A DNA stretch of 45,423 nucleotides, from positions 1-45,423 of the forward strand of contig JAENZJ010000024.1 in the NCBI GenBank assembly GCA_016841325.1, given 5' to 3'. Under the pieces are notes generated by a model. It was not told where the DNA came from. It saw only the letters and a program-made list of their open reading frames with translations, and did no database searches. The stretch is from Thermincola carboxydiphila. Lineage in GTDB: Bacteria > Bacillota > Thermincolia > Thermincolales > UBA2595. Below are positions 1 through 45,423 of the stretch, piece by piece (the stretch's first letter is position 1; each line of letters starts with the position of its first letter). Position numbers and translations under genes: made by a program.

Positions 1-59
1 GATAGAGTGTCTGACTACGAATCAGAAGGTCACAGGTTCGAATCCTGTCGGGCGCGCCA
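1..59 (+). tRNA. tRNA-Arg (anticodon ACG), 5' part cut off by window edge
   Basis: The window opens inside a tRNA gene. The anticodon arm is visible as TCTGA, loop CTACGAA, TCAGA, which places ACG at the anticodon. A T arm (ACAGG, TTCGAAT, CCTGT), the 3' acceptor strand, discriminator G and an encoded CCA (57-59) follow. The D arm and 5' acceptor strand are largely outside the window. Confidence 0.9.
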
Positions 60-161
60 TTTAACAATTGCGTTTGAATTTGGAATACCAAAAATGCAGT
101 TTTATATGTAAAGACAGCAAACTGCCATGGTGACTGCCATGGTAGAATTGTGTCATAATGT

Positions 162-236
162 GTCCTCGTAGTACAATGGATAGTACAACCGCCTCCTAAG
201 CGGTAGATCCAGGTTCGACTCCTGGCGAGGGCACCA
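162..236 (+). tRNA. tRNA-Arg (anticodon CCT)
   Basis: A full cloverleaf can be drawn. The acceptor strands GTCCTCG and CGAGGGC pair with one G-T wobble, the anticodon stem ACCGC/GCGGT holds the loop CTCCTAA (anticodon CCT), and the T arm is CCAGG, TTCGACT, CCTGG. CCA is encoded at 234-236. It lies about 100 bases after another arginine tRNA and before tadA, the enzyme that converts A34 to inosine in tRNA-Arg(ACG). Confidence 0.93.
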
Positions 237-240
237 TTTA

Positions 241-272
241 TTCAATTGACAGTTGATAATTAGTAGTTGGCG
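241..272. repeat. short GACAGTT-type degenerate repeat
   Basis: The spacer before tadA contains CAATTGACAGTTGATAATTAG, a degenerate tandem of a roughly 7-9 base TTGACAGTTGATAATT unit. Similar units occur near 14030, 17797-17827 and 17989-18004, always between genes. It looks like a dispersed intergenic repeat rather than a regulatory site of tadA. Confidence 0.4.
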
Positions 273-295
273 GATAGCTTTGATTAATTAGGCAG

Positions 296-763
296 ATGAT
301 TCATTTGAATGATGACCATACAAGATATATGAGGTTGGCCCTGGAAGAAGCCAGGGCTGCTTTTGCATCTGATGAAGTGCCTATTGGAGCAGTTATCGTA
401 CTTGATGGAGAGGTTGTTTCCAGAGCACATAATATGAAGGAACAGTGGAAGGATGCCACAGCGCATGCGGAAACAGTGGCCATAAAAAGGGCTGTAGAGC
501 GTCTGGGCCACTGGAGATACCTCAGGGAAGCTGCGTTGTATGTGACTTTGGAACCCTGCCCCATGTGTGCCGGAGCCATTGTCCAGTCAAGGATAAAGCT
601 GCTGGTTTACGGGGCTGATGACCCCAAAGCAGGCGCTGTCCACTCACTGATGAACATAGTTCAGGACCCCAGGCTGAATCACCGGGTTCAGGTGGTGGCC
701 GGGGTCCTGGAACAGGAATGCAGTGAGCTGATGAAGGAGTTTTTTAGGCGGCTGAGAAAATAG
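296..763 (+). CDS. tadA: tRNA-specific adenosine deaminase TadA
   Basis: A 155-residue cytidine/deoxycytidylate-deaminase-fold protein that deaminates A34 of tRNA-Arg(ACG) to inosine in the cytoplasm. The zinc-site motif HAE appears near residue 57 and PCPMCAGA near residues 87-94, with the TadA-typical N-terminus and EVPIGAV strand. The length is normal for the family. The ATG at 296 has only a weak ribosome site, and a TTG three codons later is an alternative. It sits between two tRNA genes and tRNA-Ser, within 300 bases of a tRNA-Arg(ACG), its expected substrate. The function is secure on family motifs. Confidence 0.95.
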   Translation: MIHLNDDHTRYMRLALEEARAAFASDEVPIGAVIVLDGEVVSRAHNMKEQWKDATAHAETVAIKRAVERLGHWRYLREAALYVTLEPCPMCAGAIVQSRIKLLVYGADDPKAGAVHSLMNIVQDPRLNHRVQVVAGVLEQECSELMKEFFRRLRK

Positions 764-770
764 AGTATAC

Positions 771-864
771 GGAGAGATGGCTGAGCTGGTCGAAAGCGCT
801 CGACTCGAAATCGAGTAGGCTCTGTTGAAGGGTCTCGTGGGTTCGAATCCCACTCTCTCCGCCA
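771..864 (+). tRNA. tRNA-Ser (anticodon CGA)
   Basis: A type II tRNA with a long variable arm. The acceptor is GGAGAGA/TCTCTCC, the anticodon stem is CTCGA/TCGAG with loop CTCGAAA (anticodon CGA), the T arm is GTGGG, TTCGAAT, CCCAC, and CCA is encoded at 862-864. Its 3' half (803-866) is repeated at 3528-3590, marking it as a likely integration target. Confidence 0.96.
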
Positions 865-866
865 TA
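803..866 (+). repeat. Left copy of tRNA-Ser 3'-half direct repeat (putative att site)
   Basis: This stretch, from the anticodon loop of tRNA-Ser(CGA) to two bases past its CCA end, reappears at 3528-3590 with a single 1-base deletion. Integrases of many genomic islands recombine at the 3' end of tRNA genes and leave exactly this arrangement, with the intact tRNA at one end and a 3' fragment at the other. Confidence 0.75.
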
Positions 867-876
867 TAACAATTAG

Positions 877-912
877 AGGGTTTGCTCTGTTAAAATGAGC
901 AGACCCTTTTTG
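877..912 (+). terminator. Rho-independent terminator after tRNA-Ser
   Basis: AGGGTTTGCTC pairs with GAGCAGACCCT (one T-G wobble) around a short loop, followed by a run of T. It lies 12 bases after the tRNA CCA end and would terminate the tadA/tRNA-Ser transcript. Confidence 0.85.
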
Positions 913-1012
913 TGTGTTTTGCTAACATTTTGCTAACGGAAGGACTGAAACCAATTAAAACACATTGAGATAAATAAAGATTTTGACCTTTTAGTTTTTG
1001 TATCCGTTTTTC

Positions 1013-1757
1013 GAGAATGTATTTAAAATTGTGTAAATGGTTATAACTTCCTTTAAGGAGAGTGATCATTTATGCAAGACATGAAAGACAACAAAACTAT
1101 TAGGGAACTGGCAAAAGGCTGCAAGAGTATCACAGCCGCAATGGTTACAGTAAAAAACGGTCCGTAGTAAGTTTGGAGCTTCAGAGATTTCTGTTCCAAG
1201 AGACCGTAATGATCAATGAATGGCAGTCAAGGCCATTGGACAGAGTTTATCCTATAGTATATTTGGATGCTATTAATTTTAAGGTTCGTAAAGATAACCG
1301 CATCGTTAACAAGGCAGCTTACAGCGTGTTAGGCATTAATATGGCTGGCCAAAAGGACATTTTGGGTATCTGGATTGGAAAGTAACCAAGACCAAGACGG
1401 CGTATCCAACTGATGATGCCCTAAGAAAGATAATTTACTTAGCAACTTTGGAGGCATCCAAGAAGTGGACAATGCCTGTAAGAGAGTGGAGAAACTGCCT
1501 ATCTCAATTCGCTATTCATTTTACAGACAGGCTGGACTTAGATACTGCAGTATAAAGAGTTTATCGCTTTTGTTCTCCCAGGAGATATTTGGAGCGCGGG
1601 GGATAAAAGTCCTCCGGCTATCTCCTGGCAGAATCCCGTCAGGTGCTCAGGGTGCTCTCCAGCAGAGCCCTATCCCCCTGACAGATAAGAGCCACTAATA
1701 GTATTACCAAATTAAAGTCAAATTTCCATTTACACAAAAATATTTACACTACCGCTC
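1013..1757 (+). mobile_element. IS256-family insertion sequence remnant
   Basis: Broken transposase pieces are flanked by imperfect inverted repeats. The left end near 1016-1040 reads AATGTATTTAAAATTG then TGTAAATGG. The right end (1726-1750), read on the other strand, matches it at about 19 of 25 positions and shares the block TTGTGTAAATGG. The whole is about 745 bp, against about 1.3 kb for an intact IS256 member, so roughly half is missing. I could not see a clear target-site duplication. Confidence 0.75.
1072..1555 (+). pseudogene. IS256/Mutator-type transposase, degenerate fragments
   Basis: Three fragments in different frames can be read. The first (1072-1167) starts with an ATG behind an AAGGAGAG ribosome site and stops after 31 codons. 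The second (about 1173-1385) contains WQSRPLDRVYPIVYLDAI and ends ILGIWIGK; this is the DDE-core segment typical of IS256 transposases with its catalytic Asp. The third (about 1400-1555) carries the C-terminal segment YPTDDALRKIIYLAT and KKWTMPVREW. The middle third of the protein is missing and the frames do not join, so it cannot make an active enzyme. Confidence 0.85.
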
Positions 1758-1884
1758 TAAATAAACCAAGGTTACACACATCTATTTGATGTTGTAGCCT
1801 TTTTTGTTAGTCATAAAATCAGGCTTTTGTATTATGACAAGTTAAAACCCACCGAATGGTGGGTTGTTTTCTGAACTTATTTGG

Positions 1885-2184
1885 TTATGCGTGAGGCTGA
1901 ATTACTTTCATCGAATCATGGACTACTTCTTCAAGGCTAGTCTTTGGTTCTCCGTAAGCAGAGTACCAACCTCTTTCAATTGCTAATGCAGTTAATGCTT
2001 CGTGTGCCTGAGCCTGTTGGGTACTGAAATTAGAATAAAGGTGGCGAATCTCAGGAGTTGCAGATTCCAAGGCTGCTGATAAATAAGCAGTTGCTGATGC
2101 CTTGCCACTTCCAAGCATACTTAGAGCAATATACTTGTCATCAGTTAAAGAATCATCACCAAAAAATTGCTTCATCATTCCCAT
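1885..2184 (-). CDS. Spore coat F-like protein
   Basis: A 99-residue, mostly helical protein resembling the coat F (CotF) family: small ferritin-like helical proteins assembled on the spore coat. The stretch ending FSTQQAQAHEALTALA, followed by ERGWYSAY, is characteristic (C-terminal G-W-Y near residues 71-73). It overlaps the stop codon of the upstream gene by one base (TAATG), implying translational coupling with that second small coat-type gene. Family assignment rests on the motif and length. The exact coat role is unknown. It lies inside the tRNA-Ser-bounded block. Confidence 0.75.
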   Translation of the reverse strand: MGMMKQFFGDDSLTDDKYIALSMLGSGKASATAYLSAALESATPEIRHLYSNFSTQQAQAHEALTALAIERGWYSAYGEPKTSLEEVVHDSMKVIQPHA

Positions 2185-2402
2185 TACTGTACCTCCTTTA
2201 CAGACATTATACCGTTTTCTTGCAGAAACTGCTGAATTGCTCTAATTCTTCCTTCTCCTGCCTGTATCCCTGAGTCACAGGCAGTCTTTAGTTTGTCATC
2301 CGAAATAAGAGGTTGTAAGGTTTTAAGACTGACTAAACCTGTAGTTTCCATTGTCAGCATTTCTCGCAAGGATGACATTTCTGTGGGTGTTAGTTGTCGC
2401 AT
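2184..2402 (-). CDS. Small coat-F-associated spore protein
   Basis: A 72-residue helical protein beginning MRQLTPTEMSSLREMLTMET, which resembles the short companion proteins often encoded directly before coat F genes in clostridia. A strong GGAGGA ribosome site precedes the ATG. It has no signal peptide or membrane segment. Its stop overlaps the start of the coat F gene, so the two form a two-gene operon, presumably expressed in the mother cell during sporulation. The assignment is by resemblance and context only. Confidence 0.6.
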   Translation of the reverse strand: MRQLTPTEMSSLREMLTMETTGLVSLKTLQPLISDDKLKTACDSGIQAGEGRIRAIQQFLQENGIMSVKEVQ

Positions 2403-2981
2403 AGTATTCCTCCTTCAAATAGTTTACGGAGATTATTTTTTGCTGAATTATTCAGGAGTATACAATAAGGTAAGTTAGTTTGATGTCCTCGCCAAATCGG
2501 TGGAGGTTTTCTTGTTTTCAGTGGCTATAAAATCATTGTTTCATTACGAAAACACTAATAATTGACCGTGGGTAATTTTTTCTCGCTTTAAGAAATTTTT
2601 ACCCACGGTATTATTTCTGTCCCACTAATACGAGTAAGGTATTGCCCGATAGATATTTTACATATATAAGATATTGAGGTTTGCTTAGAGGAAGCAATCT
2701 GGGGAAAATGTCATAACTTATCGGAGCAATTTAGCTTAATGGTATTTTAAGGTTAAATATGAGTAAATTCAGCAACTGACCATCGATTGCCGATAAACAA
2801 TTAATTTGAAGTCCATCCACTATTTTGAAAGATAAGACAACTCTTTGTCTTTTGTTTGTTCCATAAATTGGATTGCCTTAAAAGCAGGATAACTCCCAAT
2901 ATGTGCTGAACTTGTTAAAGACTAGGTAGGGTGTTACAAAATGCTAAAGGCAAAAAAATATTTGGGGGGAATCTTACAACT
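2403..2981. other. AT-rich gap without a recognisable gene
   Basis: About 580 bases between the coat genes and the secreted-protein gene. I see no ORF with coding character. It contains the inverted repeat at 2565-2609, a weak hairpin near 2834-2852 (AAGACAA/TTGTCTT), and presumably the promoters of the divergent neighbours. Nothing else is supported. Confidence 0.5.
2565..2609. repeat. 11-bp inverted repeat with 23-base loop
   Basis: ACCGTGGGTAA at 2565-2575 is repeated inverted as TTACCCACGGT at 2599-2609. The T-rich and A-rich flanks inside the loop extend the pairing imperfectly. It lies about 160 bases upstream of the coat gene start on the opposite strand and about 370 bases before the secreted protein gene. 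It could be a terminator-like hairpin or a small element; no function is assigned. Confidence 0.5.
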
Positions 2982-3461
2982 ATGAAAAAAGTATCAATCT
3001 TTGTAATTACTTTGTTACTGTGTTTGACCTTTGTTTCGTCTGCCTCGGCTTTTCCACCAACTGACGGAAATGGGGCTTATTTTGTTACAATAACCGTAAG
3101 TGGATATTCCCCATGGGGGAGTTTCTTGGTAGAACCATATATAAAGGATTTCCAAATGGTAGATTATCATAGAGATGGTTGGGCTTTGGTCTATGTAGAG
3201 AATCCTATTCAAGAGTTATATGAGGATAAAAACATCGTGTTTTTAGGTAATAATGCAGACATTAATTCTGCTTATTCCAAAAAACATTGGCATGAAGTTT
3301 CGAAAAAATTTTTAAAAGTAGCCAAACGCTCCATTGAATTCCAAGACGATTATACCCCACCAAAGAATGCATATAAAAAGAAAAACTTTCTAGAATATGA
3401 CCCAAATAGAACTCTTGGGGAATTTCTTTCATGGTTGGATAGTCAAGCAAATCTTATATAG
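2982..3461 (+). CDS. Secreted protein of unknown function
   Basis: The ATG at 2982 is chosen because the predicted product then starts with a clean signal peptide: MKK, a hydrophobic core (VSIFVITLLLCLTFV) and an SSASA cleavage site before FPPTDG. A GGGGGGA ribosome site lies about 13 bases upstream. The mature part is about 135 residues, rich in aromatic and lysine residues, with no cysteine in the exported part and no motif I recognise. A strong terminator follows at 3489. It may be exported to the cell surface or spore. It lies at the right end of the tRNA-Ser-bounded block, so it may be island cargo. Confidence 0.7.
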   Translation: MKKVSIFVITLLLCLTFVSSASAFPPTDGNGAYFVTITVSGYSPWGSFLVEPYIKDFQMVDYHRDGWALVYVENPIQELYEDKNIVFLGNNADINSAYSKKHWHEVSKKFLKVAKRSIEFQDDYTPPKNAYKKKNFLEYDPNRTLGEFLSWLDSQANLI

Positions 3462-3488
3462 GTCATATAGCAAAGAAAATTAATGAAG

Positions 3489-3511
3489 GAGGGGGATACC
3501 CCTCTTTTTTT
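3489..3511 (+). terminator. Rho-independent terminator
   Basis: GAGGGG, loop GATA, CCCCTC followed by seven T. It ends the transcript of the secreted-protein gene, just before the partial tRNA copy. Confidence 0.9.
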
Positions 3512-3527
3512 GTTTTAGTATCAAATA

Positions 3528-3590
3528 ACTCGAAATCGAGTAGGCCTGTTGAAGGGTCTCGTGGGTTCGAATCCCACTCTCTCCGCCATA
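3528..3590 (+). repeat. Right copy of tRNA-Ser 3'-half (putative att site)
   Basis: This is a 63-bp copy of positions 803-866 of the intact tRNA-Ser(CGA): anticodon loop, variable arm, T arm, acceptor 3' strand and CCA. One T is missing in the variable arm (GGCCTG against GGCTCTG). There is no 5' half, so it is not a functional tRNA. Identity stops two bases after CCA, as expected for an attachment-site crossover. Confidence 0.8.
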
Positions 3591-3603
3591 ATGTATATAA
3601 GTC

Positions 3604-3637
3604 AAGGGATTCCGGCCTTTTAGGGCAGGAATCCCTT
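3604..3637. terminator. Terminator-like hairpin downstream of the hydrolase gene
   Basis: AAGGGATTCC (3604-3613) pairs perfectly with GGAATCCCTT (3628-3637). It lies 12 bases beyond the stop of the minus-strand hydrolase gene. There is no clear T run on either side, so it may act as a weak terminator or a transcript-end stabiliser. Confidence 0.55.
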
Positions 3638-3648
3638 GTTCTGTTAAT

Positions 3649-4605
3649 CTATTCATTCGATACAAACCCCGGATTGGAAATATGTTCAGATACTTCTTTA
3701 CGGATAACAGACTGCTTGATAACCGCAACGAAATGCCCGCCTTTTTCAAAACTGAGCAGGCGTGCACCAGGAATCATGGAAGATGCAAAGACGGCATTCT
3801 GATATGGCTGTAAAGTGTCATCTTCGGCATGTACGACCAGAGTCGGGGTTTTGATTCCGGCAATCCGCTCATTGGGCAGCGCCGCGTAGTGATCAAAAGC
3901 AGCACCTGATTTGCGTAGCGCAGCAGGGTTCATGTAATCGATTAGTTGGTCTATTAGTTCTATTTGTTGAGGGCTGAGGGTTGCTATTACATCTTTGTTT
4001 GCACCTATTAATTGCATTATCTGTTTTTTAAACAGGTTCACCGAGATCCAATAAGTAAAGTCTCTTTGCATTATGTTTGCTAACATCTTGCCTTGTTTTG
4101 CACCCTGTTCTCCCGCCTGTTCGGATATATTTGCAGCTCCGGCTGAGATGAGAGTAAGGGATGAAACCCTGTCAGGATAAAGAAGTGCAAAAAGAAGTGC
4201 AGAAGGCCCACCGGCTGAAAAGCCGACCACGGCAGTTTTTTCAACGTTAAGATGGTCTAACAGCATTGCATAAGCGTGAGCCTGATCATCATAAGTGGCC
4301 TCCTCGGGCATGCTTGATTTCAGATAGCCAAAACGCGAAGGTGTAATCCATCGGAACTTTTCGCCCAATACGGTACGGGTAAGAAGTTCGCCCTGGTCGT
4401 AACCGCCACCGCCTCCATGGATTACCAAAACATCAGGGCCAATTCCACCCTCAGTGTATTCAACATCTCCATAAGGTGTAGAAATTATACTGCTTTTTTC
4501 CTGGACCCGGTCATAGGATATTCGCATATCTCTTTGGTATATCACCCATATCAGAGCAGTAACAACAATAAATATTCCCACCAACATAGTTATTCTTCTC
4601 CTCAT
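3649..4605 (-). CDS. Membrane-anchored alpha/beta hydrolase
   Basis: A 318-residue alpha/beta-fold hydrolase with an N-terminal membrane anchor (residues about 5-23), putting the catalytic domain outside the membrane. Visible features are the oxyanion-hole stretch HGGGGG near residue 65, the nucleophile elbow GFSAGG near residues 129-134, an acid in HAEDD near residue 261 and the catalytic histidine in GGHF near residue 293. The substrate cannot be told from the sequence. The start is 30 bases after the upstream TGA-containing membrane ORF, with AGGATGGTGA as a moderate ribosome site, so it is the last gene of a four-gene minus-strand cluster. Confidence 0.8.
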   Translation of the reverse strand: MRRRITMLVGIFIVVTALIWVIYQRDMRISYDRVQEKSSIISTPYGDVEYTEGGIGPDVLVIHGGGGGYDQGELLTRTVLGEKFRWITPSRFGYLKSSMPEEATYDDQAHAYAMLLDHLNVEKTAVVGFSAGGPSALLFALLYPDRVSSLTLISAGAANISEQAGEQGAKQGKMLANIMQRDFTYWISVNLFKKQIMQLIGANKDVIATLSPQQIELIDQLIDYMNPAALRKSGAAFDHYAALPNERIAGIKTPTLVVHAEDDTLQPYQNAVFASSMIPGARLLSFEKGGHFVAVIKQSVIRKEVSEHISNPGFVSNE

Positions 4606-4635
4606 TGTATTTCACCATCCTGTCGATTCACTTGC

Positions 4636-4821
4636 TTAAGTGGTTTTTGACTTCACAGACCGGGCTATACATGCTGTTCCGAGAATCGTACTGACAGTAT
4701 GGAACGCAAAGGCACCCCAGAGTTGATTTATATTGGAAAATGTTTGGGAGAAGACCCCTCCCATTACCCAAACAATTCAGACAAGACCAAGTGACAGTAA
4801 TAAATAACCAAGAATTTTCAA
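4636..4821 (-). CDS. Candidate small membrane selenoprotein B (in-frame TGA at codon 15)
   Basis: Reading from a TTG at 4821, placed 8 bases after a perfect AGGAGG, gives a 61-codon frame ending at TAA (4636-4638) and interrupted only by TGA at 4779-4777. The translation is MKILGYLLLSLGLV, then TGA, then IVWVMGGVF, a polar loop, and a second hydrophobic stretch starting FAFHTVSTILG. It therefore has two transmembrane helices, with the TGA in the middle of the first. A hairpin with SECIS-like position and loop follows the TGA. The upstream neighbour has the same design and shares the motif TGA-I-[IV]-x-[IV]-M-x-x-V-F and F-H-x-[IV]-[ST]-[AT]-I-L. Selenocysteine is the best reading. A pseudogene or sequencing error is less likely, given two independent cases. 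Function unknown. Confidence 0.65.
4746..4762 (-). promoter_or_regulatory. SECIS-like hairpin after the TGA of ORF B
   Basis: On the minus strand, 14 bases after the TGA, GGGAG (4762-4758) pairs with CTCCC (4750-4746) around the loop GGGTCTT. The GGUCU core is the same as in the apical loop of the E. coli fdhF SECIS element, and the UGA-to-loop distance (19 bases) is close to the 17 bases there. A competing outer stem TTTGGG/CCCAAA is also possible. Confidence 0.6.
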
Positions 4822-4837
4822 CAGAATAACCTCCTTT

Positions 4838-5026
4838 CTAAATAGACCGCTGGGCAATTAAGATCAGAAAAACAGTTAGAATAGCTGTAATTCCATGAAA
4901 ACCGTACCAAGGTAACACCTTCCTGCTGAAAGCAGTGGTTTTGCCGCGGAACACGTCCGCCATAATAGATATAATTCAGGCGGCCGATATTAACCAAACA
5001 ATGATAGCACTAATCCACCAGATCAT
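4838..5026 (-). CDS. Candidate small membrane selenoprotein A (in-frame TGA at codon 17)
   Basis: ATG at 5026 follows AAGGAGGAAGAAAA, whose AAGGAGG overlaps the stop codon of the 72-aa gene. The frame runs 62 codons to TAG (4838-4840), broken only by TGA at 4978-4976. The translation is MIWWISAIIVWLISAA, then TGA, then IISIMADVF, a basic loop (RGKTTAFSRK), and a second helix beginning YGFHGITAIL. The ribosome site of ORF B begins one base after this stop codon. The matching residues on both sides of the TGA in ORFs A and B, and the hairpin at 4960-4946, argue that the TGA is translated, most simply as selenocysteine. No known family is recognised. The Sec-in-helix-1 and His-in-helix-2 layout would suit a membrane redox protein, but that is speculation. 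Confidence 0.65.
4946..4960 (-). promoter_or_regulatory. SECIS-like hairpin after the TGA of ORF A
   Basis: On the minus strand, 15 bases after the TGA, GCGGA (4960-4956) pairs perfectly with TCCGC (4950-4946) around the loop CGTGT. A G at the second loop position and a UGA-to-loop distance of 20 bases fit the general bacterial SECIS description. The spacing is almost the same as in ORF B although the stem sequence differs. Confidence 0.5.
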
Positions 5027-5038
5027 TTTTCTTCCTCC

Positions 5039-5257
5039 TTATTTTTTATATCCATCCTGTTCTGCTCTTCTGACTACCTGAAGAGTCAGCCCCAGGTCAT
5101 AGATTCTGTTTATCAGGGCATGCAGGGAAGCCTGGTCAAATTCCCTGCATGTGATTCTGGTTTCCCCGCCGGACAAAAATTCCAGCTCGATTTCTGCCAG
5201 GCCCCGAAATCGCCGTTTATCAATATGGCCGGATACAATAATCTCATAATTCATCAC
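5039..5257 (-). CDS. Small conserved-type protein of unknown function (72 aa)
   Basis: A soluble 72-residue protein starting MMNYEIIVSGHIDKRRFRGL with later GGETRITCREFDQASLHALI and IYDLGLTLQVVRR. The pattern (strand, H-x-D, central G-x-T, D-Q-A-x-L-H, R-I-x-D-L-G-L) is like a family of very small proteins often found beside MalT-like LuxR regulators; I know no function for it. The start has AGGAGG 8 bases before the ATG, and a second ATG one codon later is equally possible. It is the first gene of the cluster that continues into the two TGA-containing ORFs. Confidence 0.75.
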   Translation of the reverse strand: MMNYEIIVSGHIDKRRFRGLAEIELEFLSGGETRITCREFDQASLHALINRIYDLGLTLQVVRRAEQDGYKK

Positions 5258-5281
5258 TACCTCCTCCTGACGTTAAGTTAT

Positions 5282-5346
5282 ATTATAATTATAACTCTTG
5301 GGAGGTTGGGTTGTAACCTAACTAAAGTTCGGTTACAGGTTAGGTT
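5282..5346 (-). promoter_or_regulatory. Putative promoter and operator of the small selenoprotein-like cluster
   Basis: Reading on the minus strand, two overlapping TATAAT -10 boxes lie at 5293-5288 and 5287-5282, with a weak -35 (TTACAA, 5316-5311) 17 bases upstream of the first. Just upstream is a perfect 8-bp inverted repeat, AACCTAAC (5315-5322) and GTTAGGTT (5339-5346), plus further GGTTAC/GTAACC copies. This position suits an activator, the obvious candidate being the MalT-like regulator encoded next to it. Confidence 0.5.
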
Positions 5347-5363
5347 TTTATAATTTTTCTTAT

Positions 5364-5397
5364 ACCGGAAGGGGCAGATTTCTCTGCCCCTTCCGGT
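5364..5397. terminator. 15-bp perfect hairpin after the LuxR regulator gene
   Basis: ACCGGAAGGGGCAGA (5364-5378) and its exact complement (5383-5397) enclose a TTTC loop, 17 bases beyond the regulator stop codon. It lacks a clear T run on the minus strand but is strong enough to separate the regulator transcript from the small cluster downstream. Confidence 0.65.
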
Positions 5398-5414
5398 TAT
5401 TGATACTTTTCAAT

Positions 5415-8057
5415 TTAAATTATCTTTAGTTCTTTTGCTTTATTGACAGCCTGAGTCCGGTTTTTTACTCCCAGCTTTGCATATATATGGTTGGCATGCC
5501 ATTTCACCGTTCCTAAACTAATGTAGAGTTTACCGGAAATATCTGTGTTTGAAAGCCCGGCGGCAATTAAACCTAAGACCTCTAACTCCCTTTCACTTAG
5601 GGGTTCTGCCAGCCCAGAAGCTGGGTTAATCACGTGGGTAGTGTCGTTAAGATTTAACTCTGAGCGGAAATCTGCTATCAGGCTGGCAACAAAGTCCGGA
5701 GCAGTGTCCTGCACCAAAGGCAGCATACGCAAAATGTGCTTTCCCTCCTGCAAGAAAGAGCGACGGTAGTTTTGCGGGGCAGCTATTCCCACTGCTGCCC
5801 GGAGCTTGTTTTTTGCACCTTCTGAATTGCCTGACAGATCATTTAAGATAGCCTGCAAAACTAAAATATTAATTAATCGACCTTGCCTCATACCTTTACG
5901 ACAGAAATCCTCCAGCTTTTTTAAAAGAGCTCCTGCTTCCTGCCAGAGTTGTTTGGCTAAGAGAAAGCGTATACAGACTAAATAAGAGTGTTCTGTTAAT
6001 GAAGTAATCTCACCCTCAAGGGACAATCCGTTTCTCAACATCCAGTCTTCTACCCACTGTATATCATCCATAGCAAGTTTAAAGTCAGCTAGAACAGTTT
6101 CATATCTCAGGGTAACAATGGGCAAACCTGCCGACCTGGACCTATCAAGAGCTTTCTGTATTAAAGCGATTGCGTCTTCCCGGTGTCCCTGCAAAAACCT
6201 GATTTTGGACAGGGTTCTTTCCCCATCTCCACCGAAAATATCATTTATTGCCAGCCTTCGGCCTGCTTCGATTCCTCTGAGCACACTTTCTTCTGCCAAT
6301 TTTATCTGATTAGATTCTAAATAAAAGACAGCCAGGGGGATATTGAGAATCCCTGCTGCCGGCAAAGGCCTGTCTCCGGTTTCCCTACCTGCCAGCATAT
6401 CTAAGCATAAATGGATGGCGTGCTGCAAATCGCCCTGGATGTAGTAGTTATAAACCAGGTCCATGGTTACGGTACACAAGGGCAATGTATAGTTGAACTG
6501 CCTGCTAATAGACAATGCTTCTCTGAAGGCACTGGTGGATTTGTCCAAATAACCTCTGCTTCTCAGTGACTGGGCTAAGGCTACCAGAGCAAAAACCTTT
6601 AATCCGGGGTCCTGATCTGCCATCAACTCTATAGCCTCCCCTGCCAGTGCCATGGTCATCTTATCTTCACGAATATTTGCCAGCCAGGCTTCAAGTGTTT
6701 TAACCCTTCCCTGACTCAATCTGTCTACATTTTTTATTTGTTTAAAATCGTTTATATAGGAATAGGCATCTTCAATTCGGGCCAGAAGAAAAAGGGCACA
6801 GGCCTTAGTTGAACAAAGCTCCCCGTCTTCTCGAACAAAGTGGTCCCCTAATCTGTCCAGCCATCTAATCAGAGCATATAAGTCCCCTCTGACAATGCTT
6901 TGACTGGTTTGTGCCTTTATTAGCTGAACCGCTTTCTCCACATCTCCTGCAGCCAGAGAATGTTCTGTGGCTTCAGTTTTATAACCATTGCATTCATACC
7001 ATTTAGAAGCCTTTTGGTGAAGAGCTGCTGCTTGTTTTTCATCTATCTCCGTACGGAGGAAATCTGCAAAAAGGTGATGATAACGGTACCATTGCCGCTC
7101 TTCATCCAGGGGAATTAGGAAAAGGTTTCTTTGTTCTAGGTTTAAGAGAATTTTTTTGCTGTCTTTTCTATCTGATAAATCATCACATAAATCCGCACAC
7201 ATCCGGTTTAATATCGCTGTATTGCATAGAAATTCTTTGATTTCATCCGCCTGCTGGTTAAAAACTTCATCAAACAGGTAATCTATAACAAACTTATGGC
7301 TTCCGCTAAATTTGTTAATAAACTCCTCAATTCCCTGCTCCTCCCTGCCCCGCAGCGAAAGAGCTGCCAGCTGGAGACCGGCAATCCAGCCCTCGGTCCT
7401 GGTCTTTAGAGAAATAATATGTGCTGTTTTTAAGTCAAGCTGCATTGTATGGGAAAAAAACGCTGCCACTTCCTGATCAGAAAACCTTAAATCATCAATC
7501 CTAATTTCTGTTAATAAAGATCTGACCCGCCACTTTCCGAGGGGCAGTGGAGGATCAAGCCTTGAAACAATTACTATATGAAATGAAGGTGGACAATTCT
7601 CTATCATAAATTCTAAAGTCCGGTGCAAATAATCATTGGTGATTACATGATAATCATCCAGTACCAAAACTGACAGGCTGCCACTGTGAAGCAAATGATT
7701 AAGAAGCAGTGTTGCCACAACCTCGGGAGATGGCAGCCGGGGAGATTCTATCAGACTGCTGACTTCCTGAAAAAATTCCTCACTGAGGGTCTTCAGTGAT
7801 GTAATAAGGTATGTCAGGAATCTCTTAGGGTCATTATCTCCTGGATCCAGGGAAACCCAGGCGCACTCATGGTTAACTGTTTTTAACCATTCTGCAAGTA
7901 ATGTGGTTTTACCATACCCCGCCGGAGCAGAAACCAGGGTGAGCTTTCCTCCGTGTTCCATGCCTTCCGAAATTCTCCGGACCAATAAGGAGCGCGAGAC
8001 CGTATTGGGCCTGGACGCCGGTAAATATAATTTTGTCATCAGTATTGGGTTTGACAA
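5415..8057 (-). CDS. MalT-like ATP-dependent LuxR-family transcriptional activator
   Basis: An 880-residue STAND-type regulator. The N-terminal NTPase domain has a Walker A motif APAGYGKTT near residue 46 and a Walker B-like VLVLDDYH near residue 131. The middle (about 380-800) is helical and TPR-like, as in MalT. The last 65 residues form a LuxR helix-turn-helix starting PLSERELEVLGLIAAGLS and containing GTVKWHANHIYAKLGVKNR. Length and domain order match the MalT family, which is switched by a small inducer and ATP. The TTG at 8057 has AGGGAG upstream; the ATG six codons later has no ribosome site. The downstream cluster with its inverted-repeat operator is the likely target; the inducer is unknown. 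Confidence 0.9.
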   Translation of the reverse strand: MSNPILMTKLYLPASRPNTVSRSLLVRRISEGMEHGGKLTLVSAPAGYGKTTLLAEWLKTVNHECAWVSLDPGDNDPKRFLTYLITSLKTLSEEFFQEVSSLIESPRLPSPEVVATLLLNHLLHSGSLSVLVLDDYHVITNDYLHRTLEFMIENCPPSFHIVIVSRLDPPLPLGKWRVRSLLTEIRIDDLRFSDQEVAAFFSHTMQLDLKTAHIISLKTRTEGWIAGLQLAALSLRGREEQGIEEFINKFSGSHKFVIDYLFDEVFNQQADEIKEFLCNTAILNRMCADLCDDLSDRKDSKKILLNLEQRNLFLIPLDEERQWYRYHHLFADFLRTEIDEKQAAALHQKASKWYECNGYKTEATEHSLAAGDVEKAVQLIKAQTSQSIVRGDLYALIRWLDRLGDHFVREDGELCSTKACALFLLARIEDAYSYINDFKQIKNVDRLSQGRVKTLEAWLANIREDKMTMALAGEAIELMADQDPGLKVFALVALAQSLRSRGYLDKSTSAFREALSISRQFNYTLPLCTVTMDLVYNYYIQGDLQHAIHLCLDMLAGRETGDRPLPAAGILNIPLAVFYLESNQIKLAEESVLRGIEAGRRLAINDIFGGDGERTLSKIRFLQGHREDAIALIQKALDRSRSAGLPIVTLRYETVLADFKLAMDDIQWVEDWMLRNGLSLEGEITSLTEHSYLVCIRFLLAKQLWQEAGALLKKLEDFCRKGMRQGRLINILVLQAILNDLSGNSEGAKNKLRAAVGIAAPQNYRRSFLQEGKHILRMLPLVQDTAPDFVASLIADFRSELNLNDTTHVINPASGLAEPLSERELEVLGLIAAGLSNTDISGKLYISLGTVKWHANHIYAKLGVKNRTQAVNKAKELKII

Positions 8058-8289
8058 AATATCTTCAACTCCCTAAAAGCAGTTATCCCTTTTTTCTACA
8101 CCTTGACGGTTTTTCCCTGCTGTTCCATCAGTGCAATGGTTAAAAACATAAATTTCCATGTCTCACTTTAGAAGGATTTCTAAAAAAGATTGAAGAAAGA
8201 GTAATTTTAATCTAATTTTAATGAAACATCAATGGGATTCAAATCTTTTGCTGTTATGATAACCGTAATAAAGAGAGGAGGTTATCGTA

Positions 8290-8889
8290 ATGACAGATTT
8301 TGACCAGGTTAAGAAATTAAAGGAGTATGCCAATATTACTTATGAAGAGGCAAAAAAGGTTTTGGAGGAAGCCAATGGAGATCTTTTAGATGCGGTTATT
8401 ATGCTTGAAAGGGAAAACCGTATCAATCCTCCGGAAGGTGGAGGGTCTTTTCATTCACATCCGGCAGAAGCCGTACAAGCGAAGGATGAAAAAACAACGG
8501 GAAAAGACAAAACAGATAAAATATCCTTCGGTGATGTAGTGAAAGATATATTCAGATGGGTAGGAAGGGTTCTCCACAAAGGAAATGTTAACAGCTTTGA
8601 AGCCAGAAAAGGTGGAGAGAGAATCCTGAAGATTCCATTAAACCTTTTGGCTATTCTCATTATCTTTGGAATGTGGATTGTGATACCATTATTGGTTCTG
8701 GGGCTTATTTTTGGCTACCGGTACAGCTTTAACGGACCGGATGTAAGTCAGGCAAATCAGGAACTGCATAAAGTTTCCGAGGCCGCCATGCAGGCGGTAG
8801 AATCTGTGTCTGATGCAGCCAAAAAAGCTGTAGAAGACTACAAAAACAAAAAGGATAATGATGAGAATGGAAAAAATTCTGGTAGTTGA
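8290..8889 (+). CDS. UBA-like/DUF4342 domain membrane protein
   Basis: A 199-residue protein. Residues 1-45 (VKKLKEYANITYEEAKKVLE, then NGDLLDAVIMLER) form a UBA-like three-helix unit of the DUF4342 type. A charged linker and a second conserved-looking stretch (residues 75-115) follow, then a hydrophobic double span about 117-145 (LLAILIIFGMWIVIPLLVLG). The C-terminus is a charged helical tail. The ribosome site GAGAGGAGG is strong. The gene overlaps the following response regulator by about 30 bases, so it belongs to that three-gene operon and may be an accessory of the two-component system. Function unknown. Confidence 0.75.
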   Translation: MTDFDQVKKLKEYANITYEEAKKVLEEANGDLLDAVIMLERENRINPPEGGGSFHSHPAEAVQAKDEKTTGKDKTDKISFGDVVKDIFRWVGRVLHKGNVNSFEARKGGERILKIPLNLLAILIIFGMWIVIPLLVLGLIFGYRYSFNGPDVSQANQELHKVSEAAMQAVESVSDAAKKAVEDYKNKKDNDENGKNSGS

Positions 8890-9550
8890 GGATGAAGAGA
8901 AAATTGCCCGCTTTGTCGAGCTGGAACTGCAATTTGAAGGATATCAGGTAGAAAAGGCTTCAAATGGAAGGGATGGGCTGGCTCTTGCCAAAGCCCATCC
9001 CTTTGATTTGATTTTACTTGACATTATGCTTCCGGAACTAAATGGTATCGAAGTTCTCAGGAGAATCCGCCAGTTTTCCCAGGTTCCCATTATCCTGTTG
9101 ACAGCCAGAGATGCTGTTGTCGACAAGGTAATGGGTTTGGACGGAGGTGCAGATGACTATATAACAAAACCCTTTGCCATCGAGGAACTATTGGCCAGGA
9201 TAAGAGCTGTTCTCAGAACAAAGGCAAACCGGTCATTCCAAAGTCCTTCGGCCACTTTAGGGGCAGGTCCTTTAAAACTGGACCCGGAGAGGCGAAGTGC
9301 CTGGATTGGGTCAGAGCCATTAGATCTTACAAAAAGGGAATTTGATTTATTGCAGTATTTAATTGAAAACAAGAATATTGTGCTGAAAAGAGAATTGATT
9401 TTAGAGAAAATCTGGGGCTATGATTTTTCCGGTGAAACCAATGCTGTGGATGTATATATCCGTTATTTGCGTGCCAAAATAGAAGACCCCTACGGAATTA
9501 AGTTAATTCACACCGTCAGGGGTGTAGGGTATGTGATTAAAGATGAGTAA
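8858..9550 (+). CDS. OmpR-family response regulator
   Basis: A 230-residue regulator. The receiver domain spans residues 5-120, with acidic pocket E11/D12, phosphoacceptor D55 (LILLDIMLP) and switch residues T and K in LTARD and TKPF. The C-terminal winged helix (about 135-228) contains LTKREFDLLQYL and ends VRGVGYVI. ATG at 8858, the next codon, or the ATG at 8867 (giving MEKILVVEDE) could be used; the last is better spaced from AAGGA. It overlaps the upstream DUF4342 gene and the downstream kinase gene (8 bases), so the three are co-transcribed. Confidence 0.93.
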   Translation: MMRMEKILVVEDEEKIARFVELELQFEGYQVEKASNGRDGLALAKAHPFDLILLDIMLPELNGIEVLRRIRQFSQVPIILLTARDAVVDKVMGLDGGADDYITKPFAIEELLARIRAVLRTKANRSFQSPSATLGAGPLKLDPERRSAWIGSEPLDLTKREFDLLQYLIENKNIVLKRELILEKIWGYDFSGETNAVDVYIRYLRAKIEDPYGIKLIHTVRGVGYVIKDE

Positions 9551-11027
9551 AAAAAAGGGGCCCTATGCGAAGCCGCCTATAATAGCAGAAAAAATTCGTT
9601 CTTCCTTGGTACTAAAGTTAAATCTGAGGATGGCCGGTACCCTTATACGCGCTTTTTTTATCCTAAACAGTTTATTTATTATCCTGTACTTCGCATCAAT
9701 ACTATGGAAGGCAGAAATTGGGGCGCAGGGTTTAATAGACCGTTATGACGGGATTCCTGATTTGTCTATCACAGAACAGTTATCTGGAGAACCTTATCAG
9801 GTAAGAATTATCAGAAAGGCCTCAAGTGGATTATATGTTGATGAGAATTTACAGGAAAGGCTGCCCCTGAAGTCCACTGAAGCTATCCGGGGCTTCAGTG
9901 GACCGGATATCAGTCCTGATATCACTATAAACCGGCGCTTAGAACGGGTAGGATATGTTATGACAATCCCCCGGGGGGACGTCTTTTATCAGATTACCTA
10001 CCCCTTAGCGGAAGATATAAAATTTTTACCGATACTCCTGATTGTTGTTTTTGGATTTGAATTCCTGTATTTAATGTTTGCCCTGGGCAGAAATCGCTAT
10101 GGAATAAGAAGAACCCTGAAACCCCTGGCGGACCTGGCAGAAATGGCGAGAAGTCTTCAGGAAGGGTTAAATTCAGGAGGGACTGTACCCAAGGCAGAGA
10201 ATCTCAGGCAGTTGACCGGAGTCATTAATAACATTGATACAAAAGAGATAGATAAGGGTATATCAATAGAACAGACACAAAACGAGCTAAAGGACTTAGC
10301 GAGGGCCATTAATGATATGCTCAGCAGGATTAGTCAGTCTTATCAGGCCCAGGTACGATTTGTTTCCGATGCCTCCCATGAATTGCGGACACCAATTTCG
10401 GTCATTCAGGGATATGCAAATTTACTGGACCGCTGGGGCAAAAATGATCCCAAAACCCTGGAAGAATCGATTCAGGCCATTAAAAGCGAAACAGAAAATA
10501 TGAAGGCTTTGGTGGAACAGCTGCTTTTCCTGGCCCGGGGGGACAGTGAAAATCTGCCGTTGCAAAAAACACTAATAGATATGTGTAAGCTTGGTGAGGA
10601 GATTATTGATGAGGCCAAACTCATAGATTCTAACCACAGGTTTAAAGTAGATTTTAAACCACCGGTATTTACAAAAGCAGATCCACAGTTAATGAAACAG
10701 GCTGTTCGTATATTAATTGATAATAGTATGAAGTATACCCCGGAGAGTGAAGAGATAAGCCTGAGGATATTTGCAAAGGAAGGAAAGACATATATTCAGG
10801 TTCAGGACAAGGGAATAGGCATTAAACCTGAAGAAGTTCCCCGCATCTTTGACCGATTTTACCGTTCGGCGGAAGCACGTGGAGGCAAAAGCAGTGGAGC
10901 AGGGCTTGGACTATCCATTGCAAAGTGGATTATCGAAAAACATGAAGGAAAATTTGAGGTTACAAGTCGGGTGGATATTGGAACACGAATAACAATAGAG
11001 CTGCCACGTACCGGGGAAGCGGATTAG
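9543..11027 (+). CDS. Membrane sensor histidine kinase
   Basis: A 494-residue two-span sensor kinase, partner of the preceding response regulator. Membrane segments lie near residues 34-54 and 160-182, enclosing a roughly 105-residue extracytoplasmic sensor. A HAMP-like linker follows, then the HisKA domain with SDASHELRTP (phosphorylated His279) and an HATPase_c domain with N-box DNSMKYTP, G1 DKGIGI and G2 GAGLGLSIAK. The signal is not evident. A strong terminator at 11035 closes the operon. Confidence 0.93.
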   Translation: MSKKKGPYAKPPIIAEKIRSSLVLKLNLRMAGTLIRAFFILNSLFIILYFASILWKAEIGAQGLIDRYDGIPDLSITEQLSGEPYQVRIIRKASSGLYVDENLQERLPLKSTEAIRGFSGPDISPDITINRRLERVGYVMTIPRGDVFYQITYPLAEDIKFLPILLIVVFGFEFLYLMFALGRNRYGIRRTLKPLADLAEMARSLQEGLNSGGTVPKAENLRQLTGVINNIDTKEIDKGISIEQTQNELKDLARAINDMLSRISQSYQAQVRFVSDASHELRTPISVIQGYANLLDRWGKNDPKTLEESIQAIKSETENMKALVEQLLFLARGDSENLPLQKTLIDMCKLGEEIIDEAKLIDSNHRFKVDFKPPVFTKADPQLMKQAVRILIDNSMKYTPESEEISLRIFAKEGKTYIQVQDKGIGIKPEEVPRIFDRFYRSAEARGGKSSGAGLGLSIAKWIIEKHEGKFEVTSRVDIGTRITIELPRTGEAD

Positions 11028-11034
11028 TTCCCAG

Positions 11035-11082
11035 GAGTGTCGCTTACTACTTGAAAAAAAGTAGTAAGCGACACTCTTTTTT
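11035..11082 (+). terminator. Strong rho-independent terminator
   Basis: An 18-bp perfect stem starting GAGTGTCGCTTACTACTT with a six-base A-rich loop, followed by TTTTTT. It begins 8 bases after the histidine kinase stop codon. Confidence 0.95.
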
Positions 11083-11156
11083 AATCATCTTCTAATCAAG
11101 CACCCATCCCTGCCTCCTTAAGTATACTGTAATAGGGACTTAAAGGGGGGAGAGCA

Positions 11157-11924
11157 TTGAAAAGTGTTGTAGAACTGCACAATATCGGGATGAAATATCA
11201 GTCCCTCAACGGAGAGATTCCTGCCCTGAAGAACATTAATCTGAAGGTTCGCGAAGGGGAGTTTGTAAGCACAGTCGGTCCCAGCGGCTGTGGGAAATCG
11301 ACACTTTTATCGATAGTTTCCGGATTATTGCGTCCTACCTCGGGCAGTGTCCTTGTAGACGGTGAAATGGTGACAGGTCCTACAAAAAAAATTGGCTATA
11401 TGCTGCAAAAAGACCACTTATTCGATTGGAGAACGATTTACCAGAATGTCCTCCTGGGCCTGGAAATTCAAAAAGCGGTTACACCTGAGGCCAGGGAATA
11501 TGCCCAACGCCTTCTGAAAACCTATGGCCTCTCTGAATTTAGCCATAAATACCCCAGCCAGCTTTCAGGGGGGATGAGACAGCGCGCTGCCCTTATTCGT
11601 ACTCTGGTTACCAACCCGCAAATTCTGCTTTTGGATGAAGCTTTTTCGGCACTGGACTATCAAACCCGGCTTGCTGTGAATGACGACATTTATGACATTA
11701 TCAAAAAGGAAAACAAAACAGCCATCATGGTCACCCATGATATTGCCGAAAGCATCAGTATGGCTGACAGGGTTATTGTTCTTACCCGGAGGCCGGGAGC
11801 GATAAAGAGCTGCCACAATATTACATTCAGTGTGGACAAACGAACTCCTTTAAGCTCAAGAAAAATGCCGGAGTTCCAGAAATATTTTGAGCAGATATGG
11901 AAGGAGCTGGATGTCCATGTTTAA
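11157..11924 (+). CDS. ABC transporter ATP-binding protein (nitrate/sulfonate/taurine type)
   Basis: A 255-residue ATPase of the SsuB/TauB/NrtD class. It has Walker A GPSGCGKST near residue 42, Q-loop YMLQKD, signature LSGGMRQR, Walker B LLLDEAFSALD and H-loop VTHD. The gene starts at TTG 11157 after GGGGGGAG. Its stop overlaps the start of a permease gene that ends after 50 codons. No substrate-binding protein gene is nearby, so on its own this transporter is not functional unless it pairs with components elsewhere. Confidence 0.88.
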   Translation: MKSVVELHNIGMKYQSLNGEIPALKNINLKVREGEFVSTVGPSGCGKSTLLSIVSGLLRPTSGSVLVDGEMVTGPTKKIGYMLQKDHLFDWRTIYQNVLLGLEIQKAVTPEAREYAQRLLKTYGLSEFSHKYPSQLSGGMRQRAALIRTLVTNPQILLLDEAFSALDYQTRLAVNDDIYDIIKKENKTAIMVTHDIAESISMADRVIVLTRRPGAIKSCHNITFSVDKRTPLSSRKMPEFQKYFEQIWKELDVHV

Positions 11925-12063
11925 CAACCAAATGAATTCTGTTGATTCAAAGACCCTGTCTGTCTCTCCGGAACATCAGGCATTCCTGAAACGTGTCCGG
12001 CGTCAGAAACTCATGATCAGATTCACCCAAATATCTATCTTAATTCTGGCCTGCAGGTTGTAG
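11911..12063 (+). pseudogene. Truncated ABC transporter permease (50 codons)
   Basis: An ATG at 11911 overlaps the end of the ATPase gene and opens a frame whose product includes SPEHQAFLKRVRRQK, then the start of a hydrophobic helix (FTQISILILA). This is how SsuC/TauC-type permeases of the family begin. It stops at TAG (12061) inside the first membrane helix, and a terminator follows 24 bases later. About 200 residues of permease are missing with no trace downstream, so this is a deletion remnant. Confidence 0.75.
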
Positions 12064-12086
12064 GATAATGATATAAAAGTATTGCG

Positions 12087-12120
12087 CACCTCCCGAAGAA
12101 ATTCTTTTGGAGGTGTTTTT
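12087..12120 (+). terminator. Rho-independent terminator
   Basis: CACCTCC (12087-12093) pairs with GGAGGTG (12109-12115), supported by a partial inner AAGAA/TTCTT stem, and is followed by a T run. It closes the broken ABC transporter unit. Between here and 12364 I see only AT-rich sequence with no further clear signal. Confidence 0.85.
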
Positions 12121-12364
12121 GTTTTTTACAGGGAACAATTAAACTGTAAAAATGCCGGGAGTAAGGGTTTCTCCGCATAGTATAACTGTAATTTTTGAAA
12201 TAAAATGCACTAAATTTGTCTTGTGAGGGAGGAAAAATAAGAAAAATGTAGAAATAAAGTTGCTAAAATAAGTAAATTATAATGTTTATTTTTAACATGC
12301 AAGAAAGGCAAATCCGCGGAAATACGGGGACGTAAAGCTAATGGATGTGTGGGAGGAATCAGTG

Positions 12365-13954
12365 ATGGCATCAAATATGAAAGAAGCGCTTCAGGAAGGT
12401 AAAAAGCTAAACATTTACGGAGGAGGGTTGTTTAATAAAACAGATATAAGACTCGTTAACCTGATAAAAGTATATGAGGCCGTTCTGGAAAACATAGGGA
12501 GCCCGGTTTTCATAACAGATACTGACCGGAACCTGGTGTATATCAACAAAGTATGCCTGGAATTTATGGGGATAAAGGATGTGGCTCCGTTTCTGGGTAA
12601 AAAGTGTGCCGATGTATATAAGGCTGATATCTGTAAAAACAATTGCCCACTCGTAGAGTGCATGGATGAAACAAAGAGAATTACCCGGAAAGCCATAATT
12701 ATTGACACTGATGGTAATCCCATCCACCTGTCTGTTGATGCCTCACCAATTGTAGACCGTGACGGAGAACTGCTTGGCGGAATGGAAGTACTGTTTGATA
12801 TTACAGACGAAATAGAGTTAAAGGACCGCATGAAGGATGAGACAGAGTATTCAAACAGCATTATTCACGGAATCAGGGATCCTTTTTTTATTGTTAACCG
12901 GGATATGGTTGTTACTTATATCAACCGGGAAGCTGCACAGATGGCGGGTTATACAGTTGCGGAAATAATAAATGCAAAGAAATGTACAGATGTGTTCCGG
13001 ACCCCGCTGTGTCATGGTAACTGTCCCATTAAACAGACATTTGCCACCGGTCAGCCTGTGGTTGAAGTCAGGAACAAAATGAAAAATCAGCAGGGTGATG
13101 AAATTGAGCTCCTAATCAATGCTTCGCCAATAAAGAATGCCAGGGGTGAGGTTGTCGGCGGCTCTGAAATGATCCGGGATATTAGTAAATATGCAATTGA
13201 AGATGAAGTAAAAAAATATGTAATGGAACTAATTGAATCCTGTGAGAGCCTGGCTGCTAATTCACAGGAGACGACTGTTACCAGTGAACAGATGAACCGG
13301 GGGATCGCTTCTCTGGCGGAAGACAGCTCCCAGGTTGCCGAGCTTTCCAGTGAAACAGGCAAACAGGCTGAAGATGGGAGTAATGCCATTTCTCAGACAC
13401 TAAATGAAATGAATGAAATATATGAAGTTGTTCAGAAGGTCAAAGACAGCTTGGCAGAAATTGCCCATCACTCCGAGAAAATGGGGGAAATCATATCTGT
13501 AATAGATGATGTGGCAGAACAGACAAACCTGCTGGCTCTGAATGCTGCCATTGAAGCCGCCAGAGCAGGAGAACACGGGAAGGGATTTGCAGTGGTAGCT
13601 GATGAGGTACGTAAACTGGCTGAGAGGTCGGCCCAGTCTTCCAAGGAGATTGCTAATCTGATTTTCAGTTCTCAGAAGAGTACCGAAAAGACCAATGAGA
13701 TAGTGAGTGAAACTTTAAATATAGTGGAGTCCATTAAGAATGGTGCGAGTGAAGCCAATAACCGGCTTGAAGAAATAGTATCAGGTATCCGGAATGTCAA
13801 TGACCACTTTTCCAACATTTCTGCCGCCACAGAGGAAATTTCCGCATCTGCGGAGCAGGTCAGTGCCGCCGCAGAGAACGTATCCAAACTGGCTGACCGT
13901 CTCTTAAGGGTAGCCCAGGGACTCCAGGAGACAGCCGACAAACTGGGAGAATGA
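12365..13954 (+). CDS. Soluble PAS-PAS methyl-accepting chemotaxis protein
   Basis: A 529-residue cytoplasmic chemoreceptor. The ATG at 12365 is preferred over 12341 because GGGAGGAA lies 8 bases before it. Two PAS domains (about residues 30-150 and 155-280) are followed by a methyl-accepting signalling domain with the hairpin tip [19 protein letters not shown] near residue 395. No transmembrane segment is present. Both PAS domains carry the same cysteine pattern, KKC-x-DV-[YF]-x(4)-C-x(3)-CP, which could bind a metal, haem or Fe-S cofactor. It is monocistronic. The signal is unknown; a redox or gas signal is a guess from the cysteines. Confidence 0.9.
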
Positions 13955-14094
13955 TAGACCTGAATGCAGTATTAAATTTTGTTACAAGAGATGAAGGGGC
14001 CGCTTTTTTTGTCAGGTTTAAGGGCAATGGCCAATGATTGACAATTAAACCATTAATAAATATGATACATTTTACATCCAATAGATAAAACCAC

Positions 14095-14123
14095 TTGCAA
14101 CATAACAAAATTAATTGTATAAT
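14095..14123 (+). promoter_or_regulatory. Sigma-A promoter of tRNA-Ser(GGA)
   Basis: TTGCAA (14095-14100), a 17-base spacer and TATAAT (14118-14123), ending 18 bases before the tRNA 5' end. Confidence 0.8.
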
Positions 14124-14141
14124 AGTTAAGCGAAACGGTTC

Positions 14142-14235
14142 GGAGAGGTGTCCGAGTTGGTCGAAGGAGCACGACTGGAAATCGTGTAGACGGGGACGAC
14201 CTGTCTCGAGGGTTCGAATCCCTCTCTCTCCGCCA
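14142..14235 (+). tRNA. tRNA-Ser (anticodon GGA)
   Basis: A type II serine tRNA. The acceptor strands are GGAGAGG and TCTCTCC, the anticodon stem is CACGA/TCGTG with loop CTGGAAA (anticodon GGA), there is a long variable arm, the T arm is GAGGG, TTCGAAT, CCCTC, and CCA is encoded at 14233-14235. Confidence 0.96.
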
Positions 14236-14328
14236 TAATTGACTATTACCAGGCCAGTGACCCCGCTTAAAGCTAGTTGTCACTGGCTGTTACGTCTTAA
14301 ACAGCTTTGTTAATAAGATATACTTTTT

Positions 14329-14595
14329 GCCGTGCTACATGGGGAGGTAGCGGTGCCCTGTACCTGCAATCCGCTATAGCAGGGTGGAATTCCTGTCCCC
14401 GGCTTCATTTCTTAAGGTCTGACCGTCGCAAGTGGCGTTGAAGACCGGGTCTTACGCAACGCGAACCTGTGAACCCCGTCAGGTCCGGAAGGAAGCAGCG
14501 GTAAGCGGACCATCGCGTGTGCCGTAAGGGCGCCTGATCCGAGTTAACTGCGCCGGTAACGCTTGGGAGATGATTGTCAAAGACGGGTGCACGGC
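14329..14595 (+). ncRNA. ffs: Signal recognition particle RNA, long (Bacillus-type) form
   Basis: About 267 bases. The ends GCCGTGC and GCACGGC pair to close the molecule. The universally conserved SRP domain IV is present: GTCAGGTCCGGAAGGAAGCA followed by GCGGTAAG. An Alu-domain-like 5' part with GGGGAGGTAGCGGTGCCCTG is also present, so it is the long form with Alu and S domains used by spore-forming Firmicutes. It lies upstream of dnaX, as in many of these genomes. Confidence 0.93.
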
Positions 14596-14628
14596 TAAAA
14601 TTTTATAAACATGTAATAATGTAAAAGG

Positions 14629-14659
14629 CCTTTATGGACTAAGTCATGAAGGTTTTTTT
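14629..14659 (+). terminator. Terminator of SRP RNA
   Basis: CCTTTATG (14629-14636) and CATGAAGG (14645-14652) form a short stem with one G-T pair, followed by seven T. Confidence 0.75.
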
Positions 14660-14787
14660 CATGCCCATTACTTTTGGGATTGAAAAGGAATTGGGTTCTT
14701 GACAGCGAATTAAATAACGAGTTGCGGTATATGTTTGTTTTATGAGATAATATCAATATCAGCCCAGTCAAAAAGAAGGTGGCCGAA

Positions 14788-16488
14788 ATGAGTTATGTGG
14801 CTCTGTACCGCGAATGGAGACCACAGAATTTTTTCGATATAGTGGGACAGGAACATATTACCCGGACACTGCAGAATGCCCTCAGGAATGACCGGACTGC
14901 TCATGCGTACCTCTTTTGTGGTCCGCGGGGCACCGGTAAGACCACTACTGCAAAAGTTATGGCAAAAGCCCTAAATTGCATTAACAGTTCCGGAGTTGAG
15001 CCCTGTAACGAATGTGAGAACTGCCGCAGGGTGACTGACGGAAGTTCTATGGATGTAATGGAGATTGATGCAGCATCAAACCGGGGAATTGATGAAATCC
15101 GGGATTTAAGGGAAAAGGTGAAATTTGCCCCCACTGAAGGTAAATATAAAATATACATTATTGATGAAGTGCATATGCTGACAACAGAAGCCTTTAATGC
15201 ACTGCTGAAAACTCTCGAAGAACCACCGGCACATGTCATCTTTGTTCTGGCAACTACTGAGCCCCATAAGATACCACTGACCATTCTTTCCCGGTGCCAG
15301 AGATTTGATTTCAGGAGGATTAGCCTCGCTGATATTGTAAACAGATTAAGGTTGGTTGTTGATGAACTGGGAGTAGAAGCCGATGATGAGGCTCTCGGTC
15401 TTATTGCTCGCAGTGCCGAGGGAGGAATGAGGGATGCCCTGAGTGTCCTGGACCAGTGCATATCTTTTGGAGGTCCCAGGGTAACTGTTTCTGATGTAAA
15501 TGATGTCCTGGGTACAGTTAACAGTGAATTTATGTTTCAGATGACCGGATGTTTCCTTGCCAATGATGTTACCCAGGCCCTCAGGCTGGTTGACCAACTG
15601 GTCCGGGAGGGAAAAGATGTCAGGCAGTTTACCAAGGACCTTACTGAGTATTTTCGCAATTTACTGCTGACAGAGGTCTGTACCGATGCCGGTGAATTAG
15701 TGGCTGTAACAGGGGAAATCCTGGAACAAATGAAAAAGCAGGCTGCGGCGCTGGGGAAAAAACGGATTATATCATTTATTGACATTTTTTCGGCTACAGA
15801 ACAGGAGATGAAATGGACATCACAGCCGAGACTTTTATTGGAGCTTGCAGTTATAAAAGCCGGGGAAAAGGTACAGACTGCAGATTATGAGGAATTAAGT
15901 TCAAGGATTGCCAGACTTGAAGAGCTTTTGGCCGGTACACCGGCCGGTGGGCTTGCGGCAATGCAGGCGGCAGGAGGGGAGCAAATCGCTGCAAAACAAA
16001 CAAAAACACAGCAGGACAAAAAAGGGGCCGGTACATCGTCCAAACCTGAAAAGAAAGTGAAATCCGAAATGCTGCCGAAAAAACCAAATGGACCCACAGA
16101 CGACACCGGTGAAATCCATTCTGTGGATACCGAGACAGTTAAACAATGCTGGCAGGAGATTTTGGACCGAATAAAGAAAGTCCGGATGTCGGCAAGGGCT
16201 TTCCTGATAGAGGGAGAGCCTGTGGAAGTACAAAACAATTGCCTTGTATTGAGTTTTGCTCCCGAATATGGATTTCATAAGGAAAAAATTGAGCAGCCGG
16301 AAAACCGGAATGCTATTGAACAGGTGATTAAAGAGGTTACCGGTGCTGACCTGAGAATAAGGTGTAAGTTTAGAAACGAAGCAGACGAACAATCTGAGGC
16401 AGATGCCACCCCTGATACCAGGCAGGACCCTTTGCTGGAAAAAGCCGTCAGCCTGTTTGGCGGGGATGTAATAGATGTTGAAGATTAA
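14788..16488 (+). CDS. dnaX: DNA polymerase III subunit gamma/tau
   Basis: A 566-residue clamp-loader ATPase (ATG at 14788 after AAGAAGG; an upstream GTG lacks a site). It has Walker A GPRGTGKTT near residue 45, a four-cysteine zinc module including CNECENC near residues 68-79, Walker B IIDEVHML and sensor/SRC motif SRCQRF. Domain III follows, then a lysine-rich linker (about 390-440) and a tau-type C-terminus. I see no A-run frameshift site demanding a separate gamma product. It heads the classic dnaX-ybaB-recR set. Confidence 0.96.
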   Translation: MSYVALYREWRPQNFFDIVGQEHITRTLQNALRNDRTAHAYLFCGPRGTGKTTTAKVMAKALNCINSSGVEPCNECENCRRVTDGSSMDVMEIDAASNRGIDEIRDLREKVKFAPTEGKYKIYIIDEVHMLTTEAFNALLKTLEEPPAHVIFVLATTEPHKIPLTILSRCQRFDFRRISLADIVNRLRLVVDELGVEADDEALGLIARSAEGGMRDALSVLDQCISFGGPRVTVSDVNDVLGTVNSEFMFQMTGCFLANDVTQALRLVDQLVREGKDVRQFTKDLTEYFRNLLLTEVCTDAGELVAVTGEILEQMKKQAAALGKKRIISFIDIFSATEQEMKWTSQPRLLLELAVIKAGEKVQTADYEELSSRIARLEELLAGTPAGGLAAMQAAGGEQIAAKQTKTQQDKKGAGTSSKPEKKVKSEMLPKKPNGPTDDTGEIHSVDTETVKQCWQEILDRIKKVRMSARAFLIEGEPVEVQNNCLVLSFAPEYGFHKEKIEQPENRNAIEQVIKEVTGADLRIRCKFRNEADEQSEADATPDTRQDPLLEKAVSLFGGDVIDVED

Positions 16489-16558
16489 TAAAAGTTGAAG
16501 ATAAAAATGAAAACATATTTCCTGGGAAAAAAAGCATCTATAAGGAGGAGATTCAGAT

Positions 16559-16870
16559 ATGATGAATATGGGTAAAATGATGAAACAGGTTCAGAAAATG
16601 CAGGCTGATATGGCCAAACTTCAGGAGGAACTGGCAGACAAAACTGTTGAAGCCACTTCCGGCGGAGGGATGGTTAAGGTGGTTGCTAACGGGAAACAGG
16701 AAATAAAATTAGTAGAAATAAACCCTGAAGCTGTTGATCCAGAGGATGTGGAAATGTTGCAGGATATGATTCTGGCTGCTGTCAATGAAGCCATCCGTCA
16801 GTCTCAGGAAATGACAGCAAGGGAAATGAGCAAGATTACCGGCGGCATGAATATTCCCGGATTATTTTAG
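16559..16870 (+). CDS. YbaB/EbfC family nucleoid-associated protein
   Basis: A 103-residue protein with the N-terminal Met/Gln-rich helix ([20 protein letters not shown]), the central GGGMVKV strand and C-terminal [10 protein letters not shown] typical of the family. These proteins form dimers that bind DNA. AAGGAGGAG lies just before the start. It sits between dnaX and recR, its usual place. Confidence 0.95.
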
Positions 16871-16885
16871 GGCAGGTGACACTAT

Positions 16886-17485
16886 TTGCTGTATTACGCG
16901 GAGCCGGTGGCCAGACTTATTGAACAGCTTGGAAAACTACCCGGTATCGGGCCTAAGACAGCCCAGAGACTGGCATTTCATCTCCTAAATTCCGATGTCC
17001 GGGAATCCAGGGAACTTGCCGGGGCAATCATCGAGGCCAGGGAAAAAATCAGGTACTGCTCAGTTTGCAGTAACCTTACAGATGAGGACCCGTGCCGCAT
17101 GTGCCGGAATCCTGCCCGGAACAAAACGGTTATCTGTGTTGTTGAAGAACCGCGTGATGTAGTGGCTATTGAGCGTACCGGTGAATATAAGGGATTGTAT
17201 CATGTCCTCCAGGGCACCATCTCACCCATGGAAGGCATCGGTCCTGATCAACTTAAAGTGAAGGAACTGATGGAACGGCTTAAGGACAGTGAGGTCACAG
17301 AAATAATTGCTGCTACCAATCCCGATGTTGAGGGTGAAGCTACAGCCATGTACCTGGCAAGGCTAATCAAGCCCCTTGGTATAAAGGTAACCCGGATTGC
17401 TCATGGGCTTCCTGTAGGGGGAGACTTGGAATATGCTGATGAAGTGACTCTCTCCAAAGCATTCGAGGGGCGCAGGGAACTGTAG
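16886..17485 (+). CDS. recR: Recombination mediator protein RecR
   Basis: A 199-residue RecR, which works with RecO/RecF in loading RecA at gaps. It has the helix-hairpin-helix [16 protein letters not shown] near residues 14-29, a C4 zinc finger ([16 protein letters not shown] near 56-71), a Toprim domain with VVEEPRDV near 80 and EGEATAMYL near 150, and the Walker-like C-terminal [16 protein letters not shown]. It starts at TTG 16886 with a weak GGCAGGTG ribosome site 16 bases after ybaB, suggesting coupled translation. Confidence 0.95.
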
Positions 17486-17555
17486 AAGTTAAAATTCGGG
17501 TGAAATATTTGGTTAACTCCCTTAAATTGCCATGATAGTATATATAAGATTATTG

Positions 17556-17584
17556 TTTACATACACCTGAATTTATGCTAAAAT
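17556..17584 (+). promoter_or_regulatory. Sigma-A promoter for the T-box aroF-pheA transcript
   Basis: TTTACA (17556-17561), a 17-base spacer and TAAAAT (17579-17584), about 15-20 bases before the first T-box leader structure. Confidence 0.75.
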
Positions 17585-17604
17585 ATCCAGCAAATACATA
17601 TTTA

Positions 17605-17951
17605 TTTAAAAGCATTGACGGAGATAAGTAAGCCGGGTACCTGTCTTGACAGGGAATGGGGGTCATGGACTGAAAGCCCCTTAAGATACGGTCAGGCCCA
17701 AATTCCCTCCCGAGCTGCCGGTTGAAAAGGGCAATTGCTCCTGAGTAGATCAGGCCGGAACTCCACCGTTATCAGGAAGAGGGTATCAGATTCGGGTTGG
17801 CAGTTGGCAGTTAATAGTCGGCAGAGGGCCGTTTGCTGATGGCGGCCATCAGACGGATCTCGTACCTGCAACGAGCGGGTTACAATTGTAACCAAATTGG
17901 GTGGTATCGCGGAACCAGGCTTTCGTCCCTTTATGGATGAAGGCTTTTTTG
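17605..17951 (+). promoter_or_regulatory. T-box leader (first antiterminator/terminator unit)
   Basis: A T-box riboswitch reading uncharged tRNA. The 5' part shows the AGTAAG and stem I elements, and the 3' arm of stem I contains GGAACTCCACCGTTATC. The T-box bulge sequence GGGTGGTATCGCGG lies at 17898-17911, followed by terminator arms around 17918-17944 and a TTTTTT run. The specifier could be read as TCC (Ser) or, shifted one base, CTC (Leu); neither is aromatic although aroF-pheA follow. The linker at 17795-17830 carries short GGCAGTT repeats that look inserted. Confidence 0.85.
17797..17827. repeat. GGCAGTT-type repeat inserted in the T-box leader
   Basis: TTGGCAGTTGGCAGTTAATAG followed by TCGGCAG repeats a seven-base unit three or four times, resembling the GACAGTT repeats at 241-272 and 17989-18004. 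It lies between stem I and the antiterminator, where T-box leaders tolerate length changes. Confidence 0.5.
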
Positions 17952-17984
17952 CTTTCTGTTCATAAAAACAGCGGTCAGCCCCAA

Positions 17985-18075
17985 ATTTGGCAATTGACAG
18001 TTGTAACAATCCGGGTGGTACCGCGGAAGCGAAGGCTTTCGTCCCGTTTTAAGGGGCGGAGGCTTTTTTATTTAC
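17985..18075 (+). promoter_or_regulatory. Second T-box antiterminator/terminator unit
   Basis: The canonical T-box sequence GGGTGGTACCGCGG (18012-18025) is followed by a terminator (GGCTTTCGTCCC, loop, GGGGCGGAGGC) and a T run ending about 18072, 25 bases before aroF. Only some 40 bases separate it from the first terminator, so it has no stem I of its own. This gives tandem decision points. Either tRNA bound through the first stem I governs both, or this unit is a relic. Confidence 0.8.
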
Positions 18076-18096
18076 TAAATCTAAGGGGGAGATACC

Positions 18097-19110
18097 ATGA
18101 TAGTTGTTATGGACCTAAGGGCAACCGAAGAACAGGTTAAGGCAGTGGATAAGAGACTAGAGGAACTGGGCTTTAAGACCCACCTCATCAGGGGTGTCGA
18201 GCGCCTGGTTATTGGTGCAATTGGTGACCGGAAACAGATCCTGAATTCGGGGATAGAGATTATGCCCGGAGTTGAAAAACTTGTCCCTATCATGAAGCCT
18301 TTTAAACTGGTCAGCAGGGATGTTAAACTGGAAGACACAGTGATCAGGGTAAGGGATTTTGATATTGGCGCCAAGGAGATTACGGTTATTGCCGGTCCGT
18401 GTGCCGTGGAGAGCAGGGAACAGTTGATGGAAACTGCAAAGCTGGTTGCCAGGGCAGGAGCCAAAGCTATCAGGGGAGGGACCTACAAACCCAGGACTTC
18501 GCCTTACAGCTTCCAGGGCATGGAGGAAGATGGCCTGCAGCTTCTGGCTGAGGCAGGAAGGGAAACCGGCCTGGCTACTATTACCGAGGTCATTGATGAA
18601 AAGAGCCTTGGCCTGGCAGTTAATTATGTAGACATAATTCAAATCGGGGCCCGCAACATGCAGAATTTCCAGTTGTTGCGGGCTGCCGGCAGGATCAGAA
18701 AGCCTGTGGTGCTGAAAAGGGGATTGTCGGCCACCATGGAGGAATGGTTAATGGCCGCAGAGTACATAATGTCAGAAGGGAATTATAATGTCATTTTATG
18801 TGAACGGGGTATCCGCACGTTTGAAAATTATACCAGGAATACCCTTGACCTGAGCGCAGTGCCTTTAATCAAGCAGTTGAGCCATTTGCCGGTTATTGTT
18901 GACCCAAGTCATGCCACCGGTGAATGGCGGCTTGTACCACCGCTCTCCAAAGGCGCTGTCGCGGTAGGGGCCGATGGCTTGCTGGTAGAGGTCCACCCCG
19001 ATCCCGTCACGGCGCTGTGTGACGGTCCCCAGTCACTGACACCGGAAAATTTCAGGGTCCTCATGGAGGAACTGGGTCCGGTGGCCAATTCAGTAGGCCG
19101 GGATATATGA
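18097..19110 (+). CDS. aroF: 3-deoxy-7-phosphoheptulonate synthase (DAHP synthase)
   Basis: A 337-residue type I-beta DAHP synthase, which condenses PEP with erythrose-4-phosphate in the first step of aromatic amino-acid synthesis. An N-terminal ferredoxin-like regulatory domain (about residues 1-70) precedes the barrel. Barrel signatures are AGPCAVES near residue 98, RGGTYKPRTSPY near residues 126-137, IQIGARNMQNF, LKRGLSAT and DPSHATG. The ATG follows AAGGGGGAG. It is controlled by the tandem T-box upstream and is 17 bases from pheA. It lies between recR and yaaL, where aromatic genes are not usual. Confidence 0.95.
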   Translation: MIVVMDLRATEEQVKAVDKRLEELGFKTHLIRGVERLVIGAIGDRKQILNSGIEIMPGVEKLVPIMKPFKLVSRDVKLEDTVIRVRDFDIGAKEITVIAGPCAVESREQLMETAKLVARAGAKAIRGGTYKPRTSPYSFQGMEEDGLQLLAEAGRETGLATITEVIDEKSLGLAVNYVDIIQIGARNMQNFQLLRAAGRIRKPVVLKRGLSATMEEWLMAAEYIMSEGNYNVILCERGIRTFENYTRNTLDLSAVPLIKQLSHLPVIVDPSHATGEWRLVPPLSKGAVAVGADGLLVEVHPDPVTALCDGPQSLTPENFRVLMEELGPVANSVGRDI

Positions 19111-19126
19111 AAGGAGAGATAAACCA

Positions 19127-20272
19127 ATGGCAGAAATTTACGGATACCTGGGACCGGAAGGCACCCATTGTGAAGAGGCCCTTTCGGCTTACCTGGGGGG
19201 CAGCAAATATAAGGCAGTACCTTTTTCAGGAATCGACAGGGTCATCATGGCATTAATGACAGGTGAGATCACCCATGGGATGGTTCCCCTGGAGAACTCC
19301 ACTGAAGGAACTGTTAATATTACCCTTGACCTGATGATGACAGCCCCGGAATTAAAAATCACAGGTGAAATCATTATGCCTGTAAGGCATAATTTGCTGG
19401 CAAGGCCGGGGACAAAAAAAGAGGATATTACAGCAGTTATTTCCCATCCCCAGGCATTGGCCCAATGCCGAAAATATCTTGCAGAGCATTTGCCGCAGGC
19501 ATCTGTCTATGAAGTTGGCAGTACTGCTGAAGCTGCACGGGTGGCAGCCGGTCACGGGGACTGTGTTGCGGCAATTGGCAATCAAGCGGCATCGGTAAAG
19601 TATGGACTGGAAATTATAGAAGCAGACATTCATGACTGTAAAGAAAACTGCACCAGATTTGCCATGCTTTCCAGAGAGGATAATCCTGCTGCTGCCGGAG
19701 CACCATCCAAAATATCACTGGTGATTTCCATCACCGACAGGCCGGGCGGCCTGTATCAGATTTTAAAGGAATTTGCCTTAAACAATATCAACCTGACCAG
19801 GATTGAATCCAGGCCGGCCAAGAGAAGCTTGGGTGAGTACCTCTTTTTTATAGATGCCACCGGCAGTCTTGAAGATCCGGTGATTAAAAACTGTCTTCAG
19901 GCAGTGCAGGATATGTCGTCATCATTCAGGATCCTTGGCAGTTATCCCGTATGGGGGAGTGCCGGCAGCGGCAATAACAGGTCTGAAGAGAGGACCCTCC
20001 CCTCAGTTGATGAGTTAAGGCAGAACATTGATATTATTGACTACCAGATTGTGGACCTGCTTGCCCAGAGGACCCAGATGGTTTCAATCATAGGCAGCCT
20101 GAAACAGGGGACCCAGGCTGTAAGGGATAAGAAGCGGGAGCAGGAAGTACTGGAAAGGGTCAGGCAGAATGCACTTCGCAAGGGAGTAGACCCTAACCTG
20201 ATGGAACGGGTCTATAAAATACTGTTTGAACATTTTGTGGATTTACAGGTAAAGCAGCAGAGCTGCCTGTAA
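19127..20272 (+). CDS. pheA: Prephenate dehydratase / chorismate mutase fusion
   Basis: A 381-residue bifunctional enzyme making phenylpyruvate from chorismate. The N-terminal dehydratase domain spans residues 1-180 (YLGPEGTHCEEA, PLENSTEGTV, CTRFAML near 175). An ACT domain spans about 194-270 with the Phe-binding ESRPAKRSLGEYLFFID. The C-terminal type II chorismate mutase module spans about 290-375 (LRQNIDIIDYQIVDLLAQR). This is the reverse of the E. coli PheA order (mutase first). The ribosome site is AAGGAGAG. Confidence 0.93.
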   Translation: MAEIYGYLGPEGTHCEEALSAYLGGSKYKAVPFSGIDRVIMALMTGEITHGMVPLENSTEGTVNITLDLMMTAPELKITGEIIMPVRHNLLARPGTKKEDITAVISHPQALAQCRKYLAEHLPQASVYEVGSTAEAARVAAGHGDCVAAIGNQAASVKYGLEIIEADIHDCKENCTRFAMLSREDNPAAAGAPSKISLVISITDRPGGLYQILKEFALNNINLTRIESRPAKRSLGEYLFFIDATGSLEDPVIKNCLQAVQDMSSSFRILGSYPVWGSAGSGNNRSEERTLPSVDELRQNIDIIDYQIVDLLAQRTQMVSIIGSLKQGTQAVRDKKREQEVLERVRQNALRKGVDPNLMERVYKILFEHFVDLQVKQQSCL

Positions 20273-20317
20273 GTGAACAAACCTGTCCCGGGACATAAAA
20301 AAGATGAATAACATGTA

Positions 20318-20354
20318 CCCCCCTTCAATATATTTTAGTAAAACCGGAGGGGGG
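20318..20354 (+). promoter_or_regulatory. Hairpin covering the ribosome site of yaaL
   Basis: CCCCCCTTC (20318-20326) can pair with GGAGGGGGG (20346-20354), which contains the only ribosome site of the following gene (ATG at 20361). Such a structure could repress translation or act as a weak terminator. Confidence 0.5.
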
Positions 20355-20360
20355 TTGTTT

Positions 20361-20669
20361 ATGAATGATATAATCTCAAAAGTTACCGAGAAAAGCGGCA
20401 GAATACTAAACATGGTGATCGGCTTTTTTGAGGTCGGACATGCCCGGGAAAATCCGCACTGCCGGCAGCCGGAGCTTGTTGAGCAGATTAAGGAGGCACA
20501 CAGGGATTGGGTTGACGCCCTGGATAACTTCAATTACCCAATTGAAGATGATATGGTTGATTATGCTATATATAATGTCAATGCTGCGGAGAAAAAATAT
20601 GCCTACCTGATAAAAAAAGCCCGGAATGAAAATATCACACTGGATGTACCCAAAGATCTTCTGGAATAA
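20361..20669 (+). CDS. YaaL-like (DUF2508) protein
   Basis: A 102-residue helical protein. The start at 20361 (MNDIISKVTEKS) is chosen because GGAGGGGGG precedes it; an upstream ATG at 20304 has no site. The segment LVEQIKEAHRDWVDAL and the later DYAIYNVNAAEKKYAYLIKK match the YaaL pattern. In Bacillus and relatives yaaL and bofA follow recR, and here that order is kept although aroF-pheA have been placed between. Function unknown. Confidence 0.8.
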   Translation: MNDIISKVTEKSGRILNMVIGFFEVGHARENPHCRQPELVEQIKEAHRDWVDALDNFNYPIEDDMVDYAIYNVNAAEKKYAYLIKKARNENITLDVPKDLLE

Positions 20670-20727
20670 AATTAATTGGCGGTCTGGCTGACAGGCTTTT
20701 GTTAAGAATCAGCTGGGAGGTGAAAAT

Positions 20728-20994
20728 ATGGATCTGAATATTGTTATGGCTTTTGTCCTGGGGCTGCTGCTGCTTTACTTGGTGGGAAGAGTGATGGTTG
20801 TTCCCGTCAAACTGATTATGAAACTGTTGGTCAATGGAATAGTGGGAGGATTGGTCCTCTTGGTAATAAATTACTTTGGGGCATTTCTAAATTTTCATAT
20901 CCCTCTCAACCCGGTCACAGCGCTGACGGTGGGGTTTCTCGGGATCCCGGGAATAGTATTATTAATAGTAATTCAACAAATTATTGTGAAATAA
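20728..20994 (+). CDS. bofA: BofA family pro-sigma-K processing inhibitor
   Basis: An 88-residue integral membrane protein with three hydrophobic stretches, ending NPVTALTVGFLGIPGIVLLI, the conserved C-terminal signature of BofA. In Bacillus it holds the SpoIVFB protease inactive until the forespore signal. Its presence, with the coat genes at the left end, supports a spore-forming host. A GGGAGGTG ribosome site precedes the ATG. Confidence 0.93.
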   Translation: MDLNIVMAFVLGLLLLYLVGRVMVVPVKLIMKLLVNGIVGGLVLLVINYFGAFLNFHIPLNPVTALTVGFLGIPGIVLLIVIQQIIVK

Positions 20995-21037
20995 TGAGAA
21001 AATTGTAGGCTATTTGCCGAAAACGGAATATTTTAGC

Positions 21038-21066
21038 TTGACTACGGTAAACCCATTTAGTATACT
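21038..21066 (+). promoter_or_regulatory. Sigma-A promoter upstream of the P-loop gene and kor operon
   Basis: TTGACT (21038-21043), a 17-base spacer and TATACT (21061-21066). A roughly 140-base leader follows before the P-loop gene, containing a small hairpin-like stretch (CCTGCTTCAGG) and T-rich tracts. Confidence 0.8.
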
Positions 21067-21223
21067 ATTATTTATGAAGGCTTAGGGGCGATTCAATTTT
21101 AAGTGATTGAACCTGCTTCAGGTACAAGCTTTTATTTTTTTATCATAAAAGAAGTTCTATTTTTTCTGATAATTTCCTTTTATATTTTGTATAATAAGAA
21201 GAAACACGTCTGGGGGGATCCCC

Positions 21224-21889
21224 ATAGAGGATAGAATTTTAGAAGCCTATATTGGTGAATATGCCAGCGGTAAAAGTGAAGTTGCCGTTAACAGGGCGAT
21301 AGAATTACATAATAGCGGGCGCAGGGTTACCATTACCGACCTTGACCTGGTGGAGCCGTTTTATACACTTAGGCCTGTCAGGAAAAAGCTTATGGAAATG
21401 GGTATTGATGTGGTGGCCTGGGAAACCGGTGAAACTCTTGGGCTGGGAGAAGCGGGAAGCACCATTAAGCCTGAAATGCGATGGGTCCTCAGGAGACCGG
21501 GCGATATTATTTTGGATATCGGCTATGGTGTTGAGGGAGTCAAGGTACTTAACCTTATCGAAGGGGCCTTCGAAGCAGACCTTAAAATATATGTTGTCAT
21601 CAATATAGGAAGGCCGATGACCGCTTCTGTTGATGACATCGTAAATTACGTCAGGGGCCTGGGGCCGGTGGACGGTCTTGTCAACAACTCCCACCTGGGA
21701 AATGAGACAACCCTGGATTTTGTTCAGGAAGGCTCACAGATAGTCTCCGCTGCGGCAGGGGTACTGGATATCCCCGTAATTGCTACATACATGGATATCA
21801 GTTTAAAAAATGAGGTAACCGCAAAGACAGATTTTGTGGGCAATCCAATACGTTTTCTGACCCGCTATATGGCGGATGCATTCTGGTAA
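21224..21889 (+). CDS. P-loop nucleotide-binding protein with no canonical start codon
   Basis: A roughly 222-residue MinD/CooC-like protein of unknown role. Coding similarity to the P-loop class starts well before the first possible GTG (21350). The upstream frame encodes EAYIGEYASGKSEVAVNRA, whose GEYASGKS is the Walker A motif, and TITDLDLVEPF follows. In that frame there is no ATG, GTG or TTG, so initiation must use ATA (21224, six bases after GGGGGG), ATC (21218) or ATT (21236); ATA or ATC look best. Alternatively the start codon is mutated or miscalled. It lies directly before korA, 63 bases apart, and may serve the oxidoreductase, but that is a guess. Confidence 0.65.
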   Translation: MEDRILEAYIGEYASGKSEVAVNRAIELHNSGRRVTITDLDLVEPFYTLRPVRKKLMEMGIDVVAWETGETLGLGEAGSTIKPEMRWVLRRPGDIILDIGYGVEGVKVLNLIEGAFEADLKIYVVINIGRPMTASVDDIVNYVRGLGPVDGLVNNSHLGNETTLDFVQEGSQIVSAAAGVLDIPVIATYMDISLKNEVTAKTDFVGNPIRFLTRYMADAFW

Positions 21890-21952
21890 AAGAAAGGATT
21901 CCCCATTTATAATAAAATAAAGGTGTTATAACTTCAGGAGGTGTAAATTACA

Positions 21953-23035
21953 ATGTCCGAAAAGCCCATCCAGGGAGAGAAACGAGTCTTTATGACCGGT
22001 AACGAAGTTGTTGCCTGGGCTGCCCTGGCTGCTAAAGCCGACATAATGTACGGGTACCCAATCACACCACAGAATGAAATTATGCATTACTGGACACGGA
22101 TGGCGCCCAAATTTGGGAGAAAATTTCTGCAGACTGAAGATGAACTGTCTGCCGGCTTTACCACTTTGGGGGGAGTTCTTTCAGGGAGAAAGGCATTTAC
22201 GGCTACAGCCGGCCCCGGTAATACACTGATGCAGGAACCACTTTCCATGGCTGAAATGATGCGCATTCCGTCAGTAGTGGTTATCCAGCAGAGAGGGGGC
22301 CCGTCAACTGCTACAGTTATTTACTCTCAGCAGGAAGTCACCATGACAACCTTTGGGGGAAATGGTGAAGGCTTCAGGATTGTTTATTCAACTTCAAGCC
22401 ATCAGGAATTGTTTGATTATACCATTAAAGCATTTAACACAGCATGGAAATACCGCTTCCCTACCTTTGTACTGGCTGACGGATATCAGGCAAAAATGCG
22501 TGAATCCCTCAGTATCTATGACCCTGAAGAAAAGGGTATTGAGTTAGTCAAGCCTGAGGCTGCCATTGGAAAGCCTGCGGTCGATGGCAAAAAAGAACCT
22601 GTACATGTGAGGAACACATATAATACCGAAGAAGAACTGCTCGCAGTTCTGACCGGGTATATGGAAGACTACCAGAAATGTGCCCCGGAAATTATTGAGT
22701 ATCAGGAGTTTGACTGTGATGATGCTGATGTAGTTGTTGTCAGCCACGGTGTTGTTTCCAGGGCAGCCAAAGGAGCTGTGCAGGAACTGCGCAAGGAGGG
22801 CCTGAAAGCCGGCTTCTTCAGACCGGTGACCCTGCGTCCCTTTCCTGCTGACCAGTTGAGGTCAGTTGCCGACAAGACAAAGACCCTCTTATTTGTTGAG
22901 TCCGCTTTCGGACAGATGGCCAAACTGGCCAAAGAAGGTATTTTTGGGTCCACCGTGAATGTGGATACCCTCTTTAAACCGGGGGTTGGAATCACCTCAG
23001 AAGAAATAGTGGCCAAAGTTAAAGGATTGCTATAG
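21953..23035 (+). CDS. korA: 2-oxoacid:ferredoxin oxidoreductase, alpha subunit (KorA-like)
   Basis: A 360-residue pyrimidine-domain subunit of a CoA-dependent 2-oxoacid:ferredoxin oxidoreductase. It has the conserved GYPITPQNEI near residue 35, the TEDELSAG helix and ATAGPGNTLMQEPLSMAEM near residues 80-98. Followed by beta, gamma and delta subunits in one operon. Since sucCD and the succinate branch follow, 2-oxoglutarate is the likely substrate, giving succinyl-CoA and reduced ferredoxin; other 2-oxoacids cannot be excluded from sequence. Confidence 0.88.
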   Translation: MSEKPIQGEKRVFMTGNEVVAWAALAAKADIMYGYPITPQNEIMHYWTRMAPKFGRKFLQTEDELSAGFTTLGGVLSGRKAFTATAGPGNTLMQEPLSMAEMMRIPSVVVIQQRGGPSTATVIYSQQEVTMTTFGGNGEGFRIVYSTSSHQELFDYTIKAFNTAWKYRFPTFVLADGYQAKMRESLSIYDPEEKGIELVKPEAAIGKPAVDGKKEPVHVRNTYNTEEELLAVLTGYMEDYQKCAPEIIEYQEFDCDDADVVVVSHGVVSRAAKGAVQELRKEGLKAGFFRPVTLRPFPADQLRSVADKTKTLLFVESAFGQMAKLAKEGIFGSTVNVDTLFKPGVGITSEEIVAKVKGLL

Positions 23036-23056
23036 GGAAGGGAGGCAATAGAGAAA

Positions 23057-23809
23057 ATGAGTACATTACCACAGATGCCCAAAAGCTGGCGTCTTGAATC
23101 CAAACCCCATAAATTTTGCCCGGGCTGTGGGCATGGCTTGGTATTAAAAGCCCTTGGTGAGGCTATTGATGAGCTGGGAATTCAGGACAGGGTTGCCTTC
23201 GGCTGTGATATTGGCTGTTCCCTGCTAGCATGGGACTTTTTCAATGTAGATACAGTGCAGACACACCATGGCAGGACCACTCCTGTAATGACAGGGATAA
23301 AGCGGGCTAACCCTGATATCATCTGCATTGCATATATGGGTGATGGCGGCGGTTATGCCATCGGGTCACAGCACCTGGTGAATGCGGCTGCAAGAAATGA
23401 GAGAATCACCGCGATTCTGGTTAATAACTGTAATTATGCGATGACCGGGGGCCAGATGGCGCCAACAACACTGCCCGGGATGAAAACTGAAACCAGCCCA
23501 TACGGGAGGGATGTTGAGCAGTCAGGATATCCTACCCAGGGACCGGAGATGGTAGCGGCAATTACCCGTGAAGGTGCTTATGTAGCCAGGGGAACGATTG
23601 CCAACCTTAAGCAGCTTAAGAGTTATCTGAAAAAGGCTCTGGAAAACCAGATGGCCGGAAACGGATTTTCATTTGTGGAATCACTGGCCAGCTGCCCCAC
23701 CAACTGGAGGACTAATGCAAAGGATACATGGGCATTTGTTGAACAGGAAATGCCAAAGTATTTTAAAGTAGGCGAAATTAAGAACCCTGCTGAAAAGGGG
23801 GACGAATAA
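23057..23809 (+). CDS. korB: 2-oxoacid:ferredoxin oxidoreductase, beta (TPP-binding) subunit
   Basis: A 250-residue thiamine-diphosphate subunit. It has the N-terminal FCPGCGHG cysteine motif near residue 19, CDIGCS near residue 50 (cluster ligands), the TPP motif YMGDGGGYAIG followed later by NNCNYAMTGGQ, and the conserved SPYGRDVEQ stretch. It starts at 23057 after GGGAGG, 21 bases after korA. Confidence 0.9.
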   Translation: MSTLPQMPKSWRLESKPHKFCPGCGHGLVLKALGEAIDELGIQDRVAFGCDIGCSLLAWDFFNVDTVQTHHGRTTPVMTGIKRANPDIICIAYMGDGGGYAIGSQHLVNAAARNERITAILVNNCNYAMTGGQMAPTTLPGMKTETSPYGRDVEQSGYPTQGPEMVAAITREGAYVARGTIANLKQLKSYLKKALENQMAGNGFSFVESLASCPTNWRTNAKDTWAFVEQEMPKYFKVGEIKNPAEKGDE

Positions 23810-23811
23810 TC

Positions 23812-24378
23812 ATGGCAAAAGCTATCAAAATTGCCTTGGCCGGGGAAGGTGGACAAGGTGTTCAGTCAGTAGCTCAAATAATAGCCGAAGCAGCAAATGA
23901 AGAAGGAAGAGAAGCCCTTTATATACCCAACTTCGGGGTTGAACAGAGGGGCGGGGTTTCCGTGGCTTTTCTTCAGATCGGTGAAGAACAGATCGGTTCA
24001 CCCAAGTTTCAGACGGCTGATATTGTTGTTGCCCTGAGCGACCGTGCGGTTAGAAGGACCCGCCAGTATGTTGACGGCAATACAACTTTTGTTTATGACA
24101 GCTCCATCGAAGGGGTTGAAAAAGATATCCCCCAAAATGCAGGACGAATCCTGGCCATCCCTGCTGTGGAGACATCAAGGACCGAGCTGCACCCGCGGGT
24201 ATTTAACATTATTATCATGGGAGCTGTTATCAAAGCTACCAATGTGGTTTCCGAAGACCAGGCCAGAGCGGCTATCGAAAAGAAGCTCGGGTACAAGTTT
24301 GAACAGAACCCTAAACTGAGGGAGCTTAATTTTAAGGCTATCACCCGGGGGATGGAACTGGTGGAAAAAGCCCAATAA
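23812..24378 (+). CDS. korC: 2-oxoacid:ferredoxin oxidoreductase, gamma subunit
   Basis: A 188-residue gamma subunit. It begins with IALAGEGGQGVQSVAQIIAE, the family's nucleotide/CoA-binding loop, followed by YIPNFGVEQRGGVS. It starts two bases after the korB stop, so the two are translationally coupled. Confidence 0.9.
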   Translation: MAKAIKIALAGEGGQGVQSVAQIIAEAANEEGREALYIPNFGVEQRGGVSVAFLQIGEEQIGSPKFQTADIVVALSDRAVRRTRQYVDGNTTFVYDSSIEGVEKDIPQNAGRILAIPAVETSRTELHPRVFNIIIMGAVIKATNVVSEDQARAAIEKKLGYKFEQNPKLRELNFKAITRGMELVEKAQ

Positions 24379-24394
24379 CAAGGAGGTAAGTACT

Positions 24395-24640
24395 GTGAGC
24401 GTAGCATTAAAGACCTTCTCCCATAAAGGAGAAAAAGGTTACTGGACTGTTTTCCCCGGATTGTGCAAGGGTTGTGGGCTTTGTGTTGAAAAGTGTCCCA
24501 AAGACTGCCTTAAGTGGTCTGACCAGCTTGGTGTATATGGGACACCGACAATTGAGCCTGAGATGGATAAATGTATCGCCTGTGGCATTTGTGCAAATGT
24601 ATGTCCCGATTGTGCGATTACGGTGGAAAAAAATAAGTAG
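24395..24640 (+). CDS. korD: 2-oxoacid:ferredoxin oxidoreductase, delta subunit (2x[4Fe-4S])
   Basis: An 81-residue ferredoxin-like subunit with two CxxCxxCxxxCP motifs: CKGCGLCVEKCP near residue 28 and CIACGICANVCPDC near residue 62. It carries electrons from the TPP site to soluble ferredoxin. It starts with GTG 24395 after AAGGAGG. A large hairpin follows the gene. Confidence 0.92.
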   Translation: MSVALKTFSHKGEKGYWTVFPGLCKGCGLCVEKCPKDCLKWSDQLGVYGTPTIEPEMDKCIACGICANVCPDCAITVEKNK

Positions 24641-24678
24641 TGTTCTAAAAACGAGGCATTCAACCTTTTTGACTATTG

Positions 24679-24737
24679 TAAGAGAGTGGTAGATAAATTC
24701 CTCCAGGATGGGCCGGAACATATCTGCCACTCTCTTA
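24679..24737. repeat. 59-bp near-perfect palindrome after the kor operon
   Basis: The 17-base arm at 24679-24695 (starts TAAGAGAGTGG) and its complement at 24721-24737 pair with a single G-T wobble, around a 25-base loop. No T run follows on either strand. It may be a terminator of both strands, a transcript stabiliser, or a small mobile repeat. Confidence 0.6.
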
Positions 24738-24886
24738 AATTTAAGTCAGAATTTTGTTTGCTTCTCGGTTTTTTGAATTACTTTAGTTATAGAAGGACTT
24801 AACTTTGCGCCATTACTGTTTGTAAACAAACAAGAATTAATGTACAATTAAAATATATGCACAGAATGAATTCATGGAGGGCAGCT

Positions 24887-25708
24887 ATGGAAGTATATGC
24901 GCTGGTAGGGCCCAGCGGTACCGGAAAGAGCCATCGGGCTGCTTTTGTGGCTGGAGAGTACGGGATAGATTTTATTATTGATGATGGCCTCATAATTAAG
25001 GGCAGCAATATATTGGGAGGGGTTTCCGCAAAAAGCCAGCGTACCATGCTGGGTGCAGTCAGAACGGCGCTGTTTACCGATGCTGACCATGCCCAAAAGG
25101 CAGTTGAGTTAATCAGGGCAATGAATCCGGGGAAGGTATTGATCCTGGGCACATCAGCTGATATGGTGAAAAAGATTGCCAACAGGCTGGGGCTGCCAGA
25201 ACCAATAAAAATAATAACTATTGAAGATATTGCTACAGAGAAGGATATAGAGGTTGCCCGGTATATGCGTCAGACATATGGTAAACATATTATACCTGCT
25301 CCCACTGCCGAAGTCAGGAAGAGTTTTTCCGGGATTTTGCTGGACCCGGTCCATGTCCTGCTCAGGTTAAAAAACAGGCCAAAACCCCAAAAGGCTGTAG
25401 AGAAGACCCTGGTGCGGCCAACTTATTTTCTGCTGGGTAAAATCAGTATCGCAGACAATGTCATTGATATGCTGATAAAAAGAACAGTGCAGGAATCAGG
25501 GGTGCCGGTTAAAGTTGGTAAGGCCCTGGTAAAGCAGGGTGAGGGTGGGGTGCGTATCAACCTTACAGTTCAGGTGAAGCACGGAATGAATATACCCCGG
25601 CTGTTAAGGCGGGTTCAGGAATTGCTGAAAAACCGGATTGAGTACTTAACGGGATTACACTTACTAACTATTGATATTATCGTTAGTAAAATTGATATAG
25701 GGGAATAA
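24887..25708 (+). CDS. P-loop ATP-binding protein with Asp23/Gls24-like C-terminal domain
   Basis: A 273-residue protein; ATG 24887 is chosen for the GGAGGGC site 7 bases upstream and for the immediate strand MEVYALVGPSGTGKSHRA containing Walker A. The N-terminal about 175 residues form an ATPase-like domain with an unusual DFIIDDGLIIKG stretch. The C-terminal part (about 195-273: NVIDMLIKRTVQESGV and the later INLTVQVKHG) resembles the alkaline-shock/Asp23 fold. No partner is evident; a strong terminator follows. I recognise the two domains but not the function. Confidence 0.65.
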   Translation: MEVYALVGPSGTGKSHRAAFVAGEYGIDFIIDDGLIIKGSNILGGVSAKSQRTMLGAVRTALFTDADHAQKAVELIRAMNPGKVLILGTSADMVKKIANRLGLPEPIKIITIEDIATEKDIEVARYMRQTYGKHIIPAPTAEVRKSFSGILLDPVHVLLRLKNRPKPQKAVEKTLVRPTYFLLGKISIADNVIDMLIKRTVQESGVPVKVGKALVKQGEGGVRINLTVQVKHGMNIPRLLRRVQELLKNRIEYLTGLHLLTIDIIVSKIDIGE

Positions 25709-25729
25709 CTTGTGTCAGTGTGGAACAAA

Positions 25730-25763
25730 GGCAGTACGTCAAGAGGCGTACTGCCTCTTTTTT
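25730..25763 (+). terminator. Rho-independent terminator
   Basis: GGCAGTACG and CGTACTGCC pair perfectly around an 8-base loop, followed by TCTTTTTT. It isolates the upstream gene from the sucC operon. Confidence 0.92.
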
Positions 25764-25784
25764 AGCCAAACAACATGCAAAGCA

Positions 25785-25833
25785 CTGCATGCAATGCAAA
25801 ATAATGCAGATTGATACCTGCACTAAATTGCAG
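25785..25833 (+). promoter_or_regulatory. Putative upstream activator sites of the sucC operon
   Basis: Two dyads lie 95-145 bases before the sigma-54 promoter. CTGCAT...ATGCAG spans 25785-25809, and CTGCA-N6-TGCAG spans 25818-25833. The second has the same 16-bp layout as CTGCG-N6-CGCAG upstream of the fumarase promoter. They are candidate binding sites for the sigma-54 regulator encoded at 37239. Confidence 0.5.
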
Positions 25834-25927
25834 AGTCGCGGTTCGCCGGGCAACTGATTTTCTACTGAGGGATAAATTTTGACCACTAAGTGAAAAAAAC
25901 GGCCTTGTAATATTTTTCTCTTTTTTC

Positions 25928-25943
25928 TGGCATATAAGTTGCT
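25928..25943 (+). promoter_or_regulatory. Sigma-54 (-24/-12) promoter of the sucC-mutase operon
   Basis: TGGCA (25928-25932) and TTGCT (25939-25943), with exactly ten bases between the GG and GC cores, matching the TGGCAC-N5-TTGC[AT] consensus. The start codon of sucC is about 97 bases downstream. No good sigma-A promoter is seen in this gap. Confidence 0.8.
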
Positions 25944-26039
25944 CTATTATCTGTATAAGTTTTTCCGTAAAAACCCGCCGAAACATTCGTGGATGTAAAT
26001 TTGACACATTAAAAGGTTATGCGAAAGGAGTCCTGGCAA

Positions 26040-27152
26040 ATGAAGTTATTTGAATACATGGGAAAAGAAATTTTTGCCCATAACGGTATTAAAGTACCAC
26101 CCGGGAAGGTGGCGGCAGGTCCTGATGAGGTTTATGCCATTGCCGCAGAATTAGGAGAAGTGGTGCTTAAGTCCCAGGTTTTATCGGGAGGCAGGGGCAA
26201 GGCAGGGGGAATTAAGTTTGCAGACTCCCCTGATGAGGCGCGTAAACTGGCTGCAGAACTTTTCGGGACAGACCTAAAGGGATTTAAGACAGAAGCCCTG
26301 CTGGTAGAAAAAAAGATCAGAATTGATAAGGAATTGTATCTCTCCATAACCCTTGACGGGAGCGCCAGAAAACCGGTACTTATAGCCTCAGCCAGTGGCG
26401 GGATGGACATAGAGGAAGTTCCTGAAGAAAGCATAGTAAAAAAGCACATAGACCCGGAAGTAGGGGTAATGCCGCATTTTTGCCGGGAAGTTGTCCGCCG
26501 GCTGGGACTGGCAGGTAATGTGGCCAAAGAGGGGGCAGATCTGCTCACAAAACTCTATCAGGTATTTAAGAAGTATGACTGTGAACTCGTTGAAATAAAT
26601 CCCCTGGTCATCAGTGGTGAAGAACTGATTGCTGCCGATTCCAAGGTAAACATCGATGATGAGGCCAGGTTCCGTTATCCGGCAGGGACTCCTATTGTGG
26701 AAGAGCGCACCGCCCTGGAGAAAAAGGCCCATGAGATAGGCGTTTCTTATGTGGAACTGGATGGAAATATTGCTGTTATGGCCAATGGAGCAGGAATCAC
26801 CATGGCCACCCTGGATATTATAGAACACTTTGGCGGAAAACCGCGCAACTTTATGGATGCCGGGGGCGGTGCAGATTCCGAAGCAACAGCCCAGGCCATT
26901 GAAATACTTATTTCAACAGAGCCCAAGGTAATCCTGGTCAATATATTTGGCGGCATTACCAGGTGTGATGAGGTAGCCAGGGCTTTTGTCAGGGTCAGGG
27001 AAAGCGCCGGCATTCCGGTTCCGGTTGTGATCAGGCTGAGTGGGACCAATGAGGATGAGGGCATAGCCATCCTGCGGGGAATCGGAATTGAAAGTTACAG
27101 TGATGTCAGGGAAGCTGCGGCAAAGGCTGTTGAAATAGCGGCAGTATCTTAA
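26040..27152 (+). CDS. sucC: Succinyl-CoA synthetase, beta subunit
   Basis: A 370-residue ATP-grasp subunit that, with SucD, interconverts succinyl-CoA and succinate with ATP or GTP formation. It has the N-terminal MKLFEYMGKEIFAHNGI, KSQVLSGGRGKAGG near residues 45-58, VEINPLV near 195 and the phosphohistidine-facing NIFGGITRC near residue 310. ATG 26040 is taken because AAAGGAG lies 8 bases upstream. First gene of a long operon with a sigma-54 promoter. Confidence 0.95.
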   Translation: MKLFEYMGKEIFAHNGIKVPPGKVAAGPDEVYAIAAELGEVVLKSQVLSGGRGKAGGIKFADSPDEARKLAAELFGTDLKGFKTEALLVEKKIRIDKELYLSITLDGSARKPVLIASASGGMDIEEVPEESIVKKHIDPEVGVMPHFCREVVRRLGLAGNVAKEGADLLTKLYQVFKKYDCELVEINPLVISGEELIAADSKVNIDDEARFRYPAGTPIVEERTALEKKAHEIGVSYVELDGNIAVMANGAGITMATLDIIEHFGGKPRNFMDAGGGADSEATAQAIEILISTEPKVILVNIFGGITRCDEVARAFVRVRESAGIPVPVVIRLSGTNEDEGIAILRGIGIESYSDVREAAAKAVEIAAVS

Positions 27153-27165
27153 GGGGGGAATTGAT

Positions 27166-28029
27166 GTGGCCATTATTATTGATGAAAGCACCAGGGTTTT
27201 GGTACAGGGTATCACCGGCAATCAGGGCAGGTTTCATACCCGGCAGATGCTGGAATATGGAAGCAATATTACAGGCGGCGTGTCACCCGGTAAAGGAGGG
27301 CAGGAAGTCGGCGGGGTACCTGTTTATAATACAGTTGCCGAGGCCATGGCAGCGGGCGGGGTTGATGCTGCTGTTCTCTTTATCCCGGCTCCTGCAGTTA
27401 AAGACGCGGCCTTTGAAAACATGGAAAACGGAGTTAAGACCATTGTCATTATTACGGAGCATGTCCCGGTACATGATGCCATGGACATTATGGCTTATGC
27501 GGCTGATAAGGGTATTACCGTGGTGGGCCCCAATACCTTTGGCCTAATATCACCGGGCAAGTGCAAAATCGGAATTATGCCAAACCAGATATATAAACCG
27601 GGAACAATCGGGATTGTGGCCCGCAGTGGGACACTCAGCTATGAAATAGCAAACAGTCTGTCTGCAGCCGGAATGGGCCAGTCTACTGTCATCGGACTGG
27701 GAGGTGACCGCATAGTGGGACTCTCATTTGTTGATGTCCTGGAGCGATTTGAAGCTGACGCGGAAACGGAAGCGGTGGTCCTGGTCGGAGAAATCGGAGG
27801 AAATGCTGAGGAAGTTGCCTCAGACTATATCAGTAAAATGACTAAACCGGTGGTCGCTTTTTTAGCCGGAAAGAGTGCACCTCCGGGCAAGAGAATGGGC
27901 CATGCGGGAGCAATCATTGAGCGAGGCATGGGTACATATGACGGTAAAGTTGCAGCCTTAAGCGGTTCAGGGGCTCATGTGGCCCGGCTTCCCTGGGAGG
28001 TCCCGGAACTTTTGAAGAAAGCACTATAA
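27166..28029 (+). CDS. sucD: Succinyl-CoA synthetase, alpha subunit
   Basis: A 287-residue partner of SucC. It has a CoA-binding Rossmann start (QGITGNQGRFHTRQML) and the phospho-histidine loop GHAGAII near residue 245. It starts with GTG 27166 behind AAGGGGGG, 13 bases after sucC. Confidence 0.95.
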   Translation: MAIIIDESTRVLVQGITGNQGRFHTRQMLEYGSNITGGVSPGKGGQEVGGVPVYNTVAEAMAAGGVDAAVLFIPAPAVKDAAFENMENGVKTIVIITEHVPVHDAMDIMAYAADKGITVVGPNTFGLISPGKCKIGIMPNQIYKPGTIGIVARSGTLSYEIANSLSAAGMGQSTVIGLGGDRIVGLSFVDVLERFEADAETEAVVLVGEIGGNAEEVASDYISKMTKPVVAFLAGKSAPPGKRMGHAGAIIERGMGTYDGKVAALSGSGAHVARLPWEVPELLKKAL

Positions 28030-28047
28030 CCCAAAGGGGGAAACTGT

Positions 28048-29721
28048 ATGGAACAGAAAAACAGAGAATTGGCTGCTGCCAAAGAACAATGGGAAGAGAA
28101 TTTAAAAGAAAAGGTTCTGCCAAGGTTTCCGGAACGAAAAGAGCGGTTTCTGACACATTCCGAAATTCCGGTGGAAACTGTGTACACCCCGTTGGATATC
28201 GAAAGCACTGACTACTTAGAAGACCTGGGAATGCCTGGAGAGTACCCGTATACCCGGGGAGTGCAGCCCACGATGTACCGTGGGCGTACCTGGACAATGC
28301 GCCAGTATGCAGGTTTTGGGACGGCTGAAGAGACCAACCGCAGGTTTAAATACCTGCTCGACCGGGGCCAGATGGGGCTGAGTGTGGCTTTTGACCTGCC
28401 GACACAGATAGGGTATGATTCTGACCACCCCCTGGCCTTTGGTGAAGTGGGTAAGGTGGGAGTAGCTATAGATTCCCTGAGAGATATGGAGACTCTTTTT
28501 GAAGGCATTCCCCTTGACAAGGTGAGTACATCTATGACCATTAATTCACCGGCGGCAGTTCTCCTGGCTATGTATATTGCGGTCGGTGAGAAACAGGGAG
28601 TAAGTCCGGAGCAGCTCTCAGGTACTATCCAGAATGATATTTTAAAAGAGTACATTGCCCGGGGAACTTATATCTATCCACCGGAACCTTCAATGAGGCT
28701 GATAACCGATACATTCGAGTATTGTTCGACTAATCTTCCCAACTGGAACAGTATCAGTATCAGTGGTTATCACATCAGGGAGGCAGGTTCAACAGCTGTC
28801 CAGGAGATGGCTTTTACCATTGCCAACGGAATTGCATATGTGGAAGCAGCCATAAAAGCAGGGTTAAATATAGATGAATTTGCCCCCAGGCTGTCATTTT
28901 TCTTCAATGCCCACCTGAATTTCTTTGAGGAAGTCGCCAAATTCCGGGCAGCCCGCCGTATTTGGGCCAGGATAATGAAGGAACGTTTCGGGGCCAAAAA
29001 CCCCAAGTCCCTGATGCTGCGGTTTCATACCCAGACTGCCGGGTGTACCCTTACGGCCCAGCAGCCTGATGTCAATATAATCAGGGTGGCCTATCAGGCC
29101 CTGAGTGCAGTTCTTGGCGGGACCCAGTCACTGCATACCAATTCGCGGGATGAAGCCCTGGCCCTGCCCTCTGAGGATTCAGTCCTGATAGCTCTGAGGA
29201 CACAGCAGGTAGTTGCATATGAAACCGGAGTTACTGATACTGTAGACCCACTGGGTGGTTCCTATTTTATAGAAGACCTGACCAATCGGGTGGAAAAGGC
29301 GGCCATGGAATACATTAACCGCATAGAGGCCATGGGCGGGGCTGTCAGAGCGATCGAAGAAGGGTTCCAGCAAATGGAGATTCAGGACAGTGCCTATAAG
29401 TATCAATTGGAAATAGAATCAGGAGAACGGGTTGTCATCGGAGTCAACAAGTTTCAAATAGAGGAAAAACCTCCCCAAAACCTGCTCAGGGTAGACCCGG
29501 TCCTGGAAGAGAACCAGCGCCAAAAACTTAACCAGCTGAAACAGGAGAGAGACCACCAGGCAGTTTCCGGATCTCTTGCCAGGCTTAAGGAAGCCGCCAG
29601 GGGGAGTGGCAACATGGTGCCCCCTATCCTTGATGCTGTCAGGGTCTATGCTACTCTTGGGGAAATATGTGATGTACTCAGGGACGTTTTCGGTGAATAC
29701 CAGCAGAAGGCCATATTCTGA
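28048..29721 (+). CDS. Methylmalonyl-CoA mutase, large (catalytic) subunit
   Basis: A 557-residue TIM-barrel subunit of the B12-dependent mutase that interconverts (R)-methylmalonyl-CoA and succinyl-CoA. Signatures are [15 protein letters not shown] near residues 81-95, [37 protein letters not shown] and [15 protein letters not shown]. The B12-binding domain is absent here and is encoded by the next gene, as in archaeal and many anaerobic bacterial enzymes. It follows sucD by 18 bases. Confidence 0.95.
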
Positions 29722-29769
29722 TTATGGTAGTTCCAGCACAGAGGGCCTTTAGACGAAGGAGGAAGAGCT

Positions 29770-30180
29770 ATGACAAACCCTGTACGGATACTGGTAGCAA
29801 AACCCGGCCTGGACGGGCATGACCGCGGAGCCAAGGTAATCGCCCAGGGCTTTCGGAATGCAGGCATGGAAGTGATTTATACCGGTCTGAGGCAGACCCC
29901 GGAACAGATTGTGCAGACGGCAATACAGGAGGATGTACAGGTAATTGCCTTGAGCTGTCTCTCAGGAGCGCACAGCTATCTGTTTCCCAAGGTAATGGAA
30001 CTTTTAAAAAATGAAGGCATAGATGATATTATCGTCCTGGGCGGAGGAGTAATCCCTGAAGAGGATATCAAAGATTTGAAGGATGCAGGTATTAGAGAGG
30101 TATTCACATCCGGCACACCGATAAAGGCAATGCTTGATTTCATCAATGAAAATACCGGTACAACAGGAGGTGTGTCATGA
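29770..30180 (+). CDS. Methylmalonyl-CoA mutase, small (cobalamin-binding) subunit
   Basis: A 136-residue B12-binding domain protein. [10 protein letters not shown] near residues 13-22 holds the DxHxxG motif, with His17 as the lower cobalt ligand; ALSCLSGAH near residue 61 and [11 protein letters not shown] near residue 92 complete the Rossmann-like site. The start follows GAAGGAGGAAG. Its stop overlaps the ATG of the epimerase gene (ATGA). Confidence 0.95.
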
Positions 30181-30602
30181 TCAGCCGGATTGACCACATT
30201 GGGATCGCGGTAACCAGTATTGACGCCGCAAGGGTACTTTATGAGGATATCCTGGGTTTAAAGATAACAGATACGGAGGTTGTTGCGGAGCAGCAGGTAA
30301 AAGTGGCTTTTATTCCGGTGGGAGACAGTGAGCTGGAACTGCTGGAATCAACGTCACCTGACGGTCCTATAGCAAGATTCATTGCCCGGCAGGGTGAAGG
30401 AATACAGCATATTGCTTTGCGGGTAGCAGATATTGATGAAGCTTTGCGTACACTGAAGTCCAAAAAAGTCCGCCTCATTGATGAAGAGCCGCGCAGGGGT
30501 GCGGGCGGGGCCAGAATCGCTTTCCTTCATCCAAAGGCAACCAATGGTACTCTGATCGAACTTTGCGAACGCGGGGGTGAACCTGATGACAATAGAGGAT
30601 AA
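30177..30602 (+). CDS. mce: Methylmalonyl-CoA epimerase
   Basis: A 141-residue vicinal-oxygen-chelate protein that inverts C2 of methylmalonyl-CoA between the carboxylase (S) and mutase (R) forms. It has the metal ligand pattern HIGIAV near residue 7, an acidic ligand in ELELLES and [10 protein letters not shown] near residue 78. It overlaps the mutase small-subunit gene by four bases and the carboxyltransferase gene by 17 bases. Confidence 0.93.
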
Positions 30603-32130
30603 ATTCGCGGAACTGGAGATACGCCGGGAGAAAGTAAAAATTGGCGGCGGTGAACGCAGGATACAGCGCCAGCATATGGCAGGCAAGCTGACCGCCAGGG
30701 AACGGATCGAACGATTACTGGACCCCGGTACATTTGTGGAGCTTGACATGTTTGTCCAGGGACCTGCTCCCGATTTTGCCAAAGAGGGTGACGAACAGCT
30801 GGGGGAAGGAGTGGTTACCGGCTACGGAAAGATAAACGGCAGGCTGGTTTACCTGTTTTCTCAGGACTTTACCACTTATGGCGGGGCTCTGGGTGAAAAA
30901 CACTCACTAAAAATATGTAAGGTAATGGACCTGGCCATGAAGGTGGGTGCTCCGTTTATCGGACTTAATGATTCGGGCGGGGCCCGCATTCAGGAAGGAG
31001 TATCTGCACTGTCTGCTTATGGGGAAATATTTTACCGGAACACCCTGGCATCAGGTGTAATCCCCCAGATATCTGTGATCATGGGTCCCTGTGCCGGAGG
31101 GGCGGTCTACTCCCCGGCCATTACCGACTTTATATTTATGGTGGCCAATACCAGTCAGATGTTTATCACAGGTCCCCAGGTTATTAAGACAGTAACAGGT
31201 GAGGATGTGTCCACAGAAGAGCTGGGTGGGGCCATGACCCATAACCAGACCAGCGGGGTAGCCAATTTTGTTTCCCAGGATGAAGATGAGTGCCTGGACA
31301 TGATCCGGCACCTGCTGGAATTCATTCCCCAGAACAACCTCAGTGACCCGCCCAGGGTTGAGCCGCGCGAACCCATTTTTGACCGGGAGCTTGACTCAAT
31401 AGTCCCTGAGAGTCCGAATAAACAGTATGATGTAAGGGATGTTATCCGTGCGGTTGTGGATAACAGTGAACTGTTTGAAGTACACCGCTATTTTGCAGAA
31501 AATGTGGTCACCGGGTTTGCCAGGGTAGATGGGCGGCCGGTTGGGATAGTAGCCAACCAGCCCCGGGTACTGGCAGGGTGTCTTGATATCAACGGATCTG
31601 ATAAGATTGCGCGATTTGTCAGGTTTTGTGACTCTTTTAATATCCCTTTGATTACATTTGTGGATGTACCCGGATTTTTGCCCGGGACCGGACAGGAATA
31701 CGGGGGAATTATCCGTCACGGGGCCAAAATACTGTATGCTTATTCTGAGGCTACAGTTCCCAAGATCAGCATCATCCTCAGGAAGGCCTATGGCGGGGCC
31801 TATGTGGCCATGTGCAGCAGGTCGATTGGTGCTGATATTGCCCTTGCCTGGCCTAATGCGGAGATTGCCGTTATGGGACCTGAAGGGGCCGCCAATATCA
31901 TTTTCCGTGATGATATCAACAATGCAGAGAAACCGGAGGAAGTACGGGCACAGAAAATAACTGAGTACAGGGAAAAATTCGCCAATCCTTATATTGCCTG
32001 CTCACAGGGAATGGTGGATGATGTTATTGACCCCCGGGACACCCGAAACAGGATCATTAATAGCCTTAATATGCTGGTAAACAAACGTGAATCAAGGCCG
32101 GGTAAAAAACACGGCAATATTCCGTTATAA
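30586..32130 (+). CDS. mmdA: Biotin-dependent acyl-CoA carboxyltransferase (propionyl/methylmalonyl-CoA)
   Basis: A 514-residue carboxyltransferase of the PccB/MmdA family, transferring CO2 between biotin and propionyl-CoA. Conserved features are the tandem crotonase-like halves, [11 protein letters not shown] near 88, [11 protein letters not shown] near 125, [19 protein letters not shown], and in the second half [20 protein letters not shown] and [14 protein letters not shown] 30586 is preferred to the GTG at 30577. With accC and the carrier protein it forms an ATP-linked propionyl-CoA carboxylase or a transcarboxylase part; no membrane sodium-pump subunit is present here. Confidence 0.9.
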
Positions 32131-32136
32131 GGGGGG

Positions 32137-33744
32137 ATGGCAGTGTTCAGAAAGGTGCTTATAGCCAACCGTGGCGAGATTGCTGTACGGATTATCAGGG
32201 CATGTCAGGAAATGAATATCGGGACAGTTGCCGTCCATTCCGAAGTTGATAAAGAATCCCTTCATGTTGAAATGGCTGATGAATCTTATGATATCGGATC
32301 TCCAAAAGGGTACCTTAATCAGGAGGTTATTATTGAAGTTGCCAGGGAAGCCAAAGCAGATGCCATTCATCCGGGGTATGGGTTCCTGTCGGAAAACCCG
32401 GATTTTGCCCGGAGGTGCCGGGAAAACGGGATCACATTTATCGGGCCTTCCCCGGAAGCAATCAAATCAATGGGAGATAAGGCTGTGGCCAGGGATACGA
32501 TGCTGCGGGCAGGAGTGCCTGTAGTACCCGGTTCTGACGGCCCAATTAATAAAGACAAGGAGGCTGCCAGGACGGCGGAAAAAATAGGCTATCCGGTACT
32601 GGTCAAAGCTGCTGCAGGCGGTGGAGGGCGCGGTATGAGAGTGGCCCACAGCAGGGAAGAAATTCTGGATGCGGTTAAAAGCGCCCGGTCAGAATCACTG
32701 TCCTGTTTTGGTTCATCTGAGGTTTATATAGAGAAATACCTTGATGACTGCCGCCATATAGAGTTCCAGATATTAGCCGACAGCAGCGGAAATGTGGTCC
32801 ACCTGGGAGAGCGCGACTGTTCCGTGCAGCGGCGTAACCAGAAACTGATCGAAGAAGCCCCGGCTTTTGTCCTGTCACCGGAAAAAAGGGAGCAGATGGG
32901 TGAAGTAGCTATTATGGCGGCCAAGGCCGTAGACTATGTTGGTGCAGGTACGGTAGAATTCCTCTATACCACAGAGGGCAATTTTTATTTCATGGAAATG
33001 AATACCCGGGTTCAGGTAGAGCATCCGGTTACCGAACTGATCACCGGGGTTGATATCGTAAAAGAACAGATCAGTGTTGCGGCAGGTGAGCCCCTAAGCT
33101 TCTGCCAGGATGATGTTGTCATCAGGGGTCATGCCATAGAATGCAGGATAAATGCAGAAGACCCGGAGCAGAACTTTATGCCCGGGCCGGGACAGGTGGC
33201 TTATTACCGCCCTCCCGGGGGCTTTGGGGTAAGGTGTGACAGTGCGGTATATTCAGGTTATCACATCTCTCCCTACTATGATTCTATGATTGGAAAACTG
33301 ATAGTATGGGGAAAAGACCGCAATGAGGCTATTATCAGGATGAAGAGGGCCCTTAAAGAATTTATCATTGAAGGTGTACCTACCACCATACCGTTCCATC
33401 TCCTGGTATTGGACCATGAAGTCTTTTTAAATGGCGGAGCTTATACTAACTTCGTCAGGAAACATATAGAGGAGCCTCATCAGGAGGGGCAAAGTCACAT
33501 CATCAGCCTCTCCCGGATAAGGGAGTCATTGCTGCAAAAGCGCAGCTCCAGAGCAGGGGATTCGCCTGCCCAGGAGACCATAGCAGTGCTGGGAGCAGCA
33601 GTCGCCGTTTATGGAAACAGCCAGGGACAGAACCTGGCAATTACAGATATTCAGCCGGAGAAGCAGGTGGTGGCTGATGATTTTACTCCCTGGAGATTAA
33701 TGGGAATTAACAAGCTTATGATTGACCGGTGGTCAATAAGATAG
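32137..33744 (+). CDS. accC: Biotin carboxylase subunit with C-terminal extension
   Basis: A 535-residue ATP-grasp biotin carboxylase. It has [17 protein letters not shown] at the start, the ATP loop [12 protein letters not shown] near residue 160, [20 protein letters not shown] near residue 288 and an RINAEDP-type C-domain. Typical AccC is about 450 residues. Here about 80 extra residues follow, ending in [12 protein letters not shown]. That resembles the C-terminal tail of biotin carboxylases that pair with separate carrier proteins. It starts six bases after mmdA. Confidence 0.9.
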
Positions 33745-33755
33745 GGGGGGTCATC

Positions 33756-34154
33756 ATGAAGAAAAAACTGAAAATAACCATTAATAACCAAAGTTACCTG
33801 GTTACCGTGGAAGAAGTAAGGGAGTCTGCACTGCAGGCCGTAGAGCCACAGGGAGTAGTGACCAGACCGGTTGCTTCACGTCCTTCGATAAGGCCGCTGC
33901 CATCCAAACCGGCTCTTGTTGATGCTTCCAGAAATGAGGCGGGCACCACAGTGGTTTCTCCAATGCCGGGTGTGATCCTAAACGTTAAGGTTAAAGAAGG
34001 TGACTTGGTAAAACTGGGAGATGTCGTGGCAGTTCTTGAGGCTATGAAAATGGAGAATGAAATAACTGCTAAAAAAGGGGGTGTCGTCAGGGAAATAAAG
34101 ATTAAAGAAGGCCAGACCGTATCAGCGGGAGAAGTATTAGTGGTTATTGACTAG
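33756..34154 (+). CDS. Biotin carboxyl carrier protein
   Basis: A 132-residue carrier. ATG 33756 follows GGGGGG; an upstream GTG overlapping accC is less likely. An N-terminal strand-rich part (KLKITINNQSYLVTVEE) and a proline-rich linker lead to a biotinyl domain with PMPGVIL and the biotin site EAMKMEN (modified Lys near residue 98). Partner of MmdA and AccC. Confidence 0.93.
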   Translation: MKKKLKITINNQSYLVTVEEVRESALQAVEPQGVVTRPVASRPSIRPLPSKPALVDASRNEAGTTVVSPMPGVILNVKVKEGDLVKLGDVVAVLEAMKMENEITAKKGGVVREIKIKEGQTVSAGEVLVVID

Positions 34155-34230
34155 TTTAAACAATTGTGATATGCGTGTTGCGGGGGGAGAGGTACTGACA
34201 CATTTACCAAAACTTGTAGGAGGTATTTGA

Positions 34231-36186
34231 ATGGGACACAATTTTGAGGGAGTGCAGACACTGGGAACCGGTCTGATCCCGCCGCACGTCAGAGCCTTTA
34301 TGAAATGGGCTGAGGAAGATCCGGAAGGTTTCTGGGAAGATGCAGCCATTAAAGCTTCCGGTGATATCCACTGGTTTAAGAAGTGGGATAAGGTATTCAC
34401 ATGGGACTACCCGACGTTTAGGTGGTTTGAAGGCGGCCTGACCAACATCTGTTACAACTGCCTGGATTACAATATTGAGCGGGGGCGCGCCGGACGGGCA
34501 GCCCTGATTGCCGAATCAGGTGAAACCGGTGAGGTGAATACGGTAACTTATGCGGAACTCCTCTACAGGGTAAAAAAGATTGCCGCAGCCCTGCGCGGCA
34601 TGGGGGCAAAAAAGGGTGACCGAATAGTCATTTATATGCCTACCAGCATAGAATCCATCGCAACAATGCTGGCCTGTGCCCGGATAGGTGCAATTCATGT
34701 GGTCATATTCGCCGGTTTTTCTTCCGGTGCGGTAGCTGACCGGGTTAATATTTCCGGCGCCCAGTATGTGATCCTGCAGGATGAGAATCTGCGCCGGGGC
34801 AAACCGGTAAACCTGAAAAAAATTGTTGATGAGGGTCTGGACAGATGCCCGCCCGACCAAATTAAAAAAGTGGTTGTGCTGCAAAAGAGCACTGACCCTG
34901 AGATGAAGGAAGGCCGGGACATTTTCTGGGATGACTTCTTGGCCGGCGGTGAAGGACAGAGTTCTACAGTGGAACTAATGGAATCCAATGAACCGTTGTT
35001 TATGCTTCCAACCTCGGGAACGACTGCCAAACCGAAAGTAACTGTGCAAAAACACGGCGGCTACCAGATGTATGTATACAATATGGGCAAATGGATTTAT
35101 GGGCTTAATGAAACCGATATCTGGTTCTGTACTTCAGATATCGGGTGGATTGTAGGGCACAGTTATAATGTATACGGCCCCCTGCTTCACGGCTGTACAT
35201 CGGTTATCTATGAAGGGACCCCTGATTACCCCCGTAAAGACATGTGGTGGGCCATCGCGGAAAAATACAAGGCTACCGCACTATGGTTGTCCCCTACCGG
35301 TGTGCGCGGCCTGATGAGACTTGGTCTGGACCAGGCCAAATGCCATGATTTAAGTACAGTAAAACGGATTTTCTGTGCCGGAGAAGTACTGAATCCGGCG
35401 GCCTGGAAGTGGCTCCAGGAAGAAGTCTTTGAAAACCGCATTCCCGTTATTGACCATATGTGGCAGACCGAGACTTCTGGCCCGATTTTTGCCAACCCCT
35501 ATGGCCTAGGGATGATCCCCATCAAACCAGGTTCGGCCGGTATTCCGGTTCCCGGCTTGGTGATGGAAATTGTTGATGATAAGACCGGTGAAAAGACCCC
35601 AATCGGGGAGAAGGGCGCCATGCTCATTAAAAGGCCGTTCCCCGGTCTGGTATCCACCCTCTGGGGCGACCCCGAAACCTATGTAAGCGCATATTGGGAG
35701 AAATATCCGGCCACAAAGGGGGCCTACTACTGCGGTGATGCAGCCACAATGGATGAAGACGGATATATCTGGTTTGCCGGTCGTTCTGATGAAGTAATGA
35801 AAATTGCTGCCCACCGGATAGGTACAATTGAGGTAGAAAATGCCCTGATATCTCATGAGGCTGTAGCTGAAAGTGGTGTATCCGGTGTCCCTGATGAACT
35901 TCGTGGTGAGGTAGCCTGTGCTTTTGTGGTGCTAAAGGCAGGTTATGAACCCTCAGAGGAACTGACCAAAGAGTTGATATCACATGTGCGTAACACCATG
36001 GGTCCAATAGTGGTTATGCGGGATATTCAGTTCGTTAAAATGCTGCCCAAGACCCGCAGTGGGAAAATTATGCGCCGGGTTATGCGCACCCTATGGTCAA
36101 ATGCGGAACTGGGCGATCTCTCAACTATTGAGGAGGAGGCATCTGTCAGCGAAATTAAGGAAGCAATCCAGAAGATGCGTGGCTAA
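34231..36186 (+). CDS. Acetyl/propionyl-CoA synthetase (AMP-forming)
   Basis: A 651-residue acyl-CoA synthetase of the acetyl-CoA synthetase family. The adenylation signature PTSGTTAKPK lies near residue 260. FCTSDIGWIVGHSYNVYGPL, the WQTETSG motif, GDAATMDEDGYIWFAGRSDEVMK (hinge at the Asp) and the catalytic lysine near the end in PKTRSGKIMRR are all present. Placement inside the methylmalonyl-CoA operon suggests that it activates propionate (or acetate). AMP-forming activation is costly for a syntrophic propionate oxidiser, so a reverse or scavenging role is also possible. AGGAGG lies before the ATG. Confidence 0.88.
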   Translation: MGHNFEGVQTLGTGLIPPHVRAFMKWAEEDPEGFWEDAAIKASGDIHWFKKWDKVFTWDYPTFRWFEGGLTNICYNCLDYNIERGRAGRAALIAESGETGEVNTVTYAELLYRVKKIAAALRGMGAKKGDRIVIYMPTSIESIATMLACARIGAIHVVIFAGFSSGAVADRVNISGAQYVILQDENLRRGKPVNLKKIVDEGLDRCPPDQIKKVVVLQKSTDPEMKEGRDIFWDDFLAGGEGQSSTVELMESNEPLFMLPTSGTTAKPKVTVQKHGGYQMYVYNMGKWIYGLNETDIWFCTSDIGWIVGHSYNVYGPLLHGCTSVIYEGTPDYPRKDMWWAIAEKYKATALWLSPTGVRGLMRLGLDQAKCHDLSTVKRIFCAGEVLNPAAWKWLQEEVFENRIPVIDHMWQTETSGPIFANPYGLGMIPIKPGSAGIPVPGLVMEIVDDKTGEKTPIGEKGAMLIKRPFPGLVSTLWGDPETYVSAYWEKYPATKGAYYCGDAATMDEDGYIWFAGRSDEVMKIAAHRIGTIEVENALISHEAVAESGVSGVPDELRGEVACAFVVLKAGYEPSEELTKELISHVRNTMGPIVVMRDIQFVKMLPKTRSGKIMRRVMRTLWSNAELGDLSTIEEEASVSEIKEAIQKMRG

Positions 36187-36227
36187 AATTTAGCATATAT
36201 TTAACCGGAGAATTGCAGGTGGTATTA

Positions 36228-37214
36228 ATGGAGGAGATGCTGAAAAAGGTGTTTTCCGGAGACCGGAGGACGGTGGCCCGGGCGATTACCATGGTTGAAA
36301 ACAAGGACCCCCGGAGGTATAGGCTGCTGACGGGTTTGCGGCCGCAGGGTTCAAAGGCCCTGATTATTGGCATCACCGGTTCTCCGGGTGCGGGAAAGAG
36401 TGCTTTGGTAGACCGGCTTACCACTGAGTATCGCCGGAAGGGGCTGACTGTGGGCATTATCGCAGTTGACCCCAGCAGTCCCTTTACCGGAGGCGCACTT
36501 CTTGGGGACCGTATCCGGATGCAGCAGCACGCCACAGACCCCGGAGTATTTATCCGCAGCATGGGTACCAGGGGCAGTCTTGGAGGACTGGCCCTGGCTA
36601 CCGGGGAAGTGGCCCAGATTCTGGCGGCCAGCGGCAAAGACATTATTTTAATAGAAACTGTCGGAGTCGGGCAGTCTGAGATGGAAATCATGAAAATTGC
36701 AGATACCACTGTAGTTGTCCTGACACCTGGTGCGGGTGACAGTATCCAGACCATCAAGGCCGGAATAATGGAGATTGCCGATGTATTTGCATTAAATAAA
36801 GCCGACCTTCCCGGGGCCAGGCGAATGGCCAGAGAGGTCAGGGCAATGGTTGAAACAAACTGTCATGGCGCGCCCTGGTGTCCTCCGGTGGTTGAGACGG
36901 TAACAATCAATGGGCAGGGTGTCAGTGAGCTGGCCCAGGCCATAGAAAAGCATTGCCAATACCTGTCCGAGAGCGGTAAACTGGAAGAGAAAAGGCGGCA
37001 GCGTGTCCTGGATGAACTGTCGGGAACAATAGTCTCTTTGTTTGGAGAATGGGTAGAACAACAAGGGCTGCAGCAGGGACCACTCCGAAACGCGGCCAGG
37101 CGGATTGCTGCCGGGCAGGTTGACCTTTATGGCGCAGCAGTGGCGGTGTTACAGGGTATATTTGCCGGAGGGTTCAAAGAAGAGGTGTATTACTTTGGGG
37201 GTCAGGATGTGTGA
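36228..37214 (+). CDS. meaB: Methylmalonyl-CoA mutase chaperone GTPase MeaB/ArgK
   Basis: A 328-residue G3E-family GTPase that protects and reactivates methylmalonyl-CoA mutase and helps load its B12 cofactor. It has Walker A GITGSPGAGKSALVD near residue 50, the switch DPSSPFTGGALLGDRIRM, ETVGVGQSE and the G4 motif NKAD near residue 190. ATG 36228 is chosen over an upstream TTG; AGGTGG precedes it. It ends with TGA, a true stop here, and is 24 bases before the regulator gene. Confidence 0.93.
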   Translation: MEEMLKKVFSGDRRTVARAITMVENKDPRRYRLLTGLRPQGSKALIIGITGSPGAGKSALVDRLTTEYRRKGLTVGIIAVDPSSPFTGGALLGDRIRMQQHATDPGVFIRSMGTRGSLGGLALATGEVAQILAASGKDIILIETVGVGQSEMEIMKIADTTVVVLTPGAGDSIQTIKAGIMEIADVFALNKADLPGARRMAREVRAMVETNCHGAPWCPPVVETVTINGQGVSELAQAIEKHCQYLSESGKLEEKRRQRVLDELSGTIVSLFGEWVEQQGLQQGPLRNAARRIAAGQVDLYGAAVAVLQGIFAGGFKEEVYYFGGQDV

Positions 37215-37238
37215 TAAGATTTCCGGGAAGGGGGGAGT

Positions 37239-38942
37239 ATGTTGGCTGTTTTTAATGTTGCCATAGTGGGCGCCGGTTCCGGAGGGGCGACACTTTACAG
37301 GATGCTGAAAACCATGGAGCATATCAACATTGTCGGGATTGCTGACAAAAACCCTCATGCCCCGGGGGTACTGCTGGCTAAAAAGGACGGAGTTTTTAAT
37401 ACAACCGACTTTGTGGAACTTATTAGAAAACCCGGTATTGACGTAATCATAGAAGCAACCGGTCAAAATGAAGTCCAGAGCAGGATTCATCACGTAAAGC
37501 ATGGGGATACAGCAGTAATGGAGGCCCAGGCTGCTGACCTGATGATGCTGATACTGGAAGAAAAAGAGAAACTGCTGGAGATTAAAAAAATAAAGGGCGA
37601 GCTTTCTGCCATTCTTAATTCTGTACAGGAGGCAATAGAAGTTGCCGATATGAACGGACTTATCAAATATGTCAACCCGGCTTTCAGCAGGGTTACAGGC
37701 ATACCGGAAGAGACCCGGATTGGGCAGAACATTTTTGAGGTGTCACCTGATGGGGCCCTGGCCCAGGCCATACTTACCCGGAAGCCGGTAACCGGCCAGA
37801 GGAAACAGGTGGGCGGATCTGATTCGGAGGTTATCTCTAATGCATGTCCGATAGAAATCGATGGCAGTATATATGGTGCAGTGGTATCTTTTCAACCGAT
37901 CACTGACATAATGAAACTCATGGAAGAACTGAAAAACAGCTGTAACATGATCCGCAGCCTGCAAAACAGGCTGGGGCAGGTTAGTGGCAGCAAATACTCT
38001 TTTGATGATATAACGGGACGTTCCCAGGGTATGATTGAAGCCAAGCTGATGGGTAGAAAAGCCGCATTGACAGATTCAACTGTAATCATTTATGGAGAAA
38101 GCGGGACCGGAAAAGAACTTTTTGCCCATGCCCTGCACAAGGCCAGCAACCGCAGTGGAGCGCCATTTATCAAAGTGAATTGTGCTGCTATACCGGAGTC
38201 TTTACTGGAAAGCGAATTCTTCGGACATGAGAAAGGCGCCTTTACGGGGGCGACGAAAACAAAGCTGGGCAAATTTGAACTGGCCCAGGGAGGCTCTATT
38301 TTTCTGGATGAAATAGGTGACATGAACCTTTCCTTACAGGCAAAACTTCTCAGGGTCCTTCAGGAAAAAGAAATAGAGCGAATTGGTGGGTCAGTTACCA
38401 TTAAGATCGATGTCCGGGTAATTGCCGCTACCAACCGGAACCTGAAAGAAATGGTCAGGAGGGGTGAATTTAGGGAGGACCTCTATTACAGACTTAACGT
38501 AGTTGAGCTTCACATACCTCCACTGAGGGAGCGTAAAGAAGACCTGAAGCTGTTAATAAATTATTATGTTGGCAGGTTTAACCGCAAACTTGGCAAAAAA
38601 GTTAAAGGGGTATCTCAAAAAGCTTATGAACGCCTTTATGCCTACCACTGGCCCGGAAATGTACGGGAACTTGAAAACATCCTGGAGCGGGCTATTATAA
38701 AAATGGACAGCGGGGAAGAGGTCATTACCCACCTGCATATCGGGCAACTGGCGGCCAAACCGGCAGAGACAGGTTCCTGGTGTCCCGGTGAGATTGTCCC
38801 TATTGAAGAGATGGAAAAGAAAATGATCAAACGTGCTCTTGATGAATTCGGAGGCAGCCTGGAAGGCAAAAAGCAGGCAGCATCAACCCTGAGGATATCT
38901 TTGGCAACTCTGTATAATAAGATGAAAAAATTCGGTTATTGA
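37239..38942 (+). CDS. Sigma-54 activator with Rossmann, PAS and AAA+ domains
   Basis: A 567-residue enhancer-binding protein of unusual make-up. Residues 1-110 form a Rossmann-like NAD(P)-type domain ([17 protein letters not shown], then an acidic residue in IADKNP, and VIIEATG). A short coiled helix ([16 protein letters not shown]) links it to a PAS domain (about 120-225, starting [19 protein letters not shown]). The AAA+ domain (about 250-485) has Walker A GESGTGKE, the sigma-54 contact GAFTGA and Walker B LDEIGDM. The C-terminal Fis-type helix-turn-helix (about 525-567) ends [11 protein letters not shown]. Positioned between two sigma-54 promoters, it probably controls both operons. It may sense NADH/NAD+ or a metabolite through the first domain. 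Confidence 0.92.
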
Positions 38943-38971
38943 AAAATAAAATACAATGGGCACACTATATT

Positions 38972-39008
38972 ATTCTAAAAATTAGAATAATTGTTAAAAT
39001 AATTAGAA
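38972..39008 (+). promoter_or_regulatory. AT-rich dyads upstream of the fumarase promoter
   Basis: ATTCTAAAAATTAGAAT (38972-38988) is a perfect inverted repeat, and another half-site ATTAGAAT follows at 39001-39008. They lie 115-150 bases before the -24 element, the normal distance for a sigma-54 activator site. Confidence 0.45.
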
Positions 39009-39085
39009 TGGCTTATGACAGTAAGATTAATGAGCTGTCTAATCTGAACTTTTTATAAAAATTAAAATATTCAGGAGTAAGCGAA

Positions 39086-39101
39086 CTGCGGAAAACCGCA
39101 G
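39086..39101 (+). promoter_or_regulatory. CTGCGG/CCGCAG dyad upstream of the fumarase promoter
   Basis: CTGCGGAAAACCGCAG is a perfect 6-bp inverted repeat with a four-base centre, ending 20 bases before the -24 element. It has the same CTGC[AG]-N6-[TC]GCAG layout as the site at 25818-25833 before sucC. Confidence 0.5.
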
Positions 39102-39121
39102 AAACAAAGGGGCTTACAGTC

Positions 39122-39137
39122 TGGCATGGTATTTGCA
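39122..39137 (+). promoter_or_regulatory. Sigma-54 (-24/-12) promoter of the fumarase-SDH operon
   Basis: TGGCA (39122-39126) and TTGCA (39133-39137), with ten bases between GG and GC, match the sigma-54 consensus very well. The fumarase start codon is 37 bases downstream. Confidence 0.87.
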
Positions 39138-39173
39138 ATGATTTATGTATAGAAAGGTATTGGGGGGGTTTAA

Positions 39174-40016
39174 ATGAAAACAATTAAATATGAGGACATT
39201 GTCAGCGTAGTAAGTGGTTTATGCCAGGAAGCAAATTACTATCTGGAGGAAGATGTTCTGGAGGCTTTTAAAAAAAGCCGGGAACAGGAAGTTTCTCCCC
39301 TTGGTATCAGCATTCTCGACCAGTTGATTGAAAATGCGAAAATAGCCAGGGAAGAACGTATGCCCATGTGCCAGGACACTGGTTTTGCAGTGTTTTTTGT
39401 GGAAGTGGGTCAGGATGTCCGCATTGAAGGCGGTGTCCTGGAAGATGCAATAAATGAAGGGGTGCGCCAGGGTTATACTGAGGGTTACCTGAGAAAATCC
39501 ATCGTAGGGCATCCCCTGGAAAGAAAAAATACCGGTGATAACACTCCCGCCATAGTTTATACCACCCTGGTAGCAGGGGATAAATTAAAGATCACTATAG
39601 CTCCAAAGGGAGGCGGCAGTGAAAACATGAGCGGGGTCAGGATGCTGAAACCGGCCCAGGGAGTTGAAGGTGTGAAGAACTTTGTTATCGAGACTGTTGA
39701 CAAAGCCGGTTCTAATCCTTGTCCGCCCATTGTTGTAGGGGTCGGTATCGGAGGCACCATGGAAAAGGCAGCCCTTCTGGCCAAACAGGCCCTTCTCAGG
39801 CCGCTGGACCGGCGCCATGATGACTCTTCAATAGCTGCACTGGAAGAGGAACTTCTGGAGAGGATAAACAAGCTGGGAATCGGACCCCAGGGACTTGGCG
39901 GGAGGACAACTGCTCTGGCTGTCAATGTGGAGATTTTTCCGGCACATATCGCAAGCCTGCCGGTGGCTGTGAACATTAACTGTCATTCAGCACGGCATAA
40001 AAGTATTATTTTATGA
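39174..40016 (+). CDS. Class I fumarate hydratase, alpha subunit
   Basis: A 280-residue subunit of the oxygen-sensitive [4Fe-4S] fumarase, interconverting fumarate and malate. ERMPMCQDTGFAVFF near residue 62 holds the first cluster cysteine. KGGGSENMSGVRMLKPAQG and GVGIGGTMEKAALLAKQALLR near 195 are conserved in the family, and CHSARH lies close to the end. This corresponds to the N-terminal half of E. coli FumA. The ATG follows GGGGGGG. First gene after a sigma-54 promoter. Confidence 0.93.
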   Translation: MKTIKYEDIVSVVSGLCQEANYYLEEDVLEAFKKSREQEVSPLGISILDQLIENAKIAREERMPMCQDTGFAVFFVEVGQDVRIEGGVLEDAINEGVRQGYTEGYLRKSIVGHPLERKNTGDNTPAIVYTTLVAGDKLKITIAPKGGGSENMSGVRMLKPAQGVEGVKNFVIETVDKAGSNPCPPIVVGVGIGGTMEKAALLAKQALLRPLDRRHDDSSIAALEEELLERINKLGIGPQGLGGRTTALAVNVEIFPAHIASLPVAVNINCHSARHKSIIL

Positions 40017-40031
40017 GAGAGGGTGATCTGA

Positions 40032-40586
40032 TTGGCTGAATATACATTGGCGGCGCCCTTGACAGATGATGTTGTTGAGAAACTCAGGGCAGGAGACCTG
40101 GTTTTTCTGAATGGCATTATTTATACGGGGCGAGATGCCGCACACAAAAAACTGTTTGAATTGATACAGGAAGGAAAGGAACTGCCTGTTGACCTTAAAG
40201 GCCAGATAATCTATTATGTGGGACCTTCTCCGGCCAGGCCGGGACAGGTCATAGGTTCTGCTGGGCCCACGACCAGTGGGCGTATGGATGCCTATACGCC
40301 GGCTCTGCTGGATCTGGGTCTGAAGGGCATGATTGGTAAGGGCCTGCGTTCCCAGGAAGTGCTTGATTCCATCAAAAAAAATAAGGCAGTTTACTTTGCA
40401 GCCACAGGAGGAGCAGCAGCCCTGATTTCCAAACGCATAGTCAAATCTGAAGTTGTTGCTTATCCTGAGCTGGGTCCGGAAGCCATTTACTGTCTCGAAG
40501 TCGAGGGTTTTCCGGTGATTGTGGTCAATGATGCCCATGGGGGAGATTTATACAGTATGGGTCGTAAACAGTATCAGGGTGAATAA
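40032..40586 (+). CDS. Class I fumarate hydratase, beta subunit
   Basis: A 184-residue subunit equivalent to the C-terminal part of FumA, with YVGPSPARPGQVIGSAGPTT and RMDAYTP near residues 58-87, GMIGKG near 100 and AATGGAAAL near residue 117. It starts with TTG 40032 after GAGAGGGTG, 15 bases after the alpha subunit. Confidence 0.92.
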   Translation: MAEYTLAAPLTDDVVEKLRAGDLVFLNGIIYTGRDAAHKKLFELIQEGKELPVDLKGQIIYYVGPSPARPGQVIGSAGPTTSGRMDAYTPALLDLGLKGMIGKGLRSQEVLDSIKKNKAVYFAATGGAAALISKRIVKSEVVAYPELGPEAIYCLEVEGFPVIVVNDAHGGDLYSMGRKQYQGE

Positions 40587-40617
40587 AATTCAATTCCCTG
40601 AAGGGAGGAAGTGAGTC

Positions 40618-41235
40618 ATGGGACTTATAACCGGTAATTTTCTGGAAAGAAAAATACATTCACTGACCGGGATCATTCCAATAGGGGTTTTCCTGCTGGA
40701 ACACCTGATAACCAATTCCTTTGCCCTTAAAGGACCGGAGTATTATAACCAAAAAATTGAAGCATTCCAGCAAATTCCTTTTCTGGTTCCCATCGAAATA
40801 CTGCTGATAGCAATACCTCTGGCATTTCATACGATTTTGGGACTATATTATGTATATCTTTCAAAGAATAATGTGCTTCAATATAAGTACTTCCGCAACT
40901 ATATGTTTTATCTTCAGCGCATCACCGCGATAATTACTTTCCTGTTCGTACTTTACCATGCCTATACAGCCCGAATTGCAAGGGCTGCAGCCGGTATTGA
41001 AATATCATATGAGTTTATGAACGGCATCTTGTCCCAACCGCTTTTCTTCATTATATATTTAGTGGGGCTTTTAGCTGCAGTTTTTCATTTTTCCAATGGT
41101 ATCTATACCTTTGCTATCAGCTGGGGAATTACACTGGGGCCAAGGTCTCAAAAGATTTTACAGAATGTATGTACGGCACTGTTTTTTATAATGTCCGGTG
41201 TCGGTACCATTGAATTAATCGCCTTAGCAGGATAG
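40618..41235 (+). CDS. sdhC: Succinate dehydrogenase/fumarate reductase cytochrome b subunit
   Basis: A 205-residue membrane anchor of the B. subtilis/Wolinella type with five predicted helices. Histidines that could ligate two b haems occur in FLLEHL (about 29), LAFHTILG (about 71), VLYHAY (about 118) and FHFSNG (about 161). It carries electrons between menaquinone and the flavoprotein. GGGAGGA precedes the ATG. With the next two genes it forms the SdhCAB complex. Confidence 0.9.
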   Translation: MGLITGNFLERKIHSLTGIIPIGVFLLEHLITNSFALKGPEYYNQKIEAFQQIPFLVPIEILLIAIPLAFHTILGLYYVYLSKNNVLQYKYFRNYMFYLQRITAIITFLFVLYHAYTARIARAAAGIEISYEFMNGILSQPLFFIIYLVGLLAAVFHFSNGIYTFAISWGITLGPRSQKILQNVCTALFFIMSGVGTIELIALAG

Positions 41236-41251
41236 AAGGGAGTGTATTTGG

Positions 41252-42979
41252 ATGAAAGTCATTGTTATCGGAGGTGGGCTGGCAGGGCTCTTGAGTGTAA
41301 TCAAGGCTGCAGAAGCAGGTGCTGAAGTGGAAGCTTTTTCCCTGGTGCCTTTTAAACGTTCACACTCCCTCTGTGCTCAGGGAGGCATCAATGCAGCGCT
41401 GAATACCAAGGGTGAAAATGACAGTATTCAGCAGCACTTTGAAGATACCATTGTGGGAGGAGATTTCCTCGCTAACCAGACCCCTGTTAAAGGATTAGTG
41501 GAAGCAGCTCCCGGACTTATTTATGCCTTTGACCGTATGGGAGTTATGTTTAACAGGACTCCGGAAGGATTTATTGACCTCAGACTATTTGGTGGCGTAA
41601 AAAACCGGAGAACAGCTTTTGCCGGAGCGACTACCGGGCAACAACTGCTGTATGCTCTTGATGAACAGGTGAGGAAGTGGATCGCAGCAGGTAAAGTTAA
41701 GGAATACATTGGCTGGGAGTTCCTTTCTGCAGTAATTGATGATGAGGGAATATGCCGCGGGATAACTGCACAGGACCTTAATTCAATGGAAATACATGCT
41801 TTTCGGGCCGATGCCGTAATCCTGGCTACAGGCGGAGAAGGCATGATATATGGTAAAAGCACTAACTCCGTCATTTGCACCGGGAGTGCTGCCGGAGCGG
41901 TTTACCAGCAGGGAGTTCCGTTTGCCAATGGTGAATTTGTACAGTTTCACCCAACGGCAATGCCGGGTGATGATAAGCTAAGGCTGATGTCTGAAGCATC
42001 ACGGGGTGAAGGGGGGCGCATCTGGACTTATAAGGACGGTAAACCGTGGTACTTCCTGGAGGAGTGGTATCCGGCTTATGGCAACCTGGTACCACGGGAT
42101 ATAGCCTCCAGGGCTATCTATAAGGTTTGTGTTGAAATGGGGTTAGGAATCGACGGTAAAAACCAGGTTTATCTGGACCTGACTCATAAGGACCCTGAAT
42201 TCCTGGAGGTACGTCTTGGCGGAATTATGGAGATATATCGCAATTTCTATGGTGAGGACCCCGTTAAGGTTCCCATGAAAATATTCCCGGCCCCTCATTA
42301 TTTCATGGGCGGGATGTATGTTGACTGGAACCATATGACTAATATCCCGGGCCTGTTTGCAGCAGGGGAATGTGACTATATGTATCACGGAGCTAACCGC
42401 CTGGGAGCCAACTCCCTGCTTTCAGCTGCTTATAGCGGCTACATATGCGGACCCAATGCCATCAAATATATAAAGGGTATGCAGAAATCGGCCGCAGATA
42501 CCCCCCAATCAATCTTTGACAGGGAATTGGCCCGTCAAACGGAAATTACCCAGTCAATCTATAATATGGATGGCACAGAAAACCCCTATATCATCCATGA
42601 AGAAATGGGTGAAACCATGATCACCGATGTAGGTGTGGTCAGGTATGAAAAGAACCTCTTAAGGGCTGATGAAAAGCTGCAGGAACTGACGGAGCGGTAT
42701 AAAAATATCGGTATTAACGATACAGGCCGCTGGGCCAATGATGTCATGCCCTTTGTCCGGCAGTTATGGAATATGCTTCAATTAGCGAGGGTGATCACTC
42801 TTGGAGCCTATAACCGGAAGGAGAGCAGGGGATCACATTACATGCCTGATTACCCTGAGCGCAATGATGACCAGTGGCTTAAAACAACCAAGGCATACTG
42901 GACTGAATCCGGCCCCAGGTTCGAATATGAAGATGTCGATGTTTCGCTCCTTAAACCCAGGGCCAGAAAATATGATTGA
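41252..42979 (+). CDS. sdhA: Succinate dehydrogenase/fumarate reductase flavoprotein subunit
   Basis: A 575-residue FAD subunit. It has the N-terminal dinucleotide fold VIGGGLAGLLS, the covalent-FAD histidine in RSHSLCAQGGINAA (His38), FVQFHPTAMPG near 228, SEASRGEGG near 247, the active-site arginine in RDIASRAI near 280 and HYFMGGMYVD near residue 350. It is co-transcribed with sdhC and ends with TGA. Sequence alone does not tell succinate oxidation from fumarate reduction. Confidence 0.94.
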   Translation: MKVIVIGGGLAGLLSVIKAAEAGAEVEAFSLVPFKRSHSLCAQGGINAALNTKGENDSIQQHFEDTIVGGDFLANQTPVKGLVEAAPGLIYAFDRMGVMFNRTPEGFIDLRLFGGVKNRRTAFAGATTGQQLLYALDEQVRKWIAAGKVKEYIGWEFLSAVIDDEGICRGITAQDLNSMEIHAFRADAVILATGGEGMIYGKSTNSVICTGSAAGAVYQQGVPFANGEFVQFHPTAMPGDDKLRLMSEASRGEGGRIWTYKDGKPWYFLEEWYPAYGNLVPRDIASRAIYKVCVEMGLGIDGKNQVYLDLTHKDPEFLEVRLGGIMEIYRNFYGEDPVKVPMKIFPAPHYFMGGMYVDWNHMTNIPGLFAAGECDYMYHGANRLGANSLLSAAYSGYICGPNAIKYIKGMQKSAADTPQSIFDRELARQTEITQSIYNMDGTENPYIIHEEMGETMITDVGVVRYEKNLLRADEKLQELTERYKNIGINDTGRWANDVMPFVRQLWNMLQLARVITLGAYNRKESRGSHYMPDYPERNDDQWLKTTKAYWTESGPRFEYEDVDVSLLKPRARKYD

Positions 42980-42992
42980 TGGGGGAATTAAT

Positions 42993-43739
42993 ATGCCTGA
43001 TTCTATACATCTCAAAATAAAAAGACAAAATGGCAGCAGGGATTTACCCAGGTGGGAAGAATTTAAAGTTCCATATAAACCAAATATGAATGTATTATCG
43101 GTATTAATGGAAATCCGGAAAAACCCGGTTAATGTAAACGGCGAAAAAACTACACCTGTAGTCTGGGACTGTTCCTGCCTGGAAGAGGTATGTGGAGCCT
43201 GTACAATGGTTATTAACGGCAATGTCAGGCAGGCCTGTAGTGCATTAATTGATAAACTGCCACAACCGATTACGCTGCAACCGCTGAGCAAGTTCCCGGT
43301 AGTGCGGGACCTCAAGGTTGACCGTGCAGTTCTCTTTGAGCACCTGAAAAAGGTTAAGGCCTGGGTCAATATTGACGGTACTTTTGACCTGGGACCCGGT
43401 CCCCGGGTACCGGAACGGGAAAGGCGATGGATGTATGAAATTTCGCGCTGTATGACCTGTGGCTGCTGTTATGAAGCATGTCCAAATTTTAATTCCCGGT
43501 CAAAGTTTATTGGGCCGGCGCCTCTTGCCCAGGTACTACGCTTCAACAAGCACCCTATCGGAGCCATGACCCAGGAAGAGCGCATGGAAACAATAATGGG
43601 AGAAGGGGGTATCACGGACTGCGGTAATGCCCAAAACTGCATTGAGGCATGTCCCAAAAAGATACCCCTGACGACAGCCATAGCCCAGTTAAACAGAGAC
43701 ACGACAATACACGGTATCAGGAGTTGGTTCAGAAAATAA
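42993..43739 (+). CDS. sdhB: Succinate dehydrogenase/fumarate reductase iron-sulfur subunit
   Basis: A 248-residue three-cluster subunit. The plant-type [2Fe-2S] motif CSCLEEVCGACTMVING lies near residue 57. The C-terminal ferredoxin part has CMTCGCCYEACPNF near residue 154 and CIEACPKKIP near residue 217. ATG 42993 follows GGGGGAATT, 13 bases after sdhA; an in-frame ATG further upstream within sdhA is rejected because it would add a non-conserved 60-residue overlap. Confidence 0.93.
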   Translation: MPDSIHLKIKRQNGSRDLPRWEEFKVPYKPNMNVLSVLMEIRKNPVNVNGEKTTPVVWDCSCLEEVCGACTMVINGNVRQACSALIDKLPQPITLQPLSKFPVVRDLKVDRAVLFEHLKKVKAWVNIDGTFDLGPGPRVPERERRWMYEISRCMTCGCCYEACPNFNSRSKFIGPAPLAQVLRFNKHPIGAMTQEERMETIMGEGGITDCGNAQNCIEACPKKIPLTTAIAQLNRDTTIHGIRSWFRK

Positions 43740-43755
43740 AGGGGGGCGGTAAAGA

Positions 43756-44988
43756 GTGAGTGACCTTAAGGAAAGGGCACTAAAGCTGCATAAAGACCTG
43801 GTTGGAAAGATTGAAGTAATTAGTAAAGTTGAAGTTGACAGCATGGATGCATTGAGCCTGGCATATACGCCGGGGGTTGCGGAACCGTGTAAAGTTATTC
43901 ATCAGAATCCTGATGCGGTATATGATTATACGGCCCGAGGGAACATGGTAGCTGTAATCTCTGACGGGACTGCTGTTCTTGGCCTTGGAGACATTGGGCC
44001 TCTTGCGGCGATGCCGGTCATGGAAGGGAAATGTGTTCTTTTTAAAAAATTTGCCGGAGTAGATGCCTTCCCATTATGTATTGGCACAAAAGATGTGGAT
44101 GAAGTCGTTAGGGTAGTCAAGGCACTGGAACCAAGCTTTGGCGGGGTGAACCTGGAAGACATATCTGCACCCCGGTGTTTTGAGATTGAGGCCCGCTTAA
44201 AGAAGGAAACCGGTATTCCGATATTCCATGATGACCAGCACGGGACAGCGGTGGTGGTTCTGGCAGCTCTGATTAATGCCCTCAAGGTAGTTAACAAGGG
44301 ACTGGATGAAATTAAGCTTGTCTTAAACGGAGCAGGTTCAGCAGGTATTGCTATTACAAAATTGCTGCTGGAGGCAGGTTTGAAGAACACGGTTTTGGTT
44401 GATCGCTTTGGGGTGGTCTGTGAGGGTGAGGACTGGATGAACCCGGCTCAGGCTGCCATGGCTGAGGTAACTAACAGGGAAAAAATCAGGGGGACCCTTA
44501 CTGATGCCATTAAAGGGGCTGATGTGTTTATCGGTGTCTCTGCTCCCGGAGTTTTAACACGGGAAATGGTTGCAACTATGAACCATGACCCGGTTGTCTT
44601 TGCAATGGCTAACCCTGTTCCGGAAATTAACCCTGAAGATGCTTTGGCAGCAGGTGCGGCTGTGGTAGGCACCGGTCGATCCGACTATGCCAACCAGGTC
44701 AATAATGTACTGGCTTTTCCGGGGATATTCAGGGGTGCTCTTGATGTACGCGCATCTGATATAAATGAAGAAATGAAGGTGGCTGCAGCATACGCTATAG
44801 CAGGATTGATTGATGATGATGAGAGGCGGAGTGACTACATTTTACCCAAGGCTTTTGACCCCAGGGTAGCTCCTGAGGTGGCTGCAGCGGTGGCCAGGGC
44901 AGCAGTGGAGTCAGGTGTTGCTCGGGTACAGACACCGGTCGATTATGAAAAGGTAAAGGAAGTAACGAGAAAACTTGTTGCCAAATAA
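43756..44988 (+). CDS. NAD(P)-dependent malic enzyme (malate dehydrogenase, decarboxylating)
   Basis: A 410-residue short-form bacterial malic enzyme, converting malate to pyruvate and CO2 with reduction of NAD(P). It has SLAYTPGVAEPC near residue 34, a catalytic Lys within KCVLFKKFAGVDAFPL, metal-binding EDISAP and DDQHGTA near residue 157, and the dinucleotide fold VLNGAGSAGIAI near residue 191. It starts with GTG 43756 after AGGGGGG, 16 bases after sdhB. Last gene of the fumarase-SDH operon, linking malate to pyruvate. Confidence 0.92.
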   Translation: MSDLKERALKLHKDLVGKIEVISKVEVDSMDALSLAYTPGVAEPCKVIHQNPDAVYDYTARGNMVAVISDGTAVLGLGDIGPLAAMPVMEGKCVLFKKFAGVDAFPLCIGTKDVDEVVRVVKALEPSFGGVNLEDISAPRCFEIEARLKKETGIPIFHDDQHGTAVVVLAALINALKVVNKGLDEIKLVLNGAGSAGIAITKLLLEAGLKNTVLVDRFGVVCEGEDWMNPAQAAMAEVTNREKIRGTLTDAIKGADVFIGVSAPGVLTREMVATMNHDPVVFAMANPVPEINPEDALAAGAAVVGTGRSDYANQVNNVLAFPGIFRGALDVRASDINEEMKVAAAYAIAGLIDDDERRSDYILPKAFDPRVAPEVAAAVARAAVESGVARVQTPVDYEKVKEVTRKLVAK

Positions 44989-45037
44989 ACCTCAACATAT
45001 ATAAGACGCTCCGCTTTTTTGGGTCATCTGGGGAGAA

Positions 45038-45075
45038 TAACGGGCTCGTTGCGTTAATTCGCAGGGAGCCCGTTA
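45038..45075 (+). terminator. Large hairpin after malic enzyme
   Basis: TAACGGGCTC (45038-45047) pairs perfectly with GAGCCCGTTA (45066-45075), with an inner GCG/CGC pair in the loop. No T run follows, so it is a terminator-like or transcript-stabilising hairpin about 50 bases after the operon's last stop codon. Confidence 0.6.
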
Positions 45076-45215
45076 GGTATGCCGGTATTACTGCGAAGAC
45101 TGGATTGTAAAATGCCTTTACCCCATTATACAGATACCTGACTTAGGGTTTTTAAGGAGTCGAACAGACTGGGAAACAATATCACAGAATGAATGTATAT
45201 TTTTGAGAAAAGTTG

Positions 45216-45245
45216 TTGACAAGAGGCTTACTGTTATGCTATATT
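45216..45245 (+). promoter_or_regulatory. Sigma-A promoter at right edge
   Basis: TTGACA (45216-45221), an 18-base spacer and TATATT (45240-45245). It fires rightward out of the window. Confidence 0.75.
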
Positions 45246-45249
45246 AGTC

Positions 45250-45423
45250 AATGTCGATGCCACACGAAAGGCCACAAGCGGGGCACAGACTGATCCCGGT
45301 TTTCATGATCAACCCGGTTACAAAACAGCATAATTATCTATCCAGAAAACACCGGTTGACCTGACAGAGCCATACGTGGTAAGATGAAAATCCGCGCTTG
45401 AGAGAGCAGCGGAGAGCAGAAGT
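45250..45423 (+). other. GC-rich, probably structured untranslated leader (open at window end)
   Basis: About 175 bases after the promoter contain no start codon with a ribosome site. Several short complementary blocks occur (GATCCCGG and the later GATCAACCCGG; CACCGGTTGACC). The last bases (GAGAGAGCAGCGGAGAGCAG) resemble the opening of a structured leader such as a T-box. The window ends before it can be classified. Confidence 0.35.

Follow-up and report, generated by a model that had tools for sequence, protein, structure and literature searches.

The locus raises two linked questions: whether two short reading frames, each interrupted by a single in-frame TGA, are genes in which that codon is translated as selenocysteine (Sec), and what such a pair of proteins might do in the membrane. 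The window, the whole stretch of 45,423 nucleotides of Thermincola carboxydiphila that was analysed (contig JAENZJ010000024.1), belongs to genome G000 and was compared with two genomes of the same genus, G006 and G005. Four successive genes occupy positions 5254–3649 of the minus strand with intergenic gaps of 12–30 bases. Their order from 5' to 3' is ORF72, ORF A, ORF B and an alpha/beta hydrolase, and a MalT-type LuxR regulator lies upstream on the same strand:

5415..8057, minus strand: MalT-type LuxR regulator, upstream of the operon
5039..5254, minus strand: ORF72, a 71-residue soluble ORF, first in the operon; relatives elsewhere follow MalT/LuxR regulators
5034..5040, minus strand: ribosome site of ORF A, AAGGAGG, which overlaps the stop codon of ORF72
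4838..5026, minus strand: ORF A, a 62-residue two-segment membrane protein with predicted Sec at residue 17; ATG at 5026, TAG at 4840–4838 (included)
4976..4978, minus strand: codon 17 of ORF A, the in-frame TGA, also kept in G006
4830..4837, minus strand: ribosome site of ORF B, AAAGGAGG
4636..4821, minus strand: ORF B, a 61-residue two-segment membrane protein with predicted Sec at residue 15; TTG at 4821, TAA ending at 4636 (included)
4777..4779, minus strand: codon 15 of ORF B, the in-frame TGA, also kept in G006
3649..4605, minus strand: alpha/beta hydrolase with an N-terminal membrane anchor, final gene of the operon

The spacing is tight throughout (ORF72 ends at 5039, A spans 5026–4838, B spans 4821–4636 and the hydrolase starts at 4605), and the single TGA of each ORF falls within the first hydrophobic segment. 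An earlier note on this DNA had described two such frames of 61–62 codons, each with a ribosome site, tight spacing and one TGA in that segment, and the description is confirmed. A scan of the whole window for a Shine-Dalgarno sequence, a start and a frame of 45–100 codons with exactly one internal TGA yields three frames: A, B and one that lies out of frame inside the gene at 18097–19110. Because only three such frames exist in the window, one of them inside another gene, the A/B pair is not attributable to chance. Gene finders would take the TGA as a stop and overlook both ORFs. The earlier note had also aligned A with B across the TGA. This held insofar as a multiple alignment brings together the TGA, V-F and F-H columns at 28–30% identity, but the similarity is weak by itself: BLASTP finds no match between A and B, and against segment-preserving shuffles the resemblance reaches P = 0.08. 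In our reading of the sequences, the decisive support is not this resemblance but conservation in another species.

The regulator at 5415..8057 likely controls the operon. In the gap between it and ORF72 (about 5280–5400, minus strand) lie a hairpin resembling a terminator, GGAAGGGGCAGA..TCTGCCCCTTCC, and the inverted repeat TAACCTGTAACC..AGTTAGGTTA; both are largely kept in G006 and G005, and the region is a candidate operator of the operon. Two ordinary RNA elements occur elsewhere on the plus strand of the window, a bacterial large SRP RNA (14330–14594) and a T-box leader (17606–17933) upstream of the gene starting at 18097.

Conservation was assessed in the two related genomes. G006 carries both ORFs at the same locus, with about 80% DNA identity, and keeps both TGAs, so that the true homologues have TGA at the column to which the earlier note had pointed. 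The contig JAENYP010000004.1, from a metagenome-assembled genome labelled Thermincola ferriacetica BL5_bin.1, holds both TGAs and is taken as G006's own contig. Downstream of the TGAs, the two ORFs taken together show a dN/dS of 0.23 over 89 codons between G000 and G006, with 18 synonymous and 16 nonsynonymous changes distributed 12/3/19 over the three codon positions. The corresponding value before the TGAs is 0.21, and that of the neighbouring hydrolase is 0.14. This codon-position pattern vanishes in shifted frames; therefore, the part after each TGA is translated, and kept under selection, as a continuation of the frame before it. In G005 (G005:C13, about 78972–79021, L013), A and the first part of B are deleted, the missing stretch is bounded by a short TAAATGA repeat and the remainder of B is still recognisable. 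This remnant indicates that the common ancestor of the three Thermincola-genus genomes probably carried at least B. Since the pair itself is carried by only two species, the case for conservation rests on a single comparison.

These data bear directly on two alternatives. That the TGAs are sequencing errors or mutations in decaying pseudogenes is the least credible account of the locus, for although the pair has been lost in a third species (G005), both TGAs recur in the assembly of a different species and so do not stem from a single faulty assembly, and apart from its TGA each ORF is intact and shows purifying selection. It is also highly improbable that the TGAs are ordinary stops that end leader peptides of 14–16 residues and leave the downstream part untranslated in that frame. 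Other genes here do stop at TGA, but purifying selection on the codons that follow the TGA in both ORFs nearly refutes this reading, no start with its own ribosome site was noted for the downstream parts, and the full-length frames fit the tight spacing of the operon. We conclude that ORFs A and B are, with high likelihood, genuine genes for very small membrane selenoproteins of 61–62 residues.

Sec decoding: The G000 genome encodes tRNA-Sec (anticodon TCA), SelA, SelB and two SelD genes, so that every component the earlier note had asked for is found. Both SelD genes (C39:65585-66511 and C5:6835-7752) contain an in-frame TGA of their own; G005 and G006 likewise have two SelD genes with an in-frame TGA each. 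With complete machinery and TGA-containing SelD genes, this genome very probably translates UGA as Sec. Bacterial SECIS elements have been modelled as a stem of 4–16 bp with an apical loop of 3–9 nt, in which the first two positions hold G and mostly then G or U, and with 16–37 nt between the UGA and the loop (PMC13188914). Each ORF has a hairpin of this kind after its TGA:

4946..4960, minus strand: SECIS-like hairpin in ORF A, GCGGA-CGUGU-UCCGC; distance from UGA to loop, 20 nt
4745..4763, minus strand: SECIS-like hairpin in ORF B, UGGGAGG-GGUCU-UCUCCCA; distance from UGA to loop, 20 nt

The spacing of 20 nt is identical for A and B in both species. Relative to G000, the stem of A in G006 has one change from A-U to G-U, and the hairpin of B is identical. 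Both hairpins pass the bSECIS test, in which the minimum free energy is at most -7.5: A lies near the limit (-7.8 to -9.5, depending on the length folded) and B passes clearly (-14.7). Ordinary codon sites in the genes of the window (n = 6599) match the quality of the hairpin in 2.3% of cases for A and 0.35% for B. The SelD hairpins of the sister species also fit the bSECIS model. Dinucleotide shuffles reveal the hairpin folds alone, including that of A, to be unexceptional; the weight of the SECIS case, as we judge it, is carried by position, loop and conservation and not by fold energy.

This evidence also bears on whether the UGA could be read as Trp or another residue by near-cognate read-through, without Sec. 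Trp suits a membrane helix and TGG is only one base away, but two independent genes have both held on to TGA exactly, although synonymous divergence in A is near 0.5 and TGG would be the safer codon. Both TGAs are followed by SECIS-like hairpins, and UGA in SelD is very probably already decoded as Sec in this genome, all of which makes this reading very unlikely. The proposal of selenocysteine is strongly supported by conservation in G006, selection after the TGA, SECIS-like hairpins and the Sec machinery. From the machinery and the hairpins, it is very likely that the UGA-encoded residue of A and B is Sec. In the mechanism we propose, SelB with Sec-tRNA(Sec) would insert Sec at each internal UGA in place of termination, directed by the hairpin whose apical loop starts 20 nt downstream, and the inserted residue would sit in the first membrane helix of each protein.

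Searches for known families agree with the earlier note, whose author recognised no known selenoprotein of this shape. Neither A nor B has a Pfam or NCBIfam match above the curated cut-off. The 2026 catalogue of 119 prokaryotic selenoprotein families contains no entry recognisable, by its listed name, domain or motif, as a two-helix protein of about 60 residues (PMC13188914), and a literature search on small or membrane-embedded selenoproteins found nothing matching among the papers covered. When some 85,000 species were scanned for a motif that accepted every TGN codon at B's Sec column, the G006 contig was the sole match, the other 15 loci having no matching ORF. Across 398 genomes of the phylum, profile searches with A and B added no further relative; the profile matches in G355 and G173 were read and are not relatives, and none of 13 inspected weak matches of the joint profile resembles one (the reading frame being approximate for some). 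Searches of viral contigs yielded no relative of A or B, and those of plasmids yielded none for A or for the Cys-containing family described below. The two ORFs are thus a new-looking selenoprotein pair: minimal two-helix membrane proteins with a predicted Sec inside a helix and a shape unrecognisable in the 2026 catalogue. Small selenoproteins of this kind can escape surveys that rely on Cys homologues or long ORFs.

A candidate Cys counterpart emerged beside ORF72. Followed into other genomes, ORF72 adjoins MalT/LuxR regulators and its cargo is variable. Relatives of ORF72 near MalT/LuxR-type regulators occur in several phyla (G003:C75, G055:C26 and G275:C35), and others are found on the plasmids NZ_AP026078.1, NZ_CP034186.1, NZ_CP128401.1 and NZ_CP092196.1. 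The genes after them include a hydrolase, a flavodoxin-like reductase, a DUF6326 pair and an MMPL transporter. ORF72 and the regulator apparently form a regulatory module with mobile cargo that has no Pfam name. In G003 (C75:64622) and G055 (C26:172724), a single two-helix protein of 65–68 residues lies near ORF72 and a LuxR regulator, and a further copy in G285 (C12:4103) is cut by the contig end. This protein has an invariant Cys in segment 1 and, where complete, Phe-His at segment 2. When the Sec column is masked as X, four MAFFT modes place that column on the invariant Cys, a placement reproduced by none of 150 shuffles of segment 1. Pairwise scores between A/B and the Cys family do not exceed those of segment-preserving shuffles (P 0.16–0.46), hhalign gives P = 0.011 at 4% probability, and a profile search with the Cys family retrieves neither A nor B. 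The family resembles A and B in its size, its two helices, the presence of a Cys in segment 1, the Phe-His at segment 2 and, in G003 and G055, the ORF72/LuxR neighbourhood; it differs in being a single gene, in carrying Cys instead of Sec and in its shorter loop, and sequence homology is not significant. It may be the Cys counterpart of A/B, a lead and not a proof.

Membrane topology: The distribution of positive charges along a membrane protein sets its orientation (the positive-inside rule), and small proteins of opposite orientation can form antiparallel pairs, as in the paired SMR proteins. ORF A has four Lys/Arg residues in the loop between its segments and 0 and 1 at its ends; ORF B has none in the loop and 1 and 3 at its ends. 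The same opposite Lys+Arg trend is seen in G006. By the positive-inside rule, this opposite distribution would orient A and B oppositely. Segment 2 of B is moderately hydrophobic only, and AlphaFold yields weak models, with two helices in A (pLDDT 69) and, at low pTM, a single long helix in B. From the predicted topology, we consider the chance that A and B form an antiparallel hetero-oligomer to be about even.

The strongest competing explanation accepts Sec but holds that A and B act separately and share the same topology, each serving, for example, the hydrolase or some other membrane complex as a small subunit or a regulator. Small membrane proteins often modulate larger partners, the sequence similarity between A and B is weak, and the Cys-containing candidates occur singly. 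Against this, A and B are tandem and co-transcribed, with a similar layout and an opposite charge bias in both species. The hydrolase also persists in G005, where the pair is lost, indicating that it does not need A/B. Weighing both sides, we place separate action slightly below an even chance.

A and B would be made together with ORF72 and the membrane-anchored hydrolase, under the MalT-type LuxR regulator. Were they instead to assemble as an antiparallel pair, their selenols would come to within a few residues of mid-bilayer, and in each protein a conserved Phe-His would open segment 2. Such an arrangement tentatively suggests membrane-embedded redox or soft-metal/metalloid chemistry as the leading candidate role, a function we regard as possible and on the unlikely side. 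A still more specific and rather improbable form of the idea is an antiparallel carrier in which the Sec residues would meet in mid-bilayer and a diselenide would relay reducing equivalents, or else a metalloid or soft metal, from one side of the membrane to the other. A tandem pair with opposite charge bias offers a concrete and testable model for membrane selenol chemistry in an anaerobic bacterium.

Like A and B, the selenoproteins of the 119-family catalogue have an in-frame UGA, a bSECIS-type hairpin and a complete Sec machinery, and the catalogue offers precedent for co-operonic selenoprotein genes in grdA-grdB, Sao and Tso (PMC13188914). As a point of difference, A and B would carry Sec within a helix of a two-helix protein of about 60 residues, a design recognisable in none of the entries, and they have no UxxC/CxxU-type motif. 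The membrane selenoproteins of the catalogue include a putative mercuric transport protein (PF02411, MerT type) and the YeeE/YedE transporter (PF04143), and A and B have no Pfam match to either. The paired SMR and Fluc dual-topology proteins follow the same plan as A and B: two small membrane proteins in tandem whose positive charges are distributed in opposite ways, which implies that they assemble antiparallel; they differ from the pair in having four segments instead of two and show no sequence match to it, and the topology of A and B is predicted only. In the membrane thiol carriers CcdA and DsbD, inverted repeats each place a single redox chalcogen within a membrane helix. Their likeness to A and B lies in how they might work, for there is no sequence match, and A and B are separate two-segment chains with selenols in place of thiols. 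If the proposed diselenide carrier were true, it would be a minimal selenium counterpart of CcdA/DsbD.
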